Positions 1 through 45,426 of a stretch of 45,426 nucleotides of DNA are shown here, in pieces. Below the pieces are notes generated by a model, which was given only the letters and a program-made list of their open reading frames with translations, was not told where the DNA came from and did no database searches. How positions within the stretch are numbered: position 1 is the stretch's first letter; each line of letters starts with the position of its first letter. The stretch comes from Bacteroides sp. (GTDB lineage: Bacteria; Bacteroidota; Bacteroidia; Bacteroidales; Muribaculaceae). Made by a program: the position numbers and the translations under genes. The DNA lies in assembly GCA_014802435.1 (NCBI GenBank), contig JAAVCG010000017.1, positions 1 through 45,426 on the forward strand, given 5' to 3'.

Positions 1-16
1 ATAAATCTTATAAATC

Positions 17-979
17 TTAGAGCAGCAGCGCCAGGATATAAGCAACATAGCCGGCGACAAGAAGGGCGCCCTCAATCCGAGTGATGGTGCGCGTCTTGAA
101 GAGCCATCCAAAGAGCCAGAAGGCCACCGAGGCCGCTAACAGAGTCAGCAAATCAAGATTACCGATGCTCCCGAAGGGCAGCGGAGTGATTACTGCCGAC
201 GCCCCTAAAACCATCAGCACATTGAAAATATTGCTGCCGATAACGTTGCCTACGGCCATGCCCGGCTTGCCCTTGACGGCTGCAACGATGGAAGTGGCCA
301 GTTCCGGAAGAGATGTCCCCGCGGCAACTATCGTCAAGCCGATGACGGCTTCGCTGACTCCCAGCCCCGAAGCGATGCCCGAGGCTCCGTCAACAAACCT
401 GTCGCCGCCCCAAATCAGAGCCGCAAGCCCTATAATCACATAGAGGATAGCCCGCCAGATATTCATGGATTTTACGGCGGGTTCATCCGTTGCAGAGGCC
501 ACTTCCGGATTCTTGGCCGAGGCAAACGTATAACGCATGAAAAGCAGGAACAGCAACAGCAGGAACAGTCCGCTCAGGCGCGAAACAATGTTGATTCCCG
601 TGCCGTCAATAATGCCGCTGTTGCCGAGCATCAGGAGCACCACTGACGAGAGTATAACCATTGGAATCTCAAGCGACATCACTGACCGCTCAATCACGAT
701 AGGGCTGACTATGGCCGTAATCCCGATAATCATCAGGATGTTGAAAATATTGCTGCCGACTACGTTACCGATGGCCAGCGGCGCACTTCCGGAGATGGCT
801 GAAAGGATAGAGATGGCCAATTCAGGCGCGGAGGTCCCGAAGGCTACGACCGTAAGGCCCACAACCAGGTCACTCAGACCAAAACGGCGGGCTATGGCCG
901 ACGCTCCGTCGGTCAACACGTTTGCTCCGACCAGGATTAAACCCAGGCCGAGGAGCAACCAAAAGATATGTAAAATCAT
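17..979 (-). CDS. Calcium/sodium antiporter (YrbG/CaCA family)
   Basis: Inner-membrane cation exchanger of the CaCA superfamily, expected to exchange Na+ for Ca2+. The 320-aa protein shows the internal duplication typical of the family. The first alpha repeat (about residues 37-80) contains GLTVVAFGTSAPELAIS and GNVVGSNIFN. The second (about 210-260) contains GLTIVAAGTSLPELATS and GNVIGSNIFN. About ten hydrophobic segments are visible, and the length matches bacterial YrbG proteins. The start overlaps the stop of upp by 4 nt (ATGA), so it is the last gene of the minus-strand operon that begins at 6122. Ion specificity is inferred from family membership only. Confidence 0.93.
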   Translation of the reverse strand: MILHIFWLLLGLGLILVGANVLTDGASAIARRFGLSDLVVGLTVVAFGTSAPELAISILSAISGSAPLAIGNVVGSNIFNILMIIGITAIVSPIVIERSVMSLEIPMVILSSVVLLMLGNSGIIDGTGINIVSRLSGLFLLLLFLLFMRYTFASAKNPEVASATDEPAVKSMNIWRAILYVIIGLAALIWGGDRFVDGASGIASGLGVSEAVIGLTIVAAGTSLPELATSIVAAVKGKPGMAVGNVIGSNIFNVLMVLGASAVITPLPFGSIGNLDLLTLLAASVAFWLFGWLFKTRTITRIEGALLVAGYVAYILALLL

Positions 980-1629
980 AATTTCGAGCCGAAAGCAAGG
1001 TCACCGGCATCGCCGAGTCCCGGAACGATATAAGAGTGAGAGTTGATTTCCGGGTCAACTGCGCCAATCCATAGAGTGGTCTTATCTTCCGGGAAAGTGG
1101 ATTTGACATAGTCAACGGCGGCCTGAGAGGCAATCACTGAGGCCACATGGATGCGCGCGGGAGTTCCCTTGGTGAGCAATGCACGGTAACTCAGCTCCAT
1201 AGAGGCGCCGGTGGCCAGCATCGGGTCAACGAGAATCAGGGTCTTGCCCGTCAGGTCCGGTGAGGCGATGTATTCAATGAAGACGTCGAAATTCTCCTTT
1301 TCCTTATATTTGCGATAGGCGCTGACAAAGGCGTTTTCCGCATGGTCAAAAAAGTTGAGAAATCCCTGATGGAAAGGCAGACCGGCACGGAAAATCGTTG
1401 CCAGAACAACGTCAGAGCCGATTACCTGACATTGGCAGGGGGCCAGCGGCGTTTGAATCGTTTCGGTCTTATAGTCCAGATGCTTGGAGATTTCATAGGC
1501 CATGATTTCGCCTATGCGTTCGAGGTTACGCCGAAAGCGCAGCATATCATGCTGAATGTCAACGTTTCGGAGCTCCATCATGTATTGGCTCACGAGTGAA
1601 TCCTGCTTGGCAAAGTCAATTACTTCCAT
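976..1629 (-). CDS. upp: Uracil phosphoribosyltransferase
   Basis: Cytosolic pyrimidine-salvage enzyme that makes UMP from uracil and PRPP. The PRPP-binding loop is visible as LILVDPMLATGASMEL (about residues 150-165). The C-terminal uracil-binding region, with GDAGDLAFG, is also present. At 217 aa it has the usual length for the family. It follows the barrel protein gene by 18 nt and overlaps the antiporter by 4 nt, so it is very likely co-transcribed with both. I see no promoter of its own in the 18-nt gap. Co-transcription with envelope genes is positional; no functional link is evident. Confidence 0.96.
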   Translation of the reverse strand: MEVIDFAKQDSLVSQYMMELRNVDIQHDMLRFRRNLERIGEIMAYEISKHLDYKTETIQTPLAPCQCQVIGSDVVLATIFRAGLPFHQGFLNFFDHAENAFVSAYRKYKEKENFDVFIEYIASPDLTGKTLILVDPMLATGASMELSYRALLTKGTPARIHVASVIASQAAVDYVKSTFPEDKTTLWIGAVDPEINSHSYIVPGLGDAGDLAFGSKL

Positions 1630-1647
1630 AAGTTTCAGTGGTTTAGA

Positions 1648-3258
1648 TTAAAATTTATATTCGGCTCCGAGCATCCCGACAATTCCCTGGGAGGGAATGG
1701 ACGGCCCGAGATACCATTGGCGGTTAAGAAGGTTTTCTCCATTAACAAATATGGTCCATGCTTGGTTTAGCTGATAGCTGACGGAGGCATTGAGCTTGGA
1801 GATGGTCATGAGGTTCTGATAGCCGGAGGGCATCATCAGTGATTCCTTGTTGCGCGAGCTGCGGAAATGATAGCTCAGGTTGATGGCCAGGGGAGTGATG
1901 GGGCGCACTGTTGCCGAGGCCGTCAGGTTAAATTTGGCGTGGTCGCCCCAGATGGCATAGCCCTTGGAGTAATCGCCCTTGGGATTCTGAGCCATTTCGG
2001 CGCGGACTTTTAGGCTCAGGTAGCGGCGATAGTCATAGCTGATGTCGCCGCCCCAGTGGGCTCCGCGCATGTCAACTCCGTGCATCCGCCCGAAGCCATC
2101 CATCGGAATCAGCCAGTCCCAGGTCCAGGCATAGCCCCCGAAGAACCCGATTGACGCGCCGGCCCAGGGGCCGAGAGTCAGGCCCGCATCGGCCGTAAAG
2201 AGGCGCGAGAATCCCGCCTCATAGTCAGCATGGAGATAGGGCTGAACCTCATAGAGCATGGCGCGGGAGTTGGCCTCCATGCGGCCATCGGTCTTGGCCC
2301 AGAGATTAAACTGTGCCGACGGGCGCCAGCTGATGTCTATTTTGGGGACGATGAAGAGCGATTTATAGTCCGTATTGCCGCTCTTAAGGTCTATTCCGGC
2401 GGCTATGCGCGCGGTGAAGGGCTTGGTTGTCAGCTGAAAAGCCGGCTCGATATGCGTAATGCCCTTGGTCTGGCCGGAAGTGGAGCGCATGAGCTGCTCC
2501 CGGAGCGTCAGACCCCAATGGCTATAGGTCGAGGCATGCCAGTTGGCCCCTAATTCAATGTTGCCGATGTTGTGAGTGGGCTGATTGGGAAATCCAAAGG
2601 CAAGCAGAGTGTAATCAACTGCCGCGCGATAGTCAATCTTGCCGGTGCGTCCGTTCCATCCGAGGCTCAGGTTGCCTAAGTTGGCGTTAACCGTTGAAGG
2701 GTCAACGGGGAAGGGCATATTATAATTGGAGAACCCATAAGTGAGCAGGGCTGAGAGGGTGCCTCCGGAGGCTATCCAAGTTGAGCGGCCGCCAATGAGG
2801 GCCGAGTTGCGGCGCAGGCTGACTTTGCGGTCATCGCCAAAGAAATTGTCAGGATACTTGGTGCGGTAAGCAAACCCGTCAAACTGCATGAAGGCCTCAA
2901 CCTGGAGGCTGTCGCGGTCAACGGCTCTCAGGCCGGCCGATGCGCCGAGGTTCCAGAGCGGACCATAGGCCAGGGCGGCATATCCCTTCTGATTTGAGCG
3001 GGGAAGGCTGCAGGCCCATGGTGCCGGTTCAAGAGTGCGGATGAGCGGAGTGAGCTCGGCCCAATTGGTTGTGGCCGACATGGGGAGGCGGCCCTGACTG
3101 ACCGTCGGGAGGCTGATTTCCGGGAGGAGACGCAGGCGAGTGGCTGCCTGTTCTTCCGGAACAATCTGGTGAGTTACGGTGATTTCCGTGTTGAGATTCT
3201 GAGCCGTGGCGCTGACGCCAAGGGCAAAAATCATTGCCGGGAGGATATATCGCTTCAT
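1648..3258 (-). CDS. Outer-membrane beta-barrel protein (TonB-receptor-like barrel, no plug seen)
   Basis: A 536-aa protein with a signal peptide (cleavage expected after SATAQ, about residue 19) and then alternating amphipathic strands rich in aromatic residues. The C-terminus reads NGENLLNRQWYLGPSIPSQG and ends in the aromatic barrel signature GAEYKF. This C-terminal layout is that of TonB-dependent receptors, but I do not find the plug motifs that a full receptor carries (TVTA box, LIDG, ALYGS-like segment). The N-terminal 100 residues look like a linker. The start codon overlaps the end of the upstream TPR gene by 4 nt, which suggests translational coupling and a joint function in the envelope. 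The substrate is unknown. Confidence 0.8.
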   Translation of the reverse strand: MKRYILPAMIFALGVSATAQNLNTEITVTHQIVPEEQAATRLRLLPEISLPTVSQGRLPMSATTNWAELTPLIRTLEPAPWACSLPRSNQKGYAALAYGPLWNLGASAGLRAVDRDSLQVEAFMQFDGFAYRTKYPDNFFGDDRKVSLRRNSALIGGRSTWIASGGTLSALLTYGFSNYNMPFPVDPSTVNANLGNLSLGWNGRTGKIDYRAAVDYTLLAFGFPNQPTHNIGNIELGANWHASTYSHWGLTLREQLMRSTSGQTKGITHIEPAFQLTTKPFTARIAAGIDLKSGNTDYKSLFIVPKIDISWRPSAQFNLWAKTDGRMEANSRAMLYEVQPYLHADYEAGFSRLFTADAGLTLGPWAGASIGFFGGYAWTWDWLIPMDGFGRMHGVDMRGAHWGGDISYDYRRYLSLKVRAEMAQNPKGDYSKGYAIWGDHAKFNLTASATVRPITPLAINLSYHFRSSRNKESLMMPSGYQNLMTISKLNASVSYQLNQAWTIFVNGENLLNRQWYLGPSIPSQGIVGMLGAEYKF

Positions 3259-6122
3259 TTGGATAGGCGTTTGTCAATCATTTGGAAAATGTCGGCGTCG
3301 GTGCCGGGATAGTTCTCGCGAAGCACTTTCAGATACTCATCAGCCTCAAAGTCATTGCCCTGGGCGCGGAGAATATCGCTGAAAAGGACATAGGCGCGTG
3401 CCAGCCAATAAGCATGGGGCGGATTAGCGTCGATGAGCGCTTCAATTTCCGTGCGTGCCTTGGTCAGGTTTCCGGCGCGGAAGTCTGAATCGGCCATATC
3501 ATAGGCCGCGCGGGTGCCGTAAAGGTTCTCCGGATGCTTGGCCAGTTCGCTGCGCAGGGTGAGGGCATCGGCCTCGCGACCGGCCTCCGCAAGGGCGCCG
3601 GCGCGGATAAACTTCACTTCCGGGAGGTCCGTCCCGGCGGCGGCGCCTGATTCCAGGATGTTTTGTGACACGGAGAGAATCACTTCGGTGCGACCCAGAT
3701 CACGGGCGCTGCGCAGCTGACCCATACCTGCCTGATGGCGCATGGAGGCCGTCGAGGCGCGCTGTTCGAGCACCCCATAGCGATTGAATGCGCGGTCAGT
3801 CATTCCGAGGTCATATTCGGCCTTTGCGGCGATATTGGTGGCTTCTTCGGCCTCCTCCGAGTCAGGATACTTGGCCAAAAGTTGCTCGCTGAGGCTCAGG
3901 CGCTCACTGCTTTGGGTTGCCGCGCGGGCCTTGCGCAGAAGCTGCATGGCGGCAATGGCGTTGCGCTCAACTTCGTCAAGCTGTGGCGCCCCTTCCGTGG
4001 CCATCAGGAAGGAGTTGAGCTCCTCAATGTCGCCCCGCTCGGCATAGATCACTTTCAGATCCTGAACCGCCAGTGAGGCCTCCGAGCTTGAGGGATGGCG
4101 CTTGATGACCTGTTTGTAATATTCAATCGCGCGGTCCGTTTTTCCGGCGTTGGTATTGAGAATTCCTAACTGAAGCAGGGCGTTGCGGCCTTGTTTCGTC
4201 ACCGGGAATTTCGTCGAGATGGTCTCATAGGTGGCGATGGCCTGGGCCTGCTTGCCTGAGGCGCTCAGGGTCAGGGCCTTTTCAGTCAGCGCCGCCGGCT
4301 GGAGGGATGACTGCGGGAATTGGCTGATTACCTTCTCAATGGTGGCCAACTTGTCAGAGGACTTGCCAAGGTGGCCCTGCATGATGGCCTGCTGGAGCAG
4401 GGCATAGTCGCCCGTCGTGGGGTTCAGGTCATAGGCTTCCTTGTAAGTCTTGAGAGCCGCAGTGAAGTCTGACGCATAATAGTATGTGTCGGCAATGCGG
4501 GTGTGAGCATCGGTTTTTGCGTCGGCGGGCAGTTGCTTGAGCTGTTCAGCCGATTTAAATTGGGCGCGGGCATCGTCATATTTCCGCTGACCAAAGAGGG
4601 AGTAGGCCAGATTATACGTCGCCGTAGCGCTATTGGGGTCATTTTTCGGTGCCTGACGAAGGAATTCGCGGTAATATTTCTCGGCTTGCTTGTAGTTTTT
4701 CTGTTCGTAGTAAGCATCAGCAAGCCAGAGGGTTGTCTGTCGCCCGATGTCAGGGTTCTGCTTCTTGAGCTTATCGGCCTGAGAGAGCAGGTCTATGGCC
4801 TTGGCGGCATCTCCGCTTTGGAGCGCCCTTGACCCCAGGACGAAGAGCACCTGCTGGCGTGCCGACTGAATCTGCGGAGTGTTGGTTTTCAGCGCATTGA
4901 GCGAGCGCAGAGCCCCTTCATAGTCGTTGGTGGCCATATAGCCCTTGACCAGGTAGTCCTGAACCGTAGCCGCATTTTTTGATGAGGGATAGCGCTTGAT
5001 GTAGTCCTCAAGGGTCTGAACCGATGAGCCGAAGGGCACTCGGCCGCCATCAACCTGAGCCACAGCATAATTATAGTAAGCCTGCTCCGTGATGTCAGGG
5101 TCAAAATCCATCTTGACGGCCTTTTCAAAGCTCAGGATTGCCGCCGCGGCATTGCCCTCGGAGAGATATGACTGGCCAATGGTGAGCGCGGCGCTCTGAC
5201 CCATAGCGTTTTGCAGCTCCGTCACGGGCGCCAGCAGGTCGATTGCCCGGTCATAGTCGGCGCGGCTGTAGTCGTCCGTGCCTACTATGTATCTGACGCT
5301 CAGGGGCGCTTCCGCTTCATGCTGCGCAATGTAGGGGCGCAGCAGGCTCAGGGCTTTTGACTCATTGCCTAAGGCATATTGTGATTCGCCGCAAACTCGT
5401 TGGGCTTCGGCCGCAAATTCTGAATCGCCGCCAATCAGCGGCTCGGCAAGGCGGATGGCCTCCTTATAGTTTCCTTCTTTAAATCTGATTTGTGAGAGAT
5501 AATAGTCAGCGCTGCTGCCGGGCTCGCGATTGCGGTCCACTTGCTGAAAAAGGCTCGCGGCCTCCCCGTAGTCTTCACGCAAATAGGCAATATAGCCGCG
5601 ATAAAAGAGCGCCGGGTTGGCATACTGACCCTTGCCTGAAAGTGAGCTGAAGAGCTTTTCGGCGGAATCCAACTGGCCGAGTTTCAGCATTGAAAAGGCG
5701 CGCCGATAGTCCAGTTGCTCGGCCTGCGAGGGCTCGAGGGCATTGCGGCTGATTTGGTTCAGCTGGCGCAGGGCCACACTGTAATTGCCTGAGAAAAAAG
5801 TGAGCGACGCAAGCATCAGCCGCGCCGGTTCGCGCTTGGGCGAGTTGGGAAATTGCTGGCAAAAAGCCGTCAGCAATGCTCCCGAATTGGCCAGCCCTGC
5901 CTGATAAGAGGCTACGGCCTGGAGCCACATTAACTTTTCACGCTCCACTGAGCCTAATTTCAATGCCGTCTGACACTGGTCAATGCATCCGAGATAGTTC
6001 CCGTCGGCAAGCATCAGGGCGGCGCGCTCGCCGTAGCCCGCGGATTGTGGCGAATTTACTTGGGCACTGACCGGCATTCCTAAGCCGCATGCAAGCCCTA
6101 AAACAATATATTTCAGTCTCAT
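3255..6122 (-). CDS. Large periplasmic TPR protein
   Basis: A 955-aa exported protein. A signal peptide at residues 1-20 ends in PVSAQ. After it comes an almost continuous array of about 34-residue tetratricopeptide helix pairs, for example DADYYEQKNYKQAEKYYREF-like and NLAYSLFGQRKYDDARAQFK units. TPR arrays are protein-protein scaffolds, and no catalytic motif is visible. It is the first gene of an operon with the barrel protein (4-nt overlap), upp and the antiporter. The barrel overlap suggests it could serve as the periplasmic partner of that barrel, which is inference. A good promoter (6152-6183) lies 30 nt upstream, giving a short leader of about 25 nt. Confidence 0.88.
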   Translation of the reverse strand: MRLKYIVLGLACGLGMPVSAQVNSPQSAGYGERAALMLADGNYLGCIDQCQTALKLGSVEREKLMWLQAVASYQAGLANSGALLTAFCQQFPNSPKREPARLMLASLTFFSGNYSVALRQLNQISRNALEPSQAEQLDYRRAFSMLKLGQLDSAEKLFSSLSGKGQYANPALFYRGYIAYLREDYGEAASLFQQVDRNREPGSSADYYLSQIRFKEGNYKEAIRLAEPLIGGDSEFAAEAQRVCGESQYALGNESKALSLLRPYIAQHEAEAPLSVRYIVGTDDYSRADYDRAIDLLAPVTELQNAMGQSAALTIGQSYLSEGNAAAAILSFEKAVKMDFDPDITEQAYYNYAVAQVDGGRVPFGSSVQTLEDYIKRYPSSKNAATVQDYLVKGYMATNDYEGALRSLNALKTNTPQIQSARQQVLFVLGSRALQSGDAAKAIDLLSQADKLKKQNPDIGRQTTLWLADAYYEQKNYKQAEKYYREFLRQAPKNDPNSATATYNLAYSLFGQRKYDDARAQFKSAEQLKQLPADAKTDAHTRIADTYYYASDFTAALKTYKEAYDLNPTTGDYALLQQAIMQGHLGKSSDKLATIEKVISQFPQSSLQPAALTEKALTLSASGKQAQAIATYETISTKFPVTKQGRNALLQLGILNTNAGKTDRAIEYYKQVIKRHPSSSEASLAVQDLKVIYAERGDIEELNSFLMATEGAPQLDEVERNAIAAMQLLRKARAATQSSERLSLSEQLLAKYPDSEEAEEATNIAAKAEYDLGMTDRAFNRYGVLEQRASTASMRHQAGMGQLRSARDLGRTEVILSVSQNILESGAAAGTDLPEVKFIRAGALAEAGREADALTLRSELAKHPENLYGTRAAYDMADSDFRAGNLTKARTEIEALIDANPPHAYWLARAYVLFSDILRAQGNDFEADEYLKVLRENYPGTDADIFQMIDKRLSK

Positions 6123-6151
6123 AAACTATAAGTCAAAAGGAATTTACCCCT

Positions 6152-6183
6152 CAAAGTTACGAAAAATCTCTCATTTCCACAAA
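6152..6183 (-). promoter_or_regulatory. Bacteroidetes-type promoter for the TPR-barrel-upp-antiporter operon
   Basis: On the minus strand a -33 box TTTG (6183-6180) is followed after 20 nt by a -7 box TAACTTTG (6159-6152). Both match the sigma-ABfr consensus. It overlaps the last codons of the upstream SDR gene. Confidence 0.8.
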
Positions 6184-6920
6184 TCGAGATGAATCCTCTC
6201 GTAAATCCATCCCGGAACTATGCGCTCAAAAAAGGTCAAAATCTTCCATCGCAGGCCGATGATGGCACTTCGCCGGGCATGCAATGTGGCCTTAAAAATT
6301 CCGCGGATAACGCTTTCGGATTCCATTTCCAGCAGATATTTCCGCCCGGAGTTCAGCAGCGGGGTGCGCGTCCATCCCGGCTTGATGTCAACTATTTTCA
6401 GGGGCAGGGAGTCGCGCCGGCTGCGCTGCCGGAGAGCCTCCAAGAGGGTTGAGTCATAGGCCTTTGAGGCCGAATAAGCCGGTAATGATTCCAGCCCCCT
6501 GATGCCGGCAATGGAACTGATGGCCACGAGGCGCCCCGGGCGTTTCGTGGCCTCAAAATATTTATAAGCCGCGCTGACCATCCGGGTGAACCCCACGGCA
6601 TTGGTCTCTGCCGTAAGCACTTCATCTTCAATCGGCATTGACTCCTCATCGGCCCGCAAGATTCCCGAACAATGGAGATAGATATCCATCCCTCCGGTTT
6701 GAGAAATCAGCTCATGCAGGCGCTCCGGCGCATCGACTGACAAAATATCAATTACCGCCGTGAATACCCGCTCCTGATGTTTCTGCTTCAACTCGTTAAG
6801 AGCCTGCACGTTGCGCCCGGCTACCCCTACAATCCATCCGGCCTCAATAAACCGCTTGGCAACCCCGCGCCCAAGCCCTGAAGTCGCCCCCATGATGATG
6901 ATTCTTTTCCTCTGTTCCAT
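6171..6920 (-). CDS. Short-chain dehydrogenase/reductase (SDR) family protein
   Basis: NAD(P)-dependent oxidoreductase of the classical SDR family, 249 aa. The Rossmann glycine motif GATSGLGRG is at residues 11-19. The catalytic region shows an SSIAG serine and the YSASK tyrosine-lysine pair, and the C-terminal third has the PGWTRTPL segment common to SDRs. The frame stays open for 31 more codons upstream, but I chose the ATG at 6920. It starts directly before the Rossmann strand, and the upstream codons run through the promoter and the hairpin repeat. The -7 box ends only 6 nt before this ATG, so the mRNA should be nearly leaderless. The substrate cannot be told. Confidence 0.88.
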   Translation of the reverse strand: MEQRKRIIIMGATSGLGRGVAKRFIEAGWIVGVAGRNVQALNELKQKHQERVFTAVIDILSVDAPERLHELISQTGGMDIYLHCSGILRADEESMPIEDEVLTAETNAVGFTRMVSAAYKYFEATKRPGRLVAISSIAGIRGLESLPAYSASKAYDSTLLEALRQRSRRDSLPLKIVDIKPGWTRTPLLNSGRKYLLEMESESVIRGIFKATLHARRSAIIGLRWKILTFFERIVPGWIYERIHLDLWK

Positions 6921-6925
6921 ACCCG

Positions 6926-6957
6926 CAAATTTAACCAAAAAAAAGCAAAAATCCAAA
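6926..6957 (-). promoter_or_regulatory. Promoter of the SDR gene, abutting the start codon
   Basis: Minus-strand -33 box TTTG at 6957-6954, a 20-nt spacer, and -7 box TAAATTTG at 6933-6926. The ATG is at 6920, so the expected start site lies 0-3 nt before it. Confidence 0.78.
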
Positions 6958-6980
6958 TCCCGCCCGCTGTCGCGAAGCTC

Positions 6981-7070
6981 TATGGAAAGGCGGATTCCTC
7001 CTTCAACCTTCAACTTTCAACCTTCAACCGGAAGATGACATGGCGGCGGATCGGAATCCGCCTTTCCATA
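6981..7070. repeat. Hairpin repeat element, copy A (REP/BIME-like)
   Basis: Right arm 7042-7070 carries the core GGCGGATCGGAATCCGCC followed by TTTCCATA. The core is itself a hairpin with a 7-bp stem and 4-nt loop. The left arm (6981-7000, TATGGAAAGGCGGATTCC) is its inverted partner but decays after TTCC. Same family as the elements at 34359-34933 and 45321-45426. It sits between the SDR promoter and the DUF4373 gene. Confidence 0.8.
7002..7029. repeat. Heptamer tandem repeat inside element A
   Basis: Four copies of TTCAACC/TTCAACT in a row, lying between the two arms of hairpin element A. Confidence 0.8.
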
Positions 7071-7113
7071 AAAATTTTTTTATTTTTTGCGGTTTACCCC
7101 TCAAGGGCGGCTG

Positions 7114-7161
7114 TAACTTTGCACCGAAAAAATTACTAATTACTAACTACTAATTACTAAT
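7114..7161 (+). promoter_or_regulatory. -7 box and ATTACTA-repeat leader of the DUF4373 gene
   Basis: A -7 box TAACTTTG is at 7114-7121. I see no well-spaced -33 box. The leader that follows has four tandem heptamers of the ATTACTA type (7132-7159) ending directly at the ATG. Confidence 0.55.
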
Positions 7162-7162
7162 T

Positions 7163-7681
7163 ATGATGAAGTCTTTTCGCCACAGCGCCGATGAGCGCAA
7201 TTCTTCTAAAGTACTGAAACTCCGCATGAAACTCGGCGCTGCCGGCTATGGAGTTTATCTGATGATTCTTGAGCGACTTGCCGCCGAGAATGACCTCCGG
7301 GCCACGCTTGATTATGACGTTCTTGCCTATGATTTCCATGTTGAGGCGGAATTTGTCCGCCAGGTCGTGGAGGATTTTGACCTCTTTGAAATCGACATTG
7401 AGGCCGAGACATTCTCTCATGAGGGGCTCATGGAGCAAAAGCCCGCCAAGTTCAAGCGCGAAGTCAAGGAAAAGCAGCTTGACAAATTCATTGAACGTCA
7501 GGCAAAAGACGAGTATCTGCTTGATAATTTGGAGGGGAATTTTAATATGCCTCGAGTTCAAATTAAGGGGATAATGCACTCATCATTTCGCGATGAAATC
7601 CTCAGTAATTACACTCGGATTCCGCCCGCGGAGACTCTGAGAAATCTGCTCTATAACCATCTTGAATCGCTCCGAGAATAG
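7163..7681 (+). CDS. DUF4373 / Lin1244-Lin1753-like N-terminal domain protein
   Basis: A 172-aa cytosolic protein. The first about 90 residues (FRHSADERNSSKVLKLRMKL, then GAAGYGVYLMILERLA) match the Lin1244/Lin1753-like domain. That domain occurs in phage and mobile-element proteins related to replication initiation and is also common as a stand-alone gene in Bacteroidales. The C-terminal half is charged and helical, with no recognisable domain. It lies beside an AAA/DUF4143 ATPase and a hairpin repeat, a neighbourhood that looks recently acquired, but no integrase or other phage gene is near. DNA binding is inferred from the family. Translation could also start at the second Met codon (7166). 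Confidence 0.8.
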   Translation: MMKSFRHSADERNSSKVLKLRMKLGAAGYGVYLMILERLAAENDLRATLDYDVLAYDFHVEAEFVRQVVEDFDLFEIDIEAETFSHEGLMEQKPAKFKREVKEKQLDKFIERQAKDEYLLDNLEGNFNMPRVQIKGIMHSSFRDEILSNYTRIPPAETLRNLLYNHLESLRE

Positions 7682-7686
7682 CCTGA

Positions 7687-7768
7687 ATCCTCAGAAAAAT
7701 GTCATTTTTGCTTGGATTTATCCCCAGAAAAATGTAATTTTGCAAGCAAAATATCCCCAGAAAAATGT
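7687..7768 (+). repeat. Three 33-bp direct repeats ending in the ATPase start codon
   Basis: The core CAGAAAAATGT occurs at 7692, 7725 and 7758, exactly 33 bp apart, preceded by TCCTC or TCCCC. The second unit holds a -7-like TAATTTTG (7735-7742). The ATG of the downstream ATPase (7765) is the ATG of the third unit. Confidence 0.85.
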
Positions 7769-9054
7769 ATCGTAGTGCATATAACAGCTTAAAGGAGTGG
7801 AAGATGTCGGCTGATAGAAAGCCGATGATTCTGCTTGGCGCCCGTCAGGTTGGAAAAACCTGGCTGATGACTGAATTTGGACGCAATGAATATCGGAATG
7901 TGGTTTATATCAATTGTGATACCGAGCCAATGATGCGTAAGCTTTTTCTTGCCGATTATGATATTAACAGGTTGCTGCTTGGTTTTCAGGCCATTACAGG
8001 GGAGTCAATTGATGAGGGCGAGACCTTGATTATCCTTGATGAGATTCAGGAGGCTCCCCGCGGACTTCATAGCCTGAAATATTTCTGTGAAAGTGCCCCC
8101 GGCTATCATATCATGGCTGCCGGGTCTCTTCTGGGAATTACGTTGACTCAGCAGGAATCTTTTCCGGTAGGGAAAGTTGATATGCTCAGGATTTATCCTT
8201 TGACTTACATTGAATTTTTGCGGGCTATGGGTCATAGCGCTTTAGCGGATATGCTTGAGAGCGGAGATTTTACTTTGATTGAGCCGTTTTCAGAGCGGTT
8301 GACTCAGTTGCTTTACGAGTATTATTATGTCGGAGGCATGCCGGAAGTGGTCAAATCTTTTGCTGAAAAGAAGGATTTAAATCGGGTGCGTTATCTTCAG
8401 AATTTGATTTTAGATGCGTATCGCGACGATATTTCCAAGCATACATCCAAGGTTGAATCGGTAAGAATCGGGCAAGTTTTGGAGAGTCTTCCGGCTCAGT
8501 TGGCCAAGGAAAACAAGAAGTTTATCTATGGAGCCATCAAGCCGGGAGCAAGAGCCTCGGCGTTTGAGCTGGCCATTCGATGGCTGATAGATGCCGGTCT
8601 GATTTATAGGGTTAACCGTGTGAATCAACTTGCTGTGCCCGTTAAGATTTATGAGGATGTCTCAGCTTTTAAACTGTTTTTGCTTGACGTTGGTCTGCTC
8701 GGATGTATGGCTGATGTTCCGGCATCAATGGTTATGGGATTTGACGGCCTCTCGCCGGAATTCAGGGGCATGATTGCTGAGGAATATGTTGCGCAACAGT
8801 TGGCTTCAAGGGGGTATAAAATCTATTACTGGAGCAATGACAATTCAACCTCCGAACTCGATTTTATTGTTCAAAAAGATTCCATGTTGCTCCCGATAGA
8901 GGTTAAGTCGTCAACCAATGTGAGAGCTAAGTCTCTTTCGGCATATCTGAAAGCGGACCCGTCCCGTCGGGGGATACGTTATTCGTTGATGCCTTATCGG
9001 GGGCAGGAGCAGATGACTAATTATCCGCTTTTTGCGGCGGGGATTGGGTTATAG
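7765..9054 (+). CDS. AAA_14 ATPase with DUF4143 domain
   Basis: A 429-aa ATP-binding protein. Walker A is GARQVGKT (residues 25-32) and Walker B is LIILDE (88-93), both in an AAA_14 core. The C-terminal DUF4143 part shows a PD-(D/E)XK-like pattern: SELDFIV, then LPIEVKSS. Members are frequent and multi-copy in Bacteroidales; their biological role is not established, although defence or mobile functions have been suggested. The gene starts inside the third copy of a 33-bp repeat. It is more AT-rich than its neighbours, which fits horizontal transfer. It ends in TAG and overlaps the convergent DUF4249 gene by 6 nt. Confidence 0.9.
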   Translation: MYRSAYNSLKEWKMSADRKPMILLGARQVGKTWLMTEFGRNEYRNVVYINCDTEPMMRKLFLADYDINRLLLGFQAITGESIDEGETLIILDEIQEAPRGLHSLKYFCESAPGYHIMAAGSLLGITLTQQESFPVGKVDMLRIYPLTYIEFLRAMGHSALADMLESGDFTLIEPFSERLTQLLYEYYYVGGMPEVVKSFAEKKDLNRVRYLQNLILDAYRDDISKHTSKVESVRIGQVLESLPAQLAKENKKFIYGAIKPGARASAFELAIRWLIDAGLIYRVNRVNQLAVPVKIYEDVSAFKLFLLDVGLLGCMADVPASMVMGFDGLSPEFRGMIAEEYVAQQLASRGYKIYYWSNDNSTSELDFIVQKDSMLLPIEVKSSTNVRAKSLSAYLKADPSRRGIRYSLMPYRGQEQMTNYPLFAAGIGL

Positions 9055-9837
9055 TTCGGCGGGATGGAAGGTGATGGAGGCGGAGGCCGGAGATGACGCG
9101 AGGAAATAGCCTAAGACGCGATTGCCGGTGAAGAGGGCCGGGCCATTGCTGTCGTTACCTATGGCTTCCAGGTAGTTATGCATCCGGCGCGTTATGGGAT
9201 AGACTTCTACGGTCATGATGTCTCCGTCATAGAGCACCGTTGAATCATCCTCGGCGTCGGTATCGCGTCGCGAGGTCATGGCCGTGAACGTCCCGACTCC
9301 TTCAAATGCGCCGCGGTCATCAATCTCTTGCCATTGGTAAATCTCGCCGTTGCGGTAGATTTTTACCCAATAGCATTCATCGTCAACAGTCGGATTGTCA
9401 GTAAATTGCCCTTGCAGTACGGCGACCTGGTCATAAGGCATGTTAATCCAGAAAAACTGCAGGCCGATGATTTCCGTCGGCGCCAACATTCGGGTTTCAG
9501 ACTGAAACAGTTCGCCCTGTCGGTCAATGCTGAGTCGATATTCATGGCCGGCAATGCCACCTTCGGCACTTATGAAGCAGCCATCGTCATCAAGGGTCAA
9601 AGTTACTTCAGAGCCGTAGGTAAGGTCAGTCAGGGTCACTATGGCGTCAGTGAGGCGGGTGCGGTCCATAGGCTCGTCCATGGGAGTGGTCAGCGTCAGC
9701 GCCACGCGGGCACCTTCAGGAGTGAGAGAGGCTTCGATAACCGTCAGCGGCTCAATGTCATGATACTCCAGGTCAAGGTCACGCTGACATGAAATCAGCC
9801 CGAAGGCTATCAGTAATATACCTAAGAATCGATTCAT
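9049..9837 (-). CDS. DUF4249 outer-membrane lipoprotein
   Basis: A 262-aa lipoprotein with lipobox LISC (Cys17). It then has the beta-rich DUF4249 fold, including an early VIEASLTPEG-type strand and a long YQWQEIDDRG region. DUF4249 proteins are nearly always encoded just after a TonB-dependent receptor in Bacteroidetes and probably act as its surface or periplasmic partner. Here the receptor stop is 2 nt upstream, so the two are one operon. The ligand is unknown. The 3' end overlaps the convergent ATPase gene by 6 nt. Confidence 0.88.
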   Translation of the reverse strand: MNRFLGILLIAFGLISCQRDLDLEYHDIEPLTVIEASLTPEGARVALTLTTPMDEPMDRTRLTDAIVTLTDLTYGSEVTLTLDDDGCFISAEGGIAGHEYRLSIDRQGELFQSETRMLAPTEIIGLQFFWINMPYDQVAVLQGQFTDNPTVDDECYWVKIYRNGEIYQWQEIDDRGAFEGVGTFTAMTSRRDTDAEDDSTVLYDGDIMTVEVYPITRRMHNYLEAIGNDSNGPALFTGNRVLGYFLASSPASASITFHPAEL

Positions 9838-9839
9838 AG

Positions 9840-11894
9840 TCAGAATTTTAGAGTGTAAGAAACCGAGGGCACGAGGCCATACATGGCTTGGATGACTGCC
9901 TGAGTGCCCGAGGGGTTGTCAGGATCATCGCGGAAGAAGACCATGTAAGGGTTATAGCGGCAATAGGTATTGTAGATTCCAAAGGCCCATTCATAGGTAA
10001 AGCGTTGGCCGGAGTGGGTATACGTTGCCGAGAGGTCAAGCCGATGAGTTGGAGGCGCCTGATATGAATTTCGCTTGGAGTAATAATAACATGTCACTCC
10101 GGAGAGGTCATATTTCACGTCGGGAGCCGTCAGCGGTTGGCCCGACATGAAAATCCATGTCGCGGCAAAATTCCAGCGTCGGGAAAGCTGATAGAGAGCC
10201 GTCAGGGAGAAGTCATGGCGGCGGTTATTGGAGGCGTTATACCATTTTCCATCGTTGATTCCGTCAATCTTCGTCTCCGTATGTGAGATGGTATATGTGA
10301 CCCATCCGGAGAGGGGGCCGAGATTTTTGCGCACCATGAATTCGGCGCCGAAGCTCCGCCCCTTGCCGCCGAGGATAATGCTTTCAAGCATGATGTCGGA
10401 AAATACCGTCTTGCCGTCCTGAAGGTCGTAGACGTTGTCAATGTCGCGATAGTAGACTTCTGCGCTCCAGTCAAATGAGCCGCTCGGGGTCATTCCGTTA
10501 TAACCCAGGGCATACTGGATTGAGCGCTCCGGTTTCACTCGGGCCGACGTCAGCGCGAAGCGGTCAAAGGGTAGGGAGGTCGTCGTCGCCCGGATGCTGT
10601 GGATGTTTTGTGATGCGGAGCCTATTCCCAGTTTGAGATTATGATGCTGATTGAGGTTATATTTGAAATTCAGACGAGGCTCCGCGCGGAAATAGTTTTT
10701 AGCGTCAAATTGGTTTTCCAGTTGATAGATGGAGCTGAAATCATGGAATTTTTCGCCCTCGGGGACTGATGAAAGGTTCAGTCTGACTCCGGCTGTGACA
10801 TCGACTTTGCGGCCGAAGCTGCCGGTCCATTCGCCCCAAAGGGAATTATCAGAGAGGGAGCGCACTTCCCGTTCAGTCTGCGAGTTGATTTTCCATTCGG
10901 CCGATTTGACGCGAAGCCATTCGGAACGCAGTCCGAATTCCAGGGAGTGATGTTCGGTGATTACCCATCGCAACTTTTCCGTCAGCGAGTAATTATTGAT
11001 TCCGGTCCACATTGTCTGGTCCATCTCCATCATGGTCATTTCCATTTTCGGCGCGTATTGGTCTGCTGCGATGGTCGACGTCAGCGAAATCTTATCGCTG
11101 AAATGAGCCAGCCAGTTGACGGAGCCGCCGAGGTTGCCCCAGTACATGCCCATGACGTTATGGATGGCCATATTGTCATGGCTGATGAAGAAGCTCCCGT
11201 CAATGAGATGGCGCGAGGAGGGCTGAAAGCGTAACCGCGCCGTCACGTCATAGAAGTTCATGACCGTTTTCCGATACTTCGGGACGAGTTGCAGAAATGC
11301 ATCGACATAAGAGCGGCGTGCGGCCACGGCAAATGAGAGTTTCTCCTTAATGATGGGGCCTTCGGCCTTGATTTTTGCGGCAAGGAGGCCAATGGTGGCC
11401 GATGCATGATATTGTTCCATATCTCCGGGCGCGAGTCTGGTCTCCAACACTGCCGAACTGGCGCCGCCGTAGGCCGCCGGAATGGGTCCTTTATAGAGAG
11501 TGGCGCCTCCGAGCGCATCGTCATTAAAAGTGGAGAATATGCCCATGACGTGGGAGGGATTATAGAGCGTAATCCCGTCAATGAGAACCAGATTCTGGGA
11601 GGAATTGCCTCCGCGCACTTCAAACCCGCCGGCGCCGTCGCCCTCGCTTCTGACTCCGGGCAGGAGGGTCAGCGACTTGATGATATCATTTTCGCCGCCA
11701 AACTTGGGGAGCAATTTCATGCTTTTCAACTCCAGGAATTCGGCACCGATTCGCTTGCCTTGAATGCGCTGGTGCGCCGCAGAGGCCGTCACTGTGACCT
11801 CCTCCAAGGTGTTGACACGCACGGAATCAGCCGGCTCTTCAGCCTGCACCGCGATTCCGCCCAGGGCAATGATTATGGTTAAAATCCGTTTCAT
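9840..11894 (-). CDS. TonB-dependent outer-membrane receptor
   Basis: Transports an unknown ligand across the outer membrane using TonB energy. From the chosen ATG the protein has 684 aa. It has a signal peptide ending near AVQAEE, a TonB box-like stretch EEVTVTAS (about residues 31-38), and a plug domain with VRGGNSSQNLVLIDGITLYN and then GGATLYKGPIPAAYGG. The C-terminal 22-stranded barrel ends in YTLKF. I prefer the ATG at 11894 to the one at 11906, because the upstream ATG lies inside the -7 box and adds only MRSD before a normal signal peptide. It lacks the N-terminal carboxypeptidase-regulatory domain seen in SusC proteins. Partner: the DUF4249 lipoprotein downstream. Confidence 0.92.
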   Translation of the reverse strand: MKRILTIIIALGGIAVQAEEPADSVRVNTLEEVTVTASAAHQRIQGKRIGAEFLELKSMKLLPKFGGENDIIKSLTLLPGVRSEGDGAGGFEVRGGNSSQNLVLIDGITLYNPSHVMGIFSTFNDDALGGATLYKGPIPAAYGGASSAVLETRLAPGDMEQYHASATIGLLAAKIKAEGPIIKEKLSFAVAARRSYVDAFLQLVPKYRKTVMNFYDVTARLRFQPSSRHLIDGSFFISHDNMAIHNVMGMYWGNLGGSVNWLAHFSDKISLTSTIAADQYAPKMEMTMMEMDQTMWTGINNYSLTEKLRWVITEHHSLEFGLRSEWLRVKSAEWKINSQTEREVRSLSDNSLWGEWTGSFGRKVDVTAGVRLNLSSVPEGEKFHDFSSIYQLENQFDAKNYFRAEPRLNFKYNLNQHHNLKLGIGSASQNIHSIRATTTSLPFDRFALTSARVKPERSIQYALGYNGMTPSGSFDWSAEVYYRDIDNVYDLQDGKTVFSDIMLESIILGGKGRSFGAEFMVRKNLGPLSGWVTYTISHTETKIDGINDGKWYNASNNRRHDFSLTALYQLSRRWNFAATWIFMSGQPLTAPDVKYDLSGVTCYYYSKRNSYQAPPTHRLDLSATYTHSGQRFTYEWAFGIYNTYCRYNPYMVFFRDDPDNPSGTQAVIQAMYGLVPSVSYTLKF

Positions 11895-11903
11895 GTCTGA
11901 CCG

Positions 11904-11911
11904 CAAAGTTA
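11904..11911 (-). promoter_or_regulatory. -7 box of the TonB receptor operon
   Basis: TAACTTTG on the minus strand, ending 10 nt before the ATG at 11894. No good -33 box is visible at the expected place, so activator dependence is possible. Confidence 0.55.
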
Positions 11912-11965
11912 CGAATAAATTTTGAATTTAGGATTTTTTAAGATTGCTGAACGGGATATTTTTCG

Positions 11966-11973
11966 TAACTTAG
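11966..11973 (+). promoter_or_regulatory. Probable -7 box of the OmpA-like gene
   Basis: TAACTTAG (one mismatch to TAnnTTTG) ends 6 nt before the ATG at 11979. It is divergent from the TonB receptor promoter. Confidence 0.45.
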
Positions 11974-11978
11974 CGGCA

Positions 11979-12599
11979 ATGAAACTGACCAAGATTATTA
12001 CCATTCTGGGCCTTGCGGTGCTCCCTATGGCTGTGAGCGCCAAGTCGTCCATTGAAAAGTATCATGATGAGATTGCCGAGCTGAGCGTGGACGCCAACTT
12101 GGCCTCACCGGAAATTCCCAAGAAGCACGTTGAGGAAGCTAAGACGCGCATGGCTGACCTGCTTGCTCGGCTGCGTAAGTCGGGATTTACGGCCGATGCC
12201 GATGAGCGTGACGGCCTGGTCGTTACGATGACTATCCCCGCCGGCGAGCTCTTTTTGCCCAACGACACTCTGATTGCACCCCATGGAGTCAAACCGCTGA
12301 TGACCATTTCTCGCCATCTGAAAGTGCCTGATTATTATAAGGTTCTGGTGACGGTCCATAGCGACGATACGGGCACGGAGGAGTATCTGAACCTGCTGAC
12401 CCGCGCCCGCGCTGATAATATTGTCAACTGGTTTGAGAAGCAGGGCTTCCGGACGGAGGGAGTGATTCCTTACGGCATGGGGTTTGATGAGCCGGTGTCG
12501 GTAGAGCCGAGCCGGAGTGCCCGCGCCCTTAATCGGCGGGTTGAAATCTATTTCGTGCCCGGGCCTCAGATGATTGAAAATATTAAGGCCGGCCGATGA
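11979..12599 (+). CDS. OmpA-family periplasmic/outer-membrane protein
   Basis: A 206-aa exported protein. A signal peptide (MKLTKIITILGLAVLPMAVS) is followed by a short helical region and a C-terminal OmpA-like peptidoglycan-binding domain. The domain shows the VLVTVHSDDTGTEEYL strand-loop and NLLTRARADNIVNWF, then LNRRVEIYFVP. In the family this fold binds diaminopimelate in peptidoglycan. The frame extends 19 codons upstream, but those lie in the promoter, so I take the ATG at 11979. It has no N-terminal barrel, so it is a small periplasmic form. It is 53 nt upstream of the VTC operon but with a separate promoter. Confidence 0.85.
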   Translation: MKLTKIITILGLAVLPMAVSAKSSIEKYHDEIAELSVDANLASPEIPKKHVEEAKTRMADLLARLRKSGFTADADERDGLVVTMTIPAGELFLPNDTLIAPHGVKPLMTISRHLKVPDYYKVLVTVHSDDTGTEEYLNLLTRARADNIVNWFEKQGFRTEGVIPYGMGFDEPVSVEPSRSARALNRRVEIYFVPGPQMIENIKAGR

Positions 12600-12617
12600 T
12601 TTAACGTTATTTAACGG

Positions 12618-12645
12618 TTTGTCTCGCTTTTTTTTCGTAATTTTG
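12618..12645 (+). promoter_or_regulatory. Promoter of the VTC-DUF4956-DUF2490 operon
   Basis: The -7 box TAATTTTG (12638-12645) lies 7 nt before the ATG. A TTTG at 12618-12621 is a weak -33 candidate because the spacer is only 16 nt. Confidence 0.55.
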
Positions 12646-12652
12646 GCGCGTT

Positions 12653-13426
12653 ATGCTGCAGCAGATATTAGATGATTATCGCTCGGTTTCCCTGGAGCAG
12701 ATGGGTAAAGTCAAGCTCCTTAACCGGGTAGATACTAAATTCGTCACGACTGTCGACGGCCTTGTGGAGCTCCTCCGCATGGCTGCCGGAAGCTATTTCA
12801 TTCAGGAAATTGAAGGGAAAAAGCTGATGCCTTACACTACGCTTTATTATGACACGGAGCGGCGCGAGATGTTTATGCGGCATCACAGCGGCTTCAAAAC
12901 CCGCCAGAAAATCCGTGTGCGCCGCTATGAAAGCTCCGGAGTAGGATTCCTTGAAGTCAAGCGCAAAAATAACAAGGGACGCACTGACAAGAAGCGAATC
13001 CAGATTCCCGAATATACGCCTGACCTGGATAACTATCGCGAGTTTCTGACCGCAAAGTCATGGTATGGGAATCATCATCTGACTCCCGCCCTGAGCAATG
13101 CTTTCCGGCGGATTACGCTGGTTAACAACGCTATGACCGAGCGACTGACGATTGACCTTGACCTGAAATTCCATAATGAAGTGACCGGAATTGACCGCGA
13201 TATGGGGCCGTTAGTGGTGGTTGAAGTCAAGCGCGACGGATTGACCCATTCGCCGATTCTTGAGATCCTTAAAACGCTCAGAATCAAGCAGAGCGGTTTC
13301 TCTAAATATTGCATCGGAATGGCGCTGACTGACTGCTCATTGAAGCAAAACCGATTCAAGGAGCGCCTGCGTTACGTTGAACGCCTGATTAAGAAATCAA
13401 ACAATAACCAAATCATAAAATCTTAA
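12653..13426 (+). CDS. VTC-domain protein (polyphosphate polymerase-like)
   Basis: A 257-aa cytosolic protein of the CYTH-like triphosphate tunnel superfamily, matching the VTC domain of yeast polyphosphate polymerase. Basic residues typical of the tunnel are seen in NRVDTKFV (about residues 25-32), FKTRQKIRVRRYE (about 82-94), FLEVKRKNNKGRTDKKR (about 100-116) and VVVEVKRDG, with acidic metal ligands between. It is followed by a DUF4956 membrane protein and a DUF2490 protein, a conserved bacterial association. Synthesis of polyphosphate is inferred from the fold and is not shown for this protein. Confidence 0.88.
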   Translation: MLQQILDDYRSVSLEQMGKVKLLNRVDTKFVTTVDGLVELLRMAAGSYFIQEIEGKKLMPYTTLYYDTERREMFMRHHSGFKTRQKIRVRRYESSGVGFLEVKRKNNKGRTDKKRIQIPEYTPDLDNYREFLTAKSWYGNHHLTPALSNAFRRITLVNNAMTERLTIDLDLKFHNEVTGIDRDMGPLVVVEVKRDGLTHSPILEILKTLRIKQSGFSKYCIGMALTDCSLKQNRFKERLRYVERLIKKSNNNQIIKS

Positions 13427-13435
13427 ATCTTTCCA

Positions 13436-14137
13436 ATGGACGAATTTAATGAACCGGCCTCAATTGCCGCCGAACATGCTACAAGTCTCTGGGGGCTCAT
13501 TGACCCGACGGGATTTAATGCCTTTGACCTCTGGGAACTGCTTATTCGCTTTGCGTTTAATGCCCTGGTTGTTACGTCAATTATTCATCTGTTATATTAT
13601 CCCAAGAGCCGCCGCCGCGACTATTATTTCACTTTCTCGCTGATTTCCGTCAGCATCTTCTTCCTGATTTATCTGCTTGGAGGAGTCAAGCTGAAAGTAG
13701 GGTTTGCGCTGGGTTTGTTTGCCATCTTCGGCATCATACGTTACAGGACGGAGTCAATGCCCGTGCGTGAAATGACTTATCTCTTCGTCATTATCGCCAT
13801 CTCGGTTATCAATGCGCTCTGTTCTAACCTCTTGCAGGCCTTGGTTGCTAACGTCCTGTTTATCGGATGGATATGGTTCTGCGAGAGCTCAAACTGGATT
13901 ACTCACGTTGCCTGCAAGCTGATTCTCTATGATCGCCCCGAGCTGACCGCCCCGGAGCGTATGGCAGAGCTGCAAGCTGACCTTGAGAAGCGTACAGGCC
14001 TTGAAATCAAGCGTATAGAAGTTGGCCATATCGACTTCCTGCGCGACACGGCAATGCTCAAAGTCTACTATATACCTACGGACTCAGGCATTAACACCGT
14101 TGACTCCACGCTCAAATTTCCCAAAGAGGGCCAATAA
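13436..14137 (+). CDS. DUF4956 integral membrane protein
   Basis: A 233-aa protein with about four transmembrane helices (residues about 35-150). The conserved GLFAIFGIIRYRTESMPVRE segment follows and then a soluble C-terminal domain of about 80 aa (KRTGLEIKRIEVGHIDFLRD). DUF4956 proteins are encoded beside VTC-domain proteins in many bacteria and may be their membrane anchor or a channel for the product; this is inference from context. It starts 9 nt after the VTC stop. Confidence 0.88.
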   Translation: MDEFNEPASIAAEHATSLWGLIDPTGFNAFDLWELLIRFAFNALVVTSIIHLLYYPKSRRRDYYFTFSLISVSIFFLIYLLGGVKLKVGFALGLFAIFGIIRYRTESMPVREMTYLFVIIAISVINALCSNLLQALVANVLFIGWIWFCESSNWITHVACKLILYDRPELTAPERMAELQADLEKRTGLEIKRIEVGHIDFLRDTAMLKVYYIPTDSGINTVDSTLKFPKEGQ

Positions 14138-14138
14138 A

Positions 14139-14897
14139 ATGAAACTGCGTATTCTTCTTGCCTCGGCGCTGCTGACTTTAGCCTCGGCCGCCGGGGCTCA
14201 GACCCTCTTAGGCGGGGCCGAATTCGGGCATAAGTTTAACTTCGGGCTCAATGTAGGCGCCGGAGTGGAGTATCGGTCGGCGCAATGGTTTGATTCCTCC
14301 GACCAATGGAGCGCGGAGGTCTCCGCCTCTTATAAGCCGCTGAAACCCTTGAAGATAGGCGTCAGTTATAAGTTCATTCAGGCGCATACCCCTCAGCAGC
14401 ATACAACTAATTATCAGGTATCGGCCTTCTGGGCGAATAAACATCGCGTCTCCCTGGGCTTAACGGGCGAGTGGAAACCGCTTAAGGTGTTGACTCTCAG
14501 CCTCAGAGAGCGTTATCAGTACACTTACAGGCCGGAAATGCTCGTGCCCCGATTTGACATTGACGACCTTGAACCCGCCGGCAACAAGACCGTTGCCTCA
14601 AAGAGCAAACACGTCCTTCGCTCGCGCATCTTGGCGGAGGTCAAGCCCTCAAAAAAATGTCGCTTCTCCCCTTATTGGTCCTTTGAACTCTACTCGCTTC
14701 TGGCCGAGCAAAATCATTCAAAGGATGTTAGCGGGGCGGCTCATTTCTGCGAAAAATGGCGCGTCACTGCCGGTTCCGGCTTCAAAATCAACCGCCATAA
14801 CTCCCTCGACCTCTTCTATCGCTTCGCCAAAACCACTGATGCCGATGAATTTGACTCCCCCCATACCATAGGCGTCATCTATTCCTTCAAACTGTAA
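14139..14897 (+). CDS. DUF2490 outer-membrane protein
   Basis: A 252-aa protein with a signal peptide (MKLRILLASALLTLASAAGA). It then has regularly alternating strands ending in GVIYSFKL, as expected for a small outer-membrane barrel of the DUF2490 family. The frame is open upstream to 14022, but that part is the DUF4956 gene in another frame. The ATG 1 nt after the DUF4956 stop starts the signal peptide directly. It is the third gene of the VTC operon, and its envelope location suggests a role in export or surface placement of the operon product (inference). Confidence 0.82.
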   Translation: MKLRILLASALLTLASAAGAQTLLGGAEFGHKFNFGLNVGAGVEYRSAQWFDSSDQWSAEVSASYKPLKPLKIGVSYKFIQAHTPQQHTTNYQVSAFWANKHRVSLGLTGEWKPLKVLTLSLRERYQYTYRPEMLVPRFDIDDLEPAGNKTVASKSKHVLRSRILAEVKPSKKCRFSPYWSFELYSLLAEQNHSKDVSGAAHFCEKWRVTAGSGFKINRHNSLDLFYRFAKTTDADEFDSPHTIGVIYSFKL

Positions 14898-14909
14898 ACA
14901 ATTCTCATA

Positions 14910-14941
14910 TTTGCGAATTTCAGATTTTTTTCGTATATTTG
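14910..14941 (+). promoter_or_regulatory. Promoter of the higBA operon
   Basis: -33 TTTG (14910-14913), 20-nt spacer, -7 TATATTTG (14934-14941). The toxin ATG is at 14958. Confidence 0.8.
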
Positions 14942-14957
14942 CACAAATGTTATAGTC

Positions 14958-15275
14958 ATGATAGTTACTTTTGAGGAGGAAGCATTGCGTGAACTCTATG
15001 AGAAGGGAAAAAGTTCCAATCGTAAGTTCCGTTTTCAGCCCGATATTATCAGACGGTACCAGAAGGCAATAGCTTTCTTAGTTGAAGCATCATCTATTGA
15101 GTCATTATGGCAAATCAGATCGCTTAATTATGAGGTACTGAAAGGAGAAAAGTCGGGCAGAAGTTCTGTGAGGGTAAATAATCAATATCGGATAGAATTT
15201 ACTGTTTCCTTGAATGAAGAGGAGCCTGTCTTGACTATTTGTAACATACTGGAATTGTCGAACCATTATCAATAA
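14958..15275 (+). CDS. higB: HigB-type toxin (RelE/ParE superfamily)
   Basis: A 105-aa ribosome-dependent mRNA interferase candidate. The family pattern is visible in the order LWQIRSLNYEVLKGEKSGRSS (length typical of HigB), VRVNNQYRIEF and a late NILELSNHYQ. The gene precedes its antitoxin, the reversed order typical of higBA. The stop is 7 nt from the higA start. The locus is AT-richer than the surrounding genes, as expected of a mobile stabilisation module. Confidence 0.88.
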   Translation: MIVTFEEEALRELYEKGKSSNRKFRFQPDIIRRYQKAIAFLVEASSIESLWQIRSLNYEVLKGEKSGRSSVRVNNQYRIEFTVSLNEEEPVLTICNILELSNHYQ

Positions 15276-15282
15276 AAAAGGA

Positions 15283-15630
15283 ATGAAGATACAGATTGAG
15301 GGACTTGAGCCCAATATGATAGCGAATAATCTGACCCCCGGAAATCTAATCCATCCCGGAGAGATGATTAAGGATGAAATTGAGTATCGTGGAATTTCTC
15401 AAAGTGCTTTAGCAAAGGAGATAGGTTTACCGCCATCGGTGTTAAATGAAGTTCTTAACGGAAAGAGGGCAGTTACAACCGAATATGCATTGCTTCTTGA
15501 AGCTGCGCTTGGAATTGAGGCAGACCTTTGGCTGCGTCTGCAAACGAACTATAATAAGCAAAAAGCACAGCGAGATCCGAGTTTTATGGCCCGATTGGCT
15601 AAGATTCGGAAAGTCGCTGCTTTCCTGTAA
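15283..15630 (+). CDS. higA: HigA-type antitoxin (XRE family HTH)
   Basis: A 115-aa DNA-binding antitoxin. The segment LIHPGEMIKDEIEYRGISQS begins the helix-turn-helix, continuing ALAKEIGLPPSVLNEVLNGK (about residues 45-64). The conserved LGIEADLWLRLQTNYN follows. It should neutralise HigB and repress the higBA promoter. A later start at Met12 (15316) is possible. Followed 31 nt later by the ClC gene, which may receive read-through transcription. Confidence 0.9.
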   Translation: MKIQIEGLEPNMIANNLTPGNLIHPGEMIKDEIEYRGISQSALAKEIGLPPSVLNEVLNGKRAVTTEYALLLEAALGIEADLWLRLQTNYNKQKAQRDPSFMARLAKIRKVAAFL

Positions 15631-15661
15631 ACAAAAGGGGGGATTGGGGCGTTTTTGAGTT

Positions 15662-16933
15662 ATGAATTTGAAAGCGGTCCATAATTATTCACAGAGCCAT
15701 CCGTGGCTTCCCGTGGCGGTTGCCGGGGTGGCTATCGGGGTGGCTGCGTGGTTTTTAAAGTGGCTTGTCGGAGTGATTACATCGGCCGTTATGAGCGATA
15801 TGGATATCACGAAGACGAATTTTTGGCTGATTATTGCCGGTTTTTTCGGTATAGTATTAACCGTGATTATGGTCAAGTATATAATCCGTCAGCCCCTTGA
15901 ACACTCCACTGAAAAAATTAAGCAAATCATTGGTCCTCAGGGTGATGGGGTCATCAGTCCCACCATCATGTATGCTCCTATCCTGGCAAGCTCCCTGACC
16001 CTGGGCTTCGGTGGATCGGCAGGCTCCGAAGGCCCGATTGCTTATACCGGGGCAGCCATTGGCAGCAACATGGGCCGATGGTTCGGCCTGAGCCGTGACC
16101 AGTTGGTGATGTGTACGGCCTGTGGGGCCGGGGCGGGCATTGCCGCCATCTTCAAATCGCCCGTCGGGGGGATGTTTTTCACTCTTGAGGTGCTCCGGAT
16201 GCAGATTGGCCTGCTGCCGTTGCTGATGTTGGCTGCAATGTGTATAATCTCTTCAATGACAGCGTATTTGCTCAGCGGACAGACGCCTGACATGACCCTT
16301 TGGACTCATCCTCAGATGCCCCTTGACAAGCTGCCGCTCATTCTTCTGCTCGGACTTTTCTGCGGCCTTTATGGGGCATATTATTATCGAACGGGCCAAT
16401 GGACTCAGCAGCTCTTTACCCGCTTGAAAACTAAGAATATATGGCTCGGAGCCATTACTTCGGGTCTGCTTCTCGGGGTGCTCCTATTCCTCTTTCCGGC
16501 GCTTTATGGCGAGGGTTACGGAATCTTAGGCAAGATGGCCAATGGTGACCCCCGGGAGGTTATCTCCGGCTCGGTCATGACTCTGTTTACCGCTCATAAG
16601 TATCTGTTGCCCTTGACTTTGGTCGGGGTGATGGCCCTGAAATCAATCGCTGCCTATGCGTCTAATTCGGGCGGCGGTGTGGCCGGCGATTTTGCGCCTA
16701 CACTCTTTGCCGGAGGTATTGCCGGGCTGCTCTTTGCGCAACTAACTTCCATGCCTGTGTCCTTGGCCGTTGTCTGCGGAATGGGGGCCGTGATGGCCTC
16801 GGCCACTCGTGCGCCCCTGATGGCAATATTCATCACCGTAGAAATGACCACTCAGCAGCAACTCCTCCTCCCCGTCTCCATCGCTGCCGGCCTCGCCTAC
16901 TGGCTCAGCTCCCTCATCCTCAAAAAATCCTAA
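15662..16933 (+). CDS. ClC-family chloride channel
   Basis: A 423-aa inner-membrane protein of the ClC family. The gating-glutamate motif GSEGP is at residues 121-125 (Glu123). A second signature, FKSPVGGMFFTLEVL, is at about 164-178. At the position of the proton glutamate of E. coli ClcA (second E of FIIEE) this protein has Val176 (FTLEV). That residue is Glu in 2Cl-/H+ exchangers and Val in several true channels, so this copy may be a channel. About ten membrane helices are visible. There is no CBS domain. It follows higA closely, but a functional link is unlikely. Confidence 0.92.
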   Translation: MNLKAVHNYSQSHPWLPVAVAGVAIGVAAWFLKWLVGVITSAVMSDMDITKTNFWLIIAGFFGIVLTVIMVKYIIRQPLEHSTEKIKQIIGPQGDGVISPTIMYAPILASSLTLGFGGSAGSEGPIAYTGAAIGSNMGRWFGLSRDQLVMCTACGAGAGIAAIFKSPVGGMFFTLEVLRMQIGLLPLLMLAAMCIISSMTAYLLSGQTPDMTLWTHPQMPLDKLPLILLLGLFCGLYGAYYYRTGQWTQQLFTRLKTKNIWLGAITSGLLLGVLLFLFPALYGEGYGILGKMANGDPREVISGSVMTLFTAHKYLLPLTLVGVMALKSIAAYASNSGGGVAGDFAPTLFAGGIAGLLFAQLTSMPVSLAVVCGMGAVMASATRAPLMAIFITVEMTTQQQLLLPVSIAAGLAYWLSSLILKKS

Positions 16934-16940
16934 CAAAAGT

Positions 16941-16972
16941 TTTGAGAGTAGTTAAAACTTTTTGTAAATTTG
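16941..16972 (+). promoter_or_regulatory. Promoter of the AlkD-like gene
   Basis: -33 TTTG (16941-16944), 20-nt spacer, -7 TAAATTTG (16965-16972). The expected leader to 17067 is about 90 nt, longer than for other genes here. Confidence 0.8.
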
Positions 16973-17002
16973 CGGAAAGTTTTGATTATACTTAAAAGTC
17001 GT

Positions 17003-17062
17003 ATGATTATTTTTTGGTCAATTTTACTTGAATCGTTGAGGCGGTTTTTGATGGAGGAGTAA
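17003..17062 (+). CDS. Possible 19-residue upstream ORF in the alkD leader
   Basis: The first ATG after the predicted transcription start opens a 19-codon frame beginning MIIFWSILLE. It stops 4 nt before the AlkD-like start codon. It may be a leader peptide affecting downstream initiation, or it may be chance. No homology is recognised. Confidence 0.25.
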   Translation: MIIFWSILLESLRRFLMEE

Positions 17063-17066
17063 GTGT

Positions 17067-17828
17067 ATGGATAAAGGAGGAGTCAGGGCGGTTCTGGAGA
17101 TGATTCTTGCGGAGCGGGATGATGCGCAGCGGGAGCATTTGATGCGGTTTTTTAAGACCGGGGAGGGTGAGTATGGCGAGGGCGACCGTTTTTTGGGTTT
17201 GCGAGTGCCGACGACGAGGGGGATTGTGCGCAAAGTTTATGGCAGCATATCGCTTGATGAGATTCCGGAGCTTTTGGCCTCGGAATGGCATGAGGTCAGA
17301 TTGTGTGGTTTGTTGCTGATGGTAGAGATGATGAAGCGGAATCTTCCCGGAAAGAGGGATAGCGAGTCTGTCATGGCGGAGAAAAAGTCAAGGCGCAAGG
17401 CTATTGCTGCGTTATATCTTGCAAATGCTTGCAGAGCAAATAATTGGGACTTGGTTGACCTTTCATGCCAGTATATCTTGGGGCCTTATTTGAGGATTGA
17501 CGAGGGGGGCCGGATTGATGTTCTCCTGGAGCTTTCGGCGAGTGATAATCTTTGGGAGCAGCGCATTTCGATAGTCACTACCCTTGATTTCATCCGGGCG
17601 GGAATAATGGAGCCGACGTTGCGGTTGGCCGATAGATTGCTTGGCCATCCTCATGACTTGATTCATAAGGCGATCGGGTGGACGTTGCGCGAGGTTGGCA
17701 AGCGGGATATGAGCTTGCTGCTCAGCTATCTTGAGCGGAATTACGTTCGGATGCCGCGCACAGCCTTACGCTATGCTATAGAGCGCCTGCCGGAGCCGCA
17801 ACGCCAATCCTGGCTCCAGCGCAAGTAA
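17067..17828 (+). CDS. AlkD-like DNA alkylation repair protein
   Basis: A 253-aa HEAT-like repeat protein of the AlkD family, DNA glycosylases that remove bulky or positively charged alkylated bases. Recognisable parts are FLGLRVPTTRGIVRKV near residue 43, EVRLCGLLLM (about 77-86), the conserved NNWDLVDLSC (about 124-133), and the C-terminal AIGWTLREVGKRD (about 209-221). Length and order match bacterial AlkD-type proteins. Transcribed alone from its own promoter; the next gene is convergent. Confidence 0.92.
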   Translation: MDKGGVRAVLEMILAERDDAQREHLMRFFKTGEGEYGEGDRFLGLRVPTTRGIVRKVYGSISLDEIPELLASEWHEVRLCGLLLMVEMMKRNLPGKRDSESVMAEKKSRRKAIAALYLANACRANNWDLVDLSCQYILGPYLRIDEGGRIDVLLELSASDNLWEQRISIVTTLDFIRAGIMEPTLRLADRLLGHPHDLIHKAIGWTLREVGKRDMSLLLSYLERNYVRMPRTALRYAIERLPEPQRQSWLQRK

Positions 17829-17844
17829 TCTCCGCATGAAGCGG

Positions 17845-18648
17845 TTACTTGAGGAGTTTTCGGTTAGATTCGTCATTTTCAAGAATACTCATTTGATGAA
17901 TGGCTATTTGATTAAGTTTTATAAGTCTATCATGCTGAGGAATACCTTGTTGAATGAAAACAGCATTAAGATTTTCCATGTTGGATAGGCAAATAAGCTC
18001 ATTTATAGAGGCGTAATCTCGAATATTTCCTTTAATGGAAGGATTGGCATCACGCCATTGTTTTGCTGTCATGCCAAACATCGCAACGTTAAGAACGTCG
18101 GCTTCATTAGCATAAATAATGCTTGCTTGGGCTCTCGTAACCTTTGTCGGGATAAGGTTTTGTTTTATAGCATCAGTGTGAATACGATAGTTAATTTTTG
18201 ATAGTTCACGTTTAGCAGACCAGCTTACCAGCTGTTGTTCCTCTGATTTAAGCCTCTGAAATTCTTTAACGATGTATATTTTAAATTCAGGGCTAATCCA
18301 CATGGCAAATTCAAATGCAATGTCCTTATGGGCATATGTTCCTCCATATCGTCCGGCCTTAGCTTGGATAGATATGGCATTAGTGCGAGAAACAAATTCT
18401 TTCACGCTTATTTTAAAGCTGTTAAGGCCGGACTGATTTCTAATTGTGGCGAATTCGCCATAATTAAAATCAGGATTGTAAACTTTTTCCCAGATACCAA
18501 TAAATTCAAGCGTGTTTCTGTTTCTAAGCCAATCGGTTATGAAGAATTCGCCATCCTTAGCGCGCATCATGTCAGTAAGACAAATGTAGTCTTCGCCGTT
18601 AACTTTGATAACATTGACTTCGGTATCTTTTACGGATAGTTTTACCAT
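17845..18648 (-). CDS. KilA-N domain protein
   Basis: A 267-aa protein whose first half is a KilA-N DNA-binding domain. Seen in order are DYICLTDMMRAKDG, FFITDWLRNRNTLEFIGIWE, and the long YGGTYAHKDIAFEFAMWISP stretch with FKIYIVKEFQRL (about residues 100-133). The C-terminal half is helical. KilA-N domains are typical of phage antirepressors and nucleic-acid binding proteins, but stand-alone copies are common in gut Bacteroidales. I chose ATG 18648; the frame is open further up, but that stretch lies inside the aminotransferase gene. It starts 8 nt after that gene ends, so it is expressed with the sugar genes. Its lower GC content suggests an inserted gene. Confidence 0.85.
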   Translation of the reverse strand: MVKLSVKDTEVNVIKVNGEDYICLTDMMRAKDGEFFITDWLRNRNTLEFIGIWEKVYNPDFNYGEFATIRNQSGLNSFKISVKEFVSRTNAISIQAKAGRYGGTYAHKDIAFEFAMWISPEFKIYIVKEFQRLKSEEQQLVSWSAKRELSKINYRIHTDAIKQNLIPTKVTRAQASIIYANEADVLNVAMFGMTAKQWRDANPSIKGNIRDYASINELICLSNMENLNAVFIQQGIPQHDRLIKLNQIAIHQMSILENDESNRKLLK

Positions 18649-18656
18649 ATAGACTT

Positions 18657-19754
18657 TTAGGTGAGGGCGGTGATTATGGATTGGGCTTGGGCGGGGGTGA
18701 GGACGGGGGAGATTGGGAGGGAGAGTTCTTGGGCGGCGAGGCGTTCGGTGATGGGGAGTGAGAGGTGGTTCCAGGCCGCGTAACATTCTTGTTTGTGGGG
18801 GGGGATGGGGTAGTGGATAAGGGTTTGGATGCCGGCAGAGGTGAGGCGGGATTGGATTTCGTCGCGGCGGGGAGTGAGTATGGGGAAGAGATGGAATACG
18901 TTTTGTTCGCGGGGGCAATCAGCGTTAGGGAGGATGATGTCAGGGGCGTTTTTGAGTCCCTCGAAGTAGATGCGGGCAATTTGTTGGCGGCGGAGGTTGT
19001 CGGCGTCGAGGTGGCGGAGTTTTACGCGGAGAATCGCGGCCTGAATTTCGTCAAGTCGGGAGTTTCGTCCCTGATATTTGAAGACGTATTTTCTTGAACT
19101 GCCGTAGTTTGCAAGGGAGCGAATGGTTGATGCCAGTTTGGGGTCATTAGTGGTAACGGCACCTCCGTCGCCCATGGCTCCGAGGTTTTTTCCGGGGTAG
19201 AAGCTATGAGCTGAGGCGTCGCCGAGAGAGCCGGTTCGGTGTCCTTGATATTGGCAGCCGTGAGCTTGCGCATTGTCTTCAATGAGCAGGAGGTTATTGC
19301 GGCGGCAAATGTCGCTAATCTGCTGATTATAAGCGCATCGGCCATAGAGATGGACAATCAGTATGGCGCGGGTGCGCTGCGTGATTGCTTGTTCGATTTT
19401 TGAGGGGTCAATTTGGAGGGTCAGCGGGTCGGGCTCAATTAGGATAGGTTTGAGTTGATTTTCCGTAATTGCCAGAATGGAAGCGATATAGGTGTTAGCA
19501 GGGACGAGGATTTCGTCGCCGGGATTGAGGAGTCCCATTTCGCGATAGGCGCGGAAAATGAGTATGAGGGCGTCGAGTCCGTTTGCGCAGCCAATTGTGA
19601 ATTCAGAGCCGATGAACCGGGCATATTCGGCCTCAAACCGGTCATTTTCCTCTCCCTGGAGATACCATCCGGAGCTGATGACGCGATTGACGGCATCGCG
19701 GATTTCGTCGCCGTGGGCTTCGTTAACCGCCTTTAAGTCAAGGAACTTAATCAT
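18657..19754 (-). CDS. DegT/DnrJ/EryC1/StrS sugar aminotransferase (FdtB/QdtB-like)
   Basis: A 365-aa PLP-dependent aminotransferase that acts on nucleotide-linked keto sugars. The PLP lysine is Lys189 in [15 protein letters not shown]. The EDNAQAHG motif at 159-166 supplies the cofactor-binding Asp and Gln. The two cupins directly upstream are 3,4-ketoisomerases of the FdtA/QdtA type, so the likely product is a dTDP-3-amino-3,6-dideoxyhexose for a surface glycan. It overlaps the upstream cupin gene by 8 nt. No glycosyltransferases or rml genes are in the window, so the rest of the pathway lies elsewhere. Confidence 0.93.
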
Positions 19755-20196
19755 AAATTACGGGAGTAGGGCTTTTGAAATGGATAAAGTCGTCATATTC
19801 CCTCAGATAGTCTGATTCATCATAGAGTTCAGAGGCGAGCACCAGGCAGACGGCGCCGGAGGAGAAATCGTCGATCGTGCGCCAGATTCCGGGGACAATC
19901 AACAGCCCTTGGTAGGGGCGATTAAGGAGGAAAGAGCGGCGTACCGAGCCATCATCGAGGGTGACGTTGAAGCTTCCGGAGGCGGCCACAATCAGCTGAT
20001 ACAGGCCTTTATGGGCGTGTGCGCCACGGCTTTCGCCCCCCGGGACGTCGTAGAGATAATAAACGCGTTTGACGTCGAAGGGGACCGTCAGAGAGTTTTC
20101 AACGACGGTTAGGTTACCTCTTCGGTCACTATGGTGACGGTCAAACTCTACGATTGTACAGTCATAAACGCTGGTTATTTTAGGGTCTTTTTCCAT
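19747..20196 (-). CDS. FdtA/QdtA-like sugar 3,4-ketoisomerase (cupin), second copy
   Basis: A 149-aa cupin. Family motifs are [20 protein letters not shown] (about residues 40-59) with the metal/catalytic histidines, [16 protein letters not shown], and the C-terminal [19 protein letters not shown]. Such enzymes convert dTDP-4-keto-6-deoxyglucose to the 3-keto sugar used by the aminotransferase encoded next. It overlaps both neighbours (22 nt with the first cupin, 8 nt with the aminotransferase). It is clearly a paralogue of the preceding gene. Confidence 0.92.
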
Positions 20197-20582
20197 CCTT
20201 TAAATTGCTCGAAATCACGAATATAGTCGTCGGGGTCATAGTCAGTAGACGCAAGGACGAGGGTAAACGAGTTAGTGGAGAAGTTTTCAACCGTTCGCCA
20301 CCATCCGGCGGGAATGTAGAGGCCATAGTAGGAGCGGTTAAGGGAGAAAGTCAGAGTTTCTTCACCGTTAGTGAGGCAAACGTCGAAGCTGCCGCTGAGA
20401 GCAATGATTACAACTTCAGTGTTTTTGAATGCGTGGCTGCCTCGTTGTTCGCCTCCGGGGACGTCATATATCCAGTAAGTGCGTCGGATTTCAAAGGGGA
20501 TATGTCGCATCTGCTCGACAAAAGAGAGATTTCCACGATTGTCAAGCACTTGCGGCAAATGAATGATTTCCGGCCTTTTCAT
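20175..20582 (-). CDS. FdtA/QdtA-like sugar 3,4-ketoisomerase (cupin), first copy
   Basis: A 135-aa cupin, paralogous to the next gene. Motifs are RRTYWIYDVPGGEQRGSHAF, then VIIALSGSFDVCLTNGEE, and TLVLASTDYDPDDYIRDF near the end. In the conserved HAHK position it has HAFK, so one histidine of the pair is replaced by Phe. This may alter product stereochemistry or reduce activity. I chose ATG 20582 (MKRPEI) over 20609 because the -7 box lies between them, 5 nt from this ATG. First gene of the cupin-cupin-aminotransferase-KilA-N operon. Confidence 0.9.
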   Translation of the reverse strand: MKRPEIIHLPQVLDNRGNLSFVEQMRHIPFEIRRTYWIYDVPGGEQRGSHAFKNTEVVIIALSGSFDVCLTNGEETLTFSLNRSYYGLYIPAGWWRTVENFSTNSFTLVLASTDYDPDDYIRDFEQFKGWKKTLK

Positions 20583-20586
20583 ACGG

Positions 20587-20617
20587 CAAAGGTAGGGAAA
20601 AAAATGCAAAATTCAAA
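20587..20617 (-). promoter_or_regulatory. Promoter of the amino-sugar operon, abutting the start codon
   Basis: Minus-strand -33 TTTG (20617-20614), 19-nt spacer, -7 TACCTTTG (20594-20587). The ATG is 5 nt further on, so the mRNA should be almost leaderless. The -33 box lies in the AT-rich repeat that follows. Confidence 0.72.
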
Positions 20618-20692
20618 ATGCGGAATGCAAAATACGAAATACAGAGTACAAAATACAGGATACAAAATACAAAATACAAAATACAGGATGGA
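20601..20692. repeat. AT-rich short tandem repeat (CAAAATA-type)
   Basis: Imperfect tandem units of 7-10 bp of the form ACAAAAT, including three clean ACAAAATAC-like units at 20652-20685. Read on the minus strand they give repeated GTATTTTG, close to the -7 consensus, just upstream of the amino-sugar operon. Confidence 0.75.
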
Positions 20693-20694
20693 GC

Positions 20695-20905
20695 GCGGGG
20701 GCCGCTCACTGCGTTCGCTGAACTGTTTTTGCGGGCGGGGCCGCTCACTGCGTTCGCTGAACTGTTTTGCGGGCGGGGCCGCTCACTGCGTTCGCTGAAC
20801 AGTTTTGAGGGCGGGGGCCGCTCACTGCGTTCGCTGAACAGTTTTGCGGGGCTGGGGCTTTGCTGGGGGCGCTCACTGCGTTCGCTTAACAGTTTTGCGG
20901 GCCGG
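20695..20905 (+). repeat. Array of five GC-rich 39-bp units
   Basis: The unit GCCGCTCACTGCGTTCGCTG, continuing AAC(A/T)GTTTTGCGGGCGGG, starts at 20701, 20740, 20778, 20817 and about 20869. The spacing is 39, 38, 39 and about 52 bp. Units are nearly identical and contain the small inverted repeat GTTC-GCT-GAAC. It ends about 25 bp before the nagB promoter. The same unit occurs at 24018 and 24088. Confidence 0.88.
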
Positions 20906-20929
20906 GGGGAGGGTGGTTTTTGAGAATTA

Positions 20930-20961
20930 TTTGGGGGTTTCGGAAATTTTTATTAACTTTG
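20930..20961 (+). promoter_or_regulatory. nagB promoter
   Basis: -33 TTTG (20930-20933), 20-nt spacer, -7 TAACTTTG (20954-20961). The leader to the ATG at 21007 is about 41 nt. Confidence 0.82.
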
Positions 20962-21006
20962 TGCCATTGAAAAGAATATCAACCTCATTAACCATAGAAA
21001 AGAGAA

Positions 21007-21816
21007 ATGCGTTTAGTCATTGAACCGAACTATTCCGACCTGTCACGCTGGGCCGGAAATTATGTGGCAGCGTGCATCAATGCCGCCAATCCTACAGCGG
21101 AAAAGCCTTTTGTTCTTGGACTTCCGACGGGTTCATCCCCCCTGGGAATGTATCGCCGTCTTGTAGAGCTCTATAAGGAGGGCAAGGTAAGCTTCAAGAA
21201 CGTCGTAACGTTCAATATGGATGAATACGTAGGCATCCCTCAGAATCATGAGCAGAGCTATCATACGTTCATGCACGAGAATTTCTTCAATCATATCGAT
21301 ATTCCGGCGGAGAACGTTAACATCCTGAATGGCAACGCGGAGGATCCGGAGGCAGAATGTGCACGCTATGAGGCCAAGATTGAGTCATATGGCGGCATCG
21401 ATCTGTTTCTTGGCGGCGTAGGCCCTGACGGCCACATCGCGTTTAATGAGCCGGGTTCAAGCCTGACTTCAAAGACCCGTATGAAGACGCTGACTCAGGA
21501 CACCATCATTGCCAACAGCCGCTTCTTTAATAATGACCTGAATCTGGTGCCGAAGACGGCGTTGACCGTTGGAGTAGGCACGGTTATGGCCGCCAAGAAG
21601 GTGATGCTGCTGGTTAACGGCCACAATAAGGCTCGCGCGCTGAAGCACGGAGTGGAAGGCGGTATCTCTCAGATGTGGACCATCTCAGCATTGCAGCTTC
21701 ATCCTCATGCCATCATCGTTGCTGACGAGGATGCCTGCGCCGAGCTGATGGTTGGCACTTATCGCTACTTCAAGGATATTGAGAGCGCAAACCTCAATCC
21801 TGATTCACAGCTGTAA
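21007..21816 (+). CDS. nagB: Glucosamine-6-phosphate deaminase
   Basis: A 269-aa cytosolic enzyme that converts glucosamine-6-phosphate to fructose-6-phosphate and ammonia in amino-sugar catabolism. The phosphate loop is [13 protein letters not shown] (38-50). Catalytic Asp72 is in FNMDEYVG. Asp141, His143 and Glu148 are in [11 protein letters not shown]. These positions coincide with those of E. coli NagB, and the length is normal for the family. It has its own promoter and a hairpin terminator (21847-21870). Confidence 0.97.
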
Positions 21817-21846
21817 AAACAATTAGGAAAATAGAAATATGTCGGT

Positions 21847-21877
21847 GGGGGCGCGACATCTCGCGTCCCCATTATTT
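21847..21877 (+). terminator. Hairpin terminator after nagB
   Basis: A 10-bp stem (GGGGGCGCGA / TCGCGTCCCC, one G-U pair) with loop CATC at 21847-21870, followed by ATTATTTT. It separates nagB from the permease gene. The element may also be a dispersed repeat. Confidence 0.65.
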
Positions 21878-21886
21878 TAAATTGCA

Positions 21887-23251
21887 TTGAATAAATCAGA
21901 GAAACCTCCGGTCCGACTTGGATTCGTCGGGCTGGCCGCGCTGACCTTCGGCATGATGGTGGGCGCCGGAATTTTTAATATACCGCAGAATATGGCGGTA
22001 GGCGCGGGAGCCGGCGCCGTAATTCTCTCCTGGCTGATTACGGCAGCGGGAATGTTATTGTTGGTTTTTACGTTTAAGCGTCTAACGGAGTTGCATCCGG
22101 ACCTTGATGCGGGTATCTATCAATACTCGGCAGCGGGCTTCGGTCCGTTTATGGGCTTCAATATGGCCTGGGGTTACTGGCTCTGTACGGCGTTTGCCAA
22201 TGTTGCCTATGCGGTTATGCTGAATGATACGGTTGGTGCGTTTTTTCCGGAATTGCTCAAACATGGGTGGGCGACGTTGATTTTCGGCGTCGCATTGATT
22301 TGGCTTTACTATTATATAGTGGCGTCAGGGATGAAGACGGCCAAGGTGTTGACGGTGGTTCTCTCCGTAGTCAAAATTGCGGCCATATTGCTGATAATCG
22401 CGCTCTTAGGGGCGAATTTTCATTATGGCATCTTTGAGCTTGGTGACTTGACGGATTCAAGTGGGCTATTGACTCAGATAAAGAGTACGATGCTCGTTAC
22501 GCTATGGTGTTTTATCGGCATAGAGGGCGCTTCGATGATGAGCGGTCGGGCCAAGCGCTCAAAGGACATAGGCAAGGCTACGGTTGCGGGCTTTTTTGCG
22601 GCGTGGGTTTTATACTTTGTCGTTTCGGTGTTTTGTTACGGAGTAATGAGCCGTGGCGAGTTGGCGGGGCTTGAGGACCCCTCGGTTGCCTACTGTCTGC
22701 GCGAGGTAATCGGGCCGTGGGCCTACTGGCTTGTGATTCTATCAGTTATCATCTCGCTTGGCGGGGGCTGGGTAGCGTGGACCTTGGTCTGCGCGGAGGT
22801 TCCCTATGCGGCGGCGCGGGTGAAGATTTTTCCGCACTCCTTTTTGCGACTGAATTCTCACGGGATGCCGGCCTACGGGCTTGGGATTTCCAGTGTTGTC
22901 ATGACGCTGTTTCTGCTGCTGGTCATGACAGCCGATGATTTGTATCTTTCGGCGCTGAACATTACGGGGATGATGATTTTGCCCTGTTACCTGCTTTGCG
23001 GGGTTTATCTGCTGAAGACGGACCGGAGCATTGCGGGGCGTCTGATAGGCGCGGGGTGTACGCTTTTTTGCAGTTGGATGATTTATTCCGGAGGGCTTGA
23101 TTTGTTTATAGAGACGTCGCTCTTTTATCTTCCGGGGCTGACGTTTTATGTTCCCGCCCGACGTCAATTGGGCGCCCGCCTCTTTAGTCGAGGCGAGCGT
23201 ATCGGGTTGAGCGTATTGATTTTAGCTGCAGGTTATTCTTTGTTTTTCTGA
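21887..23251 (+). CDS. APC-superfamily amino-acid permease/antiporter (basic amino acid type)
   Basis: A 454-aa membrane protein with about 12-13 helices. The first helix contains the substrate-binding glycine motif GMMVGAGIFNIP (about residues 23-34) of APC transporters. WCFIGIEGASMMSGRAKRSK (about 204-223) is the conserved TM6 region of arginine/ornithine or lysine antiporters. The reading frame starts at TTG 21887, just after the nagB terminator; no in-frame ATG precedes the first helix. Substrate assignment is only by resemblance. The last 19 nt overlap the convergent channel gene. Confidence 0.85.
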   Translation: MNKSEKPPVRLGFVGLAALTFGMMVGAGIFNIPQNMAVGAGAGAVILSWLITAAGMLLLVFTFKRLTELHPDLDAGIYQYSAAGFGPFMGFNMAWGYWLCTAFANVAYAVMLNDTVGAFFPELLKHGWATLIFGVALIWLYYYIVASGMKTAKVLTVVLSVVKIAAILLIIALLGANFHYGIFELGDLTDSSGLLTQIKSTMLVTLWCFIGIEGASMMSGRAKRSKDIGKATVAGFFAAWVLYFVVSVFCYGVMSRGELAGLEDPSVAYCLREVIGPWAYWLVILSVIISLGGGWVAWTLVCAEVPYAAARVKIFPHSFLRLNSHGMPAYGLGISSVVMTLFLLLVMTADDLYLSALNITGMMILPCYLLCGVYLLKTDRSIAGRLIGAGCTLFCSWMIYSGGLDLFIETSLFYLPGLTFYVPARRQLGARLFSRGERIGLSVLILAAGYSLFF

Positions 23252-23949
23252 TTGCGGGTAACGTAGTCGGTCAGATAGACGGTGAAGAGCGGGAATATTA
23301 TCATGCCGGTAATGGGGAGGACGACGGCGACGATTTTGCCGGCGGCAGTCACGGGGCTGATGTTGCAGCCTACGGTTACAAGGTTCATGGCGCAGAACCA
23401 GAGGGCATCGCTATAGCCGGTGACCTGGGGGTTAATGCCATATTCACGCTGGAAGAAAATCAGGGAGCAGAAATAGGCCGTTAGCAGCATTATTGTCAGA
23501 TAGCGGATAAACAGAGAGGAGACGGCGTTGCTGCTCAGGTATCCGATGACGATTGACATTGCCAGGGCGCCACGGGCCAAGGGGATGAACCGGATGAAAT
23601 AGATGGCGTCAGGCGATAAGTGGATGTTTAACTGGTTGATTATGTTGAGGTAAGGGATTGAGAGGATGAGGAAGAAGAGATGAGAGCGGAACGTTTTCAT
23701 TTTTTGGTCGCTGGTCAGGACCACGATTATGAAGTCAATGATAAACGTGATGCAGACCCAGAACTGGAAGGTCATGTAACCATGGTCCTGGAGTAGGTCG
23801 CGCTTATTGAAGGTATCATAAGAAATCCAGATTATCATGGCGGCAGAGAGTACCATGACGAGGAAGTTGAAGAGGCGTCGGAGGTCGCTTTTGAATGCTT
23901 GAGCGCGTGAGAGATGAGTTTGAGGGGTGTTAGTTTGAGTCTGTGTCAT
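23233..23949 (-). CDS. Voltage-gated-like ion channel with unusual selectivity filter
   Basis: A 238-aa membrane protein with the six-helix architecture of the ion-transport family. S1 to S4 lie at about residues 25-140, with a weak S4 (FIRFIPLARGALAM). The pore helix and filter lie at about 183-197, and S6 at about 205-228. The filter reads VTVGCN (residues 191-196) where K+ channels normally have TVGYG/TVGFG, so ion preference is uncertain. The N-terminus is soluble and Thr/Gln-rich. Single gene, convergent with the permease (19-nt overlap). No convincing promoter is seen upstream. Confidence 0.8.
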   Translation of the reverse strand: MTQTQTNTPQTHLSRAQAFKSDLRRLFNFLVMVLSAAMIIWISYDTFNKRDLLQDHGYMTFQFWVCITFIIDFIIVVLTSDQKMKTFRSHLFFLILSIPYLNIINQLNIHLSPDAIYFIRFIPLARGALAMSIVIGYLSSNAVSSLFIRYLTIMLLTAYFCSLIFFQREYGINPQVTGYSDALWFCAMNLVTVGCNISPVTAAGKIVAVVLPITGMIIFPLFTVYLTDYVTRNQKNKE

Positions 23950-24011
23950 AAATGGAATCTTTTATGTTAGAACGCCTTTTTGGGGGAAAAGGTTTGCGGG
24001 CGCTTTTTGGG

Positions 24012-24160
24012 GCGGGGGCCGCTCACTGCGTTCGCTGAACAGTTTTGCGGGGCGGCTTTTTTCTGGCGGGGGGCTTTTTCTGGCGGGGCCGCTCACTTTG
24101 TTCGCTGAACAGTTTTGCGGCGCGGCTTTTCTGGCGGGGCTTTTTTCTGGCGGGGGGTGG
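24012..24160 (+). repeat. Second GC-rich repeat patch (two 39-bp-family units)
   Basis: Two units of the same GCTCACTGCGTTCGCTGAAC family start at 24018 and 24088, the second with TTTG for TGCG. They are interleaved with four copies of a C(T)nCTGGCGGGG motif. Same strand as the array at 20.7 kb and again directly upstream of a plus-strand promoter. Confidence 0.82.
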
Positions 24161-24180
24161 TGGGTTTGGATTATTTTTTG

Positions 24181-24188
24181 TAACTTTG
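24181..24188 (+). promoter_or_regulatory. -7 box of the acetyltransferase-chrA-folC operon
   Basis: TAACTTTG, 24 nt before the ATG. The only nearby TTTG (24165-24168) is too close for a normal -33 box. Confidence 0.55.
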
Positions 24189-24212
24189 CGATGGAATTAA
24201 CGTTTAATTACA

Positions 24213-24776
24213 ATGGAACAAGAGAAAGATATTTGGTCATTGATGGTGAGTGGCGAGCGATATGATGCTACTCATCAGGACCTTGTGGAGCGCCTGATTA
24301 GGGTCAGGGAGCAAATCAGGGAGTTTAATGATATGCGACCGTCGGACCTTGAAGGGCAGCGTGCGTTGCTTCGCGGTCTGTTGGGCAGCTGTGGCAAGGT
24401 TTTTCATTTTAATCAGCCGTTCAGGTGTGATTATGGCTTTAATATCCATATAGGAGAGAATTTTTTTGCAAATTTCAATCTGACGATACTTGATGAGGGT
24501 GAAGTCAGGATTGGCAATGACGTGTTTATCGGGCCAAACGTTAGCATCTATACGGCCTGTCACCCCTTGGAGGCCGAGGAGCGCAATCAGGGGATAGAAT
24601 GGTCAGAGGGCGTCAGAATAGGCGATAGCGTCTGGATAGGCGGTGGGGTAACGATAGTGCCCGGCGTTACGATCGGGAGTCGTGTAGTAATCGGCGCGGG
24701 GTCAGTAGTGACCAAGGATGTGCCGTCAGATTGTGTTGTTGCGGGTAATCCTGCGCGGATAATCAAGAGATTATGA
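24213..24776 (+). CDS. Maltose/galactoside O-acetyltransferase-like hexapeptide protein
   Basis: A 187-aa left-handed beta-helix acetyltransferase of the Maa/LacA type, which uses acetyl-CoA to acetylate a sugar. The N-terminal Mac domain (MVSGERYDATHQDL) comes first. The helix shows hexapeptide turns such as IGENFFANFN and IGNDVFIGPNVSIYTACHPL, where His is the catalytic candidate. WIGGGVTIVPGVTIGSRVVI and VAGNPARIIKRL follow. Length is typical. It is the first gene of a four-gene run with 4-, 4- and 1-nt overlaps. The acceptor sugar is unknown. Confidence 0.93.
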   Translation: MEQEKDIWSLMVSGERYDATHQDLVERLIRVREQIREFNDMRPSDLEGQRALLRGLLGSCGKVFHFNQPFRCDYGFNIHIGENFFANFNLTILDEGEVRIGNDVFIGPNVSIYTACHPLEAEERNQGIEWSEGVRIGDSVWIGGGVTIVPGVTIGSRVVIGAGSVVTKDVPSDCVVAGNPARIIKRL

Positions 24777-25339
24777 ATAAGGAGAACAGGTTGTTACAGC
24801 TCTTTTTGACGTTTGCCAAAATCGGGGCCTTCACGTTTGGCGGCGGTTGGGCCATGATAGCCATCATGGAGCGCGAGATAGTAGATAAACATCAGTGGCT
24901 CAGCAAGGAAGAATTTATGGACCAGTTGGCCGTAGCCCAGTCGATGCCGGGCATCTTGGCGGTCAATATCTCCGTTGCCGTCGGCGACAAGATAGCGGGA
25001 ACCAAGGGGACGATAGTCAGCGCGTTAGGGACGATATTGCCGTCGTTTCTGATAATCCTTGCCATCGCCATCTTCCTGACCCCTGACATTATAAAGAATA
25101 ATCCGATAGTCAGCAAGGTATTCAAGGGGATTCGCCCGGCAGTAGTGGCGCTGATTATCGCGCCGCTTGTCACTAACTGGAAGAGCGCGGGCATCGGCTG
25201 GCGCAAGGCGTGGATACCCATAGGGAGCGCGCTGCTGATTTGGAGCGGCTGGCCGATTGTCAGCAATCCGATACTATACATAATTTTAGGGGCTCTGGGC
25301 GGCTGGTTCGTCTTTGGCCGAAAGGAGGAAGCGAAATGA
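24773..25339 (+). CDS. Chromate transporter, short CHR subunit 1
   Basis: A 188-aa single-domain CHR (ChrA half) membrane protein. The family motif FGGGWAMIAIMEREIVDK is at about residues 21-38, and QLAVAQSMPGILAVNISVAV lies further on. Short CHR proteins work in pairs encoded next to each other, as here. They are thought to export chromate in exchange for protons or to move sulfate-like anions. It overlaps both neighbours by 4 nt. Confidence 0.93.
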   Translation: MNKENRLLQLFLTFAKIGAFTFGGGWAMIAIMEREIVDKHQWLSKEEFMDQLAVAQSMPGILAVNISVAVGDKIAGTKGTIVSALGTILPSFLIILAIAIFLTPDIIKNNPIVSKVFKGIRPAVVALIIAPLVTNWKSAGIGWRKAWIPIGSALLIWSGWPIVSNPILYIILGALGGWFVFGRKEEAK

Positions 25340-25905
25340 TTTACCTGAGACTCATCTGGTCCTATCTGAAAATAGGCCTTTTCGGTTTTGGCGGAGGCTA
25401 CGCCATGCTGACGCTTATAGAGCGCGAAATAGTTGGCAACGGCTGGATAACGTCGACAATGTTTACAGACATCGTTGCGATTTCGCAGATGACTCCCGGT
25501 CCGATAGGCATCAACTCGGCCACATACATAGGCTACGTTGCTCCGGGGGAAGTCAATGCGGCGTTCGCGAGTCCGCTATGGGGGCTCTTAGGATCAATAA
25601 TCTGCACTCTGACAGTGGTTTTGCCCTCATATCTGCTGGTTCTTTACACATCACATATCATTCAGCGGCATAAGGATTCGGCGATAGTCAAGGGAATCTT
25701 TGCGGGGCTTCGTCCGGTCACCATCGGGCTGATAGCGTCGGCGGCATTGCTTCTCTGCAACGGCGACAACTTCGGGACCGACACGCAGACAATTTGCAAG
25801 AGCATCATCATCTGTCTTGCAGCGTTTATTACGGTTTATAAACTTAAGATACACCCGATTGCAGTTATTTGTGCGGCGGGAGTTATGGGTTATTTTATAT
25901 TCTGA
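25336..25905 (+). CDS. Chromate transporter, short CHR subunit 2
   Basis: A 189-aa partner of the preceding protein. FGFGGGYAMLTLIEREIV and VAISQMTPGPIGINSATYIG are the CHR signatures. The frame is open for 42 more codons upstream, but these overlap the first subunit in another frame. The ATG at 25336 overlaps its stop as ATGA and starts at the expected place. The gene ends in TGATG with folC. Confidence 0.93.
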   Translation: MIYLRLIWSYLKIGLFGFGGGYAMLTLIEREIVGNGWITSTMFTDIVAISQMTPGPIGINSATYIGYVAPGEVNAAFASPLWGLLGSIICTLTVVLPSYLLVLYTSHIIQRHKDSAIVKGIFAGLRPVTIGLIASAALLLCNGDNFGTDTQTICKSIIICLAAFITVYKLKIHPIAVICAAGVMGYFIF

Positions 25906-27161
25906 TGACTTACGAAGAGACACTTGACTGGCTATTCACTCAGACAACGGTTTTTGAGCGTGAAGGAGCCACGGCCTATAAGCCGGGATTAGAGACCATT
26001 ACGGACTTATGCCGACAGATGGGAATCAACCATGAACGGCTTCGGACAATTCATATAGCCGGGACAAACGGCAAGGGCTCGACATCATCACTGCTTGGTG
26101 CGATTTTTCAGTCGGCAGGGCTTAAGACGGGGCTCTTTACGTCGCCACATATCAGCGATTTCCGGGAGCGCATCCGCGTTAACGGGGAGATGATATCTCG
26201 GGAGGAAGTCGTTAGCTTTGTTGAGCGCTATCGGCGGGAAGTCAGCGGGTTGGCACCCTCGTTTTTCGAGCTTACTACGGCGATGGGGTTCGACTGGTTT
26301 TTGCGCCGGGGGGTGGACATTGCCATCATAGAAGTGGGGCTCGGCGGGCGGCTTGACAGCACCAATATCATCAGGCCGGAGCTGAGCGTAATCACCAATA
26401 TATCACTTGACCATACGGCGCTGTTAGGCAATACGTTGGCCGCAGTGGCCGGGGAGAAAGCCGGGATAATCAAACCGGGGGTTCCGGTAGTGATTGGCGA
26501 GGCAGACGAGCCGGAGGTCAGGGAAGTGTTTGAAGAAGTGGCTCAAAGAAACGGGTCGCCGATAGAATTTGCGCGTCCCTTGAAAGGAGTTAAATCAGCC
26601 GGCGGCGGTTGGGATTTCCCGGATGAGGGATTCCACTTGGCGCTTGACGGCGAATTTCAGCTGAAAAATATTGCGACGGTTATTGCCGCGCTGCGCCATT
26701 TTCCGGAGATTGGGGCGGAGGCGATAGCCAATGGGGCAGCCAATGTCGGGTCGCTGACGGGGCTCAAGGGGCGGATGACCCGGACGGAGCTGCCTGACGG
26801 GCGGACCCTGATATTTGACACGGGGCATAATCCCGGGGCATGGGTCTACACATCGCGCTTCATAGCGGAGACGCCTGATTTGACGGCGATTATAGGCTTT
26901 GCGGCGGATAAGGACGTGGATTCCATCCTGGAACTTCTGCCGAGGGAGGGCTGCTATATATTCACGGCGCCGGACACTCCGCGGGCACTTCCGGCGGAGG
27001 CCTTGCAGCGCAAAGCCCGGGAGCACGGGCTTGAGGGCCGGAAAGCAGAAACCCCGGCCGAGGCCATCAGTATGGCTGCGACAGGGGTGATTCTGCTGGC
27101 CGGAAGTAATTACTTCGGCGACTTTGGGCTGAACTTCCCGGAGAGCTCAACCAGAGTGTGA
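25905..27161 (+). CDS. folC: Folylpolyglutamate synthase / dihydrofolate synthase
   Basis: A 418-aa Mur-ligase-family enzyme that adds glutamate to folates and, in many bacteria, to dihydropteroate. The P-loop is in HIAGTNGKGSTSSLL (about residues 46-60). FTSPHISDFRERIRVNG follows, then ITNISLDHTALLGNTLAAVA with the metal-binding His, and the late DTGHNPGAW substrate loop. I chose the ATG at 25905, which overlaps the chromate subunit stop by one base; the upstream extension is read in the chrA gene. Its last 52 nt overlap the convergent DUF4252 gene. The link to the chrA pair is positional only. Confidence 0.95.
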   Translation: MTYEETLDWLFTQTTVFEREGATAYKPGLETITDLCRQMGINHERLRTIHIAGTNGKGSTSSLLGAIFQSAGLKTGLFTSPHISDFRERIRVNGEMISREEVVSFVERYRREVSGLAPSFFELTTAMGFDWFLRRGVDIAIIEVGLGGRLDSTNIIRPELSVITNISLDHTALLGNTLAAVAGEKAGIIKPGVPVVIGEADEPEVREVFEEVAQRNGSPIEFARPLKGVKSAGGGWDFPDEGFHLALDGEFQLKNIATVIAALRHFPEIGAEAIANGAANVGSLTGLKGRMTRTELPDGRTLIFDTGHNPGAWVYTSRFIAETPDLTAIIGFAADKDVDSILELLPREGCYIFTAPDTPRALPAEALQRKAREHGLEGRKAETPAEAISMAATGVILLAGSNYFGDFGLNFPESSTRV

Positions 27162-27538
27162 TCATCGTCAGAGTAGATAATCATTTTGTTATAAGCCTTT
27201 TTGCCATTGGGCTCGAGCCAGATGATTGCTTTGTTGCCCTCGTCGGTCGCTTCGAGCATCAGTTCGCATTTCCGTCCGGCCTCCATGACGGCTTTTTCAA
27301 ACTTCGGACCAATGGATTCGGGGACTTCGAGGACTCTGATGCCGGTGATTTTAATGTTCATCGGGAGGGAGTCAATATGATTGACCCGTGAGGCTCCGAG
27401 GCGGACCAGGAGGCTCGGGACTTTGACATATTCGGCATCATCAGCGTCCTTGAAAGAGTTGAAAACGGAGTCAAAGGCCTCAGCCGAGGCGCCGAGAGAG
27501 GAGAAGATGAGCAGGAGGTTGAGAATCAGTTTTTTCAT
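27110..27538 (-). CDS. DUF4252 exported protein, second copy
   Basis: A 142-aa protein with a signal peptide (MKKLILNLLLIFSSLGASAE). The DUF4252 domain that follows shows KVPSLLVRLGASRVNH and a late IIWLEPNGKKAYNKMIIY. It overlaps the first DUF4252 gene by 4 nt and the convergent folC by 52 nt. DUF4252 proteins are usually found with an ECF sigma factor and a membrane protein in Bacteroidetes. Function unknown. Confidence 0.85.
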   Translation of the reverse strand: MKKLILNLLLIFSSLGASAEAFDSVFNSFKDADDAEYVKVPSLLVRLGASRVNHIDSLPMNIKITGIRVLEVPESIGPKFEKAVMEAGRKCELMLEATDEGNKAIIWLEPNGKKAYNKMIIYSDDDHTLVELSGKFSPKSPK

Positions 27539-28005
27539 AATCTGCGTAAATTTTTGAGGTCTTCAGGGGTGATTGAGCCGGTCAGGATGATAACGGTAGT
27601 TTCATGGTCACCGGTGTATGCGTTTACCAGGACATATTCATTGGTTTTATCGTTTAGTTTTCTGCAATAGATGGTCACGGTGTCTTCCTCGTCTTTCGCC
27701 TCCATCATGATTTCATACTTTTTCTCCGGAGCGAATTCCTTGGTAATCATTTCGTTAAGCTTGGTGCTCGCCTTTGCTTTTTCCGTGGAAATCACCTCAA
27801 TACTTTCAAGCTTTTCGATCACTGTGTTCAGATCCATTCCCTTGACGTGGAGTTTATGGGAATTGACCATCCTGAGCATGGCTTTGCCGATGAAAACACA
27901 TTCAAATTGCGAGTCAGATCGACAAGCTTCGTAAAGTTTTGTCTGGGCGAGAGCTCCTAAAGAAGAAAAGAGGGTCAGGAGCAGGGTTAGGATGAATTTT
28001 TTCAT
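27535..28005 (-). CDS. DUF4252 exported protein, first copy
   Basis: A 156-aa protein with a signal peptide (MKKFILTLLLTLFSSLGALA) and a DUF4252 domain: CVFIGKAMLRMVNSHKLHVK, then YEIMMEAKDEEDTVTIYC and a C-terminal VIILTGSITPEDL. It is a diverged paralogue of the next gene. It lies 12 nt after the anti-sigma-like gene, so it is in the sigma-factor operon and may be a regulated output or a sensor of it. Confidence 0.85.
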   Translation of the reverse strand: MKKFILTLLLTLFSSLGALAQTKLYEACRSDSQFECVFIGKAMLRMVNSHKLHVKGMDLNTVIEKLESIEVISTEKAKASTKLNEMITKEFAPEKKYEIMMEAKDEEDTVTIYCRKLNDKTNEYVLVNAYTGDHETTVIILTGSITPEDLKNLRRL

Positions 28006-28017
28006 ATGTCTGAAAGG

Positions 28018-28407
28018 TTAGAGATTATTCAGTTTGTCAAGGCTGCGGGTGATTGCGTCATTGTAGGCAGTGAGGGCCATAATTGTCGTTTCGCGAGCCT
28101 GGTCGATAGTTAATTCCTCCTGAGGTTGAGGAGATTTAAGCAAGAAGCTTCCGACGGCAGCCAGGAGAATAGCTACGGCCGCGGCAATCCGGATGCGCGG
28201 GAACCGGATAATGCGCCGGGGGGTAACGGCAGAGGCTTTTCGGGCCATAGCGGAGAAGTCAGGCATCGGGGCGCAGAGGGCGCGGAGCAGGCGGCGGTCG
28301 GCCTCATGTTCGGGCGTCGGGTTTTCCTCGAGGAGGCTGAGGAGTTGGCGTTCTTCGGCGGGGGATGTTTCGCCGTTATAGAATTTGGAGAGGAGTTCGT
28401 TAATCAT
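28018..28407 (-). CDS. Putative anti-sigma factor (single-pass membrane protein)
   Basis: A 129-aa protein with an N-terminal cytosolic helical part (INELLSKFYNGETSPAEERQ) resembling anti-sigma domains. One transmembrane helix lies at about residues 72-90 (RIAAAVAILLAAVGSFLL), followed by a short periplasmic tail. It overlaps the sigma-factor gene by 4 nt, the usual arrangement of an ECF sigma and its membrane regulator. Sequence similarity to known anti-sigma families is weak, so the role rests mainly on context. Confidence 0.65.
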   Translation of the reverse strand: MINELLSKFYNGETSPAEERQLLSLLEENPTPEHEADRRLLRALCAPMPDFSAMARKASAVTPRRIIRFPRIRIAAAVAILLAAVGSFLLKSPQPQEELTIDQARETTIMALTAYNDAITRSLDKLNNL

Positions 28408-28883
28408 ATCTCAAAATTTTTTCTCAGGGCGGCTCGTCCGCGGCTGAGGATAACGCGGACATTGGCTGCTGAGAGGTTTAACTTTTCTTGTATTTCGCTG
28501 ATTTCAAGGCCATCAAGATGGCGCATGGTCATCACTTCGCGGGCGGGAGAGGGGAGGGCATCAATGAGCTTGAGGGCAAGGGCGAGCGAGTCACGCGCCT
28601 CGATGGGGTTATCGTCGTCGGCGGCCATTCCTCGGACTTCATCAATGGGGTCAGCGGAATGGCGCGAGCGGACAATATCGAGGGCACACCGGCGGGCCGT
28701 CATTGCCGCATAGGCCGTTTGATTCTCGGCCTTTTGCAGCTCGGAGCGCTTTTGCCAGAGGCGAATCATGGCCTCCTGGACAGCATCAGCGGCATCGGCC
28801 TGAGATTCAGTCACCCTGAGGGCGGCAATCATCATCAGTCGACCGGCGCGGGTCATCAGCTCATTGAAAATTTTAGCGTTCAT
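28404..28883 (-). CDS. ECF-type RNA polymerase sigma factor
   Basis: A 159-aa sigma-70 family protein. Region 2 includes DAVQEAMIRLWQKRSELQKA (about residues 33-52) and region 4 includes LPSPAREVMTMRHLDGLEIS with EIQEKLNLSAANVRVILSRG. It lacks region 3, as ECF factors do. It heads an operon with an anti-sigma-like protein and two DUF4252 proteins. I could not identify its promoter, and a target promoter cannot be deduced from one window. Confidence 0.93.
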   Translation of the reverse strand: MNAKIFNELMTRAGRLMMIAALRVTESQADAADAVQEAMIRLWQKRSELQKAENQTAYAAMTARRCALDIVRSRHSADPIDEVRGMAADDDNPIEARDSLALALKLIDALPSPAREVMTMRHLDGLEISEIQEKLNLSAANVRVILSRGRAALRKNFEI

Positions 28884-28938
28884 GTCTTAAAGACGGAATG
28901 AAGTTGGTAAATGTTACAGATTATTGAAAAATTTTTTG

Positions 28939-28946
28939 TAAATTTG
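28939..28946 (+). promoter_or_regulatory. -7 box directly before the lipoprotein gene
   Basis: TAAATTTG ends 5 nt before the ATG at 28951, so the transcript is probably leaderless. No clear -33 box is visible. Confidence 0.6.
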
Positions 28947-28950
28947 CAGT

Positions 28951-29433
28951 ATGATTAACTATAAACTCATAATCTTGTTATTGGCCGGAGTTGCTACTCT
29001 GGCGTGGGCATGTAAGCCCTCATTCACCCCTGAGCAGACGGCGGAGGAAATCACGATGGCCGTAAGTTCCGGTCATTATGACTCGGCCATAAAGTTGGCC
29101 GATGAGTTGATGTCGAGGGGCAATGCGGGTCTTGACTCGATGAAAGTCGAGAGGCTCTGTCAGTTGGCAGTGGCTATGGTTAAATTAGGGGAACATTCAG
29201 AGCGCGGCGATGAATTTTCAGCGTTTGCCCTTCGCTGCTATCAGCAGGCAGTTAAGACCAATGAGGCGAGCACGGAGGCCTATATCAGCGAGCTGCCGTC
29301 AGATGATTTCCGCGAGATTTCCTTAATCAGACATCTTTTGAATCCCGTGACAGCCCGCGAGGCCGGAGTGGTTTACTCGGTCAATGAGGAGGGCGATGAT
29401 ATTTCACATGAGCATGAAGAATATGAGCAATGA
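28951..29433 (+). CDS. Putative small lipoprotein, helical
   Basis: A 160-aa exported protein. The N-terminal hydrophobic segment ends in AWAC (Cys21), a slightly unusual lipobox because Trp stands at -2. The rest is helical and TPR-like (GHYDSAIKLADELMSRGNAG). No family recognised. It is the first gene of a run with the SUI1 factor and the AddA-like helicase. Its end overlaps the next start by about 20 nt. Confidence 0.7.
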   Translation: MINYKLIILLLAGVATLAWACKPSFTPEQTAEEITMAVSSGHYDSAIKLADELMSRGNAGLDSMKVERLCQLAVAMVKLGEHSERGDEFSAFALRCYQQAVKTNEASTEAYISELPSDDFREISLIRHLLNPVTAREAGVVYSVNEEGDDISHEHEEYEQ

Positions 29434-29761
29434 CTGGACATCAGCCCTCGGGGCGCTCCTGAACTCCGGCAATCTCCCGGAAGGGGAGGAAATCAAGGCT
29501 GAGGAGCCGAAGGCCGCGGGGCCGAAGAGCAAGGGACGCCTCGTTATAAGCTATGAGCGCAAGGGGCGCGCCGGCAAGGAGGCGACGATAATCAGCGGCT
29601 TTACGGAAAGCCATGAGGAAGTGGCCAAACTGGCATCGCAGCTCAAGTCAAAACTTGGCACGGGCGGCTCGGCCCGCGGCGGTGAAATCCTGATTCAGGG
29701 TAACCGGCGGGAGCAACTCCTTGGGATTCTTCGACAATTAGGCTATCAGGTCAATGGCTAA
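29414..29761 (+). CDS. SUI1/eIF1-like translation factor
   Basis: A 115-aa protein of the SUI1 family (bacterial YciH type), related to eukaryotic initiation factor eIF1. After a variable N-terminal tail the domain reads RLVISYERKGRAGKEATIIS, then LASQLKSKLGTGGSARGGEI with the signature GTGGSARGG, and LLGILRQLGYQVNG. The start is uncertain: 29414 (MKNMSNDW) and 29423 (MSNDW) are both possible. It overlaps the helicase gene by 8 nt. The bacterial role is unclear; start-codon fidelity is a hypothesis from the family. Confidence 0.85.
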   Translation: MKNMSNDWTSALGALLNSGNLPEGEEIKAEEPKAAGPKSKGRLVISYERKGRAGKEATIISGFTESHEEVAKLASQLKSKLGTGGSARGGEILIQGNRREQLLGILRQLGYQVNG

Positions 29762-32471
29762 TCATCTGATAGTACAGAAGGCATCGGCCGGCTCGGGCAA
29801 GACTTATCAGCTTGCACTGAATTATATACGCATGGCGCTTGGCGAAGCGGACCCTGATACGGGCCGCTTCCGGTTGTTTTATCCTCAGGTTCGTAATCGC
29901 CATCGTGAAATCCTGGCGGTAACATTCACCAATAAGGCCACGGAGGAGATGAAGAGCCGTATAGTCAACGAATTGCGGCTGCTGGCCGACGTTGACCGCG
30001 AGAGTAATTATCGGGCGGGGCTACTGGCCGACTTCGGGGTAGATGACCGGACACTGGCCAATGCGGCCCGGGCGGCGCTTAATGATATACTGTTTGACTA
30101 CGGGAATTTCCATGTCAGCACGATTGACGCGTTTTTTCAGACGGTGCTTCGCTCGTTTGCCTATGAGGCTGACCTTTCCGGCAATTATGACCTTGAACTG
30201 AACGACCAGACGGTCAATGAGCAGGCCATCAATGATACGCTGGAGGCGAGCCTGGGGGCCAAGAATGCCCGGGATGCGCGCCGAATCCGCTCATGGATAG
30301 CAACTTATATTTCGAGTCTGCGAAGCAGTTCACAGAGCTTTGACCTCTATAACCCCAAGAACTCCAGCCGCGAGGTGCTTGCTGATTTCGTTAAAAATCT
30401 GACGAATGAGACCTTCAAGACGAAGAAAGATAACATTCTCAGCTTTGCCAATGACCCGGATAAGATTACGACACTCCAGCGGGCTCTATATGCCAAACTG
30501 GAGGAGCTGACGGCTGAGATTCTTGACCTTGGACGGCAGATTAACCTTGACGATATCAAGGACTCGCGCCAGAAGCCTTATACGATGATAGCCAAGCTCA
30601 AGGAAGGAGTATGGCCCCTGGAGGCGGATTATACTGACGTCTATTCAGACCCGGAGCGGGTGCTCTCCAAGGTCAAGCCGGGGTGTGAGCTCACGGCGGA
30701 ATTAGTCACGCAACTCATGGAGCTCATTCAGGTTTACTATACGGCACTGAAAATCACCGAAAGCATACATAACTACGGGCTTTTCGGGACGATTCTGAAG
30801 TTTGCCGAGGAGCTGAAAATAGACAATAACACCATACTGTTGAGCGACACTAACACGTTGCTCAAGCTGATTATCGGCGACAGCGAGACTCCGTTTATCT
30901 ATGAGCGCATCGGTCGGCGCTATCGCCACTTCCTGATTGATGAATTTCAGGACACATCACGCCTGCAATGGGATAATCTCAAGCCTCTGCTCCTTGAAAG
31001 CCTCTCCCGGGGCAATGATAATCTGATTATCGGCGATGTCAAGCAGTGTATTTACCGATTCCGCAACTCGGATCCGAAACTCCTGGACACGGAGCTGATG
31101 ACGGATAAGGACATAAAGCACCATGTTGAATATCAACCGCATAACACTAATTTCCGCAGCTCTCACGTAGTTGTTGACTTCAATAATATGCTCTTTGCGG
31201 GGCTCAGTGAGGCGCTTGGATTCCGTGGCGTTTACTCAACGGTCACTCAGGCGGCCAAGCGGACTGATGAGCCCGGCTATGTGGTTATAGACGTTCCGGA
31301 AGAGGGCGAGAAAGACGGCATAAAGCGGATGATTGACCATATTGCCCGTCAGCTCGACCCGCAAGGGGGAGGGTATAGTCCGGGAGATATTGCCGTCTTG
31401 ACGCGCACTAATACCCAGGCCACTACGGTTATCAGCCATCTGCTGGCAGAGACTGTTGACGGGGGCAAATTAGAGGGCGTCAATATCCTTTCAGACGAGG
31501 CTTTGCTCATCAGCAGCGCCACTTCCGTGCAATATCTGATAAGCTCCCTGAAACGCCTGATTGACCCCCTGGAAGAGAAGGAATACACGATGTATTCCAC
31601 TCCGGAGACTCTGATGGAGCGGTTTGACGAGCGCCTGCGCCAGCTTGCCGACGAAGGAATGGACTCGGCGGCGGCGCTTGACCGGGCGATGAAGGAGCTG
31701 CAATCAGGCGCTTTTGAGCCGCGGGCAATGGATAATGTGAACACTCGCGGACTCTCGCTCTTTGAGATAGTTGAGGAGATGATTAGTGAGCTGCCGGAGG
31801 ATTGGCGCCGACGGGATGCCATTTACCTTTGTGCGTTTCAGGATATGATTTTGGATTTTTGCCGCTCGCTGAATCCTAATTTGTTTGATTTTCTTGATTA
31901 TTGGGAAGATACGGGCGTGAAAGCCGCCATCGGTTTCTCCGGCAATGTTGATGCCATCAGGGTCTTGACGATTCATAAATCCAAGGGCCTGGAATTTCCC
32001 TGCGTGCATATCCCGATAATGCCTGAAACGTTTGTCCGGGAGAAGGATTTCCGCTGGTATGAAACTCAGGCGGCCTTTGAGGCATTAGGCCTTGATTGTG
32101 AGACTCCTGACTATTTCCCCATCAAGTCGACGCGCGCATTGGCCGCGACGAAGTTTGCGCCACAGCTCATGAAGCTCTATGACGAGTCAAGGCTTGACGA
32201 ACTCAATGCGCTCTACGTGGCGTTTACCCGCGCCAAGAGGGAGCTGATAGTCACCCTTCAGAAGCCGCCCCAAAAGGGAGGGGCGGATAATGTCGCCGCG
32301 CAAATCCTGGCCGTCGTAGGCGACCGGAGGGAGTTCGGGGCTCCGACTCAGGCCGCGGAAAAGCCGGCGTCGGCATCACTGAGCCGCGCGCTGAGCATTG
32401 AAAACTACGATATTTCGCGGCGCCCCACACCCTGGACCTTCACGGAAGTGATCCTCCCCGAGGATTTTTGA
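29754..32471 (+). CDS. AddA-like UvrD-family helicase without nuclease domain
   Basis: A 905-aa superfamily 1 DNA helicase related to AddA/RecB. Walker A is KASAGSGKT (9-17), motif Ia is VTFTNKATEEMKSR, and the DEFQD box starts at Asp396. Motif III is IGDVKQCIYRFRNSD, motif V is IHKSKGLEFP (about 739-748), and motif VI is LYVAFTRAKRE (about 820-830). Full AddA proteins are usually longer than 1,100 aa because of a C-terminal PD-(D/E)XK nuclease. Here only about 75 residues follow motif VI and no nuclease motif is seen. The AddB-like partner is not adjacent. It is probably part of double-strand break repair, but the nuclease must come from another protein. Confidence 0.88.
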   Translation: MANHLIVQKASAGSGKTYQLALNYIRMALGEADPDTGRFRLFYPQVRNRHREILAVTFTNKATEEMKSRIVNELRLLADVDRESNYRAGLLADFGVDDRTLANAARAALNDILFDYGNFHVSTIDAFFQTVLRSFAYEADLSGNYDLELNDQTVNEQAINDTLEASLGAKNARDARRIRSWIATYISSLRSSSQSFDLYNPKNSSREVLADFVKNLTNETFKTKKDNILSFANDPDKITTLQRALYAKLEELTAEILDLGRQINLDDIKDSRQKPYTMIAKLKEGVWPLEADYTDVYSDPERVLSKVKPGCELTAELVTQLMELIQVYYTALKITESIHNYGLFGTILKFAEELKIDNNTILLSDTNTLLKLIIGDSETPFIYERIGRRYRHFLIDEFQDTSRLQWDNLKPLLLESLSRGNDNLIIGDVKQCIYRFRNSDPKLLDTELMTDKDIKHHVEYQPHNTNFRSSHVVVDFNNMLFAGLSEALGFRGVYSTVTQAAKRTDEPGYVVIDVPEEGEKDGIKRMIDHIARQLDPQGGGYSPGDIAVLTRTNTQATTVISHLLAETVDGGKLEGVNILSDEALLISSATSVQYLISSLKRLIDPLEEKEYTMYSTPETLMERFDERLRQLADEGMDSAAALDRAMKELQSGAFEPRAMDNVNTRGLSLFEIVEEMISELPEDWRRRDAIYLCAFQDMILDFCRSLNPNLFDFLDYWEDTGVKAAIGFSGNVDAIRVLTIHKSKGLEFPCVHIPIMPETFVREKDFRWYETQAAFEALGLDCETPDYFPIKSTRALAATKFAPQLMKLYDESRLDELNALYVAFTRAKRELIVTLQKPPQKGGADNVAAQILAVVGDRREFGAPTQAAEKPASASLSRALSIENYDISRRPTPWTFTEVILPEDF

Positions 32472-32499
32472 CCATAGCCCCATAGCGTCCCCCTGATTT

Positions 32500-32634
32500 A
32501 TTAGACCAGAGCCCCATAGCAACTATAGTTTTTTTTTTGACAACCATAATTTTTTAAGGCGGAGGAAAACACCCTCCGCCTTAAAAAATATCCCGCGCCG
32601 CAAGTCTATAGTTGCTATGGGGCTCTGGTCTAAA
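32500..32634. repeat. Nested perfect inverted repeats (possible MITE or bidirectional terminator)
   Basis: Outer arms 32501-32528 and 32606-32633 are a perfect 28-bp inverted repeat beginning TTAGACCAGAGCCCCATAGC. Inside it, arms 32549-32565 and 32573-32589 (TTTTTTAAGGCGGAGG type) form a 17-bp perfect stem with a 7-nt loop and A/T-tract flanks. A partial copy of the outer arm (ACCATAGCCCCATAGC) also lies at 32471-32486, at the helicase stop. It lies between convergent genes. Confidence 0.88.
32549..32589. terminator. Bidirectional intrinsic terminator
   Basis: The inner 17-bp stem has a GC-rich core (GGCGGAGG/CCTCCGCC) with poly-T on one side and poly-A on the other, so it should terminate both the helicase transcript and the convergent LRR gene. 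Confidence 0.75.
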
Positions 32635-32637
32635 AAA

Positions 32638-34212
32638 TCACGGGTGAGCTATGGTAACCTTGACGGTTTTGCCTGAAGGAGTGCGGACAATGTAGACGCC
32701 CGCGGGGAGCTTCGTCGCCCGCATTGCGCGTCCCTTAAGGTCAAATATCTTCGAGCCCTCAGGCACTACAATCTCTGCCCCGCAAACACTAACCGCGACA
32801 TCAGCCTCAACCTCAACTCCCTCAATCGCCGTGTCTACAGCATTGACTGACTTAAACCGACTCCAAGGCTCGGTATTACGATAAAGTTCGACGCTCTCCG
32901 CAGGCACATAAAGTGCGATAGCTTCCGGATTTGAAAACGTATAGTCATCATCTACAGTCGGCGGAATCGGATTCAAAACCGTAAGTTCAGTAAGCCCGGA
33001 CTGCCAAAACGCATCGGACCCGATCTCAGTCACCGACTCAGGTAGAGTTAGCTCCTTAAGATTTATGCAGACGTAGAAAGCACTGGAGCCGATTTCGGTT
33101 ACTGAATTGCCGATGGTTACAGAGGTCAGCGAAAAGCAGCGTTCGAAAGCACTGGAGCCGATTTCGGTTACCGAATTAGGGATGGTGACAGAGGTCAGCG
33201 AAGAGCATTCCCAAAAAGCATAGTCGCTGATTCTGGTTACGGAATCGGGTATAATTAAATCGGTTATTAGATTACCATTGAGGTATAAATTATGAGAATA
33301 AACTAATGGATTTGCAGAATACGCGCCAAAAGATATGTTACACCATGCAGTAATATCTGAAATATAAACAGCTGTTAATTTATTGCATCCTCCGAAGGCA
33401 CTGTCGCCGATTTCGGTTACTGAATTGGGGATGGTGACAGAGGTCAGCGAACTGCAGACGTAGAAAGCCCCGTCGCCGATTTTGGTTACCGAATTGCCGA
33501 TAGCGACAGATGTCAGCGAAGAGCAGCTGTAGAAAGTATAGTTGCCGATTTCGGTTACCGAATTGGGGATGGTTACAGATGTCAGTGAAGTGCAGCCGTA
33601 GAAAGCTCTGTCGCCGATTTTGGTTACCGAATTGGGGATTGTTACAGAGGTCAGAGAAGAGCAGTCTCGGAAAGCATCTTGGCCGATTTCAGTTACAGAA
33701 TTACCAATGGTGACGGATGTCAGTGAAGAGCAGCCGCTGAAAGTACTGTTGTCGATTTTGGTCACCGAATTGGGGATGGTGACGGATGTCAGCAAACGGC
33801 AGCCTTCGAAAGCACCGGGGCCGATTTTGATCACCGAATTAGGCATGGTGATAGCGGTCAGCGAAGAGCATCCCCAGAAAGCCTGATAGCCGATTTCGGT
33901 TACAGAATTGGGGATGGTGACAGTCAGCGAAGAGCGGTTGTAGAAAGCACGGTTGCCGATTCCGGTTACTTTATATGTTTGGCCTTCCTTGTCTGTAACT
34001 TCTTTCGGAATAATGAGATCCTTTGCTGTATCCCATACGCCATAGCATTCCACGGTATAAGAGCCTTCGGAATTGTTAATTATAGAATACTCAATAGTTG
34101 AGCCTTCGTAGGTGTACGTGAAGACTTGGGCGGAGGAATTTAGGGCGCAGAGGATGAGGGCGGCGAGGGTTAGGATAAGTCGCCCGGCGCGGATTGGTTG
34201 GTTCATTTGCAT
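32638..34212 (-). CDS. BspA-like leucine-rich repeat protein with C-terminal sorting domain
   Basis: A 524-aa exported protein. The signal peptide ends near LNSSAQ (about residue 29). About 13 LRR_5 units of 23 residues follow, of the form LTSVTIPNSVTEIGxxAFxxC, broken once by a YISDITAWCNISFGAYSANP stretch (about 280-300). The C-terminal about 40 residues (FDLKGRAMRATKLPAGVYIV and so on) look like a type IX secretion sorting domain, implying surface exposure or secretion. BspA-like proteins act in adhesion. ATG 34206 is an alternative start. Repeat units are almost identical at DNA level, so length variation is likely. Confidence 0.9.
   Translation of the reverse strand: MQMNQPIRAGRLILTLAALILCALNSSAQVFTYTYEGSTIEYSIINNSEGSYTVECYGVWDTAKDLIIPKEVTDKEGQTYKVTGIGNRAFYNRSSLTVTIPNSVTEIGYQAFWGCSSLTAITMPNSVIKIGPGAFEGCRLLTSVTIPNSVTKIDNSTFSGCSSLTSVTIGNSVTEIGQDAFRDCSSLTSVTIPNSVTKIGDRAFYGCTSLTSVTIPNSVTEIGNYTFYSCSSLTSVAIGNSVTKIGDGAFYVCSSLTSVTIPNSVTEIGDSAFGGCNKLTAVYISDITAWCNISFGAYSANPLVYSHNLYLNGNLITDLIIPDSVTRISDYAFWECSSLTSVTIPNSVTEIGSSAFERCFSLTSVTIGNSVTEIGSSAFYVCINLKELTLPESVTEIGSDAFWQSGLTELTVLNPIPPTVDDDYTFSNPEAIALYVPAESVELYRNTEPWSRFKSVNAVDTAIEGVEVEADVAVSVCGAEIVVPEGSKIFDLKGRAMRATKLPAGVYIVRTPSGKTVKVTIAHP
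33030..33960 (-). repeat. 69-bp coding tandem repeats of the LRR protein
   Basis: Near-identical 69-bp units encode the 23-residue LRRs. The GAATTGGGGATGGTGACAGA-like segment recurs with few changes. Units before and after the non-repeat break are equally similar, which fits homogenisation by recombination. Confidence 0.8.
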
Positions 34213-34279
34213 ATTGTTGGTATAAGGTTGAATTTATCTCGGGATTGGAGTTAAAGTAAGACGTGATTTTTTTCAGTTG

Positions 34280-34310
34280 CAAAGTTACGCAAAGTCCGCG
34301 ATATCTGAAA
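34280..34310 (-). promoter_or_regulatory. Promoter of the LRR gene
   Basis: Minus-strand -33 TTTC (34310-34307), 19-nt spacer, -7 TAACTTTG (34287-34280). The leader is about 65 nt. Confidence 0.6.
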
Positions 34311-34356
34311 GGAAAAAGTGTGACAAATTTTTTCACAAAGGCTTTTTTTGTCGCAG

Positions 34357-34933
34357 CCTATGGAGAGGCGGATTCCGATCCGCCGCACCGTCTGCGGAGA
34401 TGTGTACTCCGGGTCATGAGCAATGGTCAGCGCGGAGGCGGCGGATCGGAATCCGCCTTTCCATAGGGGTGCTGACCGCGCTTCGTTGCGACTCAATCGG
34501 TTGTGTGTCAGCTTTGTATGGTAGATGTGGCGGTGTCTTTCGCGAGGCTTTTTTTGCGCAGCCTATGGAGAGGCGGATTCCGATCCGCCGCACCGTCTGC
34601 GGAGATGTGTACTCCGGGTCATGAGCAATGGTCAGAGCGGAGGCGGCGGATCGGAATCCGCCTTTCCATAGGGGTGCTGACCGGGCTTCGTGGCGACTCA
34701 ATTGGTTGTGTGTCAGCTTTGTATGGTAGATGTGGCGGTGTCTTTCGCGAGGCTTTTGTTGCGGAGGCCTATGGAGAGGCGGATTCCGATCCGCCGGTTT
34801 GTCTGCGGGGTTGGTGCCTTTTTGCGGTATTTTCTTGTCCCCCAGTGGCTTCGCGACTGGGGGTTAACGCTCGTGGAAGCCCTCCGGGCTATCTTCTATG
34901 CGGTGGCGGCGGATCGGAATCCGCCTTTCCATA
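34357..34933. repeat. Tandem array of three hairpin elements (copies B, C, D)
   Basis: Left arms start at 34359, 34564 and 34770 and right arms end at 34465, 34670 and 34933. Periods are 205 and 206 bp. Each arm holds GGCGGATTCCGATCCGCC or its reverse. B and C are almost identical over the full period, including the spacer GTGTGTCAGCTTTGTATGGT. D keeps the arms but has a different interior with a CCCCCAGT/ACTGGGGG hairpin (34839-34863). No coding gene is seen in 34213-35149. Confidence 0.88.
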
Positions 34934-34940
34934 GGGGTCT

Positions 34941-34982
34941 CTGACCGGGCTCCGTGGCGAGGGCGCCACGGAGCCCGGTCAG
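34941..34982. terminator. Very strong hairpin after the array
   Basis: A 19-bp perfect stem (arms 34941-34959 and 34964-34982, CTGACCGGGCTCCGTGGCG) with a 4-nt loop AGGG, followed by ATTTTGCTT. One arm alone recurs in imperfect form after copies B and C. It is either a terminator or a completed inverted duplication. Confidence 0.65.
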
Positions 34983-35090
34983 ATTTTGCTTAATCGTGAG
35001 TTTTGTAACGCCGTCCTGGCAATAGCGTCGCCTATCCGGGGTTTAAAATGATAAATGATTTTGGGGGAGGGGGTGAAAATGGGGTGAAAA

Positions 35091-35122
35091 TTTGCTTATG
35101 TTAGAATAAATTGCTAAATTTG
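35091..35122 (+). promoter_or_regulatory. Fumarase operon promoter
   Basis: -33 TTTG (35091-35094), 20-nt spacer, -7 TAAATTTG (35115-35122). The leader is about 24 nt. Confidence 0.82.
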
Positions 35123-35149
35123 CGGAAAGATTTTTAACATTCATTCATT

Positions 35150-36796
35150 ATGACGAAACCGTTTAAATATCAGCCGATGTTTCCCCTCGGCCCGGACAAA
35201 ACAGAGTATTATCATCTGACCTCAGACTATGTAAAAGTTGAAAACTGGAACGGCCATGAGATTCTCGTGGTTGATCCGGAGGCCTTGACGGTGTTGACCC
35301 GCCAGGCGACTCACGACAACGCGTTTATGCTTCGCCGCGAGCATAACGAGATGGTTGCCAAGATACTGCATGACCCGGAGGCAAGCGAAAATGATAAATT
35401 CGTGGCGCTGACCATGTTGCGTAATGCGGAAATTGCCGCCAAGGGTCAGCTTCCTTTCTGTCAGGACACGGGTACGGCCATCTGTCATGCCCATAAGGGC
35501 CAGCACGTTTGGACGGGATGCTGTGACGAGGAGATGATTGCTCACGGCATCTATAAGACTTACACGGAAGATAACCTTCGTTACAGTCAGAACGCACCGC
35601 TGACCATGTATGAGGAGGTCAACACGGGCTGTAACCTCCCCGCTCAGATTGACATTCACGCCGGCGAGGGTTCAGAATATGAGTTCCTGTTCGTTGCCAA
35701 GGGCGGCGGTTCTGCAAATAAGACTTATCTTTATCAGGAGACCAAGGCTATCATTACTCCTCAGAAGCTGGTGCCTTTCCTCGTTGAGAAAATGAAGACT
35801 CTTGGCACAGCGGCGTGTCCTCCTTATCATATCGCGTTCGTTATTGGCGGCACCTCGGCTGAGAAGAACCTTGAAGTGGTTAAGAAGGCCTCAGTCAAGT
35901 ATCTTGACAATCTGCCCACTCACGGCAATGAACTCGGCCACGCCTTCCGCGACATCGAGCTTGAAAAGGAGCTTAAGAAGGCCTCAGAAGAGTTAGGACT
36001 CGGCGCACAGTTTGGCGGCAAATACTTTGCTCATGACATCAGAGTGATTCGTCTGCCGCGTCATGGCGCATCTTGCCCCATCGGTATGGGAGTTAGCTGC
36101 TCGGCCGACCGCAATATCAAGGCTAAGATTAACCGCGAGGGCCTCTGGATTGAAAAGCTGGACTCGAATCCGGGCGAACTGATTCCGGAAGAGCTGCGTA
36201 ATGCCGGCGAGGGTGCAGTTGTTAAGATTGACCTTAATCAGCCGATGGCCGATGTGCTGAAGGAGCTGAGCAAGTATCCTGTAAGCACTCGCCTGAGCCT
36301 TAATGGCACCATCATCGTTGGCCGCGACATTGCTCACGCCAAGATTAAGGAACGCCTGGACAAGGGCGAACCGATGCCTGAATATCTGAAGAATCACCCC
36401 ATCTACTATGCCGGACCGGCCAAGACTCCGAAGGGAATGGCCAGCGGCTCCTTCGGCCCGACTACTGCCGGCCGCATGGACTCATACGTAGACCAGTTCC
36501 AGGAAGCCGGCGGTTCGATGATTATGATAGCCAAGGGCAACCGCTCCAAGCAGGTTACAGACGCCTGTCAGAAGCATGGCGGGTTCTATCTCGGCTCCAT
36601 CGGCGGCCCGGCAGCAATTCTTGCGGCCAATTCAATCAAGAAGGTTGAACTCTTGGAGTATCCCGAACTGGGAATGGAGGCCATCTGGAAGATTGAAGTA
36701 GAGGACTTCCCGGCGTTTATCCTCGTTGACAACAAGGGCAACGACTTCTTTACGGAAATTCAGGCCAAGTGTGCCGCATGCCCCATCGTTAAATGA
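35150..36796 (+). CDS. Fumarate hydratase, class I ([4Fe-4S], fused subunits)
   Basis: A 548-aa TCA-cycle enzyme that interconverts fumarate and malate. The first cluster cysteine is Cys104 in [10 protein letters not shown]. Further conserved parts are [13 protein letters not shown] (about residues 159-171), [18 protein letters not shown], and the beta-domain [20 protein letters not shown]. In human-gut anaerobes of this group the enzyme works in the reductive branch to succinate; this is background knowledge for the order. Length equals that of FumA/FumB. The next gene overlaps its stop by 4 nt. Confidence 0.96.
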
Positions 36797-37692
36797 ACAA
36801 GAAAGTAATCATTTCAGCGGCCTGCCTCGTAGTAGGTGTAGTACTGGGTTGCCTGGTTTGGATGCTCGTGCGTCAAAACCGGGCCACTCAGGAGGCCACC
36901 CAGCAGATAGCCGAGTTGCAGCTGATGAATGAACAGCTGCAGCTGACCAATGAATATGATGAGCTCTCGGCAAGCTTCACTCAGCATGAAGGGCAGATGG
37001 TTTTGTTTAATAATGACTCCATCCGCGCGGAATATGAAGCGGCCAAGAACAAAGTAGAGGAGCTTCGGCAGGAACTCAAGCGCCGGGATAAGCTCTCGTC
37101 AGAGCGCATAGCCCAATTGCAGGCCGAAATAGCTACCTTGAAGCAGATTATGCGCCATTATGTTGAGCAGATCAATGAACTGAATCAGCAGAATCAGGAG
37201 CTCCGCCAGAAGAATGAAACCCTTGAGCAGCAGAACAATCAGCTCTCATCACAGGTACAGTCAACTGCGCGCGAGAACAAGGTGCTGACGGAAAAGATGG
37301 TGCTTGCCGAGAAGCTGAACGTCAGCTCAGTGAGCCTCACGGCCCTCAAGGGTAACGGCAAGAATGAAAAGAACATAACCAAGGCCAAACAGCTGATGGT
37401 AACGTTCACCATTCCGCAGAATAATTCAACCCCCGTCGGCAAAAAGACGATTTATCTGCGCATCACCTCTCCGGAGGGTAACCTCCTGAGCGGCAATGGC
37501 ATTCATTTCACCTTTGAGGGAGCTACCCTCGAAGCGTCGGCTCAGAAAGTAGTTGAATATGAAGGTCAGGAAATAGCCGGAGTGAAGATTTACTGGGATG
37601 TAAACGCCACTCTTAACCCCGGCAGCTATCGCGTAGAGTTGTTTGCGGATAATTATCGCCTGGCTTCTCGAAACTTTGAAATGAAAAAGTGA
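36793..37692 (+). CDS. Membrane-anchored coiled-coil protein, unknown function
   Basis: A 299-aa protein. One N-terminal transmembrane helix (about residues 5-26) is followed by a long coiled coil (about 28-180, rich in Q, E, L, N). The C-terminal beta-rich domain (about 190-299) shows [20 protein letters not shown] and [20 protein letters not shown]. The last domain looks like an immunoglobulin-like or carbohydrate-binding fold, but I do not recognise it. It is coupled to fumarase (4-nt overlap) and to the MgtC-like gene (4-nt overlap). Confidence 0.8.
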
Positions 37693-38417
37693 CGATTTTA
37701 ACGACGATATACGAAATGTATGAGCAGCTGACTGCGCCTGAGGTGTCATTTCCTCAGGCGCTGTTCAAGCTCTGCCTGAGTATGGTACTTGGCGCGAGCA
37801 TCGGATTTGAGCGCAAGCGCAAGGGCCAGCCGGCGGGGCTCAGAACCTTCTCGCTCATAGCGTTAGGCTCCACCCTTGCGATGCTTGTCAGCATTTATGT
37901 CTGTCAGGAATACGTAGGGCTGAAAAACGGTGACCCCGGGCGCATCGCGGCGCAGGTCATCACGGGTGTCGGTTTTCTTGGCGCCGGGGCGATTATTCAG
38001 ATGAAAGGCTCCGTCAGAGGACTGACCACCGCGGCGGGCATCTGGATGGCTTCGATTATCGGTTTGGCCGTCGGAGTAGGGATGTATGTCGTTTCAATTT
38101 TTGCCACTTTGTTAATACTCTTTATCCTGGTTCAGCTCGAAAACATTGAACATAAGCATGCCGTCGGTTCCGAATCGCGCATCATCCGCCTGAAAATCGG
38201 CGAGATATGTACGGATATGTCGGCCTATGACCGGGTTTTGCGCCATCATGGCGTGACGCTGGTCAAGACTTATGTCGATTACGATTATACGGAGCGGGTA
38301 ACCCGGATGAACCTCGTTGTCCTGCTGAAGGAGACGACGGATTATATGACTCTGTTTGAGGACCTCTCTTCCCTCGGCCCCACTGAATCTATAACCCTTA
38401 GTAATCAACTTTCATGA
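37689..38417 (+). CDS. MgtC/SapB family membrane protein
   Basis: A 242-aa protein. The MgtC domain (about residues 25-150) has the typical LGASIGFERKRKGQPAGLRT, SLIALGSTLAML, and TGVGFLGAGAIIQ segments, with four to five helices. A cytosolic ACT-like C-terminal domain of about 85 aa follows. MgtC proteins are linked to Mg2+ limitation and membrane potential. The frame begins with GTG at 37689 overlapping the previous stop; ATG 37716 (MYEQLTAP) is equally plausible. It overlaps the antiporter gene by 4 nt. Confidence 0.9.
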   Translation: MTILTTIYEMYEQLTAPEVSFPQALFKLCLSMVLGASIGFERKRKGQPAGLRTFSLIALGSTLAMLVSIYVCQEYVGLKNGDPGRIAAQVITGVGFLGAGAIIQMKGSVRGLTTAAGIWMASIIGLAVGVGMYVVSIFATLLILFILVQLENIEHKHAVGSESRIIRLKIGEICTDMSAYDRVLRHHGVTLVKTYVDYDYTERVTRMNLVVLLKETTDYMTLFEDLSSLGPTESITLSNQLS

Positions 38418-40621
38418 TTGAATCGCTGATTATGGACCTGGCTTATATCCTGGTCCTCGGAGCAATTGTATCGCTGCTTTTCAAGTGGATAAAGCAGCCC
38501 GTAGTGCTTGGCTATATCGTCGCCGGATTTCTGGCGTCGCCAAATTTTGAGCCGTTGCCGTCGCTGGCCCATGCGGATAATATTGACTTTTGGGCGGAGA
38601 TAGGCATCGTCGTCTTGCTCTTTTCCTTGGGTTTGGAGTTCAGTTTCAAAAAGTTACTCAGCTGCGGCAGTTCGGCTATTGTGACCTGTCTGGTCTGCAT
38701 CATCGGCATGATGATTACGGGATTTTCCATCGGCCATCTGTTAGGCTTTTCAAACATCAACTCCATCTTTCTTGGCGGCATGATTTCCATGTCGTCGACA
38801 ACGATTATCCTGAAGGCGCTGACTGACCTGGGATTGCGCCACAAGCGCTTTGCCGCGCAGGTTTTCGGTGTCTTGATTGTTGAGGATTTGTTTGCCGTGT
38901 TGATGATGGTTATTCTTTCTTCCGTGGCCGTCGGTAATGTCGAGGGTGGCGAGATGATTTATTCCGTGGCCAAACTCTGTTTCTTCCTGATTATCTGGTT
39001 CCTTGTGGGGACGTATCTTTTGCCGTCGTTCCTTAACGGAGTTCGGCGGTTCCTGAATGAGGAGACGCTGTTAGTGCTTTCAATGGCTCTCTGTCTGGGC
39101 ATGGCCGTCTGTGCGGTTGAATGTGGGTTCTCACTGGCTCTCGGGGCGTTTGTGATGGGCTCGATACTTGCCGGAACGAGTTATGCCGAGCGCATTGAAC
39201 ACGTCGTTGCTCCCGTTAAAAATCTGTTTGGGGCAGTGTTCTTTATCTCCGTCGGCATGATGGTTAATCCTCAGGTAATCATGGAGTACTGGCAGCCTAT
39301 TTTGGTGTTGTCGGCTGCCGTTGTTATCGGAATGATACTGTTTGGAACAACCGGTATGCTCCTTTCGGGACAGACGCTCAAAGTGGCCATTCAGAGCGGC
39401 TTCACTTTGACTCAGATTGGTGAATTTTCATTCATCATAGCCTCACTTGGCATGTCGCTCGGAGTTCTGGACCCGACTATTTACCCGATAGTAGTTGCCG
39501 TTTCGGTAATCACTACTTTTACCACTCCGATATTCATCAAGTGTGCCGACCCGGTTTATAACATCGTAGAGCGGCATTTGCCCAAGCGGCTCCAATGGCT
39601 CGTTGACCGCTACTCGGAGTCAACGGCCAATACCTCAGAGGTTCGCGCCCTCTGGACCTCAGTCCTCAAGCGATATGCCTGGAGAGTTGTGCTCTATAGT
39701 GTTGTCTTAGTGGCGATAGCGCTTGTATTCCGGCTTTATGTTCATCCGCTGGTAAGCAACTTCCTGCCCGGATTCTGGGGCCGTCTGCTCTGCTGCGTGC
39801 TGACATTGGTTGCCATGGCTCCATTCCTGTTGGGGCTGACTTTCCCCTCATCAAAGCGTTGGGAGCGGGAGCGCCTGGTCAAGGCTAACGCTCATTTTGA
39901 TGCGCCGTTGGTTTGCATGAGCGTCTTCCGCCTGCTGATTTGCATGAGCTTCGTCGTTTACGTGATAAGCATGCATTTCGGCCTTGGTCTGGGTATGCTT
40001 TTCGGTATTACGGGAGTTGTGCTCTGGATTATTTTTGCCTCGCGCAATTTGCGTCACCGTCTCAGCCGAATTGAGAATAAATTCCTTAATAACCTCAATG
40101 AGCGCGAATTGCGGCGCACCGGCGCAAACAATAATCTTGTCAGCAATATGCACATGGCCTTCGGAACTGTTGGCTATGACAGTCCGTTTATCGGCGACAG
40201 GCTTTGTATAAGCAACGTCGGCAGTAATTATGGCATCAATGTGGCTTCAATCATGCGCGGCGGCCGCCTGATACCCGTTCCGGGACCGGATGAGCGCCTT
40301 TTCCCGGGCGATTTGGTCGGCATTATCGGCACGGAAGAAAACATCACCAAGGTTATGCCGCTGATTGAGGCGGGCGCCGAGGAGTCAACAGACACCGGCT
40401 CAGGCGAGGACGTCGGCTTTAAAAGCATAGAGCTGACGGAGAGTTCGCCGCTGTTAGGCAAGACTCTCTCGTCAGCTAATCTTCGCGGCAAGCATCATCT
40501 GCTCGTCGTAGCGATTCAGCGCGGTTCGGAATTCGTTGAATTGACTCCGACTCAGCGCTTTAACCTCGGCGATATTGTCTGGTTCGTCGGTCAGCCCTCC
40601 GTAGCTCGTACGCTCAGTTAA
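38414..40621 (+). CDS. CPA2 cation:proton antiporter with two TrkA-C domains
   Basis: A 735-aa protein. The Kef-type transport domain is at about residues 5-390, with LGYIVAGFLASPNF, VVLLFSLGLEFSFKKL, and FGVLIVEDLFAVLMMV (conserved Asp). A second membrane region lies at about 415-555. Two C-terminal TrkA_C-like ligand domains are at about 575-655 and 665-735 (IELTESSPLLGKTLSSANLR). No TrkA-N nucleotide domain is evident. It probably moves K+ or Na+ against H+ under control of a bound ligand. It shares stop-codon bases with the convergent Nudix gene. Confidence 0.9.
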   Translation: MIESLIMDLAYILVLGAIVSLLFKWIKQPVVLGYIVAGFLASPNFEPLPSLAHADNIDFWAEIGIVVLLFSLGLEFSFKKLLSCGSSAIVTCLVCIIGMMITGFSIGHLLGFSNINSIFLGGMISMSSTTIILKALTDLGLRHKRFAAQVFGVLIVEDLFAVLMMVILSSVAVGNVEGGEMIYSVAKLCFFLIIWFLVGTYLLPSFLNGVRRFLNEETLLVLSMALCLGMAVCAVECGFSLALGAFVMGSILAGTSYAERIEHVVAPVKNLFGAVFFISVGMMVNPQVIMEYWQPILVLSAAVVIGMILFGTTGMLLSGQTLKVAIQSGFTLTQIGEFSFIIASLGMSLGVLDPTIYPIVVAVSVITTFTTPIFIKCADPVYNIVERHLPKRLQWLVDRYSESTANTSEVRALWTSVLKRYAWRVVLYSVVLVAIALVFRLYVHPLVSNFLPGFWGRLLCCVLTLVAMAPFLLGLTFPSSKRWERERLVKANAHFDAPLVCMSVFRLLICMSFVVYVISMHFGLGLGMLFGITGVVLWIIFASRNLRHRLSRIENKFLNNLNERELRRTGANNNLVSNMHMAFGTVGYDSPFIGDRLCISNVGSNYGINVASIMRGGRLIPVPGPDERLFPGDLVGIIGTEENITKVMPLIEAGAEESTDTGSGEDVGFKSIELTESSPLLGKTLSSANLRGKHHLLVVAIQRGSEFVELTPTQRFNLGDIVWFVGQPSVARTLS

Positions 40622-41295
40622 AATTCCAGGCGGAATCCGCGGTTTTTCAGCTCGGAGTAGGTCTTGAGATTGAACTCATAGAGCTGCGGGCGCGATTTGG
40701 GCTCCTCAATCGGAGAGAGAATGCCGATATGAATCATTTTCTTGGCGAAGTTTCGGCGGTCGAAGTTGACGTTAAGGATTGATTCATAGAGCGTTTGGAG
40801 CTCCTTCATGGTGAACTGCTCGGGAAGGAGGTCATGGCCGATGGGGTGGAAATGGATTTTCTCGCGCAGGCGGGTGAGCGCATCCCGCAGAATCAGGTCA
40901 TGGTCAAATGCTAATTGCGGAATCTCATCAGTTGCAAACCATCGGGCCTCGGCGGCATCATCGCCTCCGCAGACGTCGGCAATCTTCACCAGGGCTATGA
41001 AGGCTATTGTAATGACCCGTTCGCGGGGGTCGCGTCCCGGGGCCGTGTAGGCTCTGAGCTGCTCCAGATAGGAGGCCTCAAATCCGGTTTCCTCCTTGAG
41101 TTCGCGTGCGGCTCCCTGCTCGGCGGTTTCGTCGGGGGTGAGGAATCCGCCGGGGAGCGCCCATAGGCCTTTGTAAGGGTCGATTCCGCGCCTGATGAGC
41201 AGCACTTTGAGGCGTTGGCCATCAAAGCCGAAGATGACGCAATCAGTCGTGACCGCCGGATGCGGATATTTGTAGCAATACTCTTTCTGTTCCAT
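40618..41295 (-). CDS. NrtR-like Nudix regulator (Nudix domain plus winged helix)
   Basis: A 225-aa protein. The Nudix domain is at about residues 12-140 with an intact Nudix box from Gly50 to Phe72 (E56, R64, E65, E68, E69 all present). The C-terminal winged helix at about 150-225 has EQFTMKELQTLYESILNVNF, then DRRNFAKKMIHIGIL. This layout is that of NrtR regulators, which sense ADP-ribose-type ligands, and of the related arabinose regulator of Bacteroides. The intact box means hydrolase activity is also possible. It is the last gene of the ADP-ribosylglycohydrolase operon; palindromes at that promoter are candidate binding sites. Confidence 0.88.
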   Translation of the reverse strand: MEQKEYCYKYPHPAVTTDCVIFGFDGQRLKVLLIRRGIDPYKGLWALPGGFLTPDETAEQGAARELKEETGFEASYLEQLRAYTAPGRDPRERVITIAFIALVKIADVCGGDDAAEARWFATDEIPQLAFDHDLILRDALTRLREKIHFHPIGHDLLPEQFTMKELQTLYESILNVNFDRRNFAKKMIHIGILSPIEEPKSRPQLYEFNLKTYSELKNRGFRLEF

Positions 41296-41297
41296 TA

Positions 41298-41516
41298 TCA
41301 GTTATATTTATTTTCAGTATATGCCCAGACCCGGAGATATTCTTTCCAGGCAGTTTCGGCGTCTAAACCCGTTTCTGCCGTCAGCAGATAGTTTAATAGA
41401 GCAAGGGCTGAATCATCCCCGTTGACGCCAAATGTGGCAAGGTTTCGGTTGATTTCTACTTTCTTAATTATTATTCCGCGTGAATATCCGCTGAGATGAA
41501 CTGTGAACGCCTCCAT
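41298..41516 (-). pseudogene. Detached C-terminal part of the ADP-ribosylglycohydrolase
   Basis: A 72-codon frame beginning MEAFTVHLSGYSR. It lies in the same reading frame as the upstream 378-codon frame, separated only by TAG-ACC-GGA. Reading the TAG as TGG gives YIRSWTGMEAFTVHL, an RSWTG motif I associate with this C-terminal domain. It is therefore the end of the same gene rather than a separate small gene. It ends 2 nt before the Nudix regulator gene. Confidence 0.65.
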
Positions 41517-41522
41517 TCCGGT

Positions 41523-42659
41523 CTAGCTGCGAATATAGTGGAGGGTCATATCCTTGGGGTTGAAGTACATGAACCAATGGTCTTCCTGCGATTCGGGGAT
41601 GTGGCCCATCTTAAGAATATCCATCTGCTCGTGAGATATATAGCCATATTTCCAGTCCGTACATATGGATTTGTCCTCGGAGGATATCGGGGTGATTTCC
41701 ATCATGTCGGCCGTGGCGATGCGTGTTTTCTGCGGAGAAGGGGTAGGGGTGTCAAACATAATGTCGTTCATGTTGCCCAGTCCGAGTTTCCAGCGCATTA
41801 GTAGCATATGCTGTTGCATTTTCTCTTCTTGTTCCTCCTCATATTTTTTGCGGCGAAGGTGGAGTTTGTGGCGGAAGTCTTTGAGGAGGGCGAGCATTTC
41901 GGGGTCGAGATAGGTCAGCGCTTTCTGTTTTATCCATTCGGGTATTCCCCAGAGGGCTTCGGCAATGCTGCCAACGATGGCGCCGAGAGTGTCGGCATCG
42001 GCACCGAGGCTGACAGCGCGGCGCACGGCGTCTTCAAACCCCTGGCTTTGGAGAATGATTGCGAGGGCTACGGGGACGGTGCCTTGACAGGTTTCGTCGA
42101 AGATGTTGCGATGGTGTTCAATATTGAGGTGGAATTTCGTGTGGTCCGACTCGTAGAATTGGATTGCGCGGCGCAGGCCTATGTTGAGGATGTCATCGCG
42201 TGAGATGGAGCCGCCGTGATGGGTTCTGCGCAGCTTGAGGCAGTCATGGATGGCGATGGCTACAGCTTGAGCTCCGGCAATTCCAAAGGGATGATTGTGA
42301 GAACATTCAGCCGTCTTTTTCGCTTCTTCAAGAACTTCTTCTGCTGTGAAAAACCACCATCCGATAGGGCTTACGCGCATTGCCGAGCCATTGCCGAATG
42401 ATCCGTAGGGTTGCGGATTAGCGGTATGTACCCAGCCGTAGAAGTGGCCGCCATAGCCGGCATGGGGGTATTTTTGACACCATGAGTGGATTGACTTGGC
42501 ATATGGCTCGGACTTGACCAGTGCGTCGGCAACTCCGAAGGTGCAGATGGTGTCGTCGGTGAAGAAGCAACGGTTAGTGAAGAGGTGGAAATCGTAATTG
42601 TTCGTGGGATGAAATTCGTGGCGACTGCCGATGATGTCGCCGATAATTGCGCCTAACAT
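41523..42659 (-). CDS. ADP-ribosylglycohydrolase family protein, interrupted by in-frame TAG
   Basis: A 378-aa product that should remove ADP-ribose from a protein or nucleic-acid target. The DraG/ARH core is at about residues 1-245, with metal ligands in GAIIGDIIGS, FTDDT (33-37), and GADADTLGAIVG (219-230). A basic linker (about 265-300) follows, then an extra C-terminal domain that ends abruptly at HYIRS. The stop is TAG at 41525-41523. The frame continues without further stop for 74 codons, so the full protein would have about 453 aa. The catalytic core is intact. The promoter at 42698-42730 is flanked by two palindromes. Confidence 0.88.
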   Translation of the reverse strand: MLGAIIGDIIGSRHEFHPTNNYDFHLFTNRCFFTDDTICTFGVADALVKSEPYAKSIHSWCQKYPHAGYGGHFYGWVHTANPQPYGSFGNGSAMRVSPIGWWFFTAEEVLEEAKKTAECSHNHPFGIAGAQAVAIAIHDCLKLRRTHHGGSISRDDILNIGLRRAIQFYESDHTKFHLNIEHHRNIFDETCQGTVPVALAIILQSQGFEDAVRRAVSLGADADTLGAIVGSIAEALWGIPEWIKQKALTYLDPEMLALLKDFRHKLHLRRKKYEEEQEEKMQQHMLLMRWKLGLGNMNDIMFDTPTPSPQKTRIATADMMEITPISSEDKSICTDWKYGYISHEQMDILKMGHIPESQEDHWFMYFNPKDMTLHYIRS

Positions 42660-42680
42660 AATTGTAATAATTTAGAGTTT

Positions 42681-42695
42681 GTGTAATATTTACAC
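42681..42695. promoter_or_regulatory. Palindromic operator candidate 1
   Basis: GTGTAATATTTACAC, a perfect inverted repeat with 6-bp arms and a 3-bp centre. It covers the expected transcription start of the glycohydrolase-Nudix operon. Confidence 0.7.
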
Positions 42696-42697
42696 CG

Positions 42698-42730
42698 CAA
42701 AGTTAAGCATAATTTTTTGAATCGGCCAAA
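42698..42730 (-). promoter_or_regulatory. Promoter of the glycohydrolase-Nudix operon
   Basis: Minus-strand -33 TTTG (42730-42727), 21-nt spacer, -7 TAACTTTG (42705-42698). The leader is about 35 nt. Confidence 0.8.
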
Positions 42731-42736
42731 TATTTT

Positions 42737-42751
42737 GTGTAAAATTTACGC
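42737..42751. promoter_or_regulatory. Palindromic operator candidate 2
   Basis: GTGTAAAATTTACGC has the same arms as operator 1 with one mismatch (TTACGC). It lies just upstream of the -33 box; the centres are 56 bp apart. Confidence 0.65.
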
Positions 42752-42753
42752 AA

Positions 42754-43359
42754 TTATTCAATCAGGCGCATATTTGTCATTTCTTCACCGGCAAACAGAC
42801 GGCGTCCAACGGGCTGGAAACCAATAGATTCGTAGAGTTTGCGGGCCCTTGGGTTATCATCGGCGCATAGAAGCCCCAGTGGGAGGCCGCATTGGTCTGC
42901 CTTGAGTTTGGCATCGGCAATCAGGGCGGTTGCTATCCCTTGGCCGCGATATTTGGGGAGGGTGGAGAGGGTGTCGAGATAGAATTCTTCAGGGGTGGTT
43001 TCGCCAGGGAGTGAGTCCACTTCTTCAGGAGTTAATTGCCATCCGAACACTTGGCGGGCCTCATTAAAGAAGGCTCGGCGGAGTGGGATCAATTCTTTGC
43101 CGCTATAGCTGACGCACACTCCGGCCTTTTGGCCGTCGGGGGCTAAGGCTATGCGCGTGTTGAGGTAAGAATATTGGGAGTCATCGCGGCGGGCAAGGCG
43201 AGTAAAGACACCGAAGACATCGTCGGCCGAGCCGTTTTCGCCGGCCATTCCGTTGACTATCTCAGGTCCGACGGCGTCCATAATGGCGCGGGCAATCAAA
43301 GGAGCGTCGTCAATCGTAGCGTCGATTATTCGGATTCCTTCGGGGGCAGGTCTTCCCAT
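42754..43359 (-). CDS. GNAT-family N-acetyltransferase
   Basis: A 201-aa acetyl-CoA-dependent transferase. The acetyl-CoA loop is visible in KYRGQGIATALIADAKLKAD (about residues 137-156). A GNAT C-terminal pattern follows: CADDNPRARKLYESIGFQPV. The N-terminal half has a helical insertion of about 60 aa. It overlaps the DUF4834 gene by 34 nt and is the last gene of the psd operon. Substrate unknown. Confidence 0.9.
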   Translation of the reverse strand: MGRPAPEGIRIIDATIDDAPLIARAIMDAVGPEIVNGMAGENGSADDVFGVFTRLARRDDSQYSYLNTRIALAPDGQKAGVCVSYSGKELIPLRRAFFNEARQVFGWQLTPEEVDSLPGETTPEEFYLDTLSTLPKYRGQGIATALIADAKLKADQCGLPLGLLCADDNPRARKLYESIGFQPVGRRLFAGEEMTNMRLIE

Positions 43360-43652
43360 TGAATATCGGTTATTTGCTGTTCGGTGACGGTGGTCGTTTC
43401 AGTTCCTTCCGGAGTTTCCACTCGTGTGGTTGTCTCCGTTTCGGTAAACTCAACGTATTCGCCGACAGTCGGGTCAATGATTTTTTTATGGGTAGGCTGT
43501 TGAGGCTGAGTTTGCTGACGCTGCCGGCGCTGATTCTGAGCGTTACGCGGGTCAAAACCGAAGGTCTTTTCAAGTTTTCGGCGAATCAGATAGGGCACGA
43601 CGTAGCGCCAAAACAGATAGGCTAAGATTATGATTATCAGTACTGTTATCAT
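43326..43652 (-). CDS. DUF4834 single-pass membrane protein
   Basis: A 108-aa protein. An N-terminal transmembrane helix (ITVLIIIILAYLFWRYVVPY) is followed by a polar, Gln-rich stretch (NQRRQRQQTQPQQP) and a short conserved C-terminus rich in Glu and Thr. DUF4834 proteins occur next to phospholipid genes in Bacteroidales, as here (29 nt after pssA). Function unknown. Confidence 0.82.
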   Translation of the reverse strand: MITVLIIIILAYLFWRYVVPYLIRRKLEKTFGFDPRNAQNQRRQRQQTQPQQPTHKKIIDPTVGEYVEFTETETTTRVETPEGTETTTVTEQQITDIQWEDLPPKESE

Positions 43653-43681
43653 AAGGAGAAGGCGGGGCGGCGCGGAGGGGA

Positions 43682-44347
43682 TTACTTAATGAAGGCGGAG
43701 ATTGCGCCAAGCATCAGATAGACGATGATCACTAAGGCCAATCCGGGAACGCCGAAGAGGGCTAACAGGGCGATAGTCAGGACGATAAGCAGATAGCGCA
43801 CGCGGTTTTCACCCGCAAACTTGAAGTCATGAAACTTAAGCGAGGGGAGATTGATGGGCGCAAGCATGGCCAGGGAGATGAACACGACACACAGCGTCCA
43901 CACTAAGATTTCATTCATAAGGACTGAGCCCTGCCAGAATGCGGTCATGCCAATCCAGAAGAGGGCGTTTGCGGGGATGGGCAGGCCGATGAATGAAGTA
44001 GTCTGGCGCGTATCGACATTGAACCGGGCCAGGCGGAGTGCGCCGCAAACCGGAATCATTACGGCCACTATATTATAAGGCGCGGGGAGCTGGCAATAGA
44101 CCATCAGGCCGGGGGCAACGCCAAAGCTGACCAGGTCACTGAGAGAGTCAAGTTCGGCGCCTATATCCGAATAAGCGCCCATCAGGCGGGCCACGGCGCC
44201 ATCAAGGAAGTCAAAAACGGCCGCGGCACAGATTGCCAGTGAGGCATAGCCATAAAAACCGTTGAAAGCGAGCACCAGGGCAACGCATCCGGAAGTAAGG
44301 TTCAGGCAGGTGATGGCGTTAGGGAGCCAGCTGAAATAGCGTTTCAT
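43682..44347 (-). CDS. pssA: CDP-diacylglycerol-serine O-phosphatidyltransferase
   Basis: A 221-aa inner-membrane enzyme making phosphatidylserine from CDP-diacylglycerol and serine. The full CDP-alcohol phosphotransferase motif DGX2ARX8GX3DX3D is present (Asp49 to Asp71), with seven or so membrane helices. It starts at the stop of psd (1-nt overlap), so the two enzymes that make phosphatidylethanolamine are translated together. Confidence 0.96.
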   Translation of the reverse strand: MKRYFSWLPNAITCLNLTSGCVALVLAFNGFYGYASLAICAAAVFDFLDGAVARLMGAYSDIGAELDSLSDLVSFGVAPGLMVYCQLPAPYNIVAVMIPVCGALRLARFNVDTRQTTSFIGLPIPANALFWIGMTAFWQGSVLMNEILVWTLCVVFISLAMLAPINLPSLKFHDFKFAGENRVRYLLIVLTIALLALFGVPGLALVIIVYLMLGAISAFIK

Positions 44348-45066
44348 TAGATTTCTCCTTCCTTATTGTTCGCCTCTGATTCAGGGCGCAGGCGGGCAAT
44401 TTCAGTTATGCCGCCAATGGTTTTTTGTTTCAGTTGGGTCAGGATTTCAGTGTTGAGCGGCAGGAAGATGTCAACTCGCGAGCCGAATTTGATGAAACCC
44501 ATATGGTCCTCAATGTTAGCCTCCATGCCCGGCTCGGCATACGTTACGATTCGGCGGGCCATAGCGCCGGCAATCTGGCGCACGAGGATTTCCTGGCCGT
44601 CGTCGGTGCGGATAACGATTGTTGACCGTTCATTTTCAGTGCTTGACTTGGGGAGCCATGCGCTCATGAAGCGTCCATGGTGATGGGCTGTGTAAATTAC
44701 CTCGCCATTGACCGGGAACCAGTTGGCGTGAACGTCAAATAGAGTCATGAAGACGCTCAACTGGATGCAATTGCGCTTCAAATATTCCGGCTCATAGACT
44801 TCTTCAAGCGCAACGACAGTGCCGTCGACGGAGCTGACCACAACGTTTTCTTCGTTGCCGGTAAAATGGCGCTTCGGCGAGCGGAAAAAGTTGACTAAAA
44901 GTAAGTAGAAGATACCCGTGATAATGGACGTCGCAATGCCCCAGGGGGTTGAAAGCGACCAGATAAGTACGTTTAAAATCAAAAGCAGCACAAAGGTAAC
45001 GACCAGAATATCAGTGCCTTCGCGATGAATTTTTACACGTTTCAGTTTCTTATGCAGTTTAGCCAT
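44347..45066 (-). CDS. psd: Phosphatidylserine decarboxylase
   Basis: A 239-aa enzyme of the short PSD-A family that converts phosphatidylserine to phosphatidylethanolamine. One membrane hairpin is at about residues 18-60. Catalytic Asp81 is in SSVDGTVV and His113 in LFDVHANWFPV. The self-cleavage site is Gly195-Ser196 in KFGSRVDI, where Ser becomes the pyruvoyl group. I start at ATG 45066 (MAKLHK) and not 45096, because the longer version would begin inside the -7 box. First gene of the psd-pssA-DUF4834-GNAT operon. Confidence 0.95.
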   Translation of the reverse strand: MAKLHKKLKRVKIHREGTDILVVTFVLLLILNVLIWSLSTPWGIATSIITGIFYLLLVNFFRSPKRHFTGNEENVVVSSVDGTVVALEEVYEPEYLKRNCIQLSVFMTLFDVHANWFPVNGEVIYTAHHHGRFMSAWLPKSSTENERSTIVIRTDDGQEILVRQIAGAMARRIVTYAEPGMEANIEDHMGFIKFGSRVDIFLPLNTEILTQLKQKTIGGITEIARLRPESEANNKEGEI

Positions 45067-45093
45067 TATTAAAGTCAAGCAATAAAATTTCCG

Positions 45094-45101
45094 CAAAGTT
45101 A
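45094..45101 (-). promoter_or_regulatory. -7 box of the psd operon
   Basis: TAACTTTG on the minus strand, 28 nt before the psd ATG. The -33 region (TTTAG at 45125-45121) is a weak match. Confidence 0.6.
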
Positions 45102-45144
45102 CGAAAAAATTCAGTAAAAACTAAATTTTCACAAAAAAAATCAC

Positions 45145-45152
45145 TAACTTTG
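45145..45152 (+). promoter_or_regulatory. -7 box of the tRNA gene
   Basis: TAACTTTG, 19 nt before the mature tRNA 5' end. Divergent from the psd promoter. Confidence 0.6.
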
Positions 45153-45171
45153 CACTCGTTCAAGCTAATCC

Positions 45172-45243
45172 GGGCCTGTAGTTCAACGGATAGAATAGAG
45201 GTTTCCTAAACCTTAGATAGGGGTTCGATTCCCCTCGGGCCTA
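45172..45243 (+). tRNA. tRNA-Arg (anticodon CCT)
   Basis: A 72-nt cloverleaf. The acceptor GGGCCTG pairs with CGGGCCT (first pair G-U). The D stem GTTC pairs with GAAT. The anticodon stem GAGGT pairs with ACCTT around loop TTCCTAA, with anticodon CCT at 45205-45207. The T stem AGGGG pairs with CCCCT around TTCGATT, and the discriminator is A. The terminal CCA is not encoded. Confidence 0.95.
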
Positions 45244-45320
45244 CAAAATGAACCGATGCTGAGAATGGTCATCCCCATCTCAGCATTTCCTTTTTGCTGG
45301 CTATATCTTGGCGAAAACCT

Positions 45321-45426
45321 TATGGAAAGGCGGATTCCGATCCGCCGCATCCGATTTGGTCCATGCCCAGGCCCCCGGAGTACACAATACAGCAGACGTG
45401 GCGGCGGATCGGAATCCGCCTCTCCA
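45321..45426. repeat. Hairpin repeat element, copy E (cut by window end)
   Basis: Left arm 45321-45348 (TATGGAAAGGCGGATTCCGA, continuing TCCGCCGC) and right arm 45400-45426 (truncated). The interior contains CCCGGAGTACACA, which is the reverse complement of the interior of copies B and C, so this copy is inserted in the other orientation. It lies 77 bp after the tRNA. Confidence 0.85.

Follow-up and report, generated by a model that had tools for sequence, protein, structure and literature searches.

A candidate autoregulated ADP-ribose-response operon with a twin-operator promoter in Bacteroidales

The 45,426-nt stretch of a Bacteroides sp. genome analysed here (the window) contains an operon on the minus strand that combines the gene of an ADP-ribosylglycohydrolase (ARH) with that of a Nudix/winged-helix regulator of the NrtR type. 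The ARH open reading frame (378 aa, 41523..42659) matches the Pfam family ADP_ribosyl_GH (PF03747, 6.7e-33). The regulator (225 aa, 40618..41295) consists of a Nudix domain and an NrtR/AraR winged helix (NUDIX, 4.5e-23; NrtR_WHD, 2.7e-15); PF00293, PF21906 and PF19368 each scored above cut-off. Against the NCBIfam equivalog NF050029, representing NrtR proper, it reached 137.7 bits, below the cut-off of 400. These matches confirm the initial annotation, which had placed both genes in one operon. An ARG gene accompanied by a Nudix or WYL regulator is also the composition by which ARG-centred systems are recognized in the section of PMC9503650 devoted to them, and the window operon has it.

The ARH frame is interrupted by an in-frame TAG (41523-41525); the open frame continues to 41301, leaving 41301-41522 beyond the stop. 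The catalytic domain (residues 1-239, 41943-42659, minus strand) is spared by the TAG, which truncates a C-terminal accessory domain with the motif EDHWF...RSWTG (encoded in the open frame at 41301..41804, minus strand). The initial annotation had overlooked this stop codon. An uninterrupted 453-aa version is encoded in a near-identical copy of the locus on contig C1 (G000:C1:48369-49727), in which the ARH motifs TDD (residues 34-36) and GADADT (residues 219-224) were located. The TDD and DxDT motifs of ARH proteins are metal-binding. Contigs C17 and C1 have in common a terminal segment of 10.6 kb (98.2% identity), on which the two copies lie. They are most simply read as two strain haplotypes of one locus, the alternative being a true duplication. 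The two operators described below are identical between the copies, and the spacer differs by 1 bp. Given the TAG in one copy and the intact gene in the other, the window copy could be regarded as a decaying remnant, in which the nonsense codon abolishes enzyme function and the operon is meaningless in this strain. This is improbable in our judgement: the catalytic domain is untouched, the operators are unchanged although the spacer has altered, and of the 85 family genomes having an ARH match only 4 match the C-terminal part as well, so that ARH can do without it. The interruption may mean that this haplotype is losing the enzyme.

Ahead of the ARH gene, two 15-bp palindromes with centres 56 bp apart enclose the -33 and -7 elements of a promoter of the Bacteroidetes type. 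Operator 1 (GTGTAAAATTTACGC, or GCGTAAATTTTACAC on the coding strand; 42737..42751, minus strand) lies immediately upstream of the -33 element TTTG (42727..42730, minus strand). The -7 element TAACTTTG (42698..42705, minus strand) is found 21 nt from the -33 element, and operator 2 (GTGTAATATTTACAC, or GTGTAAATATTACAC on the coding strand; 42681..42695, minus strand) is positioned at the expected transcription start. Operator 1 is located 2 bp past the stop codon of the upstream GNAT gene. Position and spacing of the palindromes around the promoter were thus as first described. Within the window, only these two sites match the palindrome without a mismatch. When up to two mismatches were allowed, the window gave 13 matches where the mean was 5.4; as many as 13 were seen in 2 of 100 shuffles. 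Across the 2.48 Mb of the genome, the palindrome pattern recurs only at the near-identical second copy of the locus. A looser pattern matched seven places in the whole genome, four of which are these operators; as the reversed control gave four places, the remaining three are at chance level.

Among 247 genomes of the family, 18 contain the palindrome pair, at 20 places in total. The reversed pattern gave none in the 247 genomes, indicating that the pair is specific enough for mapping further regulon members. Sixteen of the 20 paired sites adjoin an nrtR homologue, and this conservation across genomes supports the earlier proposal of a self-regulated operon with paired operators. Of the other four, one precedes a two-domain ARH and one pyrB; the remaining two precede vWA-like proteins, of which one has an A1S_2505 domain. 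NrtR was not detected in the genome with the pyrB pair (G002). By an automated rule that required a strict site no more than 200 bp from nrtR or from the start of its operon, 27 of 55 close homologues had a site and 28 had none. More distant homologues had such a site in 6 of 24 and 2 of 29 cases, and the reversed control yielded 0 of 108 overall. Taking all upstream regions of nrtR loci, nrtR's own included, 40 of 669 had a site, and the reversed pattern occurred in 1 of these 669. Among 17 hand-chosen loci with a single site, a degenerate partner was observed at 52-57 bp in seven; each of eight other distance classes gave 0 or 1 of 17. The distribution of the operon is patchy. Of 43 close nrtR genes, 19 have an ARH gene no more than 3 kb away, with both gene orders occurring, and 24 have none within this distance. 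In the window's own genus, 2 of 11 genomes yielded an ARH and one the operator pair.

The initial annotation had suggested that the two sites may be bridged by a repression loop. A DNA loop or a cooperative bridge between two dimers would be consistent with the conservation of the pair and of its approximate distance. However, the spacing of 52-57 bp, which in 27 of the 28 distinct pairs encloses a promoter, is bound to no helical phase, and it differs by 1 bp between this genome's own copies of the locus. DNA of about 55 bp is stiff. Moreover, the distance between the operators equals the length of the enclosed promoter. Of the 28 pairs, 23 contain TTTG-N17-22-TAnnTTT, which arises in 2.5% of spacer shuffles, and four more have CTTG replacing TTTG. 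The pair of L121 is without a promoter by the rule used. Looping is therefore very improbable, and steric blocking of the promoter, for which the observed spacing suffices, is the better explanation.

The Nudix box of the regulator (residues 50-72, 41080..41148, minus strand), GFLTPDETAEQGAARELKEETGF, is intact, fits GX5EX7REUXEEXGU and retains all catalytic positions. All 56 close homologues retain E56, R64, E65, E68 and E69, and 106 of 110 homologues have all five key residues. R91 is likewise retained in each of the 56 close homologues and R36 in all 55 that could be aligned at this position; these arginines are the counterparts of phosphate contacts in SoNrtR. The DNA-contact residues D, K/R, R, N and K are present as well. 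Judged from these residues and the operon content, the inducer is likely ADP-ribose or a derivative, and the conserved Nudix centre probably degrades this ligand, which would return the switch to its resting state. The ADP-ribose-type ligand and active Nudix centre proposed at the outset thereby gain indirect support. The repressor and operators could also act as proposed but respond to another inducer, either a sugar or sugar phosphate (compare AraR) or NAD (compare NdnR), so that the enzyme would not feed the signal. In favour of this, the closest solved relative is AraR, an NrtR-family protein sensing L-arabinose, whose three arabinose-hydrogen-bonding residues (R34, R86, H131) are also present in the regulator, and NdnR is mentioned in PMC4666351 as responding to NAD. 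Mapping by hand, however, showed that the pocket-filling residues Tyr5, Phe36 and Leu67 of AraR are replaced by C7, I38 and E69, and Gly89 by R91. Neither a sugar gene nor an NAD synthesis or salvage gene was among the genes identified behind the paired operators. We consider a different inducer unlikely.

In relatives, the operator pair also heads genes of vWA-like, A1S_2505 and NADAR-like (DUF6939) proteins, and the regulator is therefore predicted to command a small de-ADP-ribosylation regulon. The vWA matches of L087, L089, L082 and L088 are below the Pfam cut-offs, only that of L085 being above. The A1S_2505 domain, which we take to be macro-like, gave an E-value of 0.43 in a PDB search. 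A mainly housekeeping role, in which free ADP-ribose or O-acyl-ADP-ribose arising in NAD turnover is recycled and conflict plays no part, would agree with the control of NAD metabolism by NrtR proteins elsewhere, as mentioned in PMC4666351 and PMC6800001. In addition, neither an ADP-ribosyltransferase nor a sirtuin was found among the five window frames scanned. Yet the lack of NAD genes among those identified behind the 20 pairs argues against such a role, the operon resembles the conflict systems described in PMC9503650 in being patchily distributed and in its changing partners, and phages of Bacteroides and Porphyromonas carry ARH relatives. A mainly metabolic function is possible but doubtful.

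We consider it rather probable that the locus is an autoregulated ADP-ribose-response operon. In the resting state, two regulator dimers bound at the operators would obstruct the -33 box and the transcription start. Macromolecules ADP-ribosylated by transferases of phages or rivals, or by the cell itself, would be hydrolysed by basal ARH, and free ADP-ribose or a close derivative would enter the Nudix pocket and cause the winged helices to leave the DNA. Derepression would raise ARH synthesis, a positive feedback. Hydrolysis of the ligand at the Nudix active site of the regulator would probably reset the switch. That the enzyme makes the signal sensed by the regulator is plausible and was already proposed in PMC9503650 (section 3.8). 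More tentatively, a self-resetting ADP-ribose switch might operate throughout the Bacteroidales via a fixed twin-operator promoter, with one protein repressing a scattered set of de-ADP-ribosylation genes (ARH, vWA/A1S_2505 and NADAR-like), sensing the ADP-ribose released by their products and, as a hydrolase, destroying this signal. With its conserved catalytic Nudix box, the regulator would be a sensor able to erase its own signal, in contrast to NrtR proteins reported to be enzymatically inactive. For a published genomic prediction, that of ADP-ribose-induced counter-measures against ADP-ribosylation, the locus offers a promoter with defined operators on which it can be tested in Bacteroidales.

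Among known systems, SoNrtR, the ADP-ribose-responsive regulator of Shewanella oneidensis, controls NAD genes and its operator sequence differs. It shares the Nudix and winged-helix domains with the regulator (PDB 3gz5), its R41 and R98 being equivalent to R36 and R91, but has Lys76 where the Nudix glutamate E69 stands here. The ARH shares the PF03747 fold and the metal motifs with the ADP-ribosylglycohydrolases DraG, ARH3 and MJ1187. It is far below the cut-offs of the DraG and Tri1 equivalogs (47.8 of 337 and 25.9 of 490 bits, respectively) and belongs to a separate subfamily; its intact copy carries a C-terminal RSWTG domain. AraR of Bacteroides thetaiotaomicron (BT0354; PDB 5bs6; PMC4666351; phmmer 7.6e-41) has tandem operators whose core, GTGT-N7-ACAC, is equal in geometry to the operators described here, and its DNA contacts are mostly kept (K179 of AraR is R here). 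In contrast to the present regulator, which has an intact Nudix box, an Arg for Gly89 and ARH as its neighbour, AraR responds to L-arabinose, its box is impaired and its targets are arabinose genes (PMC4666351). Identity with AraR was rejected on account of the intact box and of C7, I38, E69 and R91 at the arabinose pocket positions. A parallel in organization is provided by section 3.8 of PMC9503650, which describes ARG-centred systems repressed by Nudix-HTH or WYL proteins and proposes the glycohydrolase/Nudix-repressor feedback for other phyla. These systems likewise combine ARH/ARG and a Nudix-HTH regulator in one operon, with vWA, macro, NADAR and phosphatase partners; that text refers to actinobacteria, planctomycetes and proteobacteria but not to Bacteroidota, and operators are not given. 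Further marks of such conflict systems are the lack of a coupled ADP-ribosyltransferase or sirtuin and a protective role against ADP-ribosylation by phages or rivals. To this general scheme, the present analysis adds the operator pair and its architecture, the trans targets, the accessory RSWTG domain, the distribution in Bacteroidales and the conserved catalytic Nudix box.

The locus lies on the minus strand (40618-42751) in the order operator 1 (42737..42751), -33/-7 promoter, operator 2 (42681..42695), ADP-ribosylglycohydrolase (ARH) frame and nrtR, the gene of the NrtR-type regulator. The upstream GNAT gene stops 2 bp before operator 1. The coding-strand layout of the promoter is operator 1 - AAAATA - TTTG - 21 nt - TAACTTTG - CG - operator 2, so that operator 1 lies directly 5' of the -33 box and the likely start site falls under operator 2. 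We favor, with some reserve, an autoregulated ADP-ribose-response operon under paired operators, from which the regulator would be released by ADP-ribose or a close derivative. The initial annotation had placed an ARH gene in one operon with the regulator. This arrangement stands, but an in-frame TAG closes the ARH frame after 378 codons; the frame is open beyond it, to 41301. Contig C1, from the same genome, has an uninterrupted ARH of 453 aa ahead of an almost identical regulator. Both copies lie inside a shared segment of 10.6 kb (98.2% identity) that makes up one end of each contig (window 34801-45426, C1 56227-45601). In the window, the segment begins directly after a tandem array (34339-34796; 205-bp unit, 2.2 copies, 96% matches), and a stretch related to this array lies at the other segment boundary (C1 45580-45708). 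The simplest reading of the shared segment, and a likely one, is two strain haplotypes of one locus, with each contig broken at a repeat; a real duplication is possible. The operators of both copies are identical, and the spacer differs by one 1-bp indel and two substitutions. Window 33505-33969 also contains a degenerate tandem repeat with a 69-bp unit (6.8 copies, 74% matches).

Zero-mismatch GTGTAANNNTTACNC was found at two places only in the window, the operators, and in the whole genome is confined to the two copies of the locus. The looser pattern GYGTAN5TACRC occurs at seven places in the genome, four of them operators; the reversed control gave four. The paired pattern (two sites with a 36-44 bp gap) was searched in 247 family genomes and occurs at 20 places in 18 of them, the reversed-control pair at none. 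An nrtR homologue adjoins 16 of the 20 places (14 seen in extracted loci, with nrtR the third gene in L081, and two by coordinates, G122:C34 and the window). The pair in genome G220 lies ahead of a two-domain ARH; nrtR is found ~80 kb off on the same contig, adjoining a second ARH, and control would thus be in trans. Two further pairs precede vWA-like proteins, one in G122:C7, where the protein also carries an A1S_2505 domain, and one in G095:C42. The pair in G002 (L077 1501-1572) brackets a promoter-like spacer ahead of pyrB; NrtR was not detected in this genome.

A strict automated rule placed a site near nrtR or the operon start in 27 of the 55 loci whose nrtR is close (≥60% local identity), in 6/24 at 50-60% identity and in 2/29 below 50%, with none for the reversed control in all three classes; these counts leave out two loci with cut-off upstream DNA, miss at least four with exact sites farther upstream (the window itself, L040, and L043, L048 and L055) and are not independent, since they include closely related loci and several copies from a single species. 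When every upstream region of these loci is counted, nrtR's included, the site occurs in 40/669 and the reversed pattern in 1/669. The 28 distinct strict pairs are spaced 52-57 bp, 20 of them by 55 or 56 bp. TTTG-N17-22-TAnnTTT is enclosed by 23 pairs (2.5% in shuffled spacers), and four more have CTTG at -33; the L121 pair fits neither pattern. Of the loci with a single site, 17 were picked by hand (16 strict, one mismatched), and seven of these had a partner (≤2 mismatches) at 52-57 bp; eight other distance classes gave 1, 0, 0, 0, 0, 0, 0 and 1.

The closest solved relative of the regulator by sequence is AraR of Bacteroides. The DNA-bound AraR structure contains the operator GTGTTACTTTTACAC (GTGT-N7-ACAC), with contacts through D178, K179, R180, N181 and K184, and the dimer covers 25 bp of DNA (PMC4666351). 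At these positions the window regulator has D179, R180, R181, N182 and K185. Two dimers 55 bp apart would probably leave ~30 bp between their footprints, holding the promoter, and the economical reading is that both dimers probably block RNA polymerase.

Residue equivalences were mapped by hand on printed alignments. R36 and R91 of the window regulator are the equivalents of R41 and R98, which contact ADP-ribose in the Shewanella oneidensis protein SoNrtR; R91 is Gly89 in AraR. SoNrtR Lys76 corresponds to E69, which completes the Nudix motif. In 110 homologous loci (30, window included, plus the best 80 from a second search; patterns including PGGF), R91 is kept throughout, and E56/R64/E65/E68/E69 are all kept in 56/56 (≥60% identity), 24/25 (50-60%) and 26/29 (<50%). 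Impaired Nudix motifs are described for NrtR proteins of NAD metabolism and for AraR (PMC4666351), and the M. smegmatis protein is reported to show no hydrolysis (PMC6800001). Set against these impaired motifs, the kept R36/R91 and Nudix residues make an active, ADP-ribose-type site likely.

Among listed matches (nrtR ≥60% identity, ARH E < ~1e-40), 19 of the 43 close nrtR genes, spread over 18 of 41 genomes, have an ARH ≤3 kb away, and both gene orders occur. A match to the window ARH lies within the flanks of 19 of the best 80 loci; the ARH in L110 belongs to a different subfamily. The order nrtR - A1S_2505 - ARH was found in L092, with A1S_2505 partners also in L112 and L115. Proteins with this domain (L087 341-1432, L115 5874-6950) lie behind a paired operator or behind nrtR, in L087 with the domain after a vWA-like part. 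We take A1S_2505 to be macro-like; its NCBIfam label is phage non-structural protein, and a PDB search gave a macrodomain match at E 0.43 only. Further operon partners among relatives are vWA-like proteins (L085 above the Pfam cut-off, L082 and L088 below), DUF6939 (L081; weak similarity to DarT1-associated NADAR), a phosphatase-ARH fusion (L109), HAD_SAK_2 (L095), DUF1810 (L097, L098, L104, L105, L107) and DUF6717 (L104, L084, L090). The nrtR genes of L084, L086 and L090 are variants whose N-terminus differs (MKYNEQTKQWES); they share the twin operators, and DUF6717 comes next (by profile match in L084 and L090, by eye in L086). A domain with the motif EDHWF...RSWTG (window 41301-41804; no Pfam match in this protein) is fused to the C-terminal side of this ARH and to the N-terminal side of other ARH proteins; it is also found in L071, L096, L103, L011, L072 and L073. 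Weak relatives of this domain are found beyond the family, elsewhere in the phylum (L174, L176, L178), in L176 alongside what look like ankyrin repeats. ARH relatives were found in eight phage records, including Bacteroides and Porphyromonas phages, and nrtR relatives of <60% identity in 130.

Against the ADP-ribose-response operon stand the half of close nrtR genes without a strict site by rule, the more than half without a nearby ARH, the interrupted window ARH and several vWA calls below cut-off. In its own genus the operon is rare (ARH in 2/11 genomes, the pair in one). A repressor that is also sensor and hydrolase of the ADP-ribose signal, forming a Bacteroidales-wide self-resetting switch over a dispersed regulon, seems rather doubtful. 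The weakness of the vWA and macro-like labels takes a little weight from both readings. By analogy, the operon may have a conflict function.

A literature search of listings and abstracts returned no published Bacteroidota version of an ARG/Nudix-repressor system or its operators; PMC10434189 mentions an ARH of Prevotella that lies in a haemin locus. The text of PMC9503650 names actinobacteria, planctomycetes and proteobacteria for such systems. In its section 3.8, the repressors given for ARG systems are of Nudix or WYL type, and the partners are vWA chaperones, macro, NADAR and phosphatase proteins. The idea in the initial annotation that the enzyme feeds the regulator matches a scheme already proposed there and is thus not new as a scheme: ARG-released ADP-ribose would induce the operon, and the Nudix domain would help to process ADP-ribose (PMC9503650).
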